A DNA stretch of 64,000 nt from Acidimicrobiia bacterium (GTDB lineage: Bacteria; Acidobacteriota; Terriglobia; Bryobacterales; Bryobacteraceae): positions 62,001 to 126,000 of the forward strand of contig VFZE01000010.1 of assembly GCA_016871315.1 (NCBI GenBank), written 5' to 3'. Numbering within the stretch: position 1 is the stretch's first letter; each line of letters starts with the position of its first letter. This document shows positions 1 through 64,000 of this stretch, in pieces. The notes beneath the pieces were generated by a model. It was not told the DNA's origin. It saw only the letters and a list, made by a program, of their open reading frames with translations, and did no database searches. The position numbers and the translations under genes were made by a program.

Positions 1-1378
1 AATAGCCTTCCTTGCCATCCTCGACAGGTTTGCCGTCCAGGTCGACAATTTGCGGCAGGACGCCCGGCATCGGCAGCGTGCCAGATCCCGGTTTCTGCGG
101 AACCGCGCCCGGCATCGGTGCGATCATGATGGCCCCGGTTTCCGTCTGCCACCACGTGTCCACAATCGGACAGCGTCCCTTGCCGATCACGCGGTGATAC
201 CATTCCCATGCGGCGGGATTGATCGGCTCGCCCACCGAGCCCAGCAGCCGCAGGCTGCTCAGATCGTGCTTCTCCGGCCACTGCTCGCCTTGCCGGATCA
301 GCGCACGGATCGCCGTCGGCGAGGTGTAGAAGATGTTCACTTTGTACTTGGCAACGATCGACCACCAGCGGTCGAACGCCGGCGTGTCGGGGGCGCCTTC
401 ATACATCACGGTGGTCGTTCCCACCGAAAGAGGGCCATAGACGATATAGCTGTGGCCGGTTACCCACCCGATATCGGCCGAACACCAGTACATGTCAGAC
501 TCTTGAATGTCGAACACCCACTTCATGGTCATCGTCGCCTGCAGCAGGTAGCCGCCGGTGGCATGCATGATCCCCTTCGGCTTGCCCGTGGTCCCCGACG
601 TGTACAGCACGTACAATGGATGCTCCGCGTCGAGCTCCGCCGCCGGGCATTCCTCGCTCATGCCCTCCTCCAGTTCGTGCCACCAGTAGTCGCGCCCTTC
701 CTTGATCGCGATTTGAGATGCCGTGCGGCGGTAGACGATCACTTCTTTCGCCGTCGGACAATCGCCCGCGGCCAGCGCCTCATCGACCGCATCCTTTAGG
801 CGCACCTCTTTCGCCCTGCGCCAGCCGCCATCGGCCGTGATAACGACCTGCGCTCCCAAGTCCTGAATGCGCGCCTTCAACGCTTCGGCCGAAAAGCCCC
901 CGAAAACGACGCTATGGGTGATGCCCAGCCGCGCACAGGCCAGCATCGCCACCGGCAGCTCCGGAATCATCGGCATGTAAATAATAGCCCGGTCGCCCGC
1001 CTTCAAACCCCGCGACTTTAGAACATTCGCGAAACGGCACACCAGACGCAGCAACTCCCCATAACTGATTTTTCGCGTGTCGCCGGGCTCGCCTTCCCAA
1101 AGGATCGCCGTCTTGTCCTTGCGTCCGCCATTCACGTGCCTGTCCAGGCAGTTGTAGCTGACGTTCGTCTTGCCTCCCACAAACCATTTCGCAAACGGCG
1201 GATTCCACTCAAACACGTGGTCCCACTTCTTGAACCAGTGCAGATTTTCCGCGGCTCGTTCGGCCCAGAACTCCTCCGGCTGCTGCTCCGCCCTCTCGTA
1301 AAGAGCACGGTAGGCGTCCATGCCGCTGACGTTGGCTTTCGCGACAAACTCTGGATTAGATGGATAGACGTGGTCCAT
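1..1378 (-). CDS. acs: Acetyl-CoA synthetase, 3' end beyond window
   Basis: AMP-forming ligase that activates acetate to acetyl-CoA in the cytoplasm. The reverse strand reads as one open frame from the ATG at 1378 to base 1, about 459 of the family's usual ~650 codons. The N-terminus (MDHVYPSNPEFVAKAN) begins like known Acs proteins. The P-loop-like AMP-binding signature YTSGTTGKPKG falls near residue 260, and the WWQTETGAIM motif typical of acetate/propionate-CoA ligases is present. The C-terminal lid domain with the acetylatable lysine lies outside the window. A TACAAT hexamer at 1400-1395 could be the -10 box, with a leader of about 15 nt and no clear Shine-Dalgarno. Propionyl-CoA synthetase is the main alternative. 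Confidence 0.93.
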   Translation of the reverse strand, partial: MDHVYPSNPEFVAKANVSGMDAYRALYERAEQQPEEFWAERAAENLHWFKKWDHVFEWNPPFAKWFVGGKTNVSYNCLDRHVNGGRKDKTAILWEGEPGDTRKISYGELLRLVCRFANVLKSRGLKAGDRAIIYMPMIPELPVAMLACARLGITHSVVFGGFSAEALKARIQDLGAQVVITADGGWRRAKEVRLKDAVDEALAAGDCPTAKEVIVYRRTASQIAIKEGRDYWWHELEEGMSEECPAAELDAEHPLYVLYTSGTTGKPKGIMHATGGYLLQATMTMKWVFDIQESDMYWCSADIGWVTGHSYIVYGPLSVGTTTVMYEGAPDTPAFDRWWSIVAKYKVNIFYTSPTAIRALIRQGEQWPEKHDLSSLRLLGSVGEPINPAAWEWYHRVIGKGRCPIVDTWWQTETGAIMIAPMPGAVPQKPGSGTLPMPGVLPQIVDLDGKPVEDGKEGY

Positions 1379-1413
1379 AGATTTTGAATTTGAGATTGTA
1401 CCAAAGTAGGCTG

Positions 1414-2367
1414 TTACGGCTTCTTCAGCCATTCGGGAAACAGCAGCTTGCGGATTTCCGGTTTTTCCAGATCCTGCCGCAGGATCATCTGCGCTACAAG
1501 GTCCATCCGCTTGGGGGGCGCCTGGCCCTTCAGTTTCTCCGCCAGCGACTTCACCGCTTCGTAGCCGATCTGGTAGGGATCCTGGACGAGCATCGCGTCG
1601 ATGGTCCCGCTCTTCAGCGCTTCCACATGAATGTCACTGAAATCGAAGGTAACCAGCTTCACCTTGCCGGACAATCCGCGGGACTGGATGGCCTGAATCG
1701 CGCCGAGTGAACTCGCCTCCGAAGAGGCAAACATGCCGTCCAGGTCCGGATGAGCCGTGAGCATGTTTTCCGCGGCGGCGCGCGACTTGGCGCGGTCGCT
1801 CATTCCAAATTGCATCGCCACCAGCTTCAAGCCCGGCACGTCCTTTTGAACGGCATCCTGAAAACCCTGCTCGCGCAGGCCCGTGGATGTGCCTCCCGGT
1901 TTGTGCGCCACCATCGCGATCTTTCCCTTGCCGCCGAGCATCTCGCCGAGCTTACGGGCGGCGCGCGCTCCGGCCCCGTAGTTGTCGGTGGCGACAAAGG
2001 TGACGTAGTCCTCGACATTTACCCCGGAATCGAAAACCGTCACCGGAATCCCCGCCTTGATGGCCCGCTCCACTGGAGCGGCCAACGCGCGCTCATCGGT
2101 GGCAGATATCGCCATTGCATCTACCCTCCGCGCGATCATCGAGTCCACAATTTGAATTTGGCGGGGATGGTCCGTCTCCTCGTTCGGACCGTTCCAGAGA
2201 ACCTCCACGCCAAAGTCCTTGGCCGCCTGATCCACGCCGGCGTGGATGGAAACGAAGAACAGGTGCGAGGTCGCTTTCGGCACCACGCCGATCAGCTTCT
2301 TGCGCTCTCCACCGCAACCGGCCGCCACCAGCAAGCAGATCAACGCGGCCAGGGTTCTGCTGCTCAC
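1414..2367 (-). CDS. Periplasmic sugar-binding lipoprotein (RbsB-like)
   Basis: Substrate-binding protein of the type-1 periplasmic binding fold (Peripla_BP_4), as used by ribose/xylose-type ABC importers. Residues 1-18 form a lipoprotein signal ending in a VAAGC lipobox, so Cys18 should be lipidated. The body has the fold's typical landmarks: GVVPKATSHLFF at the start, a hydrophobic strand ending FDSGVN near residue 115, and TFDFSD near residue 240. Length (317 aa) is normal. The GTG start overlaps the stop of the upstream STAS gene by 4 bp, which implies translational coupling. No permease or ATPase gene is adjacent, so the ligand and its transporter are unknown. It could instead feed a sensory system. 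Confidence 0.85.
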   Translation of the reverse strand: MSSRTLAALICLLVAAGCGGERKKLIGVVPKATSHLFFVSIHAGVDQAAKDFGVEVLWNGPNEETDHPRQIQIVDSMIARRVDAMAISATDERALAAPVERAIKAGIPVTVFDSGVNVEDYVTFVATDNYGAGARAARKLGEMLGGKGKIAMVAHKPGGTSTGLREQGFQDAVQKDVPGLKLVAMQFGMSDRAKSRAAAENMLTAHPDLDGMFASSEASSLGAIQAIQSRGLSGKVKLVTFDFSDIHVEALKSGTIDAMLVQDPYQIGYEAVKSLAEKLKGQAPPKRMDLVAQMILRQDLEKPEIRKLLFPEWLKKP

Positions 2368-2717
2368 GGTGCCGTGAGCTTCACAACCGCCTCATCCACG
2401 CTGGCCGCCGACGGCAGGATCGTATCCAGCCTGGTGAGTTTTAGAATCTGTTCCACGCGAGTCGTCACTGCCGCCAGGCAGAACCCTCCCCCGGAATTAT
2501 TGAATGTGGAAAATGACTGCGTCAGCATCCCCAATCCCGAGCTGTCGACGAAATCCACTCCTGCAAGATCAAGAACTACCTTGTCGGTTCCGCCATCGCG
2601 CGCCTGTCTTAGGTGATCCTCAAGCCTCTGAATCTCGCGGCCCAATGTGAGCCGGCCCTTCAGCCGCACAATCGTCACGCCACTGGCGTGTTTCTCTTCT
2701 TCAATTTCGAGCAGCAT
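2364..2717 (-). CDS. STAS-domain anti-sigma factor antagonist
   Basis: Single STAS domain of 117 aa, the size of SpoIIAA/RsbV proteins. These bind an anti-sigma kinase and release a sigma factor when unphosphorylated. The DSSGLG phosphorylation loop is at residues 58-63, with the target serine at 59 or 60. No RsbW-like kinase or PP2C phosphatase lies nearby, so its partner must be encoded elsewhere. Its stop codon overlaps the GTG of the sugar-binding lipoprotein gene by 4 bp, so the two are co-translated. It is divergent from the glycosyl-phosphotransferase gene across a 55-bp spacer. Confidence 0.88.
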   Translation of the reverse strand: MLLEIEEEKHASGVTIVRLKGRLTLGREIQRLEDHLRQARDGGTDKVVLDLAGVDFVDSSGLGMLTQSFSTFNNSGGGFCLAAVTTRVEQILKLTRLDTILPSAASVDEAVVKLTAP

Positions 2718-2772
2718 AACCCTCCTGCGATCCTAACCGTTGTCCCAGCCATGATATTCTGGTTCTCCGGAA

Positions 2773-4191
2773 GTGTACAGCCGCCACCACCGTAAGGTCA
2801 AACTGCTGCTTGCCATGGCCGATGTTCTACTGGCGGCGCTTGCCTTTGAAGCCGCCTATCAGAGCAGAGTCTGGCTGCCCCTGCACAACGTCTTTTTTCT
2901 CACCGTACCCACCAAGGGCCTGCTTCTGGGTGTTACGGCGCTGCTCTGGCCGGTCCTCGGTTACTGGCTTGGTGTTTATGACAGGCTCGATTCGGCTCAT
3001 CCGCGTATTGTTCTGCGGGACAGCTTCAAGCAGACCTTTTTCGGCGCCATCGGCATCGCGCTGGTGGACTATGCTTTCAAGCTCGATCTCAGCCGCTTCT
3101 TTCTTGGCTTGTTTGCCCTGTTCAGCTTTCTGCTCCTATGCCTGTTCCGGCTGAACGCGGCCACCGTCGTCGGTTGGATCAGAAAGGAATTCGGTGCGCC
3201 GCATTACGTGCTCGTAGTCGGCATGGGGGAACGCGCCGGGCGGCTCGGCCAAGCGCTGGAGCGTTCGGCCGCCTATGGAATCCGGCTGGTCGGATTCCTT
3301 GCCCCGCAAGACGAGATCCGGGATTCCCACATCCGGCTCGACCAGCAGACTTACCCTGTCTATCCTCTGCCGCAGCTTCCCTCGCTGCTGGAACGCGATG
3401 TGATCGATGAGGTTGTATTCGCCGTCGACAGCCGCCGCCTGGCCGAAATGGAAGACGTGCTGCTGCTATGCGATGAGGATGGCGTGCGCACGCGCGTCTC
3501 GGTGGATTTCTTTCCGCACGTCAATAGCGATGTCTATCTGGACAAGTTGGAGCACTTGCCGCTGCTCACCTTCGCCGCCGCGCCTCACGACGAGATTCTC
3601 CTGTTCCTCAAGCGCGTAACCGACATGCTGCTGGCCTCCACGGCGCTTGTGGTGTTGTCGCCGGTGATGCTGGTTCTTGCCTCTCTCATTAGGATCAGCT
3701 CTTCCGGCCCGGTCATCTTCCGCCAGGTGCGCTGTGGCCTCAACGGCCGCCGCTTCGTCTTCTACAAATTCCGTTCCATGGTGGCCAATGCCGAACAGTT
3801 GAAGGAGAGCGTCCGCCACCTCAATTCCAGGGACGTCGTTTTCAAGATCCCCGACGATCCGCGCCTTACGCCCATTGGCCGCTATCTGCGCCGCTTCTCG
3901 GTGGACGAGTGGCCTCAGCTGTGGAATGTCATCCGCGGCGATATGTCGCTGGTTGGTCCGCGCCCGGCCGTACCGGAAGAAGTGGAACAATATAAGCGGT
4001 GGCAGCGCAGGCGGCTTCGCATGCGGCCCGGCCTCACTTGCCTTTGGGCTCTGGATGGCCGCGACGCGCTGGATTTTGACACCTGGATGCGCAAGGACAT
4101 GGAGTACATCGACAACTGGTCGCTTGGCTTGGACTGGAAAATCATGCTGCGCACCATTCCCCGGGTTCTCTCCGGGCGAGGAGCACACTAA
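2773..4191 (+). CDS. Polyprenyl-phosphate sugar-1-phosphate transferase
   Basis: Membrane enzyme that moves a sugar-1-phosphate from a nucleotide sugar to undecaprenyl phosphate, the first step in building a surface polysaccharide repeat unit. The N-terminal ~150 residues hold four to five hydrophobic segments. Next comes a Rossmann-like central domain (HYVLVVGMGERAGRLG). The C-terminal bacterial sugar transferase domain runs from about 275 to 472, with the conserved YKFRSM, GDMSLVGPRP and RPGLTCLW blocks. The start is the GTG at 2773; an in-frame ATG 42 bases later (2815) is an alternative. The next gene starts 2 bp after the stop. The sugar cannot be told; glucose or galactose (WcaJ/WbaP type) is usual. 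Confidence 0.88.
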   Translation: MYSRHHRKVKLLLAMADVLLAALAFEAAYQSRVWLPLHNVFFLTVPTKGLLLGVTALLWPVLGYWLGVYDRLDSAHPRIVLRDSFKQTFFGAIGIALVDYAFKLDLSRFFLGLFALFSFLLLCLFRLNAATVVGWIRKEFGAPHYVLVVGMGERAGRLGQALERSAAYGIRLVGFLAPQDEIRDSHIRLDQQTYPVYPLPQLPSLLERDVIDEVVFAVDSRRLAEMEDVLLLCDEDGVRTRVSVDFFPHVNSDVYLDKLEHLPLLTFAAAPHDEILLFLKRVTDMLLASTALVVLSPVMLVLASLIRISSSGPVIFRQVRCGLNGRRFVFYKFRSMVANAEQLKESVRHLNSRDVVFKIPDDPRLTPIGRYLRRFSVDEWPQLWNVIRGDMSLVGPRPAVPEEVEQYKRWQRRRLRMRPGLTCLWALDGRDALDFDTWMRKDMEYIDNWSLGLDWKIMLRTIPRVLSGRGAH

Positions 4192-4193
4192 TC

Positions 4194-4808
4194 ATGCAGC
4201 TAGTTCCCACGCAAGAGGAGGTCATCAAGCTGTTGCGTGAAACCGGCGCTCTGCGCGAAGGTTTCTTTGAGTATCCCAACGGCCTTTATTCCAATCAGTA
4301 CCTGCAGATGGCGCTGGCCTTCCGCTATTATCAGCACTCCAAGATCCTGAGCGTTGGCCTCAGCCGAAAAGTCCGCGCAAACCCGGAGATTCGCGCCGTC
4401 ATCTCCGAGCTTTCTATCGTCGCCCCCGCCACCGGCGGGCTCCCGGTGGCCTACGGCGTTTCCGAAGCCCTGCGCGCCAAGCAGGTCTATTGGGCCGAAC
4501 GCGAAAATGAAGATGAGCCGCTTCGGTTCCGGCAGTTCCTGGAGCCGCAGCCCGGCGAGAAGATCCTCCTGATCGACGACATACTTAGAACCGGCGCCAA
4601 GCTGACGCAATTGAAGGCTCTTGCAGAGGACGCCGGCTGCGAGGTGGTCGGCCTCGCCGTCATTGTCTATCAGCCGAATCCCAAGACGCCCGACTTCAGT
4701 CCGCTGCCGCTCTATTACCTCTGCAAACTCGAATCGCTTTTTTGCACGGAAGCCGATTCCTGCCCCATTCCCACGCCCGGCCAGAAGCCGGTCAAGGTCT
4801 GGATCTAG
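4194..4808 (+). CDS. Orotate phosphoribosyltransferase-like PRTase
   Basis: Type I phosphoribosyltransferase of 204 aa. The PRPP-binding motif LLIDDILRTGAKL lies at about residues 125-137, and the N-terminal REGFFEYPNGLYSNQYLQ segment is OPRT-like. The true PyrE step attaches PRPP to orotate in pyrimidine synthesis. No other pyrimidine gene is adjacent, and the flexible catalytic loop is replaced by an acidic stretch (ERENEDEPLRF). The substrate is therefore not certain. It starts 2 bp after the sugar transferase and ends 3 bp before the ceramidase-like gene, so these three are surely co-transcribed. Confidence 0.75.
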   Translation: MQLVPTQEEVIKLLRETGALREGFFEYPNGLYSNQYLQMALAFRYYQHSKILSVGLSRKVRANPEIRAVISELSIVAPATGGLPVAYGVSEALRAKQVYWAERENEDEPLRFRQFLEPQPGEKILLIDDILRTGAKLTQLKALAEDAGCEVVGLAVIVYQPNPKTPDFSPLPLYYLCKLESLFCTEADSCPIPTPGQKPVKVWI

Positions 4809-4811
4809 CCA

Positions 4812-6164
4812 ATGCGGCGCCTGCTGTTGTTTCTCATCGCCTGCGCCACCCTGCCGGCGCAGAAAACCGAGTTCCGAGCAGGTTTGGCGAAACTGGATAT
4901 CACGCCTTCCGTTCCGATCTGGATGTCCGGCTACGCAAACCGCGATCATCCCTCCGAGGGAGTGCTCACGCGCCTCTACGCCAAAGCACTGGCCGTTGAG
5001 GACAACAAGCGCACGCGCGTGGTCATTGTCACGACAGACCTGATCGGCCTTCCGCGCGCCATCACCGATGAACTCTCCGCGAGAGCTCAGAAGCAGTATG
5101 GGCTGGGGCGCAGCCAGCTCTTGTTCAACTCCTCGCACACCCACACGGGTCCCGTCGTGCGCCCGAATCTCCATACCATGTACGAGCTGCATGAACCGGA
5201 ATCGGCCAAACTGAACGATTACGCCGTGAAACTCCGCGAGGACCTGTTCACCATCATTGGCGCTGCCCTCGGCGACCTGAAACCCGCCAACCTGTCCTTC
5301 ACGCAAACAACGGCCGGCTTCGCCATCAACCGGCGCGAAGTCACTCCCAAAGGCATTCGTCTCGGCCTCAACCCCGGAGGCCCTGTTGATCACAGTGTCC
5401 CCGTGCTTGCCGTCCGCGGGCAGGACGGGTCACTCAAAGCCATTCTCTACGGCTACGCTTGCCACAACACGACTCTCACCGGCCAGCATTACAAGATCTC
5501 CGGTGACTATGCCGCCTACTCGCAGCAGGAGTTGGAAGCCACGCACTCGGGCGCTCAAGCCATGTTTATTCTCCTCTGCGGCGGGGATCAGAATCCCAAC
5601 CCGCGCGGCACGGAAGAACACGCGATTCAGCACGGCAAGTCGCTCGCCGATGCCGTTGGAAAATCTCTTGCCGGGAAGCTCACTCCGGTCCGCGCTCCGC
5701 TGCGCAGCGCCTTCCAGACCGTCGATCTGCGCTTCGCCATTCACACCCGTGAGCAGTTTGAAAAAGAGGCGCAAGAGTCAAACGTGTTTCGCGCGCGACG
5801 TGCCCGCGAGATGCTGGCTCTCTACGACCAGCGGCGTCCCATCCGCACAACTCCCTATCCGGTCCAGGCCATCCGCTTCGGGAGCGAGTTCACGCTGCTC
5901 GCCCTCGGCGGCGAGGTGGTGATCGATTACGCTCTTCGCGCAAAGAAAGAGTTTCCCCATCACCAGCTCGTCGTCGCCGGATATTCCAACGACGTCATGT
6001 GCTACATCCCCTCCCTCCGCGTCCTCAAGGAAGGCGGTTATGAGGCCGTCGACAGCATGGTCTACTACGGCATGCCGGGACCCTTTGCCGATGACGTCGA
6101 GGAACTCGTCTTCGACGCCATCACAAGAACTTTGCGCCGCGTTGGGGTGGAAAAGAAGAAGTGA
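4812..6164 (+). CDS. Neutral/alkaline ceramidase-family secreted protein
   Basis: Secreted protein of 450 aa. A short signal peptide (MRRLLLFLIACATLPAQ) is followed by a domain like the N-terminal half of neutral, non-lysosomal ceramidases, which cleave ceramide to sphingosine and fatty acid using a zinc site. The start FRAGLAKLDITPSVPIWMSGY is characteristic. A zinc-binding type NSSHTHTGPVV lies near residue 105, and YACHNTTL near residue 218 supplies a second histidine. It is shorter than canonical ceramidases (~650-700 aa) and lacks their C-terminal immunoglobulin-like domain. This short form is common in Acidobacteriota and Planctomycetes, and its real substrate is unknown. Confidence 0.8.
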   Translation: MRRLLLFLIACATLPAQKTEFRAGLAKLDITPSVPIWMSGYANRDHPSEGVLTRLYAKALAVEDNKRTRVVIVTTDLIGLPRAITDELSARAQKQYGLGRSQLLFNSSHTHTGPVVRPNLHTMYELHEPESAKLNDYAVKLREDLFTIIGAALGDLKPANLSFTQTTAGFAINRREVTPKGIRLGLNPGGPVDHSVPVLAVRGQDGSLKAILYGYACHNTTLTGQHYKISGDYAAYSQQELEATHSGAQAMFILLCGGDQNPNPRGTEEHAIQHGKSLADAVGKSLAGKLTPVRAPLRSAFQTVDLRFAIHTREQFEKEAQESNVFRARRAREMLALYDQRRPIRTTPYPVQAIRFGSEFTLLALGGEVVIDYALRAKKEFPHHQLVVAGYSNDVMCYIPSLRVLKEGGYEAVDSMVYYGMPGPFADDVEELVFDAITRTLRRVGVEKKK

Positions 6165-6193
6165 CTCCCGCATAATACGGGTGGAGGTGGGCC

Positions 6194-7513
6194 ATGGCCA
6201 CCGATCCCATTTTTCAGCCGCTGAAGTTTCGCAACCTGACCATCAAGAATCGGGTGCTGCGATCCAATATTTCCGGCCGGTTCGATAACTACGACGGCTC
6301 GGGCTCGCAAACCCGCATCAACTGGGAACTCAAGTTCGCCCGCGGCGCTGTCGGCGCCGTACTCTCCTCTTTTGTCTCTGTGGCCATCCGCGGGCGTATC
6401 ATGCCCAACTATGCCACCATTGACCGCGACGACCGTATCCCGTTTTGGCGCGAGTTGGGCCGGCAGGTCCATGAGTTGGACTGCAAGTACATCCTGCAAC
6501 TGAGCCACGCCGGCCGCCAGCGCGACATGCAGGGCATCGAGTTCGCTCACGTCAAGGGACTCAGCTCCACCGATCAGCCGGAACCGCTCAATGGCTTCGA
6601 GTGCGAGCGCATGACGCTCAAACAGATCAAGGAGACCGTAGACGCGTTCGCCGCCGGCGCCCGCCGCGCCCGTCAAGCCGGACTCGACGGCGTGGAGTTG
6701 CACGGCGCCAACGGCTACCTGATTACGCAGTTTCTGAGCTCCGCTATCAATGACCGCAAGGATAAGTACGGCGGCGCGCTGCGCAACCGCGCCCGCTTCG
6801 TGATCGAAATTGTCGAGGCGATACGCAAGGAAGTGGGCGATGACTTCCACCTTCAGGTGAAGCTCAGCAGTACCGAGTTCCACAACGCGCTCTCCCCACG
6901 GGAGCCGCCCGGCAACACGCTGCAGGACTCCATCCCCATCGCACAGTGGCTGGAAGAGGCCGGCGTGGATGCCCTGCACATCTCCTCCGGCAGCGCCTTT
7001 CCCCACCCCAAGAACCCTCCCGGCGAATTCCCCGTCGCCGAGGCGCTGGAGACCTACGACGTCATGCTCTCCAGTGGAACCAACACACTGCGCAATTACC
7101 TCATGCTGCGCTCGGCGCCGCTCGCCGCGCTTTATCAAAAGGCGTGGAACCAGGCGCGCGGCGATGTGATCGAAGGCATCAACCTTCCCGATGCGCGCGC
7201 AATCAAGCAGGTTGTGAGCATCCCTGTCATTTGTACGGGAGGCTTTCAGACCGCCTCTGTGATCCGCCGCGCCCTAAAGAAAGGCGACTGCGACGCCGTC
7301 TCCATCGCGCGCCCTCTGGTGGCCAACAATGACCTGGTGAAAATGTTCGCCGAGGGACTCGATCAGGCGCCACGTCCATGCACCTACTGCAACAAGTGTC
7401 TGGTAAACGCTCTCGAGAATCCTGTTGGCTGCTATGAACAGTCACGCTTTGACAGCCGCGAACAGATGATCGATCAGATTCTCTCCGTTTTTCAGCCGGC
7501 GCCATTTGCCTAA
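6194..7513 (+). CDS. NADH:flavin oxidoreductase (OYE family, Fe-S type)
   Basis: FMN-dependent TIM-barrel oxidoreductase of the old yellow enzyme family, 439 aa. The barrel starts FQPLKFRNLTIKNRVLRSN, and HGANGYLITQFLS is the conserved segment around residue 175. The C-terminus has CTYCNKCL...GCYEQ, the cysteine cluster that binds [4Fe-4S] in 2,4-dienoyl-CoA reductase and trimethylamine dehydrogenase. The C-terminal FAD/NAD half of those enzymes is absent, so electrons must come from a partner. A purine-rich GGTGGAGGTGG lies just before the ATG. The substrate is not deducible. Confidence 0.85.
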   Translation: MATDPIFQPLKFRNLTIKNRVLRSNISGRFDNYDGSGSQTRINWELKFARGAVGAVLSSFVSVAIRGRIMPNYATIDRDDRIPFWRELGRQVHELDCKYILQLSHAGRQRDMQGIEFAHVKGLSSTDQPEPLNGFECERMTLKQIKETVDAFAAGARRARQAGLDGVELHGANGYLITQFLSSAINDRKDKYGGALRNRARFVIEIVEAIRKEVGDDFHLQVKLSSTEFHNALSPREPPGNTLQDSIPIAQWLEEAGVDALHISSGSAFPHPKNPPGEFPVAEALETYDVMLSSGTNTLRNYLMLRSAPLAALYQKAWNQARGDVIEGINLPDARAIKQVVSIPVICTGGFQTASVIRRALKKGDCDAVSIARPLVANNDLVKMFAEGLDQAPRPCTYCNKCLVNALENPVGCYEQSRFDSREQMIDQILSVFQPAPFA

Positions 7514-7535
7514 AATCGTCTCCGTCAGGGATCAA

Positions 7536-9476
7536 ATGAAAAGCTTCAATCTGCTGTCCGCTTGCCTGCTTGCGATTGCTCATTTCAGCTGCAGTTCTGC
7601 CCCGGAGGTGGTGCGCCGAGGCCCCGCCGCCGACTGGCCGCATTATGGCAACGACCCGGGCAGCAGCCGCTACTCACCTCTCGAGGAAGTCATGCCCGCC
7701 AATGTGGAACATCTGGAGATCGCTTGGACCTTTCAGACCGGCGACATCTCCAGAGGCGACTCGGAATGGAAAGGCCAGCGTGTCCGTACGCGCAGCTCCT
7801 TTCAAGCTACGCCGCTGCTGATCGACGGAACGCTCTACCTGGTCACGCCTATCAACCGCGTTGTCGCGCTCGACCCGGAGACCGGTCGACAGCGTTGGGC
7901 CTTTGATCCTGTCATCGATCGTATCGGCGATTATGGTGATGGATTCGCCTGCCGTGGGCTTGCTTCCTGGCTTAACCGCGAAGCGCAGGCCGATGCTCCT
8001 TGCCGGCGCAGGCTCTACGTGGCCACGCAGGATGCGAGACTCATCTCGGTGGATGCGGCCCGCGGTGATGTCTGCAAGGATTTCGGAACCGCAGGCGAGG
8101 TGCGCCTTGACGAAGGCATCCACATTGTTAACAAGGGCGAGTATCACATGACGTCGGCTCCGGCCGTGGTCGGCGATGTCGTCGTCGTGGGCTCGGCGAT
8201 CAACGATAACGGCCGCATCGAAATGCCCGCCGGCCGCGTCCGCGGCTACCACGTCCGCACCGGAAAGCTGCTCTGGGCATGGGACCCCATCGTCTCCGAT
8301 GCCAACGTGCAGACCGGCGCCGCCAATGCCTGGGGTCCGCTTTCCTCCGACCCGGAACGCGACCTTGTCTTCATTCCCACCACCAGCCCCAGTCCCGATT
8401 TCTATGGCGGCTTCCGCCCCGGCAACAACCAATTCGCGAACTCCGTGGTCGCGCTGCGCGCCTCCACCGGTCAACTCGCTTGGTCGTTTCAAGTGGTTCA
8501 TCATGATCTCTGGGACTACGACGTCGCCTCCGGACCTTCCCTGTTCAATTTGAAACGAAACGGCGCCGATGTCCCGGCTCTTGTCCTGGCGACAAAAATG
8601 GGCCACCTGTTTTTCCTGCATCGCGAAACCGGCCAGCCGCTGCATCCGGTGGAAGAACGTCCCGTGCCGCAGCATCCCGTGGCCGGCGAATGGCTTTCCC
8701 CCACGCAGCCGTTCCCCGCCGCCACTGGTCCGCTTGCCGCGAACAAGCTGCGGCCCGAAGACGCCTTTGGCATCACTCCGTGGGACCGCAAAGCCTGCCG
8801 CGAGCGTATCGCTTCCCTCCGCAATGATGGCATCTTCACACCGCCCAGCCTGCGAGGCTCGCTGAACTATCCGGGCAACATCGGCGGATCCAATTGGGGC
8901 GGCGTGGCCGTAGATCCCGCGCGTGGACTGGTGCTAGTGAACCAAACCAACCTGCCCTTCGAGGTGAAGCTGATTCCGCGCGACCAGGCCGAAACCGACA
9001 GGAAACAGAATCCCGGCTATGAGTACGGCGCGCAGCGGGGTACACCTTACGTGATGCGCCGCCGCGCTCTCACCTCTCCGCTTGACCTGCCCTGCAGTCC
9101 GCCGCCATGGGGTACGCTCGCTGCCGTCGATGTCCACACCGGCAAGATCCGCTGGCAGGAGCCGCTCGGCACGGTTCGTGACCTGGCTCCCGTGCCGCTT
9201 CCGTTTAAGTGGGGCACCCCGACCATGGGCGGTCCCATCGTGACCGCAAGCGGCCTCACCTTCATCAGCGCAACCTTGGACAATTATCTCCGCGCGTTCG
9301 ACACCACCTCAGGCAAGGAGCTCTGGAAAGGCCGTCTGCCGGCAGGCTCCCTCGCTACCCCCATGACCTACCGCGTGCGTGAAGGCGGGCGGCAGTTCAT
9401 CGTGATTGCCGCCGGAGGTCATGCCAAGGCCCCCTCCCAACAGGGCGATTTTCTAGTGGCTTTCGCCCTGCCCTAA
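7536..9476 (+). CDS. PQQ-dependent dehydrogenase lipoprotein
   Basis: Quinoprotein dehydrogenase of about 646 aa with an eight-bladed propeller, similar to membrane glucose/alcohol dehydrogenases that oxidise a sugar or alcohol in the periplasm and pass electrons to the respiratory chain. I chose the ATG at 7536 because an AGGG lies just before it and the product then begins with a lipoprotein signal ending AHFSC. An in-frame upstream start at 7506 would overlap the previous gene. Landmarks are WPHYGNDPGSSRYSPL at the mature N-terminus, the propeller W motifs (GKLLWAWDP, GKELWKGRLPAGS) and VVHHDLWDYDVASGPSL. The membrane-anchor domain of Gcd is absent. The exact substrate is unknown. Confidence 0.87.
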   Translation: MKSFNLLSACLLAIAHFSCSSAPEVVRRGPAADWPHYGNDPGSSRYSPLEEVMPANVEHLEIAWTFQTGDISRGDSEWKGQRVRTRSSFQATPLLIDGTLYLVTPINRVVALDPETGRQRWAFDPVIDRIGDYGDGFACRGLASWLNREAQADAPCRRRLYVATQDARLISVDAARGDVCKDFGTAGEVRLDEGIHIVNKGEYHMTSAPAVVGDVVVVGSAINDNGRIEMPAGRVRGYHVRTGKLLWAWDPIVSDANVQTGAANAWGPLSSDPERDLVFIPTTSPSPDFYGGFRPGNNQFANSVVALRASTGQLAWSFQVVHHDLWDYDVASGPSLFNLKRNGADVPALVLATKMGHLFFLHRETGQPLHPVEERPVPQHPVAGEWLSPTQPFPAATGPLAANKLRPEDAFGITPWDRKACRERIASLRNDGIFTPPSLRGSLNYPGNIGGSNWGGVAVDPARGLVLVNQTNLPFEVKLIPRDQAETDRKQNPGYEYGAQRGTPYVMRRRALTSPLDLPCSPPPWGTLAAVDVHTGKIRWQEPLGTVRDLAPVPLPFKWGTPTMGGPIVTASGLTFISATLDNYLRAFDTTSGKELWKGRLPAGSLATPMTYRVREGGRQFIVIAAGGHAKAPSQQGDFLVAFALP

Positions 9477-9494
9477 AAAATCTCATCTGGGGGA

Positions 9495-9523
9495 TTGCTA
9501 TGCTGTGTGTAACATGGTATAGT
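9495..9523 (+). promoter_or_regulatory. PadR gene promoter with ATGT-N8-ACAT-like operator
   Basis: TTGCTA (9495-9500), a 17-bp spacer and TATAGT (9518-9523) preceded by TGG, an extended -10. ATGC-N8-ACAT at 9500-9515 matches the classical PadR operator ATGT-N8-ACAT with one mismatch and sits between the two boxes. The ATG at 9534 is 10 nt after the -10, so the mRNA would be leaderless or nearly so. Autorepression by the PadR protein is the likely mode. Confidence 0.6.
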
Positions 9524-9533
9524 GTGGTACATA

Positions 9534-9866
9534 ATGAAGGGCGCCGCACCACTCCCCGACCACCTCTCCCTCGAACTCCGCCGTGGCGCCGTCATTCTTG
9601 CCGTCCTGTCCCAGCTCCGCGAGGAAGCCTACGGTTACTCGCTGAAGAAGTCCATCGCCGACGCCGGCCTCGATATCGATGAAGGAACACTCTATCCGCT
9701 CCTCCGCCGTCTGGAATCCCAAGGCTGCCTGGACAGCACCTGGCGTGTCGAGGACGGCAGGCCGCGCCGCTACTACGTTCTGAATGCCAGCGGCCGCTCT
9801 GCGCTCAAGGCCATGGCCGCCGAATGGGAGCTGCTATCCAAAGCCATCGGGAGAATGCTGAAATGA
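9534..9866 (+). CDS. PadR-family transcriptional regulator
   Basis: Winged-helix regulator of 110 aa. Residues of the type ELRRGAVILAVLSQLREEAYGYSL and DEGTLYPLLRRLESQGCL are the PadR signature; the tail RRYYVLNASGRSAL forms the wing. The ATG at 9534 is preferred over a GTG 12 bases upstream, because that GTG lies inside the -10 box. The stop overlaps the ATG of the next gene (ATGA), so the two are co-translated. In Acidobacteriota such PadR genes are usually paired with a membrane protein, as here. Confidence 0.92.
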   Translation: MKGAAPLPDHLSLELRRGAVILAVLSQLREEAYGYSLKKSIADAGLDIDEGTLYPLLRRLESQGCLDSTWRVEDGRPRRYYVLNASGRSALKAMAAEWELLSKAIGRMLK

Positions 9867-10816
9867 CCACCCACGATCAAGCCGCCGATCTGATCGAACG
9901 CTACCTGCACCAGGTCGGCGAGAACCTGCCTAACCGCCAGCGGGAAGATGTCTGCCGCGAACTGCGTACCCTGATTGAAGACAGTGTAAGGGATCGTACC
10001 GAAGCGGGTGATGTACGCGGCGCCACTCTGGCCGCCGACGTTCTGCATGGCTTCGGCCCGCCGGAGCAGGTGGCCGCCCGCTATGCCGGGGAACGCTACC
10101 TGATCGGACCGGGGCTCTATCCGTACTTCATAGTCATCTCGCAGGTGATCGTGATCGGTTTGGTGGCCCTTTTCGGAGTCTTTCTGGCCATCCACCTGTT
10201 CCGGGAATCCCCACGGATGTTCTCCAGCGAAATGTTCGAGATTCTGTGGGGTTGGAGCGGAAGCCTGGTGAAGTTCGTCTTTATCAACCTCGGCCTCCTG
10301 GTCGCTGTTCTGGCCGCCGTGGAGCGTCTACAGTCGGGCAAGCCGGATACGAGAGACGATTGGGACCCGCTGAAACTGCCGGAAGTGCCGAAACAGAAGG
10401 ACCTGGACCGGATCTCCAACGGCTCGGTGGTCTTCGAGGGCTATCTGATTCTCGCGCTCTTCCTCCTGGTCAATTTCGCCACCGACTGGTTCGGCGTGAT
10501 CTGGTTCCAGAAAGGCGAGCTTCGCAGCTCACACTTCACCGATTTCGGACTCTATCTGCCCCTCGTCATGCTGAACATCTGGTGGGGTCTGGCGATGGCC
10601 CTGAAAATCGCCCTGTTGCGCGTCGGCCGCTGGAACCGCGAACTCCGCTGGGCCGAATTCGCTCTGGGCCTGTTCGGCGCGTTCATTCTTTACCAAGTCA
10701 TCGAGGGCAGTTCCGGGTATCTGCTGACGATGATCGCTAAGCTGATCCTGCTCGCCACGGGGATTGAAGCCGCGGTGCGTTTCTACCGGCTCTGCACGCG
10801 CTACGCGTACTGGTAA
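9863..10816 (+). CDS. Membrane protein coupled to PadR (HAAS-like N-terminus)
   Basis: Protein of 317 aa. The first ~85 residues are a soluble helical domain (AADLIERYLHQVGENLP, VCRELRTLIED) resembling the N-terminal helical module often found in membrane proteins controlled by PadR. Six hydrophobic segments follow between about residues 90 and 315. Its ATG overlaps the PadR stop codon, which fixes the start. The usual idea for such pairs is that PadR represses both genes and the membrane protein senses or responds to envelope stress. No enzymatic motif was seen. Confidence 0.75.
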   Translation: MTTHDQAADLIERYLHQVGENLPNRQREDVCRELRTLIEDSVRDRTEAGDVRGATLAADVLHGFGPPEQVAARYAGERYLIGPGLYPYFIVISQVIVIGLVALFGVFLAIHLFRESPRMFSSEMFEILWGWSGSLVKFVFINLGLLVAVLAAVERLQSGKPDTRDDWDPLKLPEVPKQKDLDRISNGSVVFEGYLILALFLLVNFATDWFGVIWFQKGELRSSHFTDFGLYLPLVMLNIWWGLAMALKIALLRVGRWNRELRWAEFALGLFGAFILYQVIEGSSGYLLTMIAKLILLATGIEAAVRFYRLCTRYAYW

Positions 10817-10820
10817 CGGC

Positions 10821-11603
10821 TCAGCCGCCGAACGCGGAACGCGTTGCCGCAAGCGTCTTTTCCAGCGATTCCTTGGGCAAATCGCGGAGGATCGGCGTGA
10901 TCAGCCAGCCGAGTCCCGTCGGAATGCCGCGCGTCAACGAGATCGCGTCGCACTCCACCCAAACACCGCCGTCGCGCTCCTGAAACCGCCAATAAGAGTT
11001 CAATCGCCACAGAAATCCGTGATCGTTGCCCGGCGGCATCTCATGTTCCTTGTCCGTGCCCGCATCTTCCAGCTCGGCGATCTTGCGGCTGTAGCTGCGG
11101 CTATGCACACGCTTGGAATCCAGCGGAAAATAGCGAACATCGTGCTCGGTGTTCAGCACCACCGTGAGTACCTTCTTCTTGAGCAGTTTCAGGTGTATCT
11201 GATAATCGTTGCCGTTTTTGGACCGTAGCTTGGAATCGATCACCTCCGGCTGATACACATTCTTGTGGTTGTCGTAGTTCTGCACCATCGACACCACTTT
11301 GTCGAGCGTCGCTCCGGGAAGGAACACCGCCCCAGTCCAGTCATGAATCAAGCCGCCTGTGACTTCGCGCACCCCGCCACGGGATTCAATCTCCACTTCC
11401 CCGCCCTTCACCTTACGCGCCCGCTCGGCGGAATCGTCACTCCATAGGAATTTACCGTTCTCCAGCCGCCGCGACAGTTCACCCTCCCGCTGGCGGATGT
11501 AGCTGTTAAATGCCGCAACTGTTTCCGGCTTCAGCTCCGCGGTTGTGGCCGAAGGTGCGCCGGCCAACCAAGCCGCCAAGAGCATCAGGATGGAATTGGT
11601 CAC
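10821..11603 (-). CDS. Secreted START/SRPBCC-like protein
   Basis: Protein of 260 aa with an N-terminal hydrophobic signal (SILMLLAAWLAGAPSATTA) and a body that looks like a START-type helix-grip lipid-binding fold (VFLPGATLDKVVSMVQNYDNH; later RGIPTGLGWLITPILRDLP). I place the start at the GTG at 11603, because longer starts overlap the upstream AhpD-like gene and encode low-quality Arg-rich sequence. An ATG at 11585 is also possible. It is the last gene of a three-gene operon behind gamma-glutamyltransferase and the AhpD-like protein, starting about 30 bp after the latter. The ligand is unknown. Confidence 0.65.
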   Translation of the reverse strand: MTNSILMLLAAWLAGAPSATTAELKPETVAAFNSYIRQREGELSRRLENGKFLWSDDSAERARKVKGGEVEIESRGGVREVTGGLIHDWTGAVFLPGATLDKVVSMVQNYDNHKNVYQPEVIDSKLRSKNGNDYQIHLKLLKKKVLTVVLNTEHDVRYFPLDSKRVHSRSYSRKIAELEDAGTDKEHEMPPGNDHGFLWRLNSYWRFQERDGGVWVECDAISLTRGIPTGLGWLITPILRDLPKESLEKTLAATRSAFGG

Positions 11604-11632
11604 CCTTTTATGATGGCAGAATCGGGGCCGGA

Positions 11633-12235
11633 TCAGCCGCCGGGCGTCACGCGATAGCCACGCGCCGCCACGCGCTTGCCGCCGGCGCGATAGTCTTCCT
11701 CGCCCTGGTCCGGAATGCCGTGGCCATCCACCCAGCGGTTGTAGAAATTGAACAACGCGCATACGGCGATGCCATCGTAGATGGCTTCATCGCTCCAGCC
11801 ATGCGCGTGCAGCGCGGCGATGTCGGCTTCGCCGATGGCGTGCGCCTCCGTATTCAGCTTCTCGACAAAACCAAGCAGCGCCTTCTCGGCATCCCTCACC
11901 GGAGCCGTGCGATAGTCCGCCAGCACCGCATTCACCAGGCTTCTCTCTCCGAGCAGTTCGGCCGCACCGGCCGCGTGGCTGCCCGTTCAAAACGGACACT
12001 GGTTGAGCTTGGAGGTAAACGCGGCGATCAACTCGCGCCAGCCGGGCGACAGCGGCGAGGCCCCGCGCATCACCTCATGCGTGAACCGCTCCAGATGCAC
12101 TGTCCACTCCGGCTTGTAGGCAAAAAGGTGCCAGATTGGCGAGCCCTCCGCCCCGCCTGACCGCCGTGCCATCTCCACCAGCTTGCCGAAGCCGCCGCCC
12201 GGATTCGGGTTGTTTTCCACTTCGCGCAGGAGCAT
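11633..12235 (-). CDS. AhpD-like peroxidase, putative selenoprotein (UGA at codon 83)
   Basis: Carboxymuconolactone decarboxylase/AhpD-fold protein of 200 aa, probably a thiol (selenol) peroxidase or disulfide reductase. The frame from the ATG at 12235 is open to 11633 except for one TGA at 11989-11987. The motif reads Cys80-Pro-Phe-UGA83-Thr-Gly-Ser-His87, which is the family's CxxCxxxH with the second Cys replaced by UGA. Glu68 lies 12 residues before Cys80, as Glu118 and Cys130 do in M. tuberculosis AhpD, where the second Cys (133) is the peroxidatic one. Family-like sequence continues on both sides (RELIAAFTSKLN before, ITVCALFNFYNRW-type block AVCALFNFYNRW after). A SECIS-like hairpin follows the UGA. 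It begins 4 bp after the gamma-glutamyltransferase stop. No selA, selB, selC or selD gene is in the window. Confidence 0.85.
11950..11985 (-). promoter_or_regulatory. Bacterial SECIS-like hairpin downstream of UGA
   Basis: On the mRNA strand, 1 nt after the UGA, a 7-bp lower stem (11985-11979 with 11956-11950, one G-U pair) is followed by a 5/2-nt internal loop. A 5-bp upper stem (11973-11969 with 11963-11959) closes a 5-nt apical loop GGUGC. The apical loop starts 18 nt after the UGA, inside the range accepted for bacterial SECIS elements, and has G at the first two loop positions. This is the structure SelB needs to place Sec-tRNA. Confidence 0.7.
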
Positions 12236-12239
12236 TCCC

Positions 12240-13937
12240 TCATCTCCTGCGGCTCGGCGCCGCGAAGCCTTCCGGCTCTGGAACCGCCGCGCCGTCCTTG
12301 CGCGGAGACGATGCGCCGTAGTTCACCTTCGCCTTGGAGTCATGCATTACCGCCTGGCCGCCGCCCATCCAGGAGCTGAACGGGCCCTGCATCTGCACGT
12401 AATGACCGCGGTCGCGCAACGTAGCCAGCGTTTCCGCGGGGAGGCGATCCTCCAGCATCACATCGCAGCCGCTGAAATTCATCTTGGTGAAGCGGGGAGC
12501 CTCAAGCGCTCCCTGAAGGTTCATCTCGTGATCCACGACGTTGGAGATGAACTGCGCATGCGCCTGCGCCTGGTTCAACCCGCCCATAATCCCAAAGCCC
12601 ACGTGCAACGAGCCTTTCTCCATGTAGCCGGGGATGATCGTGTGGAAAGGGCGCTTGCGCGGCTTGAGCTCATTCGGGTGGCCGTCCTCCAGCACGAACA
12701 AGCCTCCGCGGTTGTGCAGGTGGAAACCGAAGTCATCCACCACGACGCCGGAACCAAAACTCAAGTAAATACTCTGGATGAGGGAAACCACGTTGCCTTC
12801 CGCATCCACGACGCTCAAATATATTGTGTCTCCGGCAGTGGAGAACGGATTGCCCGCATCCGGTGCACAGCGCGCCGTATCCGCCTTGACCAGCGCCGCG
12901 CGCGTGGCCGCATACTTCTTCGATATCAGTTCCTCCACCGGGACCGGCGCAAAGCGCGGATCACCAACGAACTTCTTCAAGTCGGCATAAGCCAGCTTCT
13001 GCGCCTCAATCTTCAGGTGGAAGGCATCGGCGCTCAGCGGCCCCTTCTCTCTCAGCGGAAACTGCTCCATGATGTTCAGCATCGAAAGCGCCGCCAGTCC
13101 CTGCCCGTTCGGAGGCAGCTCATACACTTTCCATCCACGATAGGTGGTGTGGATCGGCTCCACCCACTCGCTCTGATATTCGGCAAGGTCCTCGGCGGAG
13201 AGCACTCCGCCCAGGCGCTTGAAGGTTCTCAGAATCGACTTCGCGATCGCGCCCTGATAGAAAGCCTTTGCGCCCTCTTTGGCGATCAGCTCCAGCGCCT
13301 TCGCCAATTGCGGGTTGCGGAAAACCTCGCCCAGTTTCGGCGCGTTTCCGTTTTTCAAATAGATGGTGCGGCCGTTTTCGTCGTCCCGCAGCTTACTCTC
13401 GGAGGATTCCCAGGTCTCCTGGATGATTTCCGTTACAGGGAACCCCTCACGCGCGAAGTGAATCGCCGGCTCGAAGTTCTCCGCCCAACCTAGCCGCCCG
13501 AATCGCTTGTGCAGCTTCTCCCATCCATCGACGCATCCGGGAACAGTCACCGAGTGAATGCCGTCCTGCGGCATCGAATAGTGACCTTTGTCATCCAGAA
13601 CCTTGTTGGTAAGAGCCTGCGGAGACCACCCGCTGGCATTGATGCCCGAAAGCTTGCCCGTCTTGCCGTCGCGGTGGATCACGAACAGGTCACCGCCGAT
13701 CCCGTTCATCATCGGCTCCACGACACCGAGCACGGCGTTGGCGGCAATCGCGGCATCCATCGCCGAACCGCCGCGTGCAAGAACCTGAGCGCCGGCCTGT
13801 GAGGCAAGCGTCTGACTGGTGGCGACAATGCCGCGCCGGCTGATAACCATCGAGCGGGCCTGCCAGCGCTGCTGAGCCGGGGCAGTGGGAGGGTGCATAA
13901 GAACCGCCAACGTAAGGAATGCAAGGTACCGGGCCAT
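12240..13937 (-). CDS. ggt: Gamma-glutamyltransferase
   Basis: Exported N-terminal nucleophile hydrolase that cleaves or transfers the gamma-glutamyl group of glutathione and related compounds. The 565-aa precursor starts with a signal peptide ending PTAPAQQ. It contains GGSAMDAAIAANAVLGVVEP, the MNGIGGD loop and, in the small subunit, GDTIYLSVVDAEGN, where Thr371 is the expected autocatalytic cleavage site and nucleophile. GSGVVVDDFGF and PRKRPFHTIIP match the family. It is first in a minus-strand operon with the putative selenoprotein and the START-like gene, which suggests a joint role in thiol or redox turnover outside the cytoplasm. That link is inference. Confidence 0.92.
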   Translation of the reverse strand: MARYLAFLTLAVLMHPPTAPAQQRWQARSMVISRRGIVATSQTLASQAGAQVLARGGSAMDAAIAANAVLGVVEPMMNGIGGDLFVIHRDGKTGKLSGINASGWSPQALTNKVLDDKGHYSMPQDGIHSVTVPGCVDGWEKLHKRFGRLGWAENFEPAIHFAREGFPVTEIIQETWESSESKLRDDENGRTIYLKNGNAPKLGEVFRNPQLAKALELIAKEGAKAFYQGAIAKSILRTFKRLGGVLSAEDLAEYQSEWVEPIHTTYRGWKVYELPPNGQGLAALSMLNIMEQFPLREKGPLSADAFHLKIEAQKLAYADLKKFVGDPRFAPVPVEELISKKYAATRAALVKADTARCAPDAGNPFSTAGDTIYLSVVDAEGNVVSLIQSIYLSFGSGVVVDDFGFHLHNRGGLFVLEDGHPNELKPRKRPFHTIIPGYMEKGSLHVGFGIMGGLNQAQAHAQFISNVVDHEMNLQGALEAPRFTKMNFSGCDVMLEDRLPAETLATLRDRGHYVQMQGPFSSWMGGGQAVMHDSKAKVNYGASSPRKDGAAVPEPEGFAAPSRRR

Positions 13938-13994
13938 TGCGTTACCGAACCAGTATATAAGGAGACAGAATCAAATGATGTAGAATATGAACCA

Positions 13995-16787
13995 ATGAGA
14001 AGTGAGTGGCTGTGGATTGGGGCCTTGGGCCTTTGCTTAAACGTTTTCGGCAGCGACGCCCCCGATTTCTTCGAGAAGAGAATCCGCCCACTGTTGGCCT
14101 CCTCTTGTCAGCCTTGCCACAACGCCAACGTCAAAACCGCCGGCCTTGATTTTTCCTCTGGCGAAGGCTTCCATCTTGGCGGCCAAAGCGGCGCGCTGGT
14201 GAATAAAACAGCACCGGAAGAATCCCTCCTTCTCAAAGTCACCAGTTTCGACGACCGTCTCAAGATGCCTCCGACGGGTAAACTCACTCCGCAGCAGCTC
14301 GCCGATCTTCAGGCGTGGGTCAAAGCCGGCGCCGTTTGGCCCGGGGTGGACGCCAGCGCGCTCCGCTCAACCAAGCAATCCTCTCCGCACGAATTCACCG
14401 AAGAGGAAAAGAGCTACTGGGCATTCCAGCCCGTACGCAAGCCGCAGCCGCCGGTGGTGAAGGACACCTCCTGGGCGCGCTCCGATATCGACCGCTTCAT
14501 CCTCGCCAAGCTGGAGGAAAAAGGCCTGAAACCCGCACCGCAGGCCGATAAGCTGACCCTGCTGCGGCGCGCAACTTACGACCTGACCGGCCTCCCGCCA
14601 ACTGAACAAGAGATCGCCAACTTCCTCGCCGACAATTCCGCCCAAGCGTTCGAGAAAGTGGTGGACCGCCTGCTCGCATCGCCGCGATACGGCGAGCGCT
14701 GGGGCCGCCATTGGCTGGACGTGGCGCGTTATGCCGACTCCACAGGCAATGACGAGGATCACCGCTATCCTTACGCCTGGCGCTACCGCGACTACGTGAT
14801 TTCAGCCTTGAATGACGACCTTCCCTACGACCAGTTCGTGCGCGAGCAGATCGCCGGCGACCTCTTGCCCACCGACAGTCCAGACGGCGTCAATCGCCGC
14901 GGCATCGTCGCCACCGGTTTCCTCGCGCTCGGAGCAAAGGCGATCGCGCAGCAGGATAAGAAGAAGATGCTGTACGACGTTTACGACGAGCAGGTGGAAG
15001 TGGTCTCCAAGGCGATGATGGGCGTGACGCTGGCCTGCGCGCGCTGCCACGATCACAAGTTCGATCCACTGCTGACCAAGGACTACTATTCCATGCTCAG
15101 CATCTTCGCCAACACGCGCAGTTTCCGCGACCCGTCGCCCAACGTCGCCAAGCTGCTCTACCGCCCCATTGCTCCGCAGGATGTCTACGAGAAGTACCAG
15201 GCCCATCAGGCAAAGGTGAATGAGAACCGGTTCGCCATCGAGGATATCGTGGCGGCCGAAGCAGAGCGCTACACAGCTTCGCTGACCCCGCGGCTCGCAG
15301 ACTACATGGTGGCCGCGCGGAAGGTGAACCGTGAGGGCGCCACGGTGGACGCCGGGCTTGCCGCTACAGGCCTGAACAAGGAGATCCTCACCAAGTGGGT
15401 CGAACTGCTGAAACCCACGCCCGGGGTGATCCAGACGCACCTGGAAGCCTGGCACAACGCCACCGATGAACAGGTTCCGGCGGTGGCCGCAAAATACCAG
15501 GCCGATTTCGACACCCAGTGGAAGGACTGGAACAAGACGATGCGGCAGTGGCGCAACCGCGCGCGGCGCATGATCAAGGAGATGAACATGCCGCCGCCGG
15601 AGCGGCCGAGATTCGACTTCACCAAGGACCGCTTCTTCCACGGCGTCACCATGGAAGATGGCGGGCCCTTCACGATCGGCAAGAAGGAAGAGGCGAAGAT
15701 CTACTCCGCTGAAGCCAAGCTGAAACTGGAAGCCCTGCGCGCCCAGGAGAAGGAGTTCAAAAAGAACGCTCCGCCGGAGCCGGATATGGCCTGCTCGGTC
15801 GAGGAAGGCGATCCGGTGAAACAGCATGTCTTCATCCGCGGCGACTACAACAGCCTCGGCGAAGAAGTGGAGCGCGGCTTCCCTGCCCTGCTTTCGCGGC
15901 CCTCTGATCCAGTGCCCGGCAAGGGCAGCGGAAGGCTTGAGCTTGCCGAATGGCTGACCCGGAAAGAGAATCCGCTGACCGCGCGCGTAATGGTGAACCG
16001 CATCTGGCAAAAGCGCTTCGGCGAAGGTATCGTCAGGACTCCCGACAACCTTGGCAAAATGGGCGACCGTCCGACGCATCCGGAACTGCTGGACTGGCTG
16101 GCGGCCTCCTTCATGGATTCCGGCTGGTCGATGAAGGCGATGCACCGGACGCTGATGCTCTCAAGCGCTTATCAGATGGCTTCGCTGGCTTCCGAACAAG
16201 CCATGGCCGCGGATCCCGAGAACCGCCTCTTGTCACGGATGCCAAGAAGGCGCCTGGATATCGAAGAGATTCGCGACGGGCTGCTGGCCATCGATGGCAC
16301 TTTGGATACCACGATGGGCGGCACGCTGCAATCCGGCCTCGGCACCGACGGCGAAAACAATCAGGGCCGGCTCAGCATCAATCCCGAGAAACACGCCCGG
16401 CGCACCGTCTACCTGCCTCTTCGCCGCGCCAATCTCCCCACCCTGCTCAACCTCTACGACTTCGGCGATGCCACCACCGTCACCGGACGACGTGCGGTCA
16501 CCAACGTCGCGCCGCAGGCGCTATTCATGATGAACAGTGAATTCCTCACGGACCGCTCGCGCGGGCTGGCCGAACAGCTGCTGAAGCGAGAATACACCAC
16601 GGACCGCGGCAAAGTGGAAGCTGCTTATCTGCGGGTACTGAACCGCCCGCCTTCCGCTTCAGAGGTGGACGGTGGAGTTATTTACATTTCTCGATACACG
16701 GAAAAGTTCGGCGCAGGTCCGGCCGACGCCTGGCAGAGCCTTTGCCGTGTGCTGATGGCTTCCAACGACTTTATCTACCTGGACTAA
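13995..16787 (+). CDS. PSD1 protein: planctomycete cytochrome C / DUF1549 / DUF1553
   Basis: Large secreted protein of about 930 aa. After a signal peptide (MRSEWLWIGALGLCLNVFGS) comes a cytochrome-c-like domain with a heme site C38-QP-CH42. DUF1549 covers roughly residues 160-400 and DUF1553 the C-terminal third (RLELAEWLTRKENPLTARVMVNRIWQ). A second CxxCH (ACARCHDHKFDP) lies between them. The ATG at 13995 is preferred over a longer start because it begins the signal peptide and lies 8 nt after a TAGAAT box (13981-13986). The DUF1501 partner starts 4 bp downstream. These pairs are abundant in Planctomycetes and Acidobacteriota, and their substrate is not established; sulfatase-like or polysaccharide processing has been suggested. 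Confidence 0.9.
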   Translation: MRSEWLWIGALGLCLNVFGSDAPDFFEKRIRPLLASSCQPCHNANVKTAGLDFSSGEGFHLGGQSGALVNKTAPEESLLLKVTSFDDRLKMPPTGKLTPQQLADLQAWVKAGAVWPGVDASALRSTKQSSPHEFTEEEKSYWAFQPVRKPQPPVVKDTSWARSDIDRFILAKLEEKGLKPAPQADKLTLLRRATYDLTGLPPTEQEIANFLADNSAQAFEKVVDRLLASPRYGERWGRHWLDVARYADSTGNDEDHRYPYAWRYRDYVISALNDDLPYDQFVREQIAGDLLPTDSPDGVNRRGIVATGFLALGAKAIAQQDKKKMLYDVYDEQVEVVSKAMMGVTLACARCHDHKFDPLLTKDYYSMLSIFANTRSFRDPSPNVAKLLYRPIAPQDVYEKYQAHQAKVNENRFAIEDIVAAEAERYTASLTPRLADYMVAARKVNREGATVDAGLAATGLNKEILTKWVELLKPTPGVIQTHLEAWHNATDEQVPAVAAKYQADFDTQWKDWNKTMRQWRNRARRMIKEMNMPPPERPRFDFTKDRFFHGVTMEDGGPFTIGKKEEAKIYSAEAKLKLEALRAQEKEFKKNAPPEPDMACSVEEGDPVKQHVFIRGDYNSLGEEVERGFPALLSRPSDPVPGKGSGRLELAEWLTRKENPLTARVMVNRIWQKRFGEGIVRTPDNLGKMGDRPTHPELLDWLAASFMDSGWSMKAMHRTLMLSSAYQMASLASEQAMAADPENRLLSRMPRRRLDIEEIRDGLLAIDGTLDTTMGGTLQSGLGTDGENNQGRLSINPEKHARRTVYLPLRRANLPTLLNLYDFGDATTVTGRRAVTNVAPQALFMMNSEFLTDRSRGLAEQLLKREYTTDRGKVEAAYLRVLNRPPSASEVDGGVIYISRYTEKFGAGPADAWQSLCRVLMASNDFIYLD

Positions 16788-16791
16788 CGCG

Positions 16792-18231
16792 ATGGACTGG
16801 ATGCAACGCAAATACTATGTGAAGCAGGAGCCGATGAGCCGGCGCGGCCTGCTGCGCGCTGCCGCCTGCGGCTTCGGCAGCATCGGCCTGGCAAGCCTGC
16901 TCGATGCGGCTGGCGTCAATACCGACCCTGCCAATCCGCTGGCCCCGCGCAAACCGCATTTCGAGCCGAAAGCCAAGCGAGTGATCTTCCTGTTCATGCA
17001 CGGCGGGCCGTCGTCGGTGGACACCTTTGACCCGAAAGAGAGGCTCACGCGCGACCACGGCAAGCCGCTGCCCATCAAGCGCCCGCTCGCCTTCGCCGAT
17101 GAGCCCGCCGGCCCGCTGATGAAGTCGCCTTGGGAATTCAAACAGAGCGGGCAAAGCGGCATTCCGGTAAGCGACCTGTTCCCGCATGTCCGCGAATGTG
17201 TCGATGACCTCTGCGTGATCCGCTCGATGGTTGGCGAGGGCGTCGATCACGGCGCCGCACTGCTACAAACCTTCACCGGTTCTTCCACCTTTGTGCGTCC
17301 CAGCATGGGTTCCTGGGTGGTTTACGGCCTCGGGACCGAGAACAAGGACCTGCCGGGCTATATCACCATCAAGCCGACACTCTCCCACGGGGGCGCTAAG
17401 AATTTCAGTTGCGCATTTCTCCCCGGAGCCTTCCAGGCCACGCCGATCGGCAACTCCGGCCTCAAAGCCAAGGACATTCAGGGCGAGCCGATTGAATACC
17501 TGCTGCGCAAAGGCTTTTCTCCGGAACAGCAGCGTTTCGAGCTCGACATGCTGCAGAACATCAACCGCCGGCATGCCGCTCTTCGCACCTCCGACCCCGA
17601 ACTCGAAGCCCGCATCCAGGCTTTTGAGCTGGCTTTCCGCATGCAGTCAGAAGCCCCCGAAGCGTTCCGCGTCGAGGAGGAGTCCGAAGCCACCAAGAAA
17701 CTCTACGGCCTGGACGATCCGGCGACCTATGAGTTCGGCTGGCAGTGCCTGCTGGCTCGAAGGTTGGCGGAACGCGACGTGCGGTGCATCCAGTGCACGC
17801 ACTCCTACAAGTGGGATCAACACGCCCAGTTGTTCGTCAAGCACAATGAGAATGCCAAGGAAGTCGACAAGCCCATCGCCGGCTTGTTGAAGGATCTGAA
17901 GGCGCGCGGTCTGTGGAAAGACACGCTTGTCATCTGGGCCGGCGAGTTCGGACGAACCCCGGTCAGTCAGGGCTCAGACGGCCGCGATCACAATCCCTAC
18001 GGCTACACCATCTGGATGGCCGGCGGAGGCGTGAAGCCTGGCTTCATCTATGGCGCCACCGACGAGATTGGCTACCACGCCGTCGAGGACCGCATGCACA
18101 TCCACGATTTCCACGCCACTGTGCTCCACCTGATGGGCCTTGACCACGAGAAGCTGACCTTTCGCTACTCAGGCCGGGACTTCCGGCTGACCGACGTGGC
18201 CGGGGTGGTCGCCGGAAAGATCATCGCCTAG
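16792..18231 (+). CDS. DUF1501 protein (sulfatase-like fold), Tat-exported
   Basis: Protein of 479 aa of the DUF1501 family, which shares the alkaline-phosphatase/sulfatase fold. The twin-arginine signal MSRRGLLRAAACGFGSIG begins at residue 15. RVIFLFMHGGPSSVDTFDP gives the metal-binding Asp region, and the C-terminal LVIWAGEFGRTPVSQG segment is the other conserved block. The sulfatase Cys/Ser formylglycine motif is absent, as is usual for DUF1501. It follows its PSD1 partner by 4 bp, so the two form a unit. The reaction is unknown. Confidence 0.9.
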   Translation: MDWMQRKYYVKQEPMSRRGLLRAAACGFGSIGLASLLDAAGVNTDPANPLAPRKPHFEPKAKRVIFLFMHGGPSSVDTFDPKERLTRDHGKPLPIKRPLAFADEPAGPLMKSPWEFKQSGQSGIPVSDLFPHVRECVDDLCVIRSMVGEGVDHGAALLQTFTGSSTFVRPSMGSWVVYGLGTENKDLPGYITIKPTLSHGGAKNFSCAFLPGAFQATPIGNSGLKAKDIQGEPIEYLLRKGFSPEQQRFELDMLQNINRRHAALRTSDPELEARIQAFELAFRMQSEAPEAFRVEEESEATKKLYGLDDPATYEFGWQCLLARRLAERDVRCIQCTHSYKWDQHAQLFVKHNENAKEVDKPIAGLLKDLKARGLWKDTLVIWAGEFGRTPVSQGSDGRDHNPYGYTIWMAGGGVKPGFIYGATDEIGYHAVEDRMHIHDFHATVLHLMGLDHEKLTFRYSGRDFRLTDVAGVVAGKIIA

Positions 18232-18237
18232 CCGGCC

Positions 18238-18306
18238 TGAACGCGTTCAAAAATATTCTTGACAAGCAGCTTGCCTTGGCGCATACTATTTTTGAACACG
18301 TTCAAA
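18238..18306 (+). promoter_or_regulatory. tetR promoter flanked by two palindromic operators
   Basis: TTGACA (18259-18264), a 17-bp spacer and CATACT (18282-18287) form a good sigma-70 promoter. It lies between two related palindromes: TGAACGCGTTCA at 18238-18249 (perfect) and TTTGAACACGTTCAAA at 18291-18306 (7-bp arms, 2-nt centre). The second covers the likely transcription start and ends 3 bp before the ATG. They are probable binding sites of the TetR protein encoded just downstream. Confidence 0.75.
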
Positions 18307-18309
18307 CAC

Positions 18310-18987
18310 ATGCCCAGATCCAACCCTACCCCCAAATCCGAAGAGACCGCACGGAGAATCTCCGACGCTGCTCTTGAGCTTTTCCGCAAGGAAGGCTTTG
18401 ACGGCGCCACCATGCGCGGCATTGCCAAAAAAGCCGGAGTCGCGACCGGGGCCGCCTACTACTACTATCCGTCCAAGGACGCTATCGTCACGGACTTCTA
18501 CCGGCGCTCCTCGGCCAAAATGCAGGAGGAGATCGAAGAGGCTCTGGAAAACGTATCCGGCCTCGAAAACCGTCTCCGCACGTTGATTGAAGCCAAACTC
18601 ACGCATTTCTCACCCACCCGCGGCGTATTGCGAGCCCTGCTCAGAAGCGGCTCCGATCCCAAGCACCCACTTTCCCCCTTCAGCGAAGAGACACGCGAGA
18701 TTCGGGAGGCCGACATCGCCTGGTTCCAGCGGATCCTTGTGGACTGTGGCGTGCGGATTCCCCAGGACCTGGAGCCAGAGCTGCCCGCCGTACTGTGGTT
18801 TTTCCAGATGGGGATCATCTACTTCTGGGTGAACGACGAATCGCCCGGCCAGACAAGAACCTCTCAACTGCTCGCATTGTCGGCCAAGAGCATCGTAACC
18901 TTAATCCGGCTATCCGGGCTGCCGCGGATGAAGCCTCTTCGGAAGACCACGCTTCAACTGATCGGCATCGTAAAGGGGAACAAATGA
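18310..18987 (+). CDS. TetR-family transcriptional regulator
   Basis: Repressor of 225 aa with an N-terminal helix-turn-helix (RRISDAALELFRKEGFDGATMRGIAKKAGVATGAAYYYYPSK, residues about 12-55) and a ligand-binding C-terminal domain. The ATG at 18310 is chosen because an upstream in-frame start lies inside the promoter. Its stop overlaps the ATG of the truncated epimerase gene (ATGA), so that gene is the likely controlled partner along with tetR itself. The inducer is unknown. Confidence 0.92.
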   Translation: MPRSNPTPKSEETARRISDAALELFRKEGFDGATMRGIAKKAGVATGAAYYYYPSKDAIVTDFYRRSSAKMQEEIEEALENVSGLENRLRTLIEAKLTHFSPTRGVLRALLRSGSDPKHPLSPFSEETREIREADIAWFQRILVDCGVRIPQDLEPELPAVLWFFQMGIIYFWVNDESPGQTRTSQLLALSAKSIVTLIRLSGLPRMKPLRKTTLQLIGIVKGNK

Positions 18988-19439
18988 GAATCGTGATGCT
19001 GGGCGGTACGGGCCAGCTGGGCGCTATCCTGACACGCCATTCTCGACGCAAGGGCGCGCAGGTCACCGTTTTCGGCCGCGAAGCATTCTCCTCACCGGAG
19101 CAGCTAGCCGGGGGACTGGAGCAAAGCGACGTCTGCATCAATCTGGCTGGCCGCAACGTGAATTGCCGCTACAACGAAGCTAACCGGAGGGCCATATACA
19201 ATTCGCGCGTCGAGACCACGCGCTTGCTGAACCATGTGATCTCCTCCCTCAAACATCCACCCCGGGTTTGGCTCAACGCGAGCACCGCGACCATTTACCG
19301 CCATTCCCTGGACCGCGCCATGGACGAAAGCGGTGAACTGGGCGGCAACGAGCCAGGCGCGCCGGAATGCTGGAACTTCTCCATCGAAGTGGCCAAGGCG
19401 TGGGAAGAAGCCACTCATCCAACGCGAGGATTTCGTTAA
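18984..19439 (+). pseudogene. Truncated TIGR01777-family epimerase (N-terminal half)
   Basis: The 151-aa product opens with the Rossmann nucleotide-binding motif MLGGTGQLGAIL and continues with family blocks such as INLAGRNVNCRYN and SRVETTRLLN, as in the TIGR01777 epimerases (YfcH type). Those are about 300 aa. Here homology runs to NFSIEVAKAWEEA and stops at once, losing the second half with the DUF1731 domain. The stop codon shares TTAA with the stop of the convergent alcohol dehydrogenase gene, so a deletion up to that gene probably removed the 3' half. The substrate-binding half is missing, so it is likely non-functional, although its coupling to tetR is intact. Confidence 0.7.
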
Positions 19440-20434
19440 GGTTCCAGAACCACGCGGCCCGTGATGCGGCCGCCGGACATCTCTTCCAAGACATGAGGCG
19501 CTTCCTCAAGCCGGCGTGTGGCAACGCGGCAGCGGACGGCGCCCTGGGCCGCAAGCTCCAGCAACTGCCGCAGTTCGGCGCGCGTGCCCACAGCGGAGGA
19601 GATGATCCTCAGTTCGCCGCCGACCAGCTTAATCGCGGAGATGGGGATAGGATCGGCGGGCATGCCGACGACAACCAGCGTGCCGCCTCGCCGCAGAGAA
19701 GAGATCGCGGATTGATATGCCGGAACGCTCCCCGCGCAAACCACCGCGAGATCCACGCGGGGGAGTTTGGCTCCGGCGGCGCTGTTGATCAGGCTGCCGG
19801 CGCCGCACTCGCGCGCCAACTCCAGCTTGTCGTCAGCGAGATCGACTGCAGTCACTTCGCAGCCGCGCGCCTTGGCCAGTTGGATCGCCAGATGCCCAAG
19901 TCCACCGGCGCCGAAGACGGCAACGGACTGGCCGGGACGGGGATCGGCCTGGTTCAGCGCCCGGAAGACAGTCAGCCCCGCACAAAACAGCGGCGCGGCA
20001 TCAGCAAAGGAGAGCGCTGCCGGAATACGGATGACGTGGGAAGCCGGGGCCTTGACGAACTCCGCATAACCACCATCCACGGTGACCCCGGTGATCTGCT
20101 GACGCGCGCAGAGCGGCTCGCGTCCGCCCAGGCAGTACTCGCATTCGCCGCATGTGGAATACAGCCACGGCAGGCCGGCCCGGTCGCCTGGCTGGAATGA
20201 TGTGACCCCTTCCCCGGCGGCTTCGACCACCCCCGCGATTTCATGTCCGGGGATGACCGGTAGGCGCGTGATTTTACGCAGCGCTTCCCAATCGCCTTCG
20301 GCAACGTGAAGGTCGGAGTGGCAGACGCCGCAGGCCCTCACACGAAGCAGCAGTTCACCAGGACCGGGTTGCGGACGCGGCATTTCTTCCATCCGCAGTG
20401 GCTGCTTCAAGGCATGGAGAACGGCGGCTTTCAT
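19436..20434 (-). CDS. Zinc-dependent alcohol dehydrogenase
   Basis: Medium-chain NAD(P)-dependent alcohol dehydrogenase of 332 aa, interconverting alcohols and aldehydes in the cytoplasm. The catalytic zinc region is GVCHSDLH near residue 37 and PGHEIAG near 62. The structural zinc cluster is CGECEYCLGGREPLC near 90-105. The coenzyme-binding motif GAGGLGHLA is near 172. The ATG at 20434 gives the family's MKAAVLHALK start; a longer frame upstream is Arg/Cys-rich and not conserved-looking. It is divergent from the DUF4242 gene and convergent with the truncated epimerase. Confidence 0.9.
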   Translation of the reverse strand: MKAAVLHALKQPLRMEEMPRPQPGPGELLLRVRACGVCHSDLHVAEGDWEALRKITRLPVIPGHEIAGVVEAAGEGVTSFQPGDRAGLPWLYSTCGECEYCLGGREPLCARQQITGVTVDGGYAEFVKAPASHVIRIPAALSFADAAPLFCAGLTVFRALNQADPRPGQSVAVFGAGGLGHLAIQLAKARGCEVTAVDLADDKLELARECGAGSLINSAAGAKLPRVDLAVVCAGSVPAYQSAISSLRRGGTLVVVGMPADPIPISAIKLVGGELRIISSAVGTRAELRQLLELAAQGAVRCRVATRRLEEAPHVLEEMSGGRITGRVVLEP

Positions 20435-20471
20435 AAGGACACAGCAGTTCCAGCCAACCGGGCCTGGACAC

Positions 20472-20500
20472 TTGCGTGGCGGCGAGTATTTCAGGATACT
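20472..20500 (+). promoter_or_regulatory. Promoter of DUF4242 gene
   Basis: TTGCGT (20472-20477), a 17-bp spacer and GATACT (20495-20500), with the ATG 18 nt further on after a GGGGAG Shine-Dalgarno. The only gene downstream on this strand is the DUF4242 protein. Confidence 0.5.
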
Positions 20501-20518
20501 ACTATGCGGGGAGAAAAT

Positions 20519-20791
20519 ATGCCTAAGTACGTGATCGAACGAGACCTGCCCGGCGCAGGTGTGTTGCCGAAAGACAAGCTCCAGGCGATTGCGCAAAAGT
20601 CACGCAGCGTCCTGGAGAGCCTCGGCCCCCAGATTCAGTGGGTGCAGAGCTACCTGACTGACGACAAGATCTACTGCGTCTACATATCACCCAACGAGGA
20701 GATGATCCGCGAACATGCCAGCCGCGGCGGCTTTCCGGCTGGAAAAATCAGCGAAGTACGAGGCATGATCGACCCGACAACTGCCGAGTAA
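20519..20791 (+). CDS. DUF4242 (nickel-binding-like) small protein
   Basis: Protein of 90 aa with the typical DUF4242 layout: MPKYVIERDLPGAG at the start, QWVQSYLTDDKIYCVY in the middle and ISPNEEMIREHASRGGFP at the end. Family members form a ferredoxin-like fold, and some are annotated as metal-binding. The ATG at 20519 (MRGENMPKY) has a good Shine-Dalgarno; the ATG at 20534 would give MPKY. It is a single-gene unit between two minus-strand genes. The function is unknown. Confidence 0.82.
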   Translation: MPKYVIERDLPGAGVLPKDKLQAIAQKSRSVLESLGPQIQWVQSYLTDDKIYCVYISPNEEMIREHASRGGFPAGKISEVRGMIDPTTAE

Positions 20792-20797
20792 GCCTCG

Positions 20798-22708
20798 CTA
20801 CCTCGCTCCCACGCTGATCCATGCTGTGTTCGAGGCAACGTCGTCGACCGTTACCATCACCGGGTACTCGCCGCTCCCAAGTTCGGGAATCTCGATATTC
20901 GCCTGAAGAACTCCCACCAGCCCCGGCGTCATGCCGAGAAAGTGTATCGTCGCGTCCCTGCCGCCCACCGTGGCTCGTGACGGCAAAGCAGCCTCCGCAA
21001 GAGGAAAGGCAAGTGAAGGAGTTCCACTTGCCAGGAAGCGGGTCAGCGGTCCTTGCCCGGTCATGTAGACCGTGATGACGGAGCCCGGCAGGGCGGGGTT
21101 TTCCGGCAGGTTCAACGTGAAGTCCTGATTTTGCGCGACGGCGCGGTTGCCCGAGTGAAAGAAAATTCCTGGCGCGGCTCGAGAAATGCGTATACGCGCC
21201 GCAGGTCTGGTTTGGGCGCCTATTCGCACCACCACGTTGGCATCCCCCTGCTCTACTCCAGTGGGAATTTGGATATTGATCTGTTCCGGACTGACAAAGA
21301 ACAGCGGAGCGGGAATCAGGTTCACCGTGACGGAAACCTCGTTCATCACGATGGGGAGCGGAGTGGAGCTGGCGCGGACCACCAGCGTGGAGAAATCCTT
21401 CCCGAAGATGGAAGCAATGCTGCCGGGAGCAATCCGGTCCGGCAGAAAACTGGCGCCATTGGAAACAGCAGGAGGCTCGCCGGGCGGAGCCGGAGGAGTC
21501 ACGCGGCAACGTTGGATTCCCGCAGTCATTCCGGCATCGCCATTGAATTCGTAGGCTCCGATGTCGATCGGGCCCACGCTGCGGCGCGTCGTTGCGCACG
21601 CGGTGTGGCTGTAATGACGGTCGGGCGTCAGCGCCACCCCGGGGATATCGGCAACTGCCACTCCGGCATCGATCGCCGCCGAGCCTTCGCGCAGCCGGAA
21701 GTCCAGCCGCGGAAGATCGAGGAATCCGGGGTCACCGGCGAAATTATGGGATGAGACAACGAAATTCCCCGGCGCGCCGGAGCCCGGTTGAAGCACCTGG
21801 CTTCCTGGGCCGTGAAACACGTTATTTCGGATCGTCACCGGAGTGTTTACCGCTGGCCCGAGGAGAACAAACGTGCCGGTTCGCGCACGATTCGAAAAAG
21901 TGTTGTTGAGGACGAACAGTTCCTGTGCGGTTCCCGCCACCGGCGCTTCTCGCTGATAGCTGACGATGGTCTTGTCGGAGGAAGCTTCTTCTTGCTGGAA
22001 GATGTTCCCAATCAGAAAAGCACGTCCACCCACAGGCAGGTCCACTTCCAGATCTCCGAACCCAACCTCATTGCTGATGCGATTGTAGATTAGAAAGGAT
22101 TGCGAGGCGCGGCTGGAGACCATGTGTCCGCCCGTCGAAAAAGTGCAATAGTTCGCCTGAAACGTGAAGCGCGCATACTGGCCGACGCTCACCATAAAGG
22201 TGTTGCGGTTCCCAATCCGGTCAAAAATGGAATGTTCGATGATCACACTTAGGCCCGCACCATTTCCCGTGATGACGCCGGCGTCGTGATCGGTGAACCG
22301 GCAATCCCGAATGACCAGGCTGACGCCGTCCTCAACCCGGATCGCCGCGCCATTGTTCGTCGCCAGCCGGACGCCGGCGAAATCGATATTCTCAATGACG
22401 ACGAACTGGGCCGAGGACCGGATGGTCCACATTGTGTCGCCGGCAGGCGTCATGACGCCATTGCGCACCGTCGCCGTCATGCGGGCTCGTGTACTTCCCG
22501 TGCCTCGAATCGTCAGCTGAGCCGTGCGGATCTCGCAAACTTGCCCTGAATACACGGCCGTCGAATCGATCTCGATCGTGTCGCCGGCCGCCGCTGCCGC
22601 GAACGCCGAGCAGGGCCCGGAGTGCAACTGGCCGGGTCCCACACGCAGCGTAGCCGCCTGGCCTAGCGCGGCGGCGGCCAGAACGAAGGTGCACAAACGT
22701 GGAGCCAT
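20798..22708 (-). CDS. Secreted beta-helix protein with TIGR03437 C-terminal domain
   Basis: Secreted protein of 636 aa. A signal peptide (LCTFVLAAAALGQA) leads into a right-handed parallel beta-helix-like region (residues about 20-390) with repeated short hydrophobic rungs such as VVIENIDFAGV, LVIRDCRFTD and ELFVLNNTFSN. The C-terminal ~230 residues are the TIGR03437 domain: VSNGASFLPDRIAPGSIASIFG, then APLFFVSPEQINIQIPTG. That domain was defined in Solibacter and is a good taxonomic pointer. Polysaccharide binding or lysis at the cell surface is plausible, but no catalytic site was identified. Its ATG shares one base with the stop of the upstream membrane-protein gene. Confidence 0.85.
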   Translation of the reverse strand: MAPRLCTFVLAAAALGQAATLRVGPGQLHSGPCSAFAAAAAGDTIEIDSTAVYSGQVCEIRTAQLTIRGTGSTRARMTATVRNGVMTPAGDTMWTIRSSAQFVVIENIDFAGVRLATNNGAAIRVEDGVSLVIRDCRFTDHDAGVITGNGAGLSVIIEHSIFDRIGNRNTFMVSVGQYARFTFQANYCTFSTGGHMVSSRASQSFLIYNRISNEVGFGDLEVDLPVGGRAFLIGNIFQQEEASSDKTIVSYQREAPVAGTAQELFVLNNTFSNRARTGTFVLLGPAVNTPVTIRNNVFHGPGSQVLQPGSGAPGNFVVSSHNFAGDPGFLDLPRLDFRLREGSAAIDAGVAVADIPGVALTPDRHYSHTACATTRRSVGPIDIGAYEFNGDAGMTAGIQRCRVTPPAPPGEPPAVSNGASFLPDRIAPGSIASIFGKDFSTLVVRASSTPLPIVMNEVSVTVNLIPAPLFFVSPEQINIQIPTGVEQGDANVVVRIGAQTRPAARIRISRAAPGIFFHSGNRAVAQNQDFTLNLPENPALPGSVITVYMTGQGPLTRFLASGTPSLAFPLAEAALPSRATVGGRDATIHFLGMTPGLVGVLQANIEIPELGSGEYPVMVTVDDVASNTAWISVGAR

Positions 22709-23157
22709 CAGGAAGAGGGCTTGAAATAGAGGACCAAACCGGCGCCGATGGAGGCAAAAGCAAAGCCGACGTAAAGCATGGGGCTGGGCGCCGTTTTCGG
22801 CGGATGCAACGCCATCGAAACGATCACGTTCACGACGGGAGCACCGCCGAAGACCAGCGGCATGACATAAGTCGGCAGACCGCCGGCACGGAAGGCCAGG
22901 ATGATGCAGACGGCCCCAATGGCGCCCAGCGCGCCCGCCGCCGTGGCCATCGTCGTGCCGCCGAAGTTGAAGTTATTCAGCTGGCCCTGAGAACCGAGCA
23001 TGATCACCGGCACGAGAACGCCGATCAGGAAATAGGCGATCCCGACGCAGAGCAAAGCTCGCATGGGACTGGCCAGTTGCACCTGGCCCTTGTGCAAAGC
23101 GGGACCGTACATGCCCCAGAAAATAATCGCACCAAACACGTATCCAACCCAGGTCAT
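22708..23157 (-). CDS. Small multi-pass membrane protein
   Basis: Protein of 149 aa with five hydrophobic segments covering nearly its whole length (for example VGYVFGAIIFWGMYG, FLIGVLVPVIML, VVNVIVSMAL, VGFAFASIGAGLVLYF). The alternating layout resembles half of a DMT/EamA-type transporter, but the similarity is only in shape. It overlaps the beta-helix protein gene by one base (TGATG) and lies downstream of DAHP synthase. The function is unknown. Confidence 0.75.
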   Translation of the reverse strand: MTWVGYVFGAIIFWGMYGPALHKGQVQLASPMRALLCVGIAYFLIGVLVPVIMLGSQGQLNNFNFGGTTMATAAGALGAIGAVCIILAFRAGGLPTYVMPLVFGGAPVVNVIVSMALHPPKTAPSPMLYVGFAFASIGAGLVLYFKPSS

Positions 23158-23239
23158 AGGATGTGGTGTTCCTTTCGTGAATTCTTCAGTTTATCGGAAA
23201 CGGGACTGTTGTTTGAAGCCGGCCCGGAAACCACGCCGC

Positions 23240-24601
23240 TCAGGAATGCCCGTTCAGCTTCCGGACCTTCTGCGCAATGATGATAGCGATTTCCAGAGCT
23301 TGTTCGTAGTTCAGCCGCGGGTCGACTTCCGAGCGGTAGGCCCGGGCCAGGTCGGCTTCGGCCAGCCCGCGTGCGCCTCCCGTGCATTCGGTCACGTCCT
23401 CGCCGGTCAGCTCGAAATGCACGCCCCCCAGGTAGGAGCCAAGTGAGGTATGTATGTCGAAAGCCTTCTCCAACTCCTCCTTGATGTCGTTGAAGTCCCG
23501 CGTCTTGATTCCCGCCGAAGTTGTCCGCGTGTTTCCGTGCATGGGGTCGCAGCACCACAACACGGTCTTCCCGGAAGAACGCACCGTCTCGATCAGCGCC
23601 GGCAGTCTCTCCTCAATCCGGTCATTACCCATCCTATGGATCAGCGTGAGGCGGCCGGGTTCACCCGCAGGGTGCAGCATGTCGAGCAGGCGAAACAGCC
23701 TGTCCCGCTCCATCGTCGGGCCGACCTTGATTCCTACCGGATTCGCGATGCCGCGGAAGTATTCCACATGGGCCCCTTCCGGGTCCGAAGTTCGCATCCC
23801 CAGCCAGGGGAAATGCGTGGACAAGTTGTACCAGCCGTCGCGATGCGGCACGCGGTGAGTCTGCGCCTGCTCGGAGTAGAGGTGCAGCGCTTCATGACTG
23901 GAGTAGAAGTCCACCCATTCAATGGCCCCGGCACGCACACCGATCACGTTCTCCATGAACCGCAGCGATTCTCCGATGCCCTCTACCATCCGCTGATATT
24001 CGGCTGCCAGCGGCGAGTGCCGGACGAAATCGAGGTTCCAATACTCGGGGTGATGCAGATCCGCAAACCCGCCGCGCACCAGCGACCGTATGAAATTCAG
24101 CGTCAGGGCCGCCCGCTCATATCCCCGTAGCATCAGCTGCGGATCCGGAACGCGAGCCTCGCGGGTGAACGCGGATCGGTTTATATTATCCCCGCGGTAG
24201 CTCGGTAGCGAGACGCCCTCACGAGTTTCCGAATCGTCCGAGCGCGGTTTGGCGTACTGACCGGCAAAACGCCCAACCCGGATCACAGGCTTCTTACACC
24301 CCTGGATCAGAACTAGACTCATCTGGAGCAGGATTTTGAGCTTGTTCGTGATGGAAGAGGGATTGCAGTCCTCGAACCGCTCGGCGCAGTCCCCCCCCTG
24401 CAGCAAAAACCGCTGGCCAAGGGCTGCCGCGCCCAGCTGCTCCTTTAGCGACGCCACCTCCCACGAGGTCACCAGGGGCGGCAGTTGAGACAACTGCGTC
24501 ACCACCGCTTGGACCTCTTCACTGGAGGGGTAGCTAGGCTGTTGCAGTGCGGGTTTGGACTGCCAGGACCCCGGAGTCCATAGACTACTGTCAGAGAGCA
24601 C
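23240..24601 (-). CDS. 3-deoxy-7-phosphoheptulonate synthase, class II
   Basis: First enzyme of the shikimate pathway, joining erythrose 4-phosphate and phosphoenolpyruvate to give DAHP. It is the plant-type (class II) form: 453 aa, starting LWTPGSWQSKPALQQPSYP, with LLQGGDCAERF near residue 67, VGRFAGQYAKPRS near 110 and CCDPMHGNTRTT near 350. HFELTGEDVTECTGG near 400 supplies metal-binding residues. The frame uses a GTG start. No other aro gene is nearby. The small secreted protein upstream ends 32 bp before it. Confidence 0.95.
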   Translation of the reverse strand: MLSDSSLWTPGSWQSKPALQQPSYPSSEEVQAVVTQLSQLPPLVTSWEVASLKEQLGAAALGQRFLLQGGDCAERFEDCNPSSITNKLKILLQMSLVLIQGCKKPVIRVGRFAGQYAKPRSDDSETREGVSLPSYRGDNINRSAFTREARVPDPQLMLRGYERAALTLNFIRSLVRGGFADLHHPEYWNLDFVRHSPLAAEYQRMVEGIGESLRFMENVIGVRAGAIEWVDFYSSHEALHLYSEQAQTHRVPHRDGWYNLSTHFPWLGMRTSDPEGAHVEYFRGIANPVGIKVGPTMERDRLFRLLDMLHPAGEPGRLTLIHRMGNDRIEERLPALIETVRSSGKTVLWCCDPMHGNTRTTSAGIKTRDFNDIKEELEKAFDIHTSLGSYLGGVHFELTGEDVTECTGGARGLAEADLARAYRSEVDPRLNYEQALEIAIIIAQKVRKLNGHS

Positions 24602-24633
24602 GGAGGTTCTCAGGGTAACATAGCCGGCACTGC

Positions 24634-25269
24634 TCAGCGCGGATTGAGGATCTCTCCCCAGGTGATTTGAAAAGCCTCCAGATCGCCCCCGAACGCCGAG
24701 CCCGCGCGCACGTAGACGCGCATCTGCGGCTCCAGAAGCTTCGCGTCCACTTCCCTTCCCCCGGTCGAGTACACGGTGTCCGGCCGCAACTGAAACGAGA
24801 GGTTTCCGCTGTACCTTGTCTTCAGCACCAGCCGCGAGTCTTCATGAGAAACCACCACCCCCGCGAATGTGAGATTGCCCCGCTGGTACAGATTGTCGAG
24901 AAAACTGAACCGTGATCGGTTCGGGAGCAGCAGCCGCGGAAAGCGAAAAGCCGCATCGGGGGGCCGCACATAAACGGTGACCGCCATGCATTGCGATTCG
25001 CCGCGGCGCAGATCGGCGATCACCTCCAGCGTGTCGCCGGGACGCACGCCAACATGGCTGATGCGATGAGACTGCCGTGTGATGAACGTTTCGGGAATGA
25101 TGCGGCAGTAGTGTATCCGCCGGTCCAGATCGCGGATCTTGAAGTCGCCGGTGCCGGAGATCACCGTCCATTCCAGCAGTTCGCCCTGAAGTATGCGGAC
25201 GGGGGGAGCGCCGTCCTGTGGCAGCAGGGCGGCCGAAAGGGCGAAAATTGTGAAGAGCAGCTTCGCCAC
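24634..25269 (-). CDS. Secreted protein of unknown function
   Basis: Protein of 211 aa with a signal peptide (AKLLFTIFALSAALLPQ) and a beta-rich body (for example GDTLEVIADLRRGESQ, LTFAGVVVSHEDSRLVLKT) that looks like tandem OB- or barrel-type strands. I place the start at the GTG at 25269, because a TATACT -10 lies at 25305-25300 and the longer frame would begin upstream of it. No family was recognised. It is upstream of DAHP synthase on the same strand, 32 bp apart. Confidence 0.6.
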   Translation of the reverse strand: MAKLLFTIFALSAALLPQDGAPPVRILQGELLEWTVISGTGDFKIRDLDRRIHYCRIIPETFITRQSHRISHVGVRPGDTLEVIADLRRGESQCMAVTVYVRPPDAAFRFPRLLLPNRSRFSFLDNLYQRGNLTFAGVVVSHEDSRLVLKTRYSGNLSFQLRPDTVYSTGGREVDAKLLEPQMRVYVRAGSAFGGDLEAFQITWGEILNPR

Positions 25270-25348
25270 GGTCCTGTAACCCCTTTCGGAACTAACTACA
25301 GTATACCGGCGCAAGCCAATCGGCACCAGGATGCTACAATGAAAAACT

Positions 25349-26449
25349 TTGCAGACCGTTACCAGGGACAGTTTATTGACAAGCGCAAGCCAGAATCTGG
25401 AGCGCGCCGGTGAGTGGTTTCTGCACTCGGGAATTCAGGAACCCGGCGGAGGTGTGGCGCGTTACCACTTGGTGGCCGAGGGCCGCAACCTGCCGGTGTC
25501 GACCGAGATCACCGGTTATGCCGCCAGCACCTATGCCTATCTCTACCTGTCCACCGGGGACATCGTGTACCGGCAGGCGGGAGAGCGCACCGCGGATTTC
25601 CTGCTGCGAGAGGCATGGAACGCCCAGCTTCAAACGTTTCCTTTCGAATGTTCCGCAGGCTCCCCTGGCTATTTCTTCGACTGCGGAATCATCATCCGCG
25701 GACTTCTCGCGGTTGGGCGCATTACCGGGCGCCAGGACTATGCTGAAGCCGCCGCGTTGTGCGGTGAGTCGATGGCTCGGGACTTCCTGACGCCGGATGC
25801 GATCCATCCCATTATTTCCCTCCCTGACCGCAGGCCGCGCCCGTACGAAAAGAGATGGTCGCGTGAACCCGGCTGTTTCCAACTGAAGTCGGCGCTCGCG
25901 TGGAGGGATTTGGCGCAGGTAACCGGCAACCAGCGCTTTCAGGAATACTGGCAGCAGGCGCTCGGCATCGCGCTCCGGCAGCATGATCATTTCCTGCCGG
26001 GAACCGAACAAATGGGGGCGGTGATGGACCGCCTGCACGCCTACTGCTATTTTCTGGAGGCGCTGTTGGCCGAAACCCACCGCCGGGAGTGCCGCGAGGC
26101 GCTGCTAACGGGGATTGGCCGGGTTTCGCGTTATCTGCGCGAGATTCGGACGAGGTTCGTGCGGAGCGATGTCTGCGCCCAACTGCTGCGGGTCAGGCTC
26201 CATGCGGACGCTCTCGGCATGGTGCCGATTGACCGCGCGGAAGCCAAAGAGGAAGCATCGGCGCTGCCGGGATTCCAGTATGAAGAGGGCGGGAAAAGGC
26301 TGGAGGGGGGATACAGCTTCGGACGGCGCCCCGATGGGCTGCTGCCATTTGCCAATCCAGTGTCGACAGGCTTCTGCCTCCAGGCGCGGGAGCAATGGCG
26401 GCTGCACCAGGCGGGCGAGTTCCAGCCGCGGCTGGAATCCTTGATCTGA
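25349..26449 (+). CDS. Six-hairpin (alpha/alpha toroid) glycosidase-like protein
   Basis: Cytosolic-looking protein of 366 aa with a regular series of helical hairpins (TEITGYAASTYAYLYLSTGD, GYFFDCGIIIRGLLAVGRITG, MDRLHAYCYFLEALLAE), as in (alpha/alpha)6 barrel glycoside hydrolases and epimerases. It is followed by an overlapping glycosyltransferase gene, so a role in making or trimming a surface glycan is likely. The start is probably the TTG at 25349, 8 nt after TACAAT (25335-25340), giving a leaderless mRNA. A TTG at 25376 with AGGGA upstream is an alternative. The specific family is not certain. Confidence 0.65.
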   Translation: MQTVTRDSLLTSASQNLERAGEWFLHSGIQEPGGGVARYHLVAEGRNLPVSTEITGYAASTYAYLYLSTGDIVYRQAGERTADFLLREAWNAQLQTFPFECSAGSPGYFFDCGIIIRGLLAVGRITGRQDYAEAAALCGESMARDFLTPDAIHPIISLPDRRPRPYEKRWSREPGCFQLKSALAWRDLAQVTGNQRFQEYWQQALGIALRQHDHFLPGTEQMGAVMDRLHAYCYFLEALLAETHRRECREALLTGIGRVSRYLREIRTRFVRSDVCAQLLRVRLHADALGMVPIDRAEAKEEASALPGFQYEEGGKRLEGGYSFGRRPDGLLPFANPVSTGFCLQAREQWRLHQAGEFQPRLESLI

Positions 26450-29163
26450 GTTTGCCGGATTCTAAGCGGACAATCCAACTCGCCTTTGCCAGCGGCTCCG
26501 AGGATCTGGTTCCCACACTGCTGGAGAAAATGCGGCAGATCCGCCCCGATCTGGAACTGTGGGTCGTGTCGGAGTTCCGCGTCGACACGGCGAAGTGGAT
26601 CCCCTACCCGATGGGGCGCAGCTGGCGTCAGAATCTCGCCATGCTCAGGTGGTCGCTGCGCGATACTCACGTCGCGCTGGCGGGACTGATCCTTCAACCC
26701 AGAATGCCGTATTGGCCGATGCGCTGGGTGGCGCTGGTCATCGGAGGCCTGCGCACTATTTATTTCAATGAGAACCTGGACCACTTCATGCTGCACCCGC
26801 GCTCGGCGGGCACTATCGTCCGCCACCTGTTGTGGCGCGCCAGGAATATTCTACGCTGGGAACTGCGGCCAGGCGGCACGGTTTATACCCTGCTTTGGAG
26901 ACTGTGGCACCCACGGGCATTCGCCCGCCCACTGCTGCTCGGCACAGCGCGGTTGGCCGGCCGCCTTGCGGCATGGCAAAAGGCGATGCACTCCGCGCAC
27001 CCTCTCACCGAGCCGCGACCGTCAGGGAGCGGTCCTCCCTTGCAGGGTATCTCGGTCGTCGTACCTTCCCGCAATGGTCGAAGCTTGCTTGCCGAACTCT
27101 TGCCCGGACTCTCTCGCGAGTTGAGCCGCTACAACGCGGAAGTGATTGTGGTCGACAACGGATCAGACGACGGCAGCGCCGAACTCCTCGCGCGAGACTA
27201 TCCGGCCGTCCTCGTCGTGCGGCATGACCAGCCCCTCAGCTTTGCGCGAGCCATTAACGCGGGCGTCACCGCCAGCAGCTATTCCCATCTGCTGATGCTG
27301 AACAACGACATGCTCGTGGAGCCGGGCTTCTTCCCTGCTTTGCTGGAAGCCTTCCGCCGCGTGCCTGACCTATTCTGCGCCACCGCGCAGATCCTCTTCC
27401 CCGAAGGTCAGCGCCGGCAGGAAACGGGGAAAGCGGTGATGCCGACCGAATGCGGCAAGAAGGAATTCCCTGTCCGCTGCGATGAACCCGTCGAGGGAGA
27501 AGACCACACCTATGTTCTTTACGGTAGCGGAGGCTGTTCGCTCTTCGATGCGGCCAAGCTGAAGCGGCTGGGCGGACTGGATGAGATTTATGAGCCCGCC
27601 TATGTCGAGGATCTCGACCTCGGTTTTCGCGGCTGGCAGCAAGGCTGGCCCACCGTATTCGTGGCAGGGGCACGGGTGGTGCATAAGCACCGCGCAACAA
27701 CCTCGCGCTATTACACCGAGCTGGAACTGGCGCGCGTTCTCGAAATCAACTACCTGCGCTTTCTGGCGCGCACCGTGCAATCAGCCGGCCTCTTCGCCAG
27801 GATGTGGCGTCATGCGATCGAGCGGCTCAACCTGAGAGCCGCAGAAATGCAACCCGATCCGGCTGCCGTGGCCGCTCTACGCCAGGCATGGCAGGCTCCG
27901 TTATGGCGTGGGCAGCCGGTAAGGTCCCGCATGCCCGAAGAGCAGATCCTGGCAATTGGCAGCGGGGAAGTGACTGTCTTCCCTGGCCGCGGCAACACCG
28001 GAAAACCTGTGGTGCTGTTAGCGAGCCCGTATCTGCCCTATCCGCTCTCCCATGGTGGAGCCGTGCGCATGTACAACCTGATGCGGGAGGCGGCCCGCGA
28101 TTGTGACCAGATCTTGGTGGCATTCACGGATGAAGCCAAGCGCCCCGCTCAAGAGCTGCTTTCCCTCTGCTCCGAGATCGTTCTCGTCAAACGCCGCGGC
28201 AGTCATCTGCGGCCACTAACCGCGAGGCCAGACGTCGTGGAAGAATTCTCCTCATCGGCATTCGCGGCGGCGCTTCAGTTGATGGTGAAAAAGTGGCATC
28301 CGCAGATCGCGCAACTCGAGTTCACGCAAATGGCGCAGTACGCCGAAGCCTGCCGCCCGGCGCGCACCGTGCTCGTCGAGCATGACGTCACACTCGACCT
28401 GTACGCCCAACTCTTGCGCCAAGGCGGCGACTGGGAAACCAGGCAGCAATACGAAAGATGGGAGCGCTTCGAGCGAAACGCGTGGAAGCAAGTGGATGCT
28501 GTCGTCACCATGTCAGAGAAAGACAGCCGCATGGTCGACGCTGCCCACGTCGTCTGCCTGGAAAACGGCGTCGACCTTGACAGATTCCAGCCGTCGGATA
28601 CCGAGCCCGAGCCCGCCAGGCTCCTGTTCATCGGCTCCTTTGCTCATCTGCCCAACATGCTCGCCGTCGACTGGTTCCTCCGCGAGGCATGGCCCCACCT
28701 GGAAGGCAAACTCCACATCATCGCAGGCACCCGCCACGATTACTACCTCGAACGATACCGCGAGCACGTGCAGTGGAATCTCGATGTTCAAGGCCTGGAA
28801 CTGGAAGGATTCGTACCCGACCCCAGAGAAGCCTACCGAAGGGCCAGCGTGGTGATCGCCCCCCTGATCGCCTCTGCCGGTACCAACATCAAGATCATGG
28901 AAGCCATGGCAATGGGTAAAGCCGTGGTGAGCACCCCGGCAGGAATCAACGGACTGGACGACCTGCGCGACGGCGTGGACGTGGCAGTGGCCGGAACAGG
29001 CGCGGAGATGGCCGACAGGATCCGCGCGCTCGTGGCCGATCCCGATAAGCGCCGCGGCATGGAACAGCAAGCCCGCCGCACGGTGGAGCGCCGCTACGGC
29101 TGGTCAGCCATCGGGGCACGCCAAAAGGCTTTCTACGAAAGCCTGCGCCCGAGAACCGCGTAA
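26395..29163 (+). CDS. GT2-GT4 fusion glycosyltransferase
   Basis: Protein of 922 aa with three parts. Residues 1-215 are an unrecognised region, possibly a sugar-recognition module. Residues 218-480 are a GT2 domain (ISVVVPSRNGRSLLAELLP, VVDNGSDDGS, LLMLNNDMLVEPG and a C-terminal YVEDLDLGFRGWQQG). Residues 545-915 are a GT4 domain (VLLASPYLPYPLSHGGAVRM, LFIGSFAHLPNML, PLIASAGTNIKIMEAMAMGKAVV). Two linkages of one surface glycan could be made by one polypeptide. The ATG at 26395 overlaps the previous gene by 55 bp; a TTG at 26452 is an alternative. The 3' end overlaps the convergent methyltransferase gene by 31 bp. A dispersed repeat lies in the linker between parts one and two. Confidence 0.85.
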   Translation: MAAAPGGRVPAAAGILDLSLPDSKRTIQLAFASGSEDLVPTLLEKMRQIRPDLELWVVSEFRVDTAKWIPYPMGRSWRQNLAMLRWSLRDTHVALAGLILQPRMPYWPMRWVALVIGGLRTIYFNENLDHFMLHPRSAGTIVRHLLWRARNILRWELRPGGTVYTLLWRLWHPRAFARPLLLGTARLAGRLAAWQKAMHSAHPLTEPRPSGSGPPLQGISVVVPSRNGRSLLAELLPGLSRELSRYNAEVIVVDNGSDDGSAELLARDYPAVLVVRHDQPLSFARAINAGVTASSYSHLLMLNNDMLVEPGFFPALLEAFRRVPDLFCATAQILFPEGQRRQETGKAVMPTECGKKEFPVRCDEPVEGEDHTYVLYGSGGCSLFDAAKLKRLGGLDEIYEPAYVEDLDLGFRGWQQGWPTVFVAGARVVHKHRATTSRYYTELELARVLEINYLRFLARTVQSAGLFARMWRHAIERLNLRAAEMQPDPAAVAALRQAWQAPLWRGQPVRSRMPEEQILAIGSGEVTVFPGRGNTGKPVVLLASPYLPYPLSHGGAVRMYNLMREAARDCDQILVAFTDEAKRPAQELLSLCSEIVLVKRRGSHLRPLTARPDVVEEFSSSAFAAALQLMVKKWHPQIAQLEFTQMAQYAEACRPARTVLVEHDVTLDLYAQLLRQGGDWETRQQYERWERFERNAWKQVDAVVTMSEKDSRMVDAAHVVCLENGVDLDRFQPSDTEPEPARLLFIGSFAHLPNMLAVDWFLREAWPHLEGKLHIIAGTRHDYYLERYREHVQWNLDVQGLELEGFVPDPREAYRRASVVIAPLIASAGTNIKIMEAMAMGKAVVSTPAGINGLDDLRDGVDVAVAGTGAEMADRIRALVADPDKRRGMEQQARRTVERRYGWSAIGARQKAFYESLRPRTA
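27010..27033 (+). repeat. Dispersed 24-bp palindromic repeat, copy 1 (inside CDS)
   Basis: The 24-bp element has the core CGACCRTCAGGGAGCG with ends that pair (CCGC with GCGG, and CC with GG around a 4-nt loop). A second copy at 41117-41140 differs at one base. This copy is inside the glycosyltransferase fusion and encodes the linker EPRPSGSG just before the GT2 domain. Similar elements recur in acidobacterial genomes, as I recall; this is not checked. Confidence 0.65.
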
Positions 29164-30509
29164 TCCAGGTTGGCAAAGAACGCCTCCCGGAATTCCTCCG
29201 GCAGTGTAGATAGCGAAGACATCGATTCCAGCGCCGGAGAAAACCGCTGTGTCTCCAGATGCCCAAAACCAGACTCCTCAAAATAGAACGCAAGCAGCGC
29301 CGGCGGGATGGGCCGCGTGTGAGTTGGATCGAGATAGAAGTGCGTAGCGAAGATGGCCAGACATTCCGGGTTCGGAGTTTCGATAATCAGCCACCCCCCG
29401 CGCCTCAGCTTCGCGTGAGCGAGCCGGATCAACTCCGGTAGCCGGTTCGGAGGCAGATGCTCGACAACCTGCGCGCAGAATACGGCGTCCAGTGACTGAT
29501 CCGCCAGCGAACCCAGGTAGGCGAACATGTCCGCCTGCTCAGCCTCCAGACCCTTGGACCGGCACAAGGCCACCAGTTCCGAACTGAGCTCCACGCCGCG
29601 CGCCGGGATATTGTGTTCGCGGAGCAATTCCAGGAACTCGCCGCGGCCACACCCCAAGTCCAGCACTTCGCCGCAGCCCTTCAGCTTGTCGAGATAGCGC
29701 GTCTGGCCCGATTTGACGTACTCCTCCGTGCCGCGGAATTTCTCCGCGAACTTCAGCGAATCGAACTCCGGAACAACCGGGGGGGCGGCCGCAGGACCTT
29801 CCGCGGGCGAAGCCACGTGCAACAGAGCCGCACGTTGCCGCACAAGACGAAGTTCGTTATGAATGATCGATTCGTATTCCAGCCGGATCCGCTCCAGATC
29901 CTCCCACACCCGCTTCTGAATATCGATATTAGAGCGCTCTAGTGCGGCCGCGAAATCGGAGTGCTGCGCGCGCAACAGATCACGATAGCTCGACTCCATC
30001 AGCGTCGCGCGATGCTGCGCCGCCGTTTGCAGATCCGCAACCGACCGCAGAAACTGTGTTTCGTTCGCCGCCAGCTTCTGCTCCCACTCCGACCGCCAAT
30101 GCACCCAATGCGAGCGCAAGTCGCGCATTTCGACGGCGTCCGCCGCCACTCTCGCCAGCAGGCGGTTGTTCTCCTCCAGTGCCGCGAGCACGGCCTCCAG
30201 CGAAGAAAGTATCGCGCGGTTGAACTCGACCTGTTCCCGCACGTGCCAGTTCAGCGCCCGCGAAACAAGCCGCTTGACCCCCTGAATCAGCTTGTTCACC
30301 GGTCCGCCGGGCCGCGGATTCACAATGCCGATCGAGGCCACCTTGGCATGCGCGCGGTCCCGCGCGTGAAGTATCGGTAGCAGGTCGGGAAGCTTCACGC
30401 CCCCGGGCGCCGATGCCGGGTGCCGCGCCCCGACACGCTCCCGGATGTCGGCCAGAAGCGCCGTGAGTTCGGCCAGCCGCGGATCCTGCCCGTTCTCAGC
30501 GCTTGCCAT
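29133..30509 (-). CDS. Coiled-coil SAM methyltransferase (WbdD-like)
   Basis: Protein of 458 aa. Residues 1-260 are rich in heptad-like helices (VLAALEENNRLLARVAADAVEM, TLMESSYRDLLRAQHSDF). The C-terminal ~200 residues form a class I methyltransferase with EVLDLGCGRGEFLELL as the SAM loop near residue 285 and DAVFCAQVVEHLP near 345. Methyltransferases joined to coiled coils cap O-antigen-type chains and act as length rulers (WbdD), so it may terminate the glycan built by the neighbouring fusion glycosyltransferase. This is inference from architecture and context. It overlaps queF by 14 bp. Confidence 0.78.
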   Translation of the reverse strand: MASAENGQDPRLAELTALLADIRERVGARHPASAPGGVKLPDLLPILHARDRAHAKVASIGIVNPRPGGPVNKLIQGVKRLVSRALNWHVREQVEFNRAILSSLEAVLAALEENNRLLARVAADAVEMRDLRSHWVHWRSEWEQKLAANETQFLRSVADLQTAAQHRATLMESSYRDLLRAQHSDFAAALERSNIDIQKRVWEDLERIRLEYESIIHNELRLVRQRAALLHVASPAEGPAAAPPVVPEFDSLKFAEKFRGTEEYVKSGQTRYLDKLKGCGEVLDLGCGRGEFLELLREHNIPARGVELSSELVALCRSKGLEAEQADMFAYLGSLADQSLDAVFCAQVVEHLPPNRLPELIRLAHAKLRRGGWLIIETPNPECLAIFATHFYLDPTHTRPIPPALLAFYFEESGFGHLETQRFSPALESMSSLSTLPEEFREAFFANLDYAVLGRRLS

Positions 30510-30900
30510 GCTTGCGGCTCCAGTTGGCCGTGATCTTGGAATACAATCCCCCGCGCGGGGAAAACTCCCCGGTCACCGATGCCCGGACAGGGCGGCATGC
30601 TTTCACCACATCGGCAAGGAAGCGGTTTACGATATTCTCCTGGAAGATGCCGAGGTTGCGGTATTCCAGCAGGTACATCTTCAGCGACTTCAGTTCCAGG
30701 CACAGCTTGTCCGGCGTGTAGGTAAGCGTCAGCGTACCGTGATCGGGCAGCCCAGTCCGCGGGCACACCGACGTGAACTCAGGAAACGTGACGGTGATCT
30801 CGTAGCCGGGATACTGATTCTCCCAGGTTTCGATCGCCGGCAGTTCCTGATATTCGCCCGCGCGGGCGTGCTCGTCGGTGTATTCTTTCTTCTTCTTCAT
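30496..30900 (-). CDS. queF: NADPH-dependent preQ0 reductase QueF
   Basis: Reduces 7-cyano-7-deazaguanine (preQ0) to preQ1, the last free-base step of queuosine synthesis. At 134 aa it is the short, unimodular QueF type. Cys46 in FTSVCPRTGLPD is the thioimide-forming residue and Asp53 the proton donor; the following LKSLKMYLLEYRN block is the NADPH/dimer signature. It overlaps the upstream TIGR00300 gene (ATGA) and the downstream methyltransferase gene by 14 bp, an odd association without other que genes. Confidence 0.95.
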   Translation of the reverse strand: MKKKKEYTDEHARAGEYQELPAIETWENQYPGYEITVTFPEFTSVCPRTGLPDHGTLTLTYTPDKLCLELKSLKMYLLEYRNLGIFQENIVNRFLADVVKACRPVRASVTGEFSPRGGLYSKITANWSRKHGKR

Positions 30901-32138
30901 GGCTTAGGAACAGTGAGTGCGCGGGCAAGCAATTCCAGAAACAGTCCGACGTCGGTAATGACCCCTACCGCCTGCCCGGTACCGCGGTCACTCACCTTGG
31001 TCGCAACGGCGGGGTTGATATCGACGCAGACGATTTTCACCCAACTCGGAAGCATGTTGCCGACGGCGATCGAGTGCAGCATCGAGCCGAGGCAGAGCAC
31101 AAGACCGGCGCCGGAAAGATGTTCCGCGTAGGCATCCTGGGCCTGGTTCATGTCGGTGATGGTTTCCGGCAAAGGGCCGTCGTCGCGCAGGCTGCCGGCA
31201 AGAATGTAGGGCACGCCGGCACGTACACACTCATACATGATGCCGCGCGTCAGCACACCGGATTCCACCGCCTGGCGGATGCCGCCGGCATGATAGATGG
31301 CATTGATCGCGCGCATGTGGTTGCGGTGGCCGTGCTCCTGCTGGCGTCCGTCGGAAAGACGAATCCCGAGAGAAGTCCCCAGCAACGCCGCTTCCATGTC
31401 GTGAACGCCCAGCGCGTTGCCCGTCAGCAGCGCGTGCACGAAGCCGGAGCGTATCAACTGCGCCAGAAAAGGCACTCCGCCGGTGTGCACCACAACCGGC
31501 CCCGCCACCACGATGACCTTCTGGCCCTGCTCCACCGTGTGGCGCACAAGCGCCGCGGTCTGCCGGACGGCCGTCTCCACCTGGCGCTCCGAGCTGATGC
31601 CGTTGCTCATGAACGCGAATGACAGCCGGTCGCGCTCCTTTGCTTCCGGAATCACCCGGATGCCTTTCATGCCCACAACCACCTGGTCGCCCGCCCGCAG
31701 ATCGCGCAGGCGCCGGCAGAAGGCACGGCCCTCCTTCACGACGATCATTGCGTCCATCCGTTGGCTGCCAACCTCGAGCCAAGCGCCCTTCAGCCTCACC
31801 AGCGTCCGGTGATTCGTGGTGGAGTAGAAATCCTCCGGCGCGCAGCATTCGCGCTCCACCGGAGCCAGTTCCGCGTCGGACTTGTCCACCGGCGAGCAAC
31901 CGAGACCCAGCAGCTGGGTCATCATTTTCTCCAGCATCGGCTCCGACGGCGCTTCGATGCGCAGCCGCAGACGCGATGGCTCGGAGTTTGTGCGCCCGAT
32001 GTGGAAGTGCTCCACCTCGAACCGTCCCTGAAACTCCACCACCGTGTCGAATATCTGCTCCATAATGTGCGAGTCGATGAGGTGGCCTTCGGCCTCCACG
32101 TGGTCGCTTACCGGGAGCGTGGTCTTACTTTCAGGCAT
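30897..32138 (-). CDS. TIGR00300 (LOR/SDH-like) family protein
   Basis: Protein of 413 aa matching the TIGR00300 family, related to the LOR part of lysine-ketoglutarate reductase/saccharopine dehydrogenase. It contains an N-terminal domain (VEAEGHLIDSHIMEQIFDTV) and a C-terminal Rossmann part (VIVVAGPVVVHTGG, LLTGNALGVHDMEAALLGTSLG). Archaeal and cyanobacterial relatives act on ornithine or arginine (ornithine cyclodeaminase, arginine dihydrolase C-terminal part). The N-terminal dihydrolase domain of the cyanobacterial form is missing. The stop overlaps the queF start, so it is translationally coupled to queF. Confidence 0.85.
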   Translation of the reverse strand: MPESKTTLPVSDHVEAEGHLIDSHIMEQIFDTVVEFQGRFEVEHFHIGRTNSEPSRLRLRIEAPSEPMLEKMMTQLLGLGCSPVDKSDAELAPVERECCAPEDFYSTTNHRTLVRLKGAWLEVGSQRMDAMIVVKEGRAFCRRLRDLRAGDQVVVGMKGIRVIPEAKERDRLSFAFMSNGISSERQVETAVRQTAALVRHTVEQGQKVIVVAGPVVVHTGGVPFLAQLIRSGFVHALLTGNALGVHDMEAALLGTSLGIRLSDGRQQEHGHRNHMRAINAIYHAGGIRQAVESGVLTRGIMYECVRAGVPYILAGSLRDDGPLPETITDMNQAQDAYAEHLSGAGLVLCLGSMLHSIAVGNMLPSWVKIVCVDINPAVATKVSDRGTGQAVGVITDVGLFLELLARALTVPKP

Positions 32139-32183
32139 GGGATGACACTCCAGGATATCGCGGCCTTGGGTGTCAGGGCGCGG

Positions 32184-32651
32184 TTATTTCTTGAAGAGAT
32201 TATCGAATGCGGCGCGTGCGTCGGCCGGTGACCGCGGCGCAGATGCCGCCGGGCCGGGATTGGCCGCCGAGGTTGCCTCGCGTGCCACCGTCACGCGCGG
32301 AGAGAACAACTCACAATCGTTATGTTCGTCCTTCGCCGCGATTCGCTCTGGGATCGGCTTCAAGCACTGAAACCGCGTCGATGGCTCGAAATGCGCGCAC
32401 TGCTTGCAACAGTGCAACGCTGCGTTGCACTTGTGACATGTCGTCGGGAAATCCCCCGCCGGCAGCATCGTGGAGCAGTTGTAGCAGCGCGCCGCCACTA
32501 CGGTTTGCACCATCCGTGGCAGCCGCGGGCCGGTTATGTCGAGGGGAGGCCGTGGACCCTGCTGCCGGGGACGGTCATCTCTGTCGCGAAATGATCCGTC
32601 GCGTGGAGAGTCCTGGTAGCCGCGTTGTTTGTATTTGCGATCGCCGTCCAT
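32184..32651 (-). CDS. Zinc-ribbon protein of unknown function
   Basis: Protein of 155 aa with a charged low-complexity N-terminus (Arg/Asp/Gln/Pro-rich, residues 1-45). A central zinc-binding region has CYNC, CHKC and CKQC pairs plus further Cys and His residues (residues about 55-120), and the tail is Ala/Pro-rich. An AAGGAG Shine-Dalgarno lies before the ATG. The CxxC spacing suggests two zinc sites and possibly a nucleic-acid-binding role. It lies 45 bp upstream of the TIGR00300 gene on the same strand. No family was recognised. Confidence 0.7.
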   Translation of the reverse strand: MDGDRKYKQRGYQDSPRDGSFRDRDDRPRQQGPRPPLDITGPRLPRMVQTVVAARCYNCSTMLPAGDFPTTCHKCNAALHCCKQCAHFEPSTRFQCLKPIPERIAAKDEHNDCELFSPRVTVAREATSAANPGPAASAPRSPADARAAFDNLFKK

Positions 32652-32918
32652 GGCGAATCAAACTCCTTGAGGAGAAATCGGACCCGGCGTAGCCTCATTC
32701 TGCCGCCGATAGGCACTCGACCGGGGTCACGGACCAAAGGAAAGATCGATGTCGGGGGAATCGAAACCGGACCTATTCCGGTAGCGGATCCTTCCCTTTC
32801 TACTTATCACGGATCGGGTCAGGAATCCAGTAAAAAATGCAAACTGGTTTGGAAACTCCCGTCCCTGGTTCTCATTGTACCAGAGATTCGGGCTCATCCC
32901 GTAGCCGGTACTGCCAGC
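32652..32918. other. Intergenic region with one hairpin
   Basis: No coding sequence was found in these 267 bp. An ACCGGA/TCCGGT hairpin with a 5-nt loop lies at 32766-32782. It could be a weak terminator for the glucan phosphorylase gene, since it sits downstream of that gene's stop on the minus strand, but no clear T-run follows. A TACAAT hexamer on the minus strand (32880-32875) could start a long leader for the zinc-ribbon gene. Confidence 0.4.
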
Positions 32919-35474
32919 TCAGGAAGAACTAGCCCACCGCATCGGGGAGCCGCACGGCCGGGTCAGCGGATCGTCGAAATGATTGGCGCTGACACGCACT
33001 GCGTAACCCAGCCGCCCGGTCTGATCGGGAACAAAATCCCGCGCGAACACGTGGTTGCTGTCCCCCTGTTCCACAACAGGCAGCGAAAACACGGTCGTGT
33101 TTTCCAGGTGACCATCCACACTCACGCGGCCGATGACTGCTTCTACGCGAACATCCTCCGGCTTCAAGCCGGCCAAGTCCATTACAACCCGTAGCGGAAT
33201 CGCCTGCCCGCTAACCGCAGGATGGGAGAGCTTCGGGCCGATCTCAACAAAACGGATACGATCCCAGACGCTACGAACCTGTTGGATCCAGCTTGCCTTG
33301 CTCCGGACAGTCCGGAAATCTTCCTTCTGCGTTGTCTGCCACGCTTCATGCGCGGGCCGGTAGAGCTGGGAGTTGTATTCGGCCACCATCCGGTTGCAGT
33401 TGAACGCAGGGCTGACGCACATCAGCGACTGCTTCACCCTCCGCATCCAATCTTCGGGAACGCCGCGATCGCGGTTGCCGTAGTACATGGGCACGATTTC
33501 GTTTTCCAGCAGCGAGTAAATCGAGCTGGCGTGGAACTCATCCTGGTCTTCCGAATACGGCTCGCGGTCCCCAATCGCCCATCCCCCACTGTACTCATAC
33601 GCTTCATCGAACCAGCCGTCGAGGATCGAGAGATTGAGCACCCCGTTGATGGCCGCCTTCATCCCGCTGGTCCCGCAGGCTTCTTCCCCGCGCCGCGGGT
33701 TGTTCAGCCACAAATCGACTCCGCGGACCAGCTCACGGCCCACCTCAATCGAGTAGTCTTCCACAAAAACCAGCCGCCGGCTGATTTCCGGATCCCGCGA
33801 CAAATTGTAGATTTCCCGGATGAACGTCTTTCCCGGGTGATCCTTCGGATGCGCCTTTCCGGCGATAACCACTTGCACGGGCATCTCGGGATTGTTGAGA
33901 ATCCGCTTCAGCCGCGCGACATCGCGGAACAATAGCGTGGCCCGCTTATACGTGGCAAAACGCCGTGAAAAACCGACCGTGAACGTGTCCGGGTCCAAAA
34001 CGTCGGCCACCCGCCGCAACTCCGCCGCCGAGGCTTTCCGCCGAACCGCGGCCGCATGCACCCGGGATCGCACGAACTGGATCAGCCGGCGCTTGCTTCG
34101 CCGCAGCGCCTCCCAGAGCTCGGCATCCGGAATGTCCTGAATCTGCTCCCATGTCTTCGGATCAATATAGCGCTCCAGCCAGTCCGGCTGAAGGTATTGA
34201 TCATAGAGAGCCGCGAAATCGCCGTTCAGCCAGGTGGGCAGGTGAACCCCGTTGGTGATCGAGGTGATCGGCACCTCCCATGTAGGCAACCCGGCCCAAT
34301 GCTCCTGGAACAGCTCCTGGGAAACCAGCCGGTGCAAACGGCTCACCGCGTTCCGGTAGGACGAGGTGTGGATCGCGGCCACGGCCATCGAAAACCTTTC
34401 GCTCGGCTCGGACTGGCTCCGCCGCCCCAGCGCAAGGAAGGAATCGAACGGGATGTTCGCCTTCCGGCAATAGTCGTGAAAGTAGTCGTAGACCAGACTG
34501 GGCTCGAACAAGTCGAAGCCGGCCGGTACGGCAGTGTGCGTCGTGAAGACGTTATTCGCGCGCGAGGCGTCCAGCGCTTCCTCGAAGCTGAGATTATGCT
34601 CCTGCATCAGCAGCCGGATACGCTCCACCGACAGAAAGGCCGAGTGGCCTTCGTTCATGTGGTAAACAGTGGGATCCTGACCGAGAGCCTTCAGCGCGCG
34701 CAATCCCCCGATTCCCAGCACGATCTCCTGCCGGATGCGCGTATAATTATCGCCGCCATAAAGCTGCGAAGTGATGTCCCGGTCTTCGGCGCGCTCATTC
34801 TCGGCAATATTGGTGTCCAGAAGATACAGCGGCACGCAGCCGATCATCATCTCCCAGACCTTGATATGAACCGGTCCGGATGGCAGATCGACACTGACCT
34901 TCAGATCGCCGCCTTGCGGGTTGCGAACCTGCTTCAGGGGAAGCGTGTAAAAATCGTTCACCGGGTTGCGTTCCTGCTGCCAGCCATCGGGATTCAGCAG
35001 CTGCCGGAAGTAGCCCTGCTGGTACAGCAGCCCGACACCAACCAGCGGCAGTCCCCGATCGCTGGCTGCCTTCAGATGATCACCGGCGAGGATCCCGAGA
35101 CCGCCGGAATAGGTCGGCATGCAGTCCACCAGGCCAAACTCCATGCAGAAATACGCGATCAGTCCTTCCTTGCGGGCATGTTTGTAGCGGTCCCGATACG
35201 CGTCGATACGCTCGCAGGCGCGCCTGTAAAGCGCCAGATAGCGCGGGTCCCCGGCTGCCTTCTCCAAAGATGCCTGCGGCAATTGGCTGAGCATCAACAC
35301 CGGGTTATGTCCGGAACTCTGCCATAGGCCCGGATCCAGCCGCCGGAACAGCGCACGGATCGTGTGATCCCAACTCCAAAGCAGATTGTAGGCAAGCTCG
35401 GTCAAACGGCTGAGGGGCTGGGGGATCGCCGGCCGGACCAGGAATTCTTCAAGCGGCTGAACTTGGAAACGCAT
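32919..35474 (-). CDS. glgP: Alpha-glucan phosphorylase
   Basis: Cleaves alpha-1,4-glucan with phosphate to give glucose 1-phosphate, using pyridoxal phosphate. The 851-aa protein is of the DUF3417-containing type: the N-terminal ~115 residues (LTELAYNLLWSWDHTIRALF) are that domain, followed by CMEFGLVDCMPTYSGGLGILAGDHLKAASD. The PLP lysine lies in EEACGTSGMKAAINGVLN near residue 605. Domain order and length are normal for this family. It is divergent from the rrf2 gene across an 87-bp spacer, and no other glycogen gene is nearby. Confidence 0.95.
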   Translation of the reverse strand: MRFQVQPLEEFLVRPAIPQPLSRLTELAYNLLWSWDHTIRALFRRLDPGLWQSSGHNPVLMLSQLPQASLEKAAGDPRYLALYRRACERIDAYRDRYKHARKEGLIAYFCMEFGLVDCMPTYSGGLGILAGDHLKAASDRGLPLVGVGLLYQQGYFRQLLNPDGWQQERNPVNDFYTLPLKQVRNPQGGDLKVSVDLPSGPVHIKVWEMMIGCVPLYLLDTNIAENERAEDRDITSQLYGGDNYTRIRQEIVLGIGGLRALKALGQDPTVYHMNEGHSAFLSVERIRLLMQEHNLSFEEALDASRANNVFTTHTAVPAGFDLFEPSLVYDYFHDYCRKANIPFDSFLALGRRSQSEPSERFSMAVAAIHTSSYRNAVSRLHRLVSQELFQEHWAGLPTWEVPITSITNGVHLPTWLNGDFAALYDQYLQPDWLERYIDPKTWEQIQDIPDAELWEALRRSKRRLIQFVRSRVHAAAVRRKASAAELRRVADVLDPDTFTVGFSRRFATYKRATLLFRDVARLKRILNNPEMPVQVVIAGKAHPKDHPGKTFIREIYNLSRDPEISRRLVFVEDYSIEVGRELVRGVDLWLNNPRRGEEACGTSGMKAAINGVLNLSILDGWFDEAYEYSGGWAIGDREPYSEDQDEFHASSIYSLLENEIVPMYYGNRDRGVPEDWMRRVKQSLMCVSPAFNCNRMVAEYNSQLYRPAHEAWQTTQKEDFRTVRSKASWIQQVRSVWDRIRFVEIGPKLSHPAVSGQAIPLRVVMDLAGLKPEDVRVEAVIGRVSVDGHLENTTVFSLPVVEQGDSNHVFARDFVPDQTGRLGYAVRVSANHFDDPLTRPCGSPMRWASSS

Positions 35475-35561
35475 TTTGACTTTGAGTATTGCTGGCGCGG
35501 ACGCAGCCAGTTCTTAAGATAGCAGACGCGACGCCGTGGATGCGAGCTAGAATGAAGGGCG

Positions 35562-36050
35562 ATGAAGCTTAGCGCGCAGGAAGAGTATGGTTTGCGGTGC
35601 CTGCTGCATCTTGCGCGAAGCCCGGCCGCCGGCTCCTTGACCATCGCCGAGATCAGCCGCGCCGAAGGTCTATCCGTCCCCAACGTGGCCAAGCTGATGC
35701 GCCTGCTCCGCATGGGCGGCCTTGTGAAAAGTGTTCGCGGGCAGGCCGGCGGCTATCGACTTGCACGGCCTTCCCAGGAGATCATGGTCGGAGACGTGAT
35801 CGAACTGCTCGGCGGCCAGCTGTTCGGCCCGGAATTCTGCGATCGCCACACAGGATTGCAGGCCACGTGTTCCCATGCTGTAGACTGCTCGCTCCGCGTT
35901 CTCTGGACTACAATCCAGGAAGCGCTGGATCAAGTGCTGGCGAAAGTAACACTCAAAGACCTGCTTTGCAGCGAGCAGCAGATGCAGGAGTTTCTCACTG
36001 GCCCTGCTGCCCCGGCGCGGATCCCGCCTGTAGGCCCATCCACGATCTAA
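35562..36050 (+). CDS. Rrf2/IscR-like Fe-S transcriptional regulator
   Basis: Winged-helix regulator of 162 aa with MKLSAQEEYGLRCLLHLA at the start and an AEGLSVPNVAKLMRLLRMGGLVKSVRG DNA-binding segment. The C-terminal half has three cysteines (FCDRH, ATCSHAVDCS), the spacing used by Rrf2 proteins to hold a [2Fe-2S] cluster. A TAGAAT at 35548-35553 lies 8 nt before the ATG, with GAAGGG in between. No suf or isc genes are present, so the regulon is unknown. Confidence 0.9.
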   Translation: MKLSAQEEYGLRCLLHLARSPAAGSLTIAEISRAEGLSVPNVAKLMRLLRMGGLVKSVRGQAGGYRLARPSQEIMVGDVIELLGGQLFGPEFCDRHTGLQATCSHAVDCSLRVLWTTIQEALDQVLAKVTLKDLLCSEQQMQEFLTGPAAPARIPPVGPSTI

Positions 36051-36108
36051 ACAGGCACTGCCCTCCGTCCCCATAGCCCACATCGCAATCGCCTCGGCCC
36101 TGGTGACC

Positions 36109-36237
36109 ATGGAAACCCATGCCGCCGCTGCCGAAGAGATCGAAGCTTACTTAAGCAGCGGCGACAAGGAATACGAACTCGTGGCGCGCCAGTGGCTGAA
36201 TCGCTACCGCCAGCTAGAAACTCAGGCGCAACGATAG
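36109..36237 (+). CDS. Possible small ORF downstream of rrf2
   Basis: A 42-codon frame (METHAAAAEEIEAYLSSGDK and so on) starting with the ATG at 36109, or the GTG at 36103. It ends in a TAG 24 bp inside the convergent TonB-receptor gene. The predicted peptide is an amphipathic helix with no known match. It could be a real small protein, a remnant, or chance. Confidence 0.3.
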   Translation: METHAAAAEEIEAYLSSGDKEYELVARQWLNRYRQLETQAQR

Positions 36238-39200
36238 CTGCGTCTGCCGCCCGGTGCCCAGGCCCACGGCCCGCTCCAGCGTCCGGTTCAGCAGACCAAA
36301 AGCCCCGCCCGCCGTCGCCGCGCCGAACGCCTCACCCGGCTGAATCTGATTCGCTTGCATGCCCAGCGAATTCGCCAGCATTGACGATGGGTTCGCAAAG
36401 TTCGCGCGGTTCAGCAGGTTGTAAATCTCCGCGCGGAACTCCAGGTTCACCCTCTCCCGCACCGGAAACTTCTTTTGCAGCGTCAGGTCAAACTGCGCCA
36501 TCCCAGGCCCATGCAGCGCGTTGCGCGCCAGGTTCCCGTAGCTTCCAGGCATCGGCATCGCCAGGGCGGCCGGATTCAGAAACACTCGCTTGTCCTCCGC
36601 GCGCAGGTACGGATTCACCCCGGCAACCAGGTCAGGACGCCGCACGTTCCGCGAAGCCCCGCCTCCGGGAGTATTGATCACCGCCGTCGTCACTGGAACG
36701 CCATTCACCACAACCGGCCGGTTGGAAAAAGCGCCCGTCCGCTTGTCCCGGTATACAACGTCATTACGCTGCAGCAGCACTTCCACCGGCAGCCCGGTCC
36801 GCGCATTCCAGGTACCGCCGATCTGCCAATCACCCAATAACGTATTCCACAACGGCGTATCGTTGCCGAACCGCTTCCCTGCCCCGAACGGAATCTCATA
36901 TAGGCTGTTCAGATTCATGCTGTGCCGCACGTCGAAATTATTGTCGCCGCGCTCGGCCCGGAAATCAAAAGGATTCTGCGCCGTCCGTGCCTCATTCGAC
37001 CCCGCGCTGGTCCCGATACTATGCGCCCACGTCCACTGCCCGCCCAGTGTTAACCCCTTGCTCATGCGGCGGCTGAATGAGGTTTGCAGCGCGTTGTAGC
37101 TGTCGTTGCCGCCGCTGGTCTTGTAATCCACTTCCGCGAAGCGGTTTCCGAACTGCCGCGTGATCACTGCATCCCCGCCAACCGGATTCGTATCCACGCC
37201 CGTGATCAGGTTCGCCACGCTGCGCAGGAACAGGTTCCGCCCCTGACTGCCGACATAAGCCACCGTGAGAATCGAACCGCCCGGCAGCTGCTGCTGCACC
37301 GACGCCGTGTAGGTGAGAATCCGCTCCGGAACCCGGTATCCCGGCGCATACGCCCGCGGCTGGAACCGCAGATTCGCATTGGCCGGGTTATAGCCCGCGA
37401 TGACCGCCGCCGGAATCACCGGGAATACGGTACCCGGCGCCAGGGTCGTCACCACGCGATCGCTTTCAATCGGCTGGATCAGATCTTCCGTCTGCCCCGG
37501 TCCGTAATAATAGCCGGCTCCCGCGCGGAACACCGTCGAATGGTTGAACCGCTCCGGCGCCCAGCTGAACGCCAGCCGCGGCCCGAAATTGCGCAGTGAA
37601 CTCTCATAAAATGGCGAATCGGCCGGCTTGATCGTGCCCCGCACCGTATCCATCTGCACGTTCAGATTCCGCGCTTCCGACAGCACCGAAAAATATTCCC
37701 AGCGGAACCCGTAGTTCATCGTCAAACTCGGCCGCAGCTTCCATTCATCCTGCGCGTAGCCGATATAGTAGGTCTGCCGCGCCACCCGCTCGCCGGTTGC
37801 TCCGGTGTGGAACGGACTCGGGGCGCTCAAATCCCCGGTGAACTGAATCTGCAACGGCCTGTTGGCAAGAAAATCATCCAGGTTCGAGAAGCTGTAGGTC
37901 GTGCCTCCCAGCCGGTCCGTGTACATCCGGATCGGCCGTATCTCTCCTCCGAACTTGAAGTTGTGTGAACCACGGATCCAGCTGAGGCTGTTCAAGATCG
38001 AAACCGTGTAATTCGTGTAAGGCTGCGCGCGCCCGTTGAAGGCGCTCGAGGAGCGGATCAGTCCGCCCGCGGTCGCCAGTCCCGCCGACGAACCCTGCCC
38101 GCCGATGCCCGGTAGCGCTACCGAGCCCGCAAGATTCACCGACACCGCGCCCATATCCACGCCCGGAATGGATGGGGCCACTCCAAAGGAACGCGTCTTA
38201 TATGCGTTCAACCCGACCTTCGTCTCATTGAGGATCGTCGGCGAAAGAATCTGCTGCAGGCCCACCATCGCGTTCTGCGGCACCGCCGTGAAGCGCTGCC
38301 CATTGCCCGTCACTCCGAGCGGTTCAAACGATTCACCCTGATCGCGGAAGTACCGCGCCGAGAGATTGTACTTCTCGCTCAGCCTGCAATCCAGCCGCAT
38401 CGATGCGTAGAACTCATTCACGGTCGCGCTTCGATTCAGGAATGCCAGATCCAGGTTCGGATCGGCCGTCGCCTCCAAACCCTTCGGATACGCGTTCAAC
38501 AACGGCGCAATGGAAGGCACGGCCCGCGCGCGGGCGGAAGCCGAAGGCACCGCCTCCACCAAATTGATCCCCGCGCGTTGCCGCAGCGCCTCCACAGCCG
38601 TAAAGAAGAATATCTTGTCCCTCCGGACCGGCCCGCCCAGCGATCCGCCAAACTGGTTCAGCCGCAGCGCCGAAGCTTCTCCGCGGTCAAAGAAATTCCG
38701 CGCGTCAAACGCCGAGTTCCGCACATACTCAAACAGCGCTCCGTGAAACTCATTAGACCCGGACTTAGTAACAACGCTGATTTGGCCGCCAGAGCCCGTC
38801 CCGAACTCCGCCGGATAATTGTTCGATTCCACGCGGAACTCCTGGATATTCTCCAGGCTCGATTGCAGCCGGAAGGAAGAGGAGCTCTCCCCGTTCAGAT
38901 TCCCCGGCGATGCATCGATGATTGCAGAAGCCTCAATCCCGTCATAGCGGATCACGTTCTGCTGATTGGCGCGCCCGCTGAACCGTATGTTGTCGTAGCT
39001 GCCGCCTCCGGTCGTCAGCGCTCCCGGCGCCATCAGGTATAGCTGCGATACCTGCCGCCCGTTCAACGGAAGCGAAGCCAGTTCGCGCTGGCCCACATTC
39101 ACGCCCATCCGCGCCGAAGAAGTATCGATCACCACCAACTCGCCGCCCGAGACCGTCACCTCCTGCGTCACCGAGGCCGGTTGCAGGATCAGGTTTAAAG

Positions 39201-39510
39201 TCCGCTGCTGGCCCGCGGCCAGCTGAACGCCGGTGTATTCGTTGGGCCCCAGATCGGGAGCGCGGCCGGTCACTCGATAAGGCGCGGCTGCAAGGTTGGT
39301 CACAATGTACTGACCCTGCTCATCGGCATGCACCGACCGGGCCGTACCCGTCCGTTCATTTTTCACGGTAATCGAGGCGCCGGGAATCACCGCCCCGGAG
39401 GCATCCGTCACCGTGCCACTGAGCGTCGCGTCACCCGTCTGGGCTTGGAGAACCCCAAGCCAGACGCAAAACAGAGCAATCAGACAATGTCTTCGATTCA
39501 TTCGCCCCAT
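36214..39510 (-). CDS. TonB-dependent receptor, Oar-like
   Basis: Outer-membrane protein of about 1098 aa. A signal peptide (HCLIALFCVWLGVLQAQ) leads into a carboxypeptidase-regulatory-like beta domain (LSGTVTDASGAVIPGASITV, residues about 20-110). A plug domain follows (NIRFSGRANQQNVIRYDGI; ESNNYPAEFGTGSGGQISVV) and then a large barrel ending in aromatic residues (SLRLSF). This is the acidobacterial Oar type, with no classical N-terminal TonB box seen. The ATG at 39510 is chosen because the longer frame upstream overlaps the divergent histidine kinase gene; the ATG at 39501 is an alternative. The cargo is unknown; polymer or siderophore import or adhesion is possible. Confidence 0.88.
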   Translation of the reverse strand: MGRMNRRHCLIALFCVWLGVLQAQTGDATLSGTVTDASGAVIPGASITVKNERTGTARSVHADEQGQYIVTNLAAAPYRVTGRAPDLGPNEYTGVQLAAGQQRTLNLILQPASVTQEVTVSGGELVVIDTSSARMGVNVGQRELASLPLNGRQVSQLYLMAPGALTTGGGSYDNIRFSGRANQQNVIRYDGIEASAIIDASPGNLNGESSSSFRLQSSLENIQEFRVESNNYPAEFGTGSGGQISVVTKSGSNEFHGALFEYVRNSAFDARNFFDRGEASALRLNQFGGSLGGPVRRDKIFFFTAVEALRQRAGINLVEAVPSASARARAVPSIAPLLNAYPKGLEATADPNLDLAFLNRSATVNEFYASMRLDCRLSEKYNLSARYFRDQGESFEPLGVTGNGQRFTAVPQNAMVGLQQILSPTILNETKVGLNAYKTRSFGVAPSIPGVDMGAVSVNLAGSVALPGIGGQGSSAGLATAGGLIRSSSAFNGRAQPYTNYTVSILNSLSWIRGSHNFKFGGEIRPIRMYTDRLGGTTYSFSNLDDFLANRPLQIQFTGDLSAPSPFHTGATGERVARQTYYIGYAQDEWKLRPSLTMNYGFRWEYFSVLSEARNLNVQMDTVRGTIKPADSPFYESSLRNFGPRLAFSWAPERFNHSTVFRAGAGYYYGPGQTEDLIQPIESDRVVTTLAPGTVFPVIPAAVIAGYNPANANLRFQPRAYAPGYRVPERILTYTASVQQQLPGGSILTVAYVGSQGRNLFLRSVANLITGVDTNPVGGDAVITRQFGNRFAEVDYKTSGGNDSYNALQTSFSRRMSKGLTLGGQWTWAHSIGTSAGSNEARTAQNPFDFRAERGDNNFDVRHSMNLNSLYEIPFGAGKRFGNDTPLWNTLLGDWQIGGTWNARTGLPVEVLLQRNDVVYRDKRTGAFSNRPVVVNGVPVTTAVINTPGGGASRNVRRPDLVAGVNPYLRAEDKRVFLNPAALAMPMPGSYGNLARNALHGPGMAQFDLTLQKKFPVRERVNLEFRAEIYNLLNRANFANPSSMLANSLGMQANQIQPGEAFGAATAGGAFGLLNRTLERAVGLGTGRQTQLSLRLSF

Positions 39511-39601
39511 TTTCCAACCCGGCCTGTTACAGCTTGATAACTTTTTCGATAATTGTTCGTTGCCGCCTCCTCCTGCCGGCCACCCCACGTAGAATAAAAA
39601 C

Positions 39602-41062
39602 TTGACCAAGCGAATCTTCGCAAAACTCCTATTCGCCGTACTTGGCGTACTGGTTGTAGCCCTCGCCTCCGCCGATTTCATGGTCTCCAGAGTCGCCGCG
39701 AACAGCTACCGCGACACCCTTCGCCAGGACTTGGCTGAAAAGGCCCGCCTCCTCGCCCTCACTCACGGCGGAGCCGCTGGTCTAAACCAGGAGCAGTGGC
39801 GTAAGTTCGGCGAAGCTGCCGGCGGCAGGTTCACTCTCGTCGCCCGCAGCGGACGAGTCCTAGCCGACTCCGAAGCCCCCGCAACTGAAATGGAAAACCA
39901 CGGCGGCAGACCCGAAATCCAGGCCGCCCTTCAAGGCCGCGAAGGCTTCGCCACCCGCCGCAGCCCGACCATCGGCACTGAGTACATGTACGTCGCCGTG
40001 CCCGTCGCCGAAGGCGCCCTGCGGCTTGCCGTCCCTATGCCCGAAGTGCGGGGACACGTCAATGCCATCCGCCGCCAGATCCTTGCCGCTACCCTTTTCG
40101 CTTTCCTGCCTGCCCTCACTCTGGCCGGGTTGCTCGCCCGCAGCGTTTCTTCCAGAATGGGCGAGATCATCGAATACGCCGGACGCCTCGCCGCCGGCGA
40201 CTTCCGCGCACGCCTCCAATGGAAGGGCAAAAGTGAACTTGGCGTGTTGAGCGGCAAGCTCAACGAAACGGCCCGCGCGCTGGAAAGCGCCGTCGACAAG
40301 CTCGCCGAAGAGCAGCGCGAAATGGAAAGGCTCGAGCGTGTCCGCCGCGACTTCGTCATCAACGTCTCCCACGAGCTCCGCACCCCGCTCGCCTCCATCC
40401 AGGGCTACACCGAAACTCTCCAGGAAGGCGCTCTTAAGGATGAGGAAAACAACCTCCGTTTCCTCAACATCATCCGCCAGAATGCCGAACGTCTGGGCCG
40501 CCTCATCGCCGACCTGATGACCATTTCCAGCCTCGAGCTCAAAACCCAGCGCCTCCAGCCCGCCGCCTATCCCGTCAACAGCCTTCTCAGCGACTGCATC
40601 GATTCCATGATCCCGATGGCCGAAAAAAAGCGTATCTCGCTCACACTCGAACCAGCACCCGGCGGCGCCGAAGTCTTTTGCGATGCCGAAGCTCTTCATC
40701 AGATTCTGGTCAACCTGATCGACAACGCCGTCAAGTACACCCCGGAAGGCGGCGCCATCGTCGTCACCGGCGCAGCGCGCCCCGACGGCCATCAGGAAGA
40801 AGTCGAAATCACTGTCCGCGATACAGGCATCGGCGTTCCCGCCGAAGATCAGCCCCGCCTATTCGAGCGCTTTTACCGCGTCGACAAAGCCAGGTCCCGC
40901 GAACTCGGCGGCACAGGACTTGGACTCGCCATCGTCAAACACCTCGTCAAGGCCCAGGGCGGCGAAGTCGGCCTCCGCAGCGAACTGGGCAAAGGCTCCA
41001 CTTTCTATTTCACCCTCCCCGTCCACGACTTAGGCATCGACGACCACCGCGAAGTTCAGTGA
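39602..41062 (+). CDS. PhoR-like sensor histidine kinase
   Basis: Membrane sensor kinase of 486 aa. TM1 is at about residues 7-27, followed by a periplasmic sensor of ~130 residues, TM2 at about 160-180 and a HAMP domain. The HisKA box is [10 protein letters not shown] with His257, and the HATPase domain ends [10 protein letters not shown] and [11 protein letters not shown]. The TTG at 39602 keeps TM1 intact and lies 6 nt after TAGAAT (39590-39595) with no Shine-Dalgarno. The response regulator follows after 88 bp that contain a dispersed repeat. Phosphate or envelope sensing is typical of this class. Confidence 0.9.
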
Positions 41063-41116
41063 CCGTTAACCGTCCTGTCATTGTTTTGCAACAGTCCCTG
41101 CGTTATCGTGAAGTCA

Positions 41117-41140
41117 GAGCCGCGACCATCAGGGAGCGGT
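41117..41140 (+). repeat. Dispersed 24-bp palindromic repeat, copy 2
   Basis: Differs at one position from the copy at 27010-27033 (A instead of G at the centre of the hairpin loop). It lies in the gap between the histidine kinase and the response regulator, 10 bp before the regulator ATG. It may form a hairpin in the message, but no clear Shine-Dalgarno is visible there. Confidence 0.65.
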
Positions 41141-41150
41141 TGGCCACCCC

Positions 41151-41885
41151 ATGAAGAAGATTGTTCTCATCGAGGACGATGCCGACCTGTTCGCGCTCCT
41201 CAAATACAACCTCGAAAAGGAAGGCTTCCAGCTCACTGGAGCACAGACCGGTAAAGGCGCCATAGACCTCTGCCTCCGCGAACGCCCGGACCTCATCCTG
41301 CTCGACATCATGCTCCCCGATTCCGACGGCCTCGACATCTGCCGCGGCATCCGCAACCATCCCGAGCTTACCCACACACCCGTTATTTTCCTCACCGCCC
41401 GCGCTTCGGAGACAGACCGCATCGTCGGCCTCGAACTCGGCGCCAACGACTACGTCGTCAAACCATTCTTCATCCGCGAGCTGATCGCCCGCATCAAGAT
41501 CCAGTTCCGCGGCGGCGGCGCACCCGCCAAAGTCCTCAAGTGCGGCGCCCTCGAACTTGACCGCAACCGCTGCCGCGTCACCCGCGAAGGCAAAGCCCTC
41601 TCCCTCACCGCAACCGAGTTTCGTCTCCTCGAATTCCTCATGAGCCGGCCCGGCGTTGTCTTCACCCGCGAGCAACTGCTCGACGCCGCCTGGGGGCAGG
41701 ACCGCAACGTCACCGACCGCACCGTCGACGTCTACATCCTCCGCCTTCGCCAGAAAGTCGAACCCGACCCCGCCAACCCCAGCCTCATCCGCAGCCTCCG
41801 CGGCTTCGGCTACAGTTTTCACGATCCCACCGCCGAACAGACCTCGGAAACCGAAACCGCCTCCTCACACCACCGGGCGCTTTAG
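41151..41885 (+). CDS. PhoB/OmpR-family response regulator
   Basis: Two-domain response regulator of 244 aa, partner of the preceding kinase. The receiver domain has the acidic pair EDD near residues 8-10, the phosphorylation site Asp52 in LLDIMLP, and the lysine in VVKPF near 102. The C-terminal winged helix contains LTATEFRLLEFLMSRPG and TVDVYILRLRQKVE. The stop overlaps the stop of the convergent MoaD-like gene by 4 bp. Codon use is strongly C-ending, like the kinase gene. Confidence 0.92.
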   Translation: MKKIVLIEDDADLFALLKYNLEKEGFQLTGAQTGKGAIDLCLRERPDLILLDIMLPDSDGLDICRGIRNHPELTHTPVIFLTARASETDRIVGLELGANDYVVKPFFIRELIARIKIQFRGGGAPAKVLKCGALELDRNRCRVTREGKALSLTATEFRLLEFLMSRPGVVFTREQLLDAAWGQDRNVTDRTVDVYILRLRQKVEPDPANPSLIRSLRGFGYSFHDPTAEQTSETETASSHHRAL

Positions 41886-42178
41886 CCGGACAAACAATCT
41901 TCCTCGCAGGACTGTCGGCCGCCTTTGATGGCGGTGAGGAAGTGGACCTCACTCGTTGGAGAGACTTTTTCAAGCAGGCCGAGGGGGGAGATTTCGCCGT
42001 CGACGGCGACGGAGATGTTGGGGCGGAGGCGGTCGTCTTCAGTGAGGCGGGCGGCGAGGCCGGGGTGGAGTTGGTCAAGCGCGGCGATGAGGTCGCGGAT
42101 GGTTGCTCCAGAAGCTTCGATTTTCGAGAGGCCGCCGGTGAGATCTTGCAGGAGCGTGGGGATGAAGACGACGGCCAC
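41882..42178 (-). CDS. MoaD/ThiS-like protein with C-terminal tail
   Basis: Ubiquitin-like beta-grasp protein of 98 aa, related to MoaD and ThiS, which carry sulfur as a C-terminal thiocarboxylate. VVFIPTLLQDLTGG opens the domain, and HFLTAIKGG would be the normal end. The GG is followed by eleven residues, RQSCEEDCLSG, so it is not at the C-terminus and would need cleavage before activation. It is last in the molybdenum-hydroxylase operon, 9 bp after the large subunit, which suggests a role in that enzyme's cofactor. Starts with GTG at 42178. Confidence 0.8.
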   Translation of the reverse strand: MAVVFIPTLLQDLTGGLSKIEASGATIRDLIAALDQLHPGLAARLTEDDRLRPNISVAVDGEISPLGLLEKVSPTSEVHFLTAIKGGRQSCEEDCLSG

Positions 42179-42187
42179 TTTAACCGA

Positions 42188-44431
42188 TCAGGGCTTGCGC
42201 CAGACGGCTTCCATGACGGCGGGAGGATTCATGGGAAGGCGGCGCATGCGGACGCCGGCGGCGCGGTAGATGGCGTTGGCGATGGCGGCGGGCGGCGGGA
42301 CGATGTTGGCTTCGCCGACGCCGCGGACTCCGAACGGATGAGCGGGGTTGGGGACCTCGACGATGTGTGTGTCGATCATCGGCAGGTCGAGCGAAGTGGG
42401 CATGCGGTAGTCGAGCAGCGAGGAGTTTTGCATGACGCCGTCGGCTGACATGTAGTACTCCTCGTTGAGCGCCCAACCGATGCCTTGCACGCTGCCGCCC
42501 TGCATCTGACCTTCGACGTAGCTGGGGTGGATGGCGCGCCCGGCGTCCTGGAAGCTGGTGAAGCGGAGTATTGTTGTCTTGCCGGTGTCGGGATCGACTT
42601 CGACGTCGGTGATGACGCCGGAGAAGGAGCCGCCGACGCCGCGCGGGTTGATGGCGGCGCGGCCGACGACGGGGCCTCCGGTTTCACCGAGCTTGGCGGC
42701 GAGTTCGGCGAAGGTAGCCGATTTTCCATTGCAGGAGTAGACGCCGCGCGAGTGCTTGACTTTGTCGGCTGTTGTTTCCCAGAGCGCGGCGGCGCGCTCC
42801 TTGATCTGGCGGACGACGTCCTGCGCGGCATCGTGAGCGGCCCAGCCGGTGGCGAAGGTGGTGCGGCTGCCGCCGGTGACGGCGGTAAAGCCGATGGAGT
42901 CGGTGTCGACAACAGAAGGCAGTACGGATTCGGCGGGGAGGCCGAGGACTTCGGCGGCCTGCATGGCGATGGAGGTGCGGGTGCCGCCGATGTCGGTGGA
43001 GCCCTCGACAAGATTCACGGTGCCGTCGGCGTTGACGGCGATGTTGACCGAAGAGGGCAAGCCGACGTTGAACCAGAAACCGACGGCGACGCCGCGGCCG
43101 CGGTTGGGGCCTTCCAGCGGCGCTTTGTAGTGCGGGTGGTTCTTCATCGCCTCCAGCACTTCGACGCAGCCGATCTTGCGGTACTTGGGACCGTCGGCGC
43201 GGCGCGTGCCTTCCTTGGCGGCGTTGCGCAGCCGAAGTTCGATGGGATCGATGCCGAGCGTCTCGGCCAGCTCATCGACGACGCTTTCGGTGGCGAAAGC
43301 GGCGTTGCTTGCGCCGGGAGCGCGATAGGCGGCGGTGGAGGGCTTGTTGACGCAGACGTCGTAGCCGTCGATAGTGATGTGGTCGATGTCATAGGCGGCA
43401 AAGACGCACATGGCGCCGGGGCCGACCATGGAGCCGGGATAGGCTCCGGCTTCATAAGCTAGCGTGGCCTGGGCGGCGGTGAAGCGGCCGTCCTTGGTGG
43501 CGCCGATCTTCACTTTGATCGAGGAGCCCGGTGTGGGACCGGTGGCTTCGAGCACGGCCTGGCGCGGCATCACGATCTTGACGGGGCGGCCGGATTTCTT
43601 CGACAGCAGCGCGGCGACGGGTTCAAGATAAACGGGGATCTTGCCGCCAAAGCCGCCGCCAATTTCCATGGGCGTGACCTTGACCTGCGAGACGGGCAGG
43701 TCAAGCACGCAGGCGGTGACGTCGCGCACGACGAAGGAGCCTTGTGTGGAGCACCAGACCAGCACGCGGCCATCGTTGTTCCACAGCGCCGTGGCATTGT
43801 GGGGTTCGATGTAGCCCTGGTGGACGGTGGCGGTGGAGAATTCGCGCTCGATGATCTTGTCGGCCAGCTGGAAGCCGTCCTCAACGGCGCCCTTGACGTG
43901 GCGGAAATGTTCGGCGACGTTGCCCGGCTTGTCGGTGGCTTCGCCGAGCTCCTTCATGCGGAGGTCATCGTGGAGGATGGGAGCGCCATCCTTCATCGCA
44001 TCGGGCGCGGTGAGTACGCAGGGGAGCGGCTCGTATTCGACTTCGATCAGGGAGGCGGCCTCCTCGGCGATGTGGACGTTGGTGGCGGCGACGGCGGCGA
44101 CGGCGTGACCCTTGTAGAGGACCTTGCCGCTTGCGAGCATGTTGCCGCGGACATAGCTGAGCGGAGTGTCGCCTTCGCCGAGGTCGACGATGCGGTCGGG
44201 GGTAACGGGGAAGTCGGCGGCGGTAATGACGGCCTTGACGCCGGGGAAGGCTTCGGCTTTGGAGGTGTCGATGCGCTTGATGCGCGCGTGGGCGTGCGGG
44301 GAGCGGAGGACGAAGCCGTGGATGAGGCCGGCGAGTTGAATGTCGGCGCCATACAGCGCGCGGCCGGTGACTTTGTCGGCGCCGTCGTGGCGGACGGGTC
44401 GCGTGCCGACAACTTGAAACTGAGAACTCAT
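42188..44431 (-). CDS. Molybdenum hydroxylase large subunit (XDH/CoxL family)
   Basis: Molybdopterin-binding large subunit, 747 aa, of the xanthine dehydrogenase/nicotinate dehydrogenase/CO dehydrogenase group, which hydroxylates a carbon with water. Seen are RHDGADKVTGRALYGADI at the start, EIGGGFGGK near residue 230, AYRAPGASNAAFATES near 350 and FGVRGVGEANIVPP near 710, whose Glu is the catalytic base in this family. The CO dehydrogenase VAYRCSFR loop is absent, so CO is not the substrate; an N-heterocycle or aldehyde is likelier. The ATG at 44431 overlaps the stop of the Fe-S subunit by 4 bp. Confidence 0.9.
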   Translation of the reverse strand: MSSQFQVVGTRPVRHDGADKVTGRALYGADIQLAGLIHGFVLRSPHAHARIKRIDTSKAEAFPGVKAVITAADFPVTPDRIVDLGEGDTPLSYVRGNMLASGKVLYKGHAVAAVAATNVHIAEEAASLIEVEYEPLPCVLTAPDAMKDGAPILHDDLRMKELGEATDKPGNVAEHFRHVKGAVEDGFQLADKIIEREFSTATVHQGYIEPHNATALWNNDGRVLVWCSTQGSFVVRDVTACVLDLPVSQVKVTPMEIGGGFGGKIPVYLEPVAALLSKKSGRPVKIVMPRQAVLEATGPTPGSSIKVKIGATKDGRFTAAQATLAYEAGAYPGSMVGPGAMCVFAAYDIDHITIDGYDVCVNKPSTAAYRAPGASNAAFATESVVDELAETLGIDPIELRLRNAAKEGTRRADGPKYRKIGCVEVLEAMKNHPHYKAPLEGPNRGRGVAVGFWFNVGLPSSVNIAVNADGTVNLVEGSTDIGGTRTSIAMQAAEVLGLPAESVLPSVVDTDSIGFTAVTGGSRTTFATGWAAHDAAQDVVRQIKERAAALWETTADKVKHSRGVYSCNGKSATFAELAAKLGETGGPVVGRAAINPRGVGGSFSGVITDVEVDPDTGKTTILRFTSFQDAGRAIHPSYVEGQMQGGSVQGIGWALNEEYYMSADGVMQNSSLLDYRMPTSLDLPMIDTHIVEVPNPAHPFGVRGVGEANIVPPPAAIANAIYRAAGVRMRRLPMNPPAVMEAVWRKP

Positions 44432-44904
44432 GCGTTCACCTCCGTGGCGCATTGCTTCACGGCGCGGACGATCTTGTCGTAGCCGGTGCAGCGGCAAAGA
44501 TTGTTGGCGAGCCACAAGCGGATGCGCTCTTCGCTGGGGTTTGGTTCGGCGTCGAGCAAGGCTTTTGCGGCGACGAGGAACCCGGGGGTGCAGACGCCGC
44601 ACTGAAGGGCGGCGTTTTCAAGAAACGCCTGCTGGAGCGGGTGAAGCTTGTGGCCCTCGGCGATGCCTTCAATGGTGGTGATCTTGCGGCCTTGCGCCTC
44701 GACACCGAGGACGAGGCAGGAGGTGACGATGCGGTCATCGAGCACGACGGTGCAAGCGCCGCAGTTGCCGTCGTTGCAGCCTTCCTTGGTGCCGGTAAGG
44801 CCGAGGATGTCGCGGAGGCATTCGAGCAGAGACTGGCGGGGTTCGCATAGGAACTCGACGGGTTCGTTGTTGATGGTGGCCTGTACGTGAACTTTCTTGT
44901 GCAT
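44428..44904 (-). CDS. Molybdenum hydroxylase 2Fe-2S subunit
   Basis: Small subunit of 158 aa that transfers electrons from the molybdenum centre to FAD. The plant-type [2Fe-2S] motif is CNDGNCGACT with a fourth Cys in TSC near residue 63. The second cluster is CGVCTPG and NNLCRCTGY near 105 and 140. The ATG at 44904 has a strong AGGAGG Shine-Dalgarno. The stop of the FAD subunit is 1 bp upstream and the large subunit overlaps by 4 bp, so all three are translationally linked. Confidence 0.93.
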   Translation of the reverse strand: MHKKVHVQATINNEPVEFLCEPRQSLLECLRDILGLTGTKEGCNDGNCGACTVVLDDRIVTSCLVLGVEAQGRKITTIEGIAEGHKLHPLQQAFLENAALQCGVCTPGFLVAAKALLDAEPNPSEERIRLWLANNLCRCTGYDKIVRAVKQCATEVNA

Positions 44905-44905
44905 G

Positions 44906-45772
44906 TTATTTGGCCTCCTGGGCCCGCTGGATGGCTTGCTTGAGGGCTCGCGCGGTGAGGACGGCGCAGAGGTGCCGGCGGTATTCGGCGGTGCCGCGCA
45001 TGTCGGTGATGGGAGATGCGGCTGCTTTGGCCAGTTCGGCGGCGGTTTGGATGCAGGCGTCGTTGACGGGCTTGCCGGCCAGGGAGTCGCCGGCCTGTTT
45101 CGCGTAGAGCGGCGTGGGGGCGACGGCGCCGAGCGCGATGCGCACCGACTGGAAGTTGCCGTTGTTGAGTTCGACCGAGACGCCGGCGCCGGCGACAGCG
45201 ATGTCCATTTCATTGCGCGGGATGAAGCGGAGGTAGGCGGCGCCGGAGTGGGGTTTCGGCGGCGGCAGGTGTAGCGAGACGAGAAGCTCGCCTTGCTTGA
45301 GGACGGTTTTCCCGGGCGCGGTGCAGAACTCTTCCACCGGAACAGTGCGTTCGCCTGAGGGGCCGGCGATGCGGCAGATTGCGCCAAGCGCGATGAGCAA
45401 TGGGACGGCGTCTGCGCTGGGGGCAGCGTTGCACAGGTTGCCTCCGATGGAGGCGCGGCCCTGTATTTGCGTGCCCCCAATGAGCGAGGCGACATCGGAC
45501 AAGGCGGGATAGCCGCGGGCGATGTCGCGGTGGTTGTAGATGCGGTAGCAGGGAACGGCGGCGCCGAGCCTGAGGCCGGAAGCATCGAGAACGAGCTGAT
45601 TGAGCTCGGCGATGTTCTTGATGTCAATGACGAGATCGGTCTGCTTGCGGCCGGCTCGCATTTGAACAAGCAAGTCGGTGCCGCCGGCGAGCAGCAGGGC
45701 TTGCGAGTTCTCCCGCAGGAGTTTCAGGGCTTCAGAGAGAGAGGATGGGGCGGAGTAATCAAACCATTTCAC
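44906..45772 (-). CDS. Molybdenum hydroxylase FAD subunit
   Basis: FAD-binding subunit of 288 aa (CoxM/XdhB-type). FAD loops are LLLAGGTDLLVQMR near residue 28 and TQIQGRASIGGNLCNAAPSAD near 105; the C-terminal domain (MDIAVAGAGVSVEL) is complete. The frame starts with GTG at 45772. It is first in the operon FAD, Fe-S, large subunit, MoaD-like. A decayed 5' fragment of a paralogue of this gene lies at 49388-49444. Confidence 0.92.
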   Translation of the reverse strand: MKWFDYSAPSSLSEALKLLRENSQALLLAGGTDLLVQMRAGRKQTDLVIDIKNIAELNQLVLDASGLRLGAAVPCYRIYNHRDIARGYPALSDVASLIGGTQIQGRASIGGNLCNAAPSADAVPLLIALGAICRIAGPSGERTVPVEEFCTAPGKTVLKQGELLVSLHLPPPKPHSGAAYLRFIPRNEMDIAVAGAGVSVELNNGNFQSVRIALGAVAPTPLYAKQAGDSLAGKPVNDACIQTAAELAKAAASPITDMRGTAEYRRHLCAVLTARALKQAIQRAQEAK

Positions 45773-45821
45773 GGTGAAGGGCTCTTTTCGATTTCACTAT
45801 CCAGAGTACAACGGTTGATCC

Positions 45822-45931
45822 GGGAAGACGTTCAAAGGGGAGCGGCTTCACGGCTTGCTCAAGGGATAGGGAGATCGCGGAGAACGCGGCAAGAAGGGTG
45901 CCGAGGAGAAGCCGGTCACGAGTGGATTATA
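45822..45931 (-). pseudogene. Remnant of a beta-lactamase-like paralogue
   Basis: Only the ends of the gene remain. Bases 45860-45822 encode EQAVKPLPFERLP, identical in protein to the last 13 residues of the intact hydrolase at 49455-50867, with all base differences synonymous. Bases 45931-45870 resemble that gene's -10 box (ATTATA on the plus strand), GTG start and signal-peptide codons, with a frameshift. Nearly the whole body has been deleted, and a stop follows in the remaining frame. Confidence 0.75.
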
Positions 45932-45940
45932 ACGCTGGTA

Positions 45941-48508
45941 TCAACGCTCGCGCGAGACTCTCCGGAACTGCCAGACGGACGGCCGCCCCGTGTGCATGCC
46001 TGCCACGATCTTGCCGTCCCGGTCCCAGCCCACCCAATGCACATCCCCGTCGGTCTCTACGGGAATCCTGCCGATCTCCCCCGTCGCCGGATCGATGATG
46101 CACGCCTCCCAGTACCAGATCCTGGGAGAAGCGCCCGCGACGGCAATCCGGCCATCCGGCCCCACCGCATTCGGCGCCAGCGGCAGCATGGTCAGCCGGT
46201 AATCTCCCTTGAGCGGAATCTCCTGTTCACGCCCGCTGGCGGCGTCGACGCGAAACAGGTGAAACCGTTCCTGCTGGTTGGACTGAATCACAATTTCCCG
46301 GCTGCGGGGATCAGACGCCACAAAGTCGCCCGCGCGGATCTTCCGCGGCTCGCCGCCGGTGGCCGGGACGGCCCAGACTGTTCTTTCCGAGACGTAATAC
46401 AGCGTCGCGCCGTCGCTGGAAACGGCTAGGCTCTGGATTGAATTCGCGCCCAAGGTGCTCAGGGGAAGCCTGCGCAGAATCCGCCCGCCAGCCACCGTCG
46501 CGATGGCGACGGCGCGCCTGTCCGGCGGGCCCATCAGGAAAGCTACATCCCGTTGCCCGGCCAGCGCCGCAGGATACGACGTTTCCTCAGTGCTATCCAC
46601 GAATGGTTGCGGGCTGCCCGACCTGCCCGCCAGGATCAGCCGCTGCCGGTCTCCCAGCGGATATGGCATGAGCACGCGGCCGTCCGGGACCGGGATCGCG
46701 AAGGCTCTGCCCGTGATTTCCGGCGAGGTTGCGATCCGCTCGGTGGCCCCGCCGGAGGCGGAGAAGCGCAGCACCTCCACCGGCATCTGGAACTGATCAA
46801 CATACAGACTGCCGTTAGGGCCCGCGTCCATCCCGATCACTTCGCTCTGCAGCGTGATGCCGGTGGGCAGGGGCTCTCCGCCGCTGCGGGCGATGGCGAC
46901 CACGCGCGAAATCTTGCCGGCGGTCAGCACGTTGTATACGAGTTCCCCATCGGTGGAAATCGCGAATAGGCTCGATGCGCTTCTGGCAAGCAGGCGGGAA
47001 CGGCCCGTTTCCAGGTTTATGGCAAACAGGCCGTCCTGCCCGGCCGCGCTCCCCGGCTCTGTCGGCCGGCCGAAGTAAACTGCTTCCCTGCCGTCGGGGA
47101 ATGCGCGGACCAGTCCGATGGGCGCCAGCGTTTGCGGAATCTGCGCCGGTAGCGGTGCAAGACGGCCGCTGGACGGGTAAAAGCGGTGGACCTGCCAGTG
47201 CCTGTCCGCATTGATCCGGATCACCAACAGGCTGCCATCCGGGAGCGCCTCCGGTCCCATGGCTCTCTCCAGCACAAGCCGCTCTTCCCCGCCCAGCGCC
47301 GGAATGCTGTACACTCCTTGCGGGCCGTCGGTCATACGGTCAAAGTAGAGCCGGGTCCCGTCGGCCGACCAGGTCACTCCCTGAATCGGGGCCAGTCCCT
47401 TCTTGTGCGTGAGCAGTGTCCAGTTTCCCGACTCCGGCTTCATCACCGCCAACTGCGAGGTCCGGTCCACAAAGGTCACGAAGGCCAGGGTGCTGCGGTC
47501 CGGAGACAGGCGCGGAGCCATGGCGGACGGCGGCCCTCCGAGCATCGAGCCCTCCCAGACCGCGGGAGCCGCGGGCAGCCAGAGAAGCTTGCCTCCCAGT
47601 GCGCCGGCTCCAATGAGAACCACGGCGGCCAGCGCCGCCAAGGCCGGTCTTCGCCATGGCGGTGGGACGTCGGCCGGAGCGGCTGCTCCCTCTTGCTGCG
47701 GCTGCCAGAGCGCACGCAATGCGAACGCCAGGTCGCTGGCCGACTGGAAGCGCCGGCCCGGGTCCTTTTCCAGGCAGCGGGCTACAATCCGGCGTAACGC
47801 CACGGGCACCGCCGCCGGCAGTTCCGGCGGCTCGTCGTTCGCAATGGCCGCCATGCTCTCGGCCGCGGTCGGGCGGCGGAAGGCCCGCTGGCCCGAGAGA
47901 AGCTCGTGTAGAACCACGCCAAAGCTGAAAATGTCGGAGCGGAAATCTGCGGCAGAGCCGCGGACCTGCTCCGGGGACATGTAGCCGGCGGTTCCTAGGA
48001 CCACGCCCGGCTCGGTCGCGTGCGCCGTCATCGTCGGATCATCCGGCTGGGACGAGTCGATCCTTGCCAGACCGAAATCGAGGATCTTGGCGTGGCCGTC
48101 ACGCGTGGTCATGATGTTGGCGGGTTTCAGGTCCCGATGGGTGATTCCGGCCGCGTGCGCGGCCGCAAGCCCTTCGGCCACTTGCGCCGCGATATCCACA
48201 GCGGACCGCATGCGCAGGCCGGAGCCCGTGATGGGTGAGCCCTCAACCAGCTCCGTGATGAACCAGTTTTCGCCCACGTCATACAGGGAAACAATGTTGG
48301 GGTGCTTGAGCGCGGCCACCGCGCGCGCCTCCTGCTCGAAGCGGGCGCGCCGCCGTTCATCGCCCGCCACCTCCTCCGGCAGAATCTTCAACGCCACCTC
48401 ACGTTTCAGGCGGGTGTCGCGGGCGCGGTAGACTTCGCCCATGCCCCCCGCTCCGAGCGGGGCGATGATTTCATACGGGCCGAAACGGGTTCCGGCGGGC
48501 AAGGGCAT
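45941..48508 (-). CDS. Ser/Thr protein kinase with extracytoplasmic beta-propeller
   Basis: Hanks-type kinase fused to a sensor, 855 aa. The kinase domain covers about residues 10-275: GAGGMGEVYRARD glycine loop, Lys41 in VALKILPE, HRDLKPAN (124-131), DFG (144-146) and the APE-like SPEQVRG. One TM segment (LAALAAVVLIGAGALGGKLLWL) lies near 290-312. The rest has WD40/TolB-like repeats (LSPDRSTLAFVTFVD, WSADGTRLYFDR, VSSDGATLYYVSE), probably outside the membrane as a binding platform. Common in Acidobacteriota. A TATAAT (48524-48519) lies 10 nt before the ATG. Confidence 0.93.
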   Translation of the reverse strand: MPLPAGTRFGPYEIIAPLGAGGMGEVYRARDTRLKREVALKILPEEVAGDERRRARFEQEARAVAALKHPNIVSLYDVGENWFITELVEGSPITGSGLRMRSAVDIAAQVAEGLAAAHAAGITHRDLKPANIMTTRDGHAKILDFGLARIDSSQPDDPTMTAHATEPGVVLGTAGYMSPEQVRGSAADFRSDIFSFGVVLHELLSGQRAFRRPTAAESMAAIANDEPPELPAAVPVALRRIVARCLEKDPGRRFQSASDLAFALRALWQPQQEGAAAPADVPPPWRRPALAALAAVVLIGAGALGGKLLWLPAAPAVWEGSMLGGPPSAMAPRLSPDRSTLAFVTFVDRTSQLAVMKPESGNWTLLTHKKGLAPIQGVTWSADGTRLYFDRMTDGPQGVYSIPALGGEERLVLERAMGPEALPDGSLLVIRINADRHWQVHRFYPSSGRLAPLPAQIPQTLAPIGLVRAFPDGREAVYFGRPTEPGSAAGQDGLFAINLETGRSRLLARSASSLFAISTDGELVYNVLTAGKISRVVAIARSGGEPLPTGITLQSEVIGMDAGPNGSLYVDQFQMPVEVLRFSASGGATERIATSPEITGRAFAIPVPDGRVLMPYPLGDRQRLILAGRSGSPQPFVDSTEETSYPAALAGQRDVAFLMGPPDRRAVAIATVAGGRILRRLPLSTLGANSIQSLAVSSDGATLYYVSERTVWAVPATGGEPRKIRAGDFVASDPRSREIVIQSNQQERFHLFRVDAASGREQEIPLKGDYRLTMLPLAPNAVGPDGRIAVAGASPRIWYWEACIIDPATGEIGRIPVETDGDVHWVGWDRDGKIVAGMHTGRPSVWQFRRVSRER

Positions 48509-48518
48509 GTTTCTGCTG

Positions 48519-48552
48519 ATTATACAGCCCGCCTGCCGGGAGCACAGGCGGG
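48519..48552 (-). promoter_or_regulatory. Kinase -10 box beside an 8-bp inverted repeat
   Basis: TATAAT on the minus strand at 48524-48519, 10 nt from the kinase ATG. Just upstream, CCCGCCTG (48528-48535) and CAGGCGGG (48545-48552) form a perfect 8-bp stem with a 9-nt loop. The stem could end transcription from the MOSC gene (no T-run) or be an operator covering the spacer of this promoter. Confidence 0.55.
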
Positions 48553-48566
48553 TTCGGGGCGGCTGG

Positions 48567-49358
48567 CTAACTCAGCAACTCGACGTGGTCTCCCGAGCGG
48601 ATCTTGCCCTCGACCAACACCGCCCCGTAGATACCGGCCTTGCCCTCGTGCAGCCGGGCAAGCAGCCGCATGATGTCGGGGTTGGCCTTCCCTGTCTCCG
48701 GATCCAGCGTGATCATCTTGCACCTTGCGTCTCGATCCACCACTCTGATCTCCACCTTGGCGCCGATCCGGAGTGTCCGGCCAACAAAGCCATCCTCTTC
48801 AAAGCCCGTCTGGGATGCAAGCTCGATATAGACATTCGCTCGAAAACACCTCTTGTCTAGTTCAGCGCCAACCTCCGACCCAAGTTGCCGCACAGTCTGC
48901 ATGGAGAACAGCGAGATCGGGCGGCAATCGGTCATCGCCCGATGGGAACATAGCAAAGTCACCTCCGGCGCATCACTCATGCGCCCGCTCAGAACGCGGA
49001 TCAACCGGGGATCGTCAATAGCCAGCGTTTCCCCTGCCGGCGTGCGGACATCCACCATCATCTCGGCGGAATCTGCGTATAACGGGGTGAGTCCGGAAAC
49101 GATGGCCTCGGCCTCCGCAAAATTGGTTGGTTTCGCCATCGGCTCGGGATGCCGATAGACCGGCTGGTACAAGAGCATTTCCTCCTCCTCTCGACCGGTC
49201 AGAAAGGGAAAACCTTTCGGTGAGCTGGAGCTGCGAAATGCGTAGAGGCGGTCCCCATAGACACCAGCGAACCCGACGAAGGCCTCCATCAATTCTTCGC
49301 CACGCATGCTCTTGACCGGATACCGCCATAGACTTTCTACCTTGCCAACGATTCCCAT
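48567..49358 (-). CDS. MOSC-domain protein (YcbX-like)
   Basis: Protein of 263 aa with an N-terminal MOSC beta-barrel (VESLWRYPVKSMRGEELMEAFV) and a C-terminal MOSC domain carrying the conserved cysteine in DRDARCKMITLDPETG near residue 215. MOSC proteins bind molybdenum cofactor and include mARC-type reductases of N-hydroxylated compounds, but the ferredoxin partner domain of E. coli YcbX is absent. An AAGGAG Shine-Dalgarno precedes the ATG. It lies close to several molybdenum enzyme genes. Confidence 0.85.
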   Translation of the reverse strand: MGIVGKVESLWRYPVKSMRGEELMEAFVGFAGVYGDRLYAFRSSSSPKGFPFLTGREEEEMLLYQPVYRHPEPMAKPTNFAEAEAIVSGLTPLYADSAEMMVDVRTPAGETLAIDDPRLIRVLSGRMSDAPEVTLLCSHRAMTDCRPISLFSMQTVRQLGSEVGAELDKRCFRANVYIELASQTGFEEDGFVGRTLRIGAKVEIRVVDRDARCKMITLDPETGKANPDIMRLLARLHEGKAGIYGAVLVEGKIRSGDHVELLS

Positions 49359-49387
49359 TCAAATCTCCTTCCGTCTGCATCGTTGAG

Positions 49388-49444
49388 TAGTTCTCCCGCA
49401 AGAGTTTCAGGGCTTCCGACAGCGAGGATGGGGCGGAGTTATCA
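49388..49444 (-). pseudogene. Remnant of a FAD-subunit (xdhB-like) paralogue
   Basis: By hand alignment, 51 of 57 bases match the 5' end of the intact FAD-subunit gene (45705-45761). It reads DNSAPSSLSEALKLLRENYS against DYSAPSSLSEALKLLRENS. Four of the base differences are synonymous, so it diverged as a coding gene before decay. No start codon or downstream part is left. It sits between the MOSC gene and the beta-lactamase-like gene. Confidence 0.75.
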
Positions 49445-49454
49445 CAACGGCTCC

Positions 49455-50867
49455 TCAGGGAAGGCGCTCAAAGGGCAGCGGCTTGACGGCCTGTTCGACC
49501 GGGAGGTGCATGGTGGTGATCTTGCCTGTTTCATCAAGCGAGAAGCGGACAAGGCCGAGGCGCGGGGCGGTGAAGGTGTCGTAGTGGAAGTGGCGGAGGC
49601 GGGCGGTGAGCGAGGGGAAGACGATATCGAGTTCGCCGGAGGAGTTCTGGACGCGTATCGTTCCGTAGGCGGGGTGATGGTAGCTGCCGGCATAGGCGGC
49701 GGCGTCGAGAGAGGGCTTGGTGCCGGGTGTCGGTTTGGGACGGTTGTCGGCGGCGGGTGGTTGCGGGGCGGGGTCTCGCCGCTCCCGTGGTTTGATGCCG
49801 AGCATCCGGTTGGCGAGCGCGCGGGTGGCGATGTCCGGTAGCGGGGATGAGCCGTTGTTGAGGACGACGATGCCGATCTTTTGATCCGGGAAGAGCGCGA
49901 CGTTGGCGGTGAACCCGGTGATGGCTCCGCCGTGGCCGATGCGGAGGCGGCCTTCGTAGTAGCTGACGTTCCAACCGAGAGCATAGGTGGCGGTGCCGGG
50001 TCCGGCGCTGATCACGGGCTGGCGCAGCTGGCGCATTTGCGCTTCCGAGATCACTTGGCGGCCGCCAACCTTGCCGCCGTCGAGATAGAAGCGCAGGTAG
50101 CGGAGCATGTCATCGACATTGGAGTTGACGAAGCCGTTCGGCCCGACGCCGAACTCCTGGTAGTCATAGAACGGAACAACCGTGGGCTTACCGTTCTGGA
50201 GTTCGTGGGGGCGGGCGAAATCGGCCGCCTTTTGAGAATCCTTTACGGTGACGGTGGAGGCGGTCATTTCCAGTGGCCGGAAGACGCGTGTGCGGACGAG
50301 GTCTTCAAAGGAGGAGTTGTTGACGCGGGCGCCAATGAAGCCGGCGGTGACATACATGAGGTTGTTGTACTGGTAGGCTTCGCGGAAGGAAAGAGAGGGA
50401 GGAAGATACTGGAGGCGCCGGACGAGCTCCTCCATGGGAAACTTGACGAGGAAGCGCATGGAGTCATAACGGGGCAGGCCGCTGCGGTGCGTGAGCATGT
50501 CGCGGAGCGTGATGAGTTCGGTGGCGTGCGGGTCGTAAAGGCGGAACCAGGGCAGGTACTCGCGGACGGGCTTGTCCCAGTCAAGCTTGCCTTCATCGAC
50601 GAGCGTGGCGAGCGCGGCGGAGGTGAAGGACTTGGTGACCGAGCCAATGGCGAACAGAGTTTGCGGAGTGACTTTGTCGGGAGCATTGACGGCTCGCACA
50701 CCGTAGCCTTTGGCGAGGACCACCTTGCCATCCTGAATGACGCCGGCGGCGGCGCCGGGCACGTTGAGGCGGGCCATGGTTTCGGCCATGAACTGGTCGA
50801 AGCCGTCGAGTGACTGAGCCAGCGCGGAGAACGCGGCAAGGAAGGTAATGAGGAGGATGCGTGTCAC
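49455..50867 (-). CDS. Serine beta-lactamase-like hydrolase (class C fold)
   Basis: Secreted protein of 470 aa. A signal peptide (TRILLITFLAAFSALAQ) leads into the penicillin-binding/beta-lactamase domain (about residues 20-345) with SVTK as the catalytic SxxK, YNN as the YxN element and HGGAITG as the third box. A Pro-rich linker and a small DUF3471-like beta domain follow. Such proteins are often esterases or D-amino peptidases rather than antibiotic resistance enzymes. GTG at 50867 is only 6 nt after TATAAT (50879-50874), so the mRNA is leaderless. An almost fully deleted paralogue lies at 45822-45931. Confidence 0.87.
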   Translation of the reverse strand: MTRILLITFLAAFSALAQSLDGFDQFMAETMARLNVPGAAAGVIQDGKVVLAKGYGVRAVNAPDKVTPQTLFAIGSVTKSFTSAALATLVDEGKLDWDKPVREYLPWFRLYDPHATELITLRDMLTHRSGLPRYDSMRFLVKFPMEELVRRLQYLPPSLSFREAYQYNNLMYVTAGFIGARVNNSSFEDLVRTRVFRPLEMTASTVTVKDSQKAADFARPHELQNGKPTVVPFYDYQEFGVGPNGFVNSNVDDMLRYLRFYLDGGKVGGRQVISEAQMRQLRQPVISAGPGTATYALGWNVSYYEGRLRIGHGGAITGFTANVALFPDQKIGIVVLNNGSSPLPDIATRALANRMLGIKPRERRDPAPQPPAADNRPKPTPGTKPSLDAAAYAGSYHHPAYGTIRVQNSSGELDIVFPSLTARLRHFHYDTFTAPRLGLVRFSLDETGKITTMHLPVEQAVKPLPFERLP

Positions 50868-50979
50868 GGGAGGATTATAGCGCGGCTCCCCGACGGCAAG
50901 AGGAAACTGTTGTAGTGTAACCGTACCGGTGAACAGACAAGTCCACGCTAGGCCGGGCATATAATGGAGTGAAGTTTTC

Positions 50980-52785
50980 ATGAGAAGCTTCGCTCCATGG
51001 ATGGCTCTCGCCGTTGCGTTGGCGCAGGCGCCGCCGGATGCTCATCACCCGAAGCCGCGCGCCGAGGGGCATGAGCGGCAAGCCGCGGCGGCGTTCACCG
51101 AAACGGTCTTTCCGTCCGAAGGCGCGGGACCAGTGAAGCCGGTCCCGCGGAAGAACTTCATCGATGAGTTCCTCTTTTCGAAGATGGAACGCGACAAGGT
51201 TCCGCATGCGCCGCTGGCCAGCGATGAGCAGTTTTTCCGGCGGGTGCACATCGATTTGACGGGTCGTATCCCGGATCACGAGAAGCTGCGGAAGTTTGTA
51301 GCATCCGCGGAGCCGGACAAGCGGGAGAAGGTCATTGAGGAACTGCTGAAGACCCCCGCGCTCAAAGCGAAATGGACCTACTGGTTCATGGACCTGTCCA
51401 AGACAGCGGCGAACCGGGTGGGGCAGGGCGGGAAGAACATCTACTATAGCTGGGTCTACGACAACTTCCACCTGAATCGCCCGTACAACGAGATGGTGAA
51501 AGACCTGCTCACGGCGAGCGCGGTGAGCAACTGGAACACGGGGCCGTCGAGTTACGTGGCGCGGTGGGTGGTGATCGGGCTGGCGTGCGAGGACGAGGTT
51601 CACGAGGATACCTCCGACGAGCTGGCGATTCAGTCGGTGAAGCATTTTCTCGGTGTAGACCTGAGCTGCGTAAGCTGCCATGACGGGAAGAACCACCTGG
51701 AGAAGATCAACCTGTGGCTGGCCGGGAGGAAGCGGGAGGAACTGTGGAAGACGGCGGCGTTTTTTGGCCGCACGCGCGTGCTGCGGCGGACCGAGGTCGC
51801 GGTGACGCGGGACGAGTACTCCGTGGATGACGAAGGACCGGGCTACGATGCCGGAGCCCGGACGGTGGTCCGCGTGCCGCGCAAGAGCAACGGGATGCTG
51901 GATCCCGTCTTCCTGTTCACGGGCGCCAAGGCGGATCCAACAAGACCACTCAGGCCGCAGTATGCGGAGATGCTGACCACGCATCCGCAGTTCGCGCGGA
52001 CAGCGGTGAACCTGTTCTGGAGCGAGTTTTTCGGCGTGGGGATCCTGGAGCCGGTACTGGATTTCGACCTGGCGCGGCAGGACGCATCAAAGCCGCTGCC
52101 GGCGGGCTGGCAACTGCAGCCGGCGCATCCGGAGCTTTTGGATGCGCTGGCCGAGGATTTCCGCAAGAACAATCACGATGTGCGGCGGCTGTTCCGGTTG
52201 ATTACGAATTCCAGCGCCTATCAGCTGAGTTCGAGGTTCCCGGCGCAGTGGAAGGAAAGCTACGCGCCGTACTTCGCGCGGAAGTTCGTGAGGAGGCTGA
52301 AGGCGGAAGAGATTCACGACTCCTTTGTGCAGGCCACGAACCTGCACAACGAGATTCCGATCCGGGGTACGGATACCATCGTGCGATACGCGACCGAGAC
52401 GCGGTCGCCGGAGGATTTCAAGTATCCGCGCGCACCAGGGCTTAAGGACGCAAACTTTTTTCTCGAGTCGTTCGGGCAGACCAACCGCGAGTATTCGGAA
52501 AGGAACAATGAAGGCGACATCACGCAGGCGATCCTGCTGATGAACTCGCCGTTTATTCTGCAACGGGTGAAGGCGGCGCCGGGCAGTTTTCTGAACCAGC
52601 TGCTGGTGGAGCCCGGTCTGGACCGTGATGCGCAGATCACCGCGCTGTTTGAGCGGTTTCTCGTGAGGAAGCCGCTGGAGGAGGAGATGGCGTTCGCGCG
52701 GGAGATGACGGGCAGAGGCCGTAAGGGGTGGGAGGATCTGCAGTGGCTGCTGGTGAACAAAGTGGAGTTTTTGTTTAACTATTAG
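50980..52785 (+). CDS. DUF1549/DUF1553 (PSD1-like) protein, short form
   Basis: Secreted protein of 601 aa, the partner of the next DUF1501 gene. A signal peptide (APWMALAVALAQA) is followed by a DUF1549 domain (residues about 55-270: IDEFLFSKMERDKVPHAPLA, RRVHIDLTGRIPD) containing one heme-type motif C230-VS-CH234. The C-terminal DUF1553 domain has LTTHPQFARTAVNLFWSEFFG. It lacks the N-terminal cytochrome C domain of the larger homologue at 13995-16787. TATAAT lies at 50960-50965, 14 nt before the ATG. Confidence 0.88.
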   Translation: MRSFAPWMALAVALAQAPPDAHHPKPRAEGHERQAAAAFTETVFPSEGAGPVKPVPRKNFIDEFLFSKMERDKVPHAPLASDEQFFRRVHIDLTGRIPDHEKLRKFVASAEPDKREKVIEELLKTPALKAKWTYWFMDLSKTAANRVGQGGKNIYYSWVYDNFHLNRPYNEMVKDLLTASAVSNWNTGPSSYVARWVVIGLACEDEVHEDTSDELAIQSVKHFLGVDLSCVSCHDGKNHLEKINLWLAGRKREELWKTAAFFGRTRVLRRTEVAVTRDEYSVDDEGPGYDAGARTVVRVPRKSNGMLDPVFLFTGAKADPTRPLRPQYAEMLTTHPQFARTAVNLFWSEFFGVGILEPVLDFDLARQDASKPLPAGWQLQPAHPELLDALAEDFRKNNHDVRRLFRLITNSSAYQLSSRFPAQWKESYAPYFARKFVRRLKAEEIHDSFVQATNLHNEIPIRGTDTIVRYATETRSPEDFKYPRAPGLKDANFFLESFGQTNREYSERNNEGDITQAILLMNSPFILQRVKAAPGSFLNQLLVEPGLDRDAQITALFERFLVRKPLEEEMAFAREMTGRGRKGWEDLQWLLVNKVEFLFNY

Positions 52786-52801
52786 GCAAGAGAGAAGAGG
52801 G

Positions 52802-54178
52802 ATGGGAAGACTGTTCGACACGCACCTGACCAGAAGGGAGTTGTTCCGGCTGGGCGGGGTGAGCCTGAGCGCCTACTGGTTTCTGCCGCTGGTGAAGCCG
52901 CTCAACGTGCGGGCGGCGAAAGTGTCGCCGCGCGGGTCGGCGCGTTTCTGCATTTTTGTGATGCTCGACGGCGGGCAAAGCCACGTGGATGCTTGGGATT
53001 TGAAAGAAGGCAAATGGACCCCGGGCGATTTCGAGGTGAAGCAGCTTCAACCGGATTTGAAATGGCCGGTGGGACTTTATCCGAAGCTAGCGGCGCAACT
53101 GGATAAGATCGCCCTGCTGAGGAGCGTGGAGGCATGGGATAGCGTGCATGGCCGGGCGCAATACTACGTGCAAGCGGCGCATGCGCTGAACCCGTCGCTG
53201 CAGAAGGAGATTCCTCCGGTGGGTTCGGTGGTGGCCATGGAACTGGCGCGGCAGAGGCGGCCGGGCGACACGTTGCCGCCGTACGTTGCTTTGAACGTGA
53301 CGCAGAGCCAGGCGGGGCTGCTGAAGTCGGGTTTTTTGCCGGCCACATATTCTCCGTTTCACATCGACACCAATACCGGGCTGAGCGCGTACCAGGTGGA
53401 TGAAGGCGGCCGGGCGGAGTTCGAGCGGCGCTGGGAGCTGCTGAAGCGGTTCGACGCGCGGCTGCGGACAGACAAAGCGCTTGAGGCGAAGGCCTATCGC
53501 GACTTCAACGATCATTATCAAGGCGCGGTGCAGATGATGACGGATCCGCGGACGGGGAAGGTGTTTCAGATCCCTCCGGAGGATCACGCCAGGTATGGGA
53601 AGACGATCACGGGAGACGCGTGCATCCTGGCGCGGAACCTGGTGGAGGCGGACGCCGGCACGCGGTTCATCTTCCTGCAACAGGACGGCTGGGATCATCA
53701 CTCGAATATTTACCAGCAGGGGAATCATTACAAAAGAAGCTGGGAACTGGATCATGCTTTGGCGCCGCTGTTCGAGGATCTGGCGGGGAGAAAACGGGAC
53801 GACGGGCGAAGTCTGCTCAGCCAGACGTTGATTGTCTGCATGGGTGAGTTCGGCCGGACGCCCGGGGAGTTGACGGCGCTGGCGGGACGGGATCACTATC
53901 AATACGCCTTCACGGCGCTGTTTGCCGGAGGAGGGGTGAAGGGCGGGCAGCGGATCGGCAAGACCGATGAACTCGGGACCAAGGTGGTGGATCCGGGCTG
54001 GGGGCTGAAGCGGTCCATTTATATGGAGGACATTGCGACGACGATTTATTCGGCGATGGGTGTGGATTGGACGAAGACGATGAAGGAGACGCCGTCGGGA
54101 CGGGAGTTTTACTATATTGAGCCGTTCGCGACGACGAAGATGATCGCCAACCGCGAGATCGCGCCGCTGTTCGGGTAG
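52802..54178 (+). CDS. DUF1501 protein, Tat-exported
   Basis: Protein of 458 aa with a Tat signal (LTRRELFRLGGVSLSAYWF) and DUF1501 body: FCIFVMLDGGQSHVDAWDLK at the start, FIFLQQDGWDHHSNIYQQ near residue 290 and LIVCMGEFGRTPGE near 345. It follows its DUF1549 partner by 16 bp. It is a clear paralogue of the gene at 16792-18231 but shares only the core motifs. The natural substrate is unknown. Confidence 0.88.
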   Translation: MGRLFDTHLTRRELFRLGGVSLSAYWFLPLVKPLNVRAAKVSPRGSARFCIFVMLDGGQSHVDAWDLKEGKWTPGDFEVKQLQPDLKWPVGLYPKLAAQLDKIALLRSVEAWDSVHGRAQYYVQAAHALNPSLQKEIPPVGSVVAMELARQRRPGDTLPPYVALNVTQSQAGLLKSGFLPATYSPFHIDTNTGLSAYQVDEGGRAEFERRWELLKRFDARLRTDKALEAKAYRDFNDHYQGAVQMMTDPRTGKVFQIPPEDHARYGKTITGDACILARNLVEADAGTRFIFLQQDGWDHHSNIYQQGNHYKRSWELDHALAPLFEDLAGRKRDDGRSLLSQTLIVCMGEFGRTPGELTALAGRDHYQYAFTALFAGGGVKGGQRIGKTDELGTKVVDPGWGLKRSIYMEDIATTIYSAMGVDWTKTMKETPSGREFYYIEPFATTKMIANREIAPLFG

Positions 54179-54184
54179 CGGGCT

Positions 54185-54190
54185 TATAAT
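54185..54190 (+). promoter_or_regulatory. -10 box of the molybdopterin oxidoreductase gene
   Basis: TATAAT exactly matching consensus, 6 nt before the ATG at 54197. This implies a leaderless message. It follows the DUF1501 stop codon by 6 bp, so the oxidoreductase gene may have its own promoter within the cluster. Confidence 0.5.
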
Positions 54191-54196
54191 CGGAAG

Positions 54197-56239
54197 ATGA
54201 TCGCGGTTCGGCACTCCGTCTGCGCGCTGGATTGTCCGGACGCCTGTTCGCTGCTGGTCACCATCGAAGATGGGCGGGCGGTGAAGCTGAGAGGGAATCC
54301 GGGGCATCCGGTGACGCAGGGGTTCCTGTGCGCGAAGGTGTCGCGGTATCTGGAGCGGGAGTATCATCCGGAACGGCTGCTACACCCAATGCGGCGCGTG
54401 GGGGCGAAAGGCGAGGGACGGTTTGAGCGGATCAGTTGGGACGCGGCGCTGGATGAGATTGCGTCGCGGCTGAATGGGATTGCGGAGGAGTTCGGGCCGG
54501 AGGCGATCCTTCCTTATAGTTACGGCGGCACGCTGGGTTATTTGAACGGCAGCGGGATGGACCGGCGGTTCTTTCACCGGTTGGGGGCAAGCCGGCTGGA
54601 CCGGACGATTTGCGCGACGGCGGGTGCGGCTGGGCTGACACAGACCAACGGAGTACGGTATGGTACCGAGCCGGAGCAGTTCCGCCACTCGAAGCTGATT
54701 CTGGCCTGGGGCGCGAACATTCTGGGGACGAATGTGCACCTGTGGCCGTTTATTGTGGAGGCCCGGCGGAGGGGAGCGCGGCTCTACACGATTGACCCGG
54801 TGATGCGGCGGACCGGGCGGCTGGCGGACCGGCACTACTTCGTAAACCCAGGCAGCGACTTGGCTTTGGCGCTGGGGATGATGCACGTGATCCTCGGCGA
54901 AAGGCTGCATGATACCGGGTTCGTTCAGCAGTATTCGACAGATTTCGACAAACTTCGACAGTTTGTGACGAAATATCCGCTGGAGCGGGTGCAGGCCCTG
55001 ACCGGGATCGGGCAGGAGGAGGTGGCGGCGCTGGCACGGGAGTATGCCACAACGCGGCCGACCGTGATCCGGTTGAACTACGGGGTGCAGAGAAGCGAGC
55101 GCGGCGGGGCGGCGGTAGCGGCGATTGCGATGCTGCCGGCCCTGGTAGGAAGCTGGCGCGAGGTGGGCGGCGGCATGCAGCTTTCCACATCGCAGGCCTT
55201 TCATGTGAATCGCGAAGGGTTGGAAATGCCCGAGTTGCAGAAGAGTTCCCCGCTGGGCTGGGAAGCGCGGCTGGTGAATATGTCGCTGCTGGGCCACGCG
55301 CTGACGGAATTGGATGACCCGCCGGTGAAGGCGCTGTTCGTTTATAACTCGAACCCCGCCGACGTGGCGCCGAATCAGAACGCGGTGAAGAAAGGACTCG
55401 CGAGGGAAGACTTGTTCACCGTGGTGAGCGAGCAGTTCCAAACAACGACGGCAGATTATGCCGACATCGTTCTGCCGGCGACGACGTTTCTGGAGCACAC
55501 CGATCTTTACTTCGCCTACGGACATTACCATATCCAGATGGCGCGTCCGGTGGTGGCGCCGCCGGGCGAGTGCAAGTCGAACGTCGAGATGTTCCGGCTG
55601 CTGGCGAAGAGAATCGGGTTCAAAGAGGCGTGCTTTGAAGAGTCCGAGGACGAGATGCTTGCCGGACTGCTGAACTCGGGCCACGCTTTTCTGAAGGGGA
55701 TTGACCTGGAGAGGCTGGACCGGGAGCACTCGGTGCGGCTGAACGTGGGTTCACCATTCCTGCCGTTTGCCGAAGGGAATTTCGGGACGGCGGACGGGAA
55801 GGTGTCGCTGAATCCGGAGCCGCTTGAATATCAGCCGCCGGTGGAGTCGCGGCTGGGGGCCGAGGACTTACGGATGATGTTTCCGCTGGAACTGATCACC
55901 CCGAAGAACGACGACAGCATGAATTCGACGTTTGGCAATCGGGCGGAGCAGGACCGCGAGACGGCGGTGCTGTATCTGAACACGGCCGATGCGGGGCCGC
56001 GGAGGATTGAGAGCGGGGACCAGGTGCGGGTTTTCAACGCGCGGGGCAGCATGGTGCTGCGCGCGGAGGTGAACGGGGTGACGGCAGCTGGGGTTGTCGC
56101 GTCGCCGGCGGTGCGGTGGAGCAGGAAGGCGGCCGACGGGCGGGGCTCGAATGTGCTGACCGCGGAGCGGCTGACCGACATCGGGGGCGGCCCCACATTC
56201 TACAGTTGTCTGGTACAAGTAGAGAGATGCGGAGATTGA
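54197..56239 (+). CDS. Bis-MGD molybdopterin oxidoreductase
   Basis: DMSO-reductase-superfamily enzyme of 680 aa. The N-terminal [4Fe-4S] motif is C9-x3-C13-x3-C17 with a fourth Cys near residue 47 (FLCAK). Domain landmarks are GTLGYLNGSGMDRRFFHRLG and ICATAGAAGLTQ, the likely metal-ligand loop. YNSNPADVAPNQ near residue 385 and TTFLEHTDLYFAYG near 435 are typical of molybdopterin oxidoreductases. No signal peptide is seen, so it is cytosolic. The substrate is not deducible; formate-dehydrogenase-like and hydroxylase-like options remain. The last bases overlap the lipoprotein gene by 13 bp. Confidence 0.85.
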   Translation: MIAVRHSVCALDCPDACSLLVTIEDGRAVKLRGNPGHPVTQGFLCAKVSRYLEREYHPERLLHPMRRVGAKGEGRFERISWDAALDEIASRLNGIAEEFGPEAILPYSYGGTLGYLNGSGMDRRFFHRLGASRLDRTICATAGAAGLTQTNGVRYGTEPEQFRHSKLILAWGANILGTNVHLWPFIVEARRRGARLYTIDPVMRRTGRLADRHYFVNPGSDLALALGMMHVILGERLHDTGFVQQYSTDFDKLRQFVTKYPLERVQALTGIGQEEVAALAREYATTRPTVIRLNYGVQRSERGGAAVAAIAMLPALVGSWREVGGGMQLSTSQAFHVNREGLEMPELQKSSPLGWEARLVNMSLLGHALTELDDPPVKALFVYNSNPADVAPNQNAVKKGLAREDLFTVVSEQFQTTTADYADIVLPATTFLEHTDLYFAYGHYHIQMARPVVAPPGECKSNVEMFRLLAKRIGFKEACFEESEDEMLAGLLNSGHAFLKGIDLERLDREHSVRLNVGSPFLPFAEGNFGTADGKVSLNPEPLEYQPPVESRLGAEDLRMMFPLELITPKNDDSMNSTFGNRAEQDRETAVLYLNTADAGPRRIESGDQVRVFNARGSMVLRAEVNGVTAAGVVASPAVRWSRKAADGRGSNVLTAERLTDIGGGPTFYSCLVQVERCGD

Positions 56240-56769
56240 TGCTGAGGGGCTTCCCTGCCCTGTTGATGATCGTGGCGGTGATGTCTGCACCGGGCTGTCT
56301 GCGGCGGAAGAAGGCGCAGGTGGAAACGGTGGAGGAGTACTCGAAAGACATGGCCTCGGTGGTGCACAGCGCCGATCCGGCTTCGGCTGTGCAGCTGCTG
56401 AAGGGTTTTCATGACGTGGAGCAGAACGCCTGGCGCTGGACGAAGAGCCAGTTTTCCGTGACGCTCAGGGTGCCGGGGGGAGCCAGGACAAAGGGCGGGA
56501 AGCTGGAACTGAAGTTCACGCTCCCGGAGGTGGTGATCCACCATACCAAGAGCACGACCCTTTCGGCGAAAATGAACCAGTGGATACTGGAGCCGCAGTC
56601 CTACTCGCAGGCCGGCGAGCATCTCTATACGCGCGAGGTGCCGGCCGAGGCGTTGCAGGCCGACGCGGTGACGGTGGATTTCTCCTTCGACAAGTTTCTG
56701 GCGGCGGGGCAGGTCGAGATGCGGGAGCTTGCGGCGATCGTATCGACGGTAGCGCTTGAGAGCAAGTGA
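56227..56769 (+). CDS. Lipoprotein of unknown function
   Basis: Protein of 180 aa with a lipoprotein signal ending MSAPGC (residues 19-24). The rest is a soluble domain without recognised family: an alpha region followed by strands (FSVTLRVPGGAR, LELKFTLPEVVIHHT). The ATG at 56227 gives the complete signal and overlaps the previous gene by 13 bp. It overlaps the GT-C membrane-protein gene by 4 bp downstream. It is unlikely to have a catalytic role. Confidence 0.7.
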   Translation: MRRLMLRGFPALLMIVAVMSAPGCLRRKKAQVETVEEYSKDMASVVHSADPASAVQLLKGFHDVEQNAWRWTKSQFSVTLRVPGGARTKGGKLELKFTLPEVVIHHTKSTTLSAKMNQWILEPQSYSQAGEHLYTREVPAEALQADAVTVDFSFDKFLAAGQVEMRELAAIVSTVALESK

Positions 56770-58637
56770 GGCGGGTGCAGCTTGTCCGGCAGCTCTGCTG
56801 GTTGATTCCTTTCGGAATCTGCGCGGGTGTGTTCTGGCCCGGCCTCAATAGCTGGTTCCACCAGGATGATTTCGCATGGCTCGGGCTGAGACTGGAGATC
56901 TACAGCGCTCGCGACTTGCTGCTGGCGCTATTTGAGCCGCGGGCGCAGGGCACGATCCGGCCGTGGAGTGAGCGCGGATTCTTCCTGGCGATGTCGACGC
57001 TGTTCGGGCTGGATGCGTTTCCCTACCGGCTGGTTGTGTTCGCGACGCAGGCGCTGAACATGGCGCTGGTGGCGGCGCTCGGGTTTCGGCTGACGGGGAT
57101 GAGGCTGGCTGGGTTTCTGGGAGCGCTGTTCTGGGGTGTGAATGCCGGCCTGGGCGTTCCGCTGTCGTGGACATCGAGCTACAACCAGGTGATGTGCGCG
57201 GCTTTTCTTCTGGGAGCAACGCTGCTCTGGTCGCGCTACCTGGAGACGGGAAGCCGGCGGTATTACTGGGCGCAGATGGCGGTTTTCGTGTTGGGTTTCG
57301 GGGCGCTGGAGATCAACATCGTGTTTCCGGCGCTGGCGGCGGCGCTGGCGCTCGCCGACAACCGGGAAAAGGTTTGGCACACAGCGCCGATGTTCGCGAT
57401 TTCGGGGAGCTACTATCTTCTGCACAGTTGGGTGGCGGTGAAACCGAAGAGCGGACCGTATGCGATGCACCTCGATTTTTCGATGGCAGGGACGCTACGC
57501 CATTACTGGGAGATGGCCTTCGCCAGTCCCGGGCTAAAAGATTTGAGCGTGCCGGGCTGGTGGATGGAGGCGGGCCGGGTGGCGCCTTGGGTTCTCTCGG
57601 CGGCGCTGGCGGTTTTCGCCGTGGCAAGGCTGATGGCGCGGGATGGGAAAGTGCTGTTCCCGCTGGCCTGGTTCGTGGTGGTCATCGGGCCGGTGCTGCC
57701 GCTGCGCGACCACATCTCCTATTACTACCTGGCAGTGCCGACGGCCGGCCTGTCGATGCTGGGCGGTTGGGCGGCGGCCAAGGCGTTAAGCAATGGCTGG
57801 GCGCCGGCGCTGGCCGCGGTCATCTTGTCCGGGTTCTATGTGGCATCGTCGGCGACGGTGGGCCGCTCGGTGGCCGAATTTAACTATGCGCGGACCGAGC
57901 AGGCGCGCCGAGTGGTACTGGGGGTTGAGGTGGCCCAGCGGCTGCACCCGGGCAAGTCGATCCTGTTGCATGGGGTGGGGACGGAGCTGTACTGGTCGAC
58001 GATCAACGATTATCCATTCCGGCTGATCGCGGCGGATGTGCACCTTACCCCTGGATCGGAGGTGTCGATCCAGCAAAATGCCGATTTGGGAGAGGTGAGC
58101 AAGTTCGTGTTTCCGGTTGGGGCTACATTGGAGGGCTTGGCTGCGAATCAGGTGGTTGTCTACCAGGTTGGCGGAGAGAAATTGCGCAATATCACGCAAG
58201 CCTACCGGCTGGTTGCCGAAAAAGAGCTGACCAGGGGGCTGTCGCGACGGGTGAATGTGGGTCATTTGGCATTTTCCAAGCAACTGGGGCAGGGCTGGAA
58301 GGATATCGAGGGTGGCTTCCGTTGGATGTGGAAGAAGGCCGTCGTGATGCTCGGCGGGCCGGGCCATGAGGGGCAGAAGCTGCACCTGGACGGGTACATT
58401 CCGCGGCTCCTGGTGGAGAATGGAGCGATCGAGTTGACGGTAAGAGTCGAAGGAGAAAAAGTGGGCGCGGTAAAGCTGAGCCAGCCAGACGCGGCCTTCC
58501 ACGAAGTGTTGGATTTGAGGCGGGAGTGGGTGGGCAAGGAAGAGGTTCGGGTGGAGCTGGAGGTGGATCGAGGGTATAAGGAGCCGGGCGAGGAGCGGGA
58601 GCTGGGGATCGTATTTGGTTCGCTGTCAATACGTTAG
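56766..58637 (+). CDS. GT-C type membrane glycosyltransferase (GT39-like)
   Basis: Membrane protein of 623 aa. The HQDDFAWLGLR motif near residue 33 matches the first extracytoplasmic loop of GT-C transferases, which use polyprenyl-phosphate-linked sugars. About ten hydrophobic segments follow (for example AGFLGALFWGVNAGLGVPL, LPLRDHISYYYLAVPTAGLS). A C-terminal soluble region begins around residue 390. GTG start, 4-bp overlap with the lipoprotein gene. It may add sugars to a lipid- or protein-linked acceptor outside the membrane. Confidence 0.8.
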   Translation: MRRVQLVRQLCWLIPFGICAGVFWPGLNSWFHQDDFAWLGLRLEIYSARDLLLALFEPRAQGTIRPWSERGFFLAMSTLFGLDAFPYRLVVFATQALNMALVAALGFRLTGMRLAGFLGALFWGVNAGLGVPLSWTSSYNQVMCAAFLLGATLLWSRYLETGSRRYYWAQMAVFVLGFGALEINIVFPALAAALALADNREKVWHTAPMFAISGSYYLLHSWVAVKPKSGPYAMHLDFSMAGTLRHYWEMAFASPGLKDLSVPGWWMEAGRVAPWVLSAALAVFAVARLMARDGKVLFPLAWFVVVIGPVLPLRDHISYYYLAVPTAGLSMLGGWAAAKALSNGWAPALAAVILSGFYVASSATVGRSVAEFNYARTEQARRVVLGVEVAQRLHPGKSILLHGVGTELYWSTINDYPFRLIAADVHLTPGSEVSIQQNADLGEVSKFVFPVGATLEGLAANQVVVYQVGGEKLRNITQAYRLVAEKELTRGLSRRVNVGHLAFSKQLGQGWKDIEGGFRWMWKKAVVMLGGPGHEGQKLHLDGYIPRLLVENGAIELTVRVEGEKVGAVKLSQPDAAFHEVLDLRREWVGKEEVRVELEVDRGYKEPGEERELGIVFGSLSIR

Positions 58638-59242
58638 GCGGGAGGTGGGGAATTCCAACCGGGCGGCTGTATTGAAAGTCCACAGATTGCGCGGCCTCAG
58701 TCACAACGATGGAGAATATATTTTGTGGAAGGGAACATTTCCAGGGTGGAACGTGTTTTTACAGTATGAAGCTGAAACCCTGGGATAAAAATGGCGTCTT
58801 ATGTACTGCAACCATTAATGCTTGGGAGCTGATCCGACGATAAGAAATAGACCGGTTGGCCGCCAGCGAGTGTAGAGCAGGCGTGAGAGAGACCCAAGGG
58901 CGAGGAGATGTGGAAAGCGGCGATCGGTCTGGTGACAAGAGACGGGAAGTAGGATAGGGAAGTGAGGGGCTTGACAATGGCAGTAAAATTGCTAGAGAAT
59001 ATCCAGACGCACTTCGGAGAGAGCTAGAGAGGGCTTCGGGAAGAGGGGCGCCTGGGAAGCTTTGGCAATCAGAAAATATTAGCGGTCTCCGCTTAGATTG
59101 TTGAAACCTTTTTTACTGGGTAAACGTCTTTATCACTTGAGACGAAAGGAGTAGATGAACAACAGAGCAAGTTGAGACTGTAGCGCCGACCGGTGAACAG
59201 TAGAGTGGATGCTCAATCAGCTGCAGATTAAGGAGAACGACC
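58638..59242. other. 605-bp non-coding region, long leader of dksA-like gene
   Basis: No convincing gene was seen; frames here are short. Base composition is noticeably less GC-rich than the flanks. A TTGACA lies at 58972-58977 without a clear -10. AGCGG-TCT-CCGCT forms a 5-bp hairpin near 59080-59092 and a T6 run lies near 59110-59116. It may hold a regulatory leader or a small RNA for the DksA-type gene, or simply the remains of a lost gene. Confidence 0.4.
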
Positions 59243-59629
59243 ATGACGAAGACTGAAATGAACAAATTTAAACAGATTCTGGAGACGAAGCAGGCCGAAC
59301 TGGCGCGGGTGCTCCGGAACCGCGAGGCCATCGCCATCGAAAAGAGCCCTGACGCTCTGGACGAGGTGCAACACGCCGCTGAGCGTGAGCTGGCCATCCG
59401 CAACCTCGATCGCGAGTCTGGTCTGCTCCGCCAAGTGAAGCTTGCTTTGCACCGGTTCCAAGACGGTAGCTACGGCGTCTGTCAGCACTGCGAGGAGGAC
59501 ATCAACCCCAAGCGGCTGGCAGCCGTGCCATGGGCACAGTACTGCATCCAGTGTCAGGAGATGGCAGACCGTCTCAGCGAGTCCGCCACGGAGGACGGGA
59601 TGGAAGAGATGATGGTCAACGCCGCTTAA
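59243..59629 (+). CDS. DksA/TraR-type zinc-finger protein
   Basis: Protein of 128 aa with an N-terminal coiled coil (FKQILETKQAELARVL, VQHAAERELAIRNL) and a zinc finger CQHC-x17-CIQC at residues about 80-105. It is the TraR/DksA layout, which reaches into the RNA polymerase secondary channel to change initiation. It has a strong AAGGAG Shine-Dalgarno and sits alone after a long non-coding leader. It is shorter than E. coli DksA (151 aa), as in many alternative DksA-like proteins. Confidence 0.88.
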   Translation: MTKTEMNKFKQILETKQAELARVLRNREAIAIEKSPDALDEVQHAAERELAIRNLDRESGLLRQVKLALHRFQDGSYGVCQHCEEDINPKRLAAVPWAQYCIQCQEMADRLSESATEDGMEEMMVNAA

Positions 59630-59681
59630 GCAACCAGCTTCGATTGGGCGCGGAGCTCCGGCTACCGCGCCCTTCGTGCAT

Positions 59682-60347
59682 CTACGGCCAGATAGCCACG
59701 CCCGAGACCATACGGCCCGCAGCCTTGCCCTGCCGGCGGTAGGAATAAAACTCCTCCTCGCCGCAACGGGTGCAAAGTCCGCTGCGGCTGATATGCTGGG
59801 GCGGCACGGCGGCCTCCACAAGCTGGCGGTACAGAGCCTCTTCCAGATCCAGCCTCGTACGTTGGTCGAGATCGTCCCTTTCCGGAAACCAACGCTCAAA
59901 GCGGGACGCAACCTCCGGGCCCACCTCGTAACAGCATTCTCCGATGGTTGGCCCGATGGCGGCGGTGAGGTGGGCAGCTTGCGTCCGGTAGGTTTCTTCC
60001 AGCAGTTGGATGGTGCGGGCTACGATTTCGCCGGCGGCGCCGCGCCAGCCTGCGTGGATGACCGCTACCGATCGGTGAACGGGGTCGGCTAGGATGATCG
60101 GCGCGCAATCCGCGGTACGGACGCCAAGCAGCAGACAGGGCTGATTGGAGATCAGTGCATCGGCTTCCCCGATGAGCCCATCGCGTTCGGCCACCAGCGC
60201 CAGCGCGGAGTGTACTTGTGTCAGGAGGGCGGTGCGTCGGCCGGCGTGCCAGCCTTCGGAAAGGCGGGTTCCGAAACCATGTTCGAGCCAGGGAAGCGCG
60301 GCTAGGGGTTCGGCCCGGTAGAGATGATCGGGATCCTTGCGGAACAC
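59682..60347 (-). CDS. pgeF: Laccase-domain purine nucleosidase/oxidase
   Basis: Member of the YfiH/PgeF (DUF152) family, 221 aa, reported as polyphenol oxidase-like and as a purine nucleoside phosphorylase/adenosine deaminase. The metal-binding residues are in TQVHS near residue 43, RTADCAP near 77 and HAGWRGAAG near 98. GTG start overlapping the nuoB stop (TAGTG), so it is translationally coupled to nuoB. There is no link to cell division genes here. Confidence 0.88.
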   Translation of the reverse strand: MFRKDPDHLYRAEPLAALPWLEHGFGTRLSEGWHAGRRTALLTQVHSALALVAERDGLIGEADALISNQPCLLLGVRTADCAPIILADPVHRSVAVIHAGWRGAAGEIVARTIQLLEETYRTQAAHLTAAIGPTIGECCYEVGPEVASRFERWFPERDDLDQRTRLDLEEALYRQLVEAAVPPQHISRSGLCTRCGEEEFYSYRRQGKAAGRMVSGVAIWP

Positions 60348-60913
60348 TAGACGGGCTGTTGCACCTGCGCCACCATGACCTGCTTCTTGAAGTTCTCGAG
60401 CATCGCTTCATCGAGGCGGACTTCGGTGGGCCGGCGGACCAGAGTCGTCATCTGGTCGATCTTGTCCTGAAGCTTCAGCAGCGCGTAGAAGAGATTTTCA
60501 GGGCGTGGCGGGCAGCCGGTGACATAGACGTCGACGGGGACGATCTTGTCGACGCCCTGCAAAACGGCGTAGGTATTGAAAGGACCGCCGACGCTGGAGC
60601 AGGCCCCCATCGAGATGCACCACTTCGGGTCGGGCATCTGATCCCAGATGCGCTTGAGCACCGGCGCCATCTTGAGCGTGACGGTTCCGGCGACGATCAT
60701 CAGATCGCTTTGGCGCGGGCTGGGGCGGAACACCTCGGCTCCGAAACGCGCGATGTCGAACCGCGAGGTGGAGGAGGCGATCATCTCAATCGCACAGCAT
60801 GCGAGGCCGAAGGTAAGCGGCCAGATGGCGGACTTGCGGGCCCAGTTGAAGACGTAGTCGACCGAGGTGGTGATGAAGTTGCGCTCGAATTGGTTTTGAA
60901 TGAAGCTCGCCAT
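60347..60913 (-). CDS. nuoB: NADH-quinone oxidoreductase subunit B
   Basis: Fe-S subunit of complex I next to the quinone site, 188 aa. Four cluster ligands of N2 are visible: the tandem Cys in GLACCAIEM near residue 39, GACSS near 105 and GCPPRPE near 135. The sequence is full-length. No nuoA, nuoC or nuoD gene is next to it. It is followed at once by pgeF, and the epimerase gene ends 62 bp upstream. An isolated nuoB is unusual. Confidence 0.93.
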
Positions 60914-60975
60914 AAGGTTGACTTAAGGCGTCATTGTATCCCTATGAAGGCAAAGGAAGCAAGCCGGATCGGTGC

Positions 60976-61917
<942 letters not shown>

Positions 61918-61921
61918 GATT

Positions 61922-62773
61922 TTATGCAGCCAGTTTCTGGATTTGTGCTTCCAGGTGGCGAAGACTCTCATTGGCGATGGTTTCCGCGCCCGGGGTGAAG
62001 TCAAACGCCTCCAGCGACACCCAGCCTTTGTAGTTGCGGCGGCGGAGCGTTTCGAAAATGGGCTTGAAATCGTAATCGCCGGCGCCGGGATGGCGGCCGT
62101 CCATTTCATTGACGTGAACGTGGCGGATGAGATCGAAGTACCGGTCAACCACATCGTGGTGGGGATCGGTTTCATCCAGCGCGTTGTGTGTGTCGAACAT
62201 GGTTTGGATAGAGGGCGAGTTGATTTCCTTCACGATGGCGGCGGCTTCGGCCAGCGTGTTCATGACGTCGCACTGGTTGGAAGGGAGCGCCTCGGCGAGA
62301 ATGGTGACGCCGCGCTGGGCGGCGTGCGCGGCGACGGAGGCAAGGCCGTCCTGATAGCGGCGCATCGCATCTTCGCGGGAGACGCCGGGCAGAGTGGCGC
62401 GCTGCTGCGGTGATCCGAAGATCATGACACTCCCGCCGGGGCGGTCGCCGGAAAGATCGGCGCAAAGATCGATCAGATGATCGATGTGGCGCCAGCTGCG
62501 CTCGCGGAGAGCAACGTCGGAAGTGGTGACGTGGAGGCCCTTGGGGGCGACCATCAGCCAGTGCAGGCCGACAAACTCCAGGCCTTCATTTTCCATCACG
62601 GTGCGATACTGGCGCCGCTCGTCCGGGGTGATCGCGGCCGGATCGTCTTTCAGCGTGAAATGCGCGATTTCGATTCCCTGATAGCCGGCCTTCTTGATCG
62701 ATTTGCAGGCCTCTTCAAAATTCCAGCCTTCATAAACCTCGTTACAGATAGCGTGTCGGAACTGGTAGGTCAT
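61922..62773 (-). CDS. Sugar phosphate isomerase/epimerase (xylose isomerase-like TIM barrel)
   Basis: AP-endonuclease-2-like TIM barrel of 283 aa. The metal-binding residues fall in LAEALPSNQCDVMN near 160, MFDTHNALD near 192 and HVHVNEMDG near 215, plus the C-terminal GWVSLEAFDF. It resembles hydroxypyruvate isomerases and tagatose/inosose enzymes, and the exact reaction is unknown. The ATG at 62773 follows AAAGGA. Stop and the start of the epimerase are 4 bp apart. Confidence 0.82.
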   Translation of the reverse strand: MTYQFRHAICNEVYEGWNFEEACKSIKKAGYQGIEIAHFTLKDDPAAITPDERRQYRTVMENEGLEFVGLHWLMVAPKGLHVTTSDVALRERSWRHIDHLIDLCADLSGDRPGGSVMIFGSPQQRATLPGVSREDAMRRYQDGLASVAAHAAQRGVTILAEALPSNQCDVMNTLAEAAAIVKEINSPSIQTMFDTHNALDETDPHHDVVDRYFDLIRHVHVNEMDGRHPGAGDYDFKPIFETLRRRNYKGWVSLEAFDFTPGAETIANESLRHLEAQIQKLAA

Positions 62774-62796
62774 CCTTTCCAGTTTAGCTCGCCGGT

Positions 62797-64000
62797 TCAG
62801 GACGGCTTGCGCGCGACGGCGATGAGGGAGAGGCCGCGCCACGGCAGCAGCGGATCAAGGAGCTTCCAGAACCAGACGGTTTTGTCGAAGAGCTTCAGCG
62901 TGAGTTTGCTGATGCGGGAAGCGCGCAGCAGGCGCGAATTGAGAAACCAGACCAGTGTCGAAACCTTGTTGATCCCGTATAGGCGTTCGAGGCGGAAGCC
63001 GGCGCCGCCCAGGAGTGCCTCGAGTTGGGGGCGCGAGAAGCGGCGCTTGTGACCGAGCGTGTGATCCAGGGAGCCGAACAAGCTCGGCCCCTGGGGAACG
63101 AGCAGGAGGAGACGGCCGTCCTTGGCAAGCGAGTTCCAGGCGTTGCGGATGGCGACCTCGGGCTGGTCCATATATTCGAGGACGTTCAGACAAAGGACGG
63201 TGTCAAAGTTTTCCTTGAGATCGTGAAAGCCGGAGGGATCGGCGGGGTCCAGATGCCGCACCTCGACGTGAGGCGTGCGAAGGAACCGGTTTCCAAGCGC
63301 ATGGAGATAAAGCGGATCCTTCTCGCCGGCCAGGTAGCGGAGGCGGCGGCCGATGAGGCTGCCGGCGAAGGTGCCAATACCGGCTCCCATTTCGAGGATT
63401 TCGGCGCCCATGTGACGGCGCAGTATCCCGGTGGTCCAGTTGACGTACTGCGGCGTGCCGGTGAGGTTGTTGAGGAAGGAACGCCCGTAAGGACCGACGT
63501 AGAGGTCATCGACGAGATAGAAATAGAGAATGGCGCCGAGGGCCTTGAGGCCATCCTTCCAGCCGATTTTTTTTCCTTCCTCGTAAGTGCGGCCGTGATA
63601 GTTTACCGGGACCTCGTAAATGCGCAGCTTGCGCTTGGCCGACTTCATCGTGATTTCCGGTTCGATGCCGAAGCGGTCGCTGCGGATGGGGATGGATTTC
63701 AGCAGATCCGTGCGGAAGACCTTGTAACAGGTCTCCATGTCGGTGAGATGGAGATTGGAGAACATGTTGGAGAACAGGGTGAGCGTCTTGTTGATCATGG
63801 AGTGCCAGAAAGGAAGCACTCGCTTCTGCTCGCCGGCCATATAGCGGGAGCCGAAAACGGCGTCTGCCCGGCCGTCGAGCAGGGGCTTCAGCAGCGCGGG
63901 ATAGTCGTTGGGGTCGTATTCAAGGTCGGCATCCTGAATGATGCAGAAGTCGCCTGCGGCTTTCTCGATGGCCGTGCGCACGGCGGCGCCTTTTCCCTGA
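62797..64000 (-). CDS. GT2-methyltransferase fusion, 5' end beyond window
   Basis: The window holds the last ~400 codons. The first part is a GT2 domain of the dolichol-phosphate mannosyltransferase type ([16 protein letters not shown] at the edge; [25 protein letters not shown]; then [20 protein letters not shown]). A class I methyltransferase follows ([15 protein letters not shown] near residue 195 of this part; [13 protein letters not shown]). The tail has hydrophobic stretches. Probably a polyprenyl-phosphate sugar transferase that also methylates its product or a linked substrate. The N-terminus with the first GT2 motif lies outside. Confidence 0.85.

Follow-up and report, generated by a model that had tools for sequence, protein, structure and literature searches.

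The window analysed here, a stretch of 64,000 nt from a draft genome of the Bryobacteraceae (166 contigs), contains on its minus strand a gene of 98 codons for a CysO-like beta-grasp protein of the ThiS/MoaD family (positions 41882 to 42178). Translation starts with GTG at position 42178 and stops with TAA at 41884-41882, and the encoded protein ends with HFLTAIKGG followed by RQSCEEDCLSG. Gly86-Gly87, predicted to form the C-terminus of the mature protein, are encoded at positions 41918-41923, and the 11 codons of the tail, predicted to be a disposable extension, occupy positions 41885-41917 of the same strand. A MoaD/ThiS-like ORF with a GG located 11 residues before its end had been noted in a preliminary description of this DNA, and its strand, its coordinates and the in-frame position of the tail were all borne out. 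The translation also agrees with the CxxxC pair described for the tail. Since the two other reading frames do not contain a stop codon close behind the GG, a simple frameshift fails to explain the tail and was rejected as its origin.

The carrier gene, as we will call it, is preceded on the minus strand by three genes encoding a hydroxylase of the xanthine dehydrogenase (XDH) family. These are, in the direction of transcription, the genes for the FAD-binding subunit (44906-45772), the [2Fe-2S] subunit (44428-44886), both recognized by profile matches, and the molybdenum-binding large subunit (42188-44431; PF02738, PF20256 and PF01315). For the latter, 44431 was deduced as the start because the gene would then overlap the FeS gene by ATGA, while the mechanically called ORF begins at 44602. 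With a gap of 9 nt between the Mo-subunit ORF and the carrier gene, the order FAD-FeS-Mo-carrier in the window is in line with the earlier suggestion that the carrier gene is the last one of a molybdenum hydroxylase operon. The subunits match several NCBIfam enzyme models, every score being below the cut-off. A response-regulator gene on the plus strand (41151-41885; profile match) is in the convergent orientation and overlaps the end of the carrier gene by 4 nt; we regard it as a neighbour outside the system. Approximately 3 kb upstream of the operon and on the same strand, a MOSC-domain protein is encoded (48567-49358), separated from the operon by a protein kinase/PD40 gene (45941-48508). 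No MOSC match was found in the 30 related stretches that were searched.

The assignment of the carrier to its family relies on a Pfam ThiS match (PF02597, 38 bits at a curated cut-off of 22.5), which covers residues 6 to 87 and stops at the GG, and on a predicted beta-grasp fold with Foldseek matches to CysO, SAMP1, MoaD and Urm1. The encoded C-terminus deviates from the family, in which it is formed by the GG, because 11 residues follow; once trimmed, the protein would conform in this respect as well. The scores with the NCBIfam models of SAMP1 (NF041918, 29.9 bits) and archaeal MoaD (TIGR01687, moaD_arch, 28.3 bits) are under the respective curated cut-offs of 60 and 49.5. The structural model, for which 14 sequences were used, has a mean pLDDT of 86.6 with values of at least 90 at 77 of the 98 residues, and residues 85-98, comprising the GG and the tail, are predicted with pLDDT below 50. 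The CysO structures 4n6e and 3dwg are the nearest PDB entries by sequence and by fold; SAMP1 and MoaD follow behind them. Judged from these matches, the carrier is nearer to CysO than to canonical MoaD.

Relatives of the carrier were collected from 237 Bryobacteraceae genomes, 53 of which gave a match at E <= 1e-12, and from GTDB contigs (28 loci). After removal of second copies (L069-L073, L076 and L077), the 81 locus identifiers correspond to 74 distinct loci; tails were read from family matches at E <= 1e-12, plus L010. The protein stops at the GG in 33 of the 74 loci, continues for 1-3 residues in 24 and for 4-20 residues in 15, so that a tail of any length is present in 39. The remaining two are L036, whose gene is cut off by the end of the contig, and L094, which has no GG. 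The other 72 loci were chosen with a pattern that required a GG, and the proper figure for its conservation is therefore 72 of the 73 loci whose end can be read. In L094 (818-1021) the reading diverges ahead of the GG and other frames offer no rescue, suggesting a decayed gene or an assembly fault. One of the 72, L096 from Streptomyces (40% identity, 1-residue tail), was kept out of the tree and out of the codon and basic-residue counts described below.

In contrast to the GG, the tails have little in common. Among the 15 tails of at least 4 residues, 55 of 754 compared positions are identical (7.3%), while shuffling within tails yielded 8.3 +/- 1.0%. The drift is visible also in single pairs: L015 and L016 share 66 of 87 core positions and one of 10 tail positions, and the window protein and that of a relative of the same genus (G001) share 57 of 87 core positions and three of 11 tail positions. 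The latter tail agreement is the highest among the pairs looked at and is possibly a remnant of common origin. The CxxxC pair is confined to the window tail among the 15, and a conserved CxxxC was therefore rejected. The homologues thus do not have the same tail, for which the preliminary description had proposed to look.

The distribution of tails over the relatives is scattered. Mapped on a tree that was built from 71 cores, the presence of a tail of at least 4 residues (15 rows) needs 13 changes, the mean for shuffled labels being 13.8, with 160 of 500 shuffles as low. The tree is based on 87 columns, contains many open forks and its bootstrap is not settled, but at least 4 of these changes are forced by well-supported branches. 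A lysine or arginine is found directly before the GG in 12 of the 15 long-tailed rows and in 10 of the 56 others (Fisher, 1.4e-5). From the sequences it is possible that this reflects a preference of a cleavage site, which is inseparable from kinship; since only three independent pairs lie on supported branches, the basic residue stays a hint. Regarding the origin of the tails, a single substitution would turn the first codon after the GG into a stop codon in 14 of 38 tailed genes, compared to 32 of 151 later tail codons, and in the window this codon is CGA, one base from TGA. These codon counts are suggestive of tails that arose by loss of a stop codon.

Further proteins of this kind are encoded in the window genome. 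A third ThiS-type paralogue (L003) ends at the GG, while its closest counterpart among three proteins compared in G001 (L010; 40% identity to L003 and 35% to the window protein) has the tail TGFDAASV. Assuming orthology, this paralogue may behave like the carrier, tail-less in one species and tailed in the other. A fifth, weak match to the ThiS family, barely above the cut-off, is located inside a 780-residue open frame (G000:C26:29859-29942, plus strand). The sole MoaE that we found forms the second part of a fusion protein, following a MoaD that terminates in GG (L098:6558-7307, minus strand, contig C12). This fusion looks like the MPT synthase of the genome, and its MoaE could after cutting serve the carrier as partner.

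A JAMM protease gene, the presence of which should be checked according to the preliminary description, does exist in the window genome. One strong Prok-JAB gene is located on contig C11 (PF14464, 83.9 bits), in addition to one weak match just above the cut-off. The strong one reads FHSHPNEDAYFSSTD behind KECCG and shows the pattern E..HSH-x7-S-x2-D, which we take to be the expected JAMM motif. The gene order on C11 is CysM, JAMM, CysO ending with GGF, and an E1 with ThiF and rhodanese domains. Thus, the genes that mark a CysO of the CysM/Mec pathway (CysM, JAMM and E1) adjoin this CysO paralogue instead of the window carrier. The carrier has in turn two properties of a JAMM-processed ubiquitin-like precursor, 11 residues encoded past the GG and, in the same genome, a JAMM with a presumably intact motif. 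An operon of the type CysM-JAMM-CysO-E1/rhodanese, with an acidobacterium among its entries, is given in row 4c of Table 1 of PMC1779556.

We also inspected CysO genes beside JAMM genes in other Bryobacteraceae. Among the matches listed, 29 of 31 scanned loci had a CysO match (not L056 and L059), corresponding to 28 distinct genes, as L002 and L006 carry the same one. None of these 28 listed genes ends at the GG. In 18 of them one to five residues follow, the tails being partly alike: a lone R is the tail in 7 of the 18, and manual reading gave VW for L065. The other 10 of the 28 listed genes run in frame into the E1, and these continuations are 67-83% identical to the ThiF-rhodanese E1 of the window genome over the part that was read, which in all ten extends to the end of the DNA examined. 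In these ten fusions (L040, L041, L043, L044, L045, L048, L051, L054, L058 and L064) a sulfur carrier, CysO, is joined to its own activating enzyme. Among the relatives inspected, it thus seems common practice that a buried GG has to be exposed.

The occurrence of JAMM genes in the genomes turned out to be uninformative with respect to trimming. They are present in 216 of 237 Bryobacteraceae genomes (E <= 1e-12), in all 32 genomes with a homologue of the window protein at a loose cut-off (in G001 weakly), and in 18 of the 19 genomes behind the contig loci. Being nearly universal in Bryobacteraceae, JAMM fails to distinguish species with a tail from those without, and co-occurrence was discarded as a test. 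In G001, which has a 20-residue tail and whose assembly is 86% complete, there are weak JAB matches, none of them of the C11 type, and the 1.8 Mb genome of G254 (tail KSCR) gave no JAMM match; both cases may be draft gaps or signs of another protease. Inside the hydroxylase operon, no JAMM was detected in the 30 stretches searched. On a Dehalococcoidia contig, a JAMM match (L078:442-687, minus strand) is located approximately 5 kb from the carrier gene. In the same-genus relative, G001, a weakly JAB-like ORF with HTHPAG (L136:1094-1746, minus strand) lies beside a small ORF that by eye appears ubiquitin-like, and the two are perhaps a separate ubiquitin-like operon.

The link between carrier and hydroxylase is well conserved. 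In 71 of the 74 loci, the carrier gene has a homologue of the Mo-subunit gene upstream and in the same orientation; for L009, L029 and L096 none was found in this position, even when longer stretches were included. The complete order FAD, FeS, Mo, carrier is present in 23 of the 28 GTDB contig loci, which belong to Acidobacteriota and to the SAR202/Dehalococcoidia, and the operon with its terminal carrier gene thus recurs in Acidobacteriota and Chloroflexota. In five loci from Chloroflexota (L074, L075, L085, L091 and L092) a tandem pair of Mo-subunit genes precedes the carrier gene. It is likely that the carrier is dedicated to the hydroxylase, where it may provide sulfur for molybdopterin, provide sulfur for the sulfido ligand, or modify the enzyme. 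XdhC/CoxI is the usual sulfuration partner of such enzymes, and the presence of an XdhC/CoxI gene in the window genome therefore speaks slightly against the carrier as the supplier of the sulfido sulfur.

Based on these observations, we consider it probable that the gene product is the precursor of a ubiquitin-fold sulfur carrier with Gly87 as its mature end. The 11-residue tail would have no function of its own and would have originated when the stop codon after the GG was lost or moved. A protease would remove it after the GG, the best candidate being the JAMM metallopeptidase of the CysM-JAMM-CysO-E1/rhodanese cluster on C11. With the GG freed, the E1-rhodanese protein could adenylate it and convert it to the thiocarboxylate, and the thiocarboxylated carrier would serve the hydroxylase of its own operon, most likely by supplying sulfur for the cofactor. 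The trimming, the JAMM as the cutter and the purpose of the sulfur are the parts of this explanation that we infer. Constraint that ends at the GG and drift beyond it fit a disposable extension, and since the tails of relatives are either dissimilar or missing altogether, removal of the tail is the most likely outcome.

Removal of the tail after the GG by another protease or by a carboxypeptidase is a rather unlikely alternative, for which the two tailed species mentioned above could be quoted, G001 without a C11-type JAMM and G254 without any, although the former genome is 86% complete and the completeness of the latter (1.8 Mb) is not stated. A loose protease would suffice for tails that are dissimilar as a set and, in the window, predicted to be disordered, and for MoaX, which needs cutting after Gly82, the excerpt of PMC4326299 does not identify the protease. 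On the other hand, JAMMs are the enzymes reported for such cutting in several organisms, as far as the excerpts of the papers cited below extend. It is quite improbable that the protein retains its tail, carries no sulfur on its GG and instead contributes to the structure or assembly of the hydroxylase. The Mo-subunit homologue upstream in 71 of 74 loci would suit such an assembly factor too, and L094 has no GG, but an unused GG should decay, and it is present in 72 of the 73 ends that can be read, although the sequence beyond drifts; moreover, 33 of the 74 loci stop exactly there.

The same comparison argues against a tail with its own function, which should persist. The preliminary description had offered a regulatory or metal-related role as the alternative to trimming by a protease, and metal binding or redox control via the CxxxC would be its concrete form. 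Indeed, a CxxxC is improbable in one 11-mer assembled at random from the pooled residues of the other 14 tails (P ~0.006), but the probability of meeting it in at least one of 15 such tails is ~0.07, and that of any C-x(1-5)-C is ~0.28. With identity among tails at the level of shuffled sequences and the CxxxC in one of 15, the functional tail did not hold up, and we regard it as very improbable. Between the two branches, trimming by a protease is the likely one, with indirect support from the conserved GG ahead of drifting tails, from the JAMM gene of the genome and from the 28 listed JAMM-linked CysO genes that all extend past the GG, and the metal-binding or regulatory tail is the unlikely one. 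A sequencing error, frameshift or gene decay is extremely improbable as the source of the tail. The window genome is a draft, many of the relatives are metagenome drafts and L094 looks broken, but the other frames have no stop close after the GG, the core is conserved and its structure model is confident. The combination of homologues ending at GG with an artefactual tail had been named as the case against a genuine extension; its first half applies to 33 of the 74 homologues, while the second does not, given checked frames and tails in 39 loci.

If the precursor explanation is right, the sulfur carriers of this lineage are made as precursors, and the tails are free to drift since they are discarded. 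Precursors of much the same kind are known for eukaryotic ubiquitin and SUMO. Within one cell, the JAMM of the CysO cluster would act on two more substrates, and the hydroxylase operon would possess a carrier of its own. It is tempting to speculate that one JAMM frees the carrier, CysO and MoaD, and that the carrier belongs to one hydroxylase clade spanning two phyla, to whose cofactor it delivers sulfur or which it tags reversibly; this extended proposal is unlikely, but if true, sulfur flow could be controlled jointly through the release of precursors. For genome annotation, the precursor explanation would also imply that short tails behind a GG should be taken neither for frameshifts nor for functional motifs.

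Among known systems, CysO of Mycobacterium and Amycolatopsis (3dwg, 3dwm and 4n6e) is the best match of the carrier by sequence (4n6e, E 1.4e-9) and by fold (TM 0.84/0.93), with the GG in register. Its own genes are located beside CysM and JAMM, whereas the window carrier follows a Mo hydroxylase, and the two solved chains that were compared end at the GG, while the carrier extends 11 residues further. MoaD of molybdopterin synthase (E. coli, 1fm0) has the beta-grasp fold and the molybdenum-enzyme context in common with the carrier and is more distant (18% identity). According to the excerpt of PMC3227635, the E1-rhodanese MoeZR sulfurates MoaD as well as CysO. MoaX and the MoaD-MoaE fusion of D. 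radiodurans, as described in the excerpted sources, contain a buried GG that needs exposure, as in the carrier; there the extension is a partner domain, here a short unconserved tail, and a fusion like that of D. radiodurans is also present in the window genome. DRJAMM cleaves MoaD-MoaE (PMC8832034, in excerpt), and HvJAMM1 cleaves SAMP1-MoaE after the C-terminus of SAMP1, freeing active MPT synthase (PMC4443979, in excerpt). The cutting of linear fusions by HvJAMM1 is reported in the same part of PMC8832034 to be independent of the diglycine, and therefore the conservation of the GG favours its use after the cut rather than JAMM as the cutter.

The closest precedents for the tail itself are CsUb-pre of C. 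subterraneum and SAMP1 of H. volcanii which, judged from the excerpts, share with the carrier an extension behind the GG and a JAMM in the genome. In the excerpt of PMC6043591, which concerns archaeal JAMMs, a JAMM removes nine residues after the GG from the CsUb precursor, CsJAMM cleaves SAMP precursors and spares CsUb-pre, and CsRpn11 leaves SAMP precursors uncut, showing that JAMMs can be selective. In comparison to these precursors, the window carrier is bacterial, is linked to a hydroxylase operon, has tails that vary by species, and its cutting is predicted. In the part of PMC1779556 considered here, JAB proteins are absent from the thiamine and MoCo pathways surveyed, and row 3 of its Table 1 places a MoaD gene beside aldehyde ferredoxin oxidoreductase. 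This is a parallel for a MoaD-type gene tied to one Mo/W enzyme, although of another enzyme family than the three-subunit XDH-type hydroxylase of the window. A limited literature search returned no description of a MoaD-type gene in an XDH operon, which is weak evidence of absence. In summary, the maturation of ubiquitin-like proteins by JAMM is already known, and a carrier that is tied to an operon and whose tails drift seems to be a new form of it.
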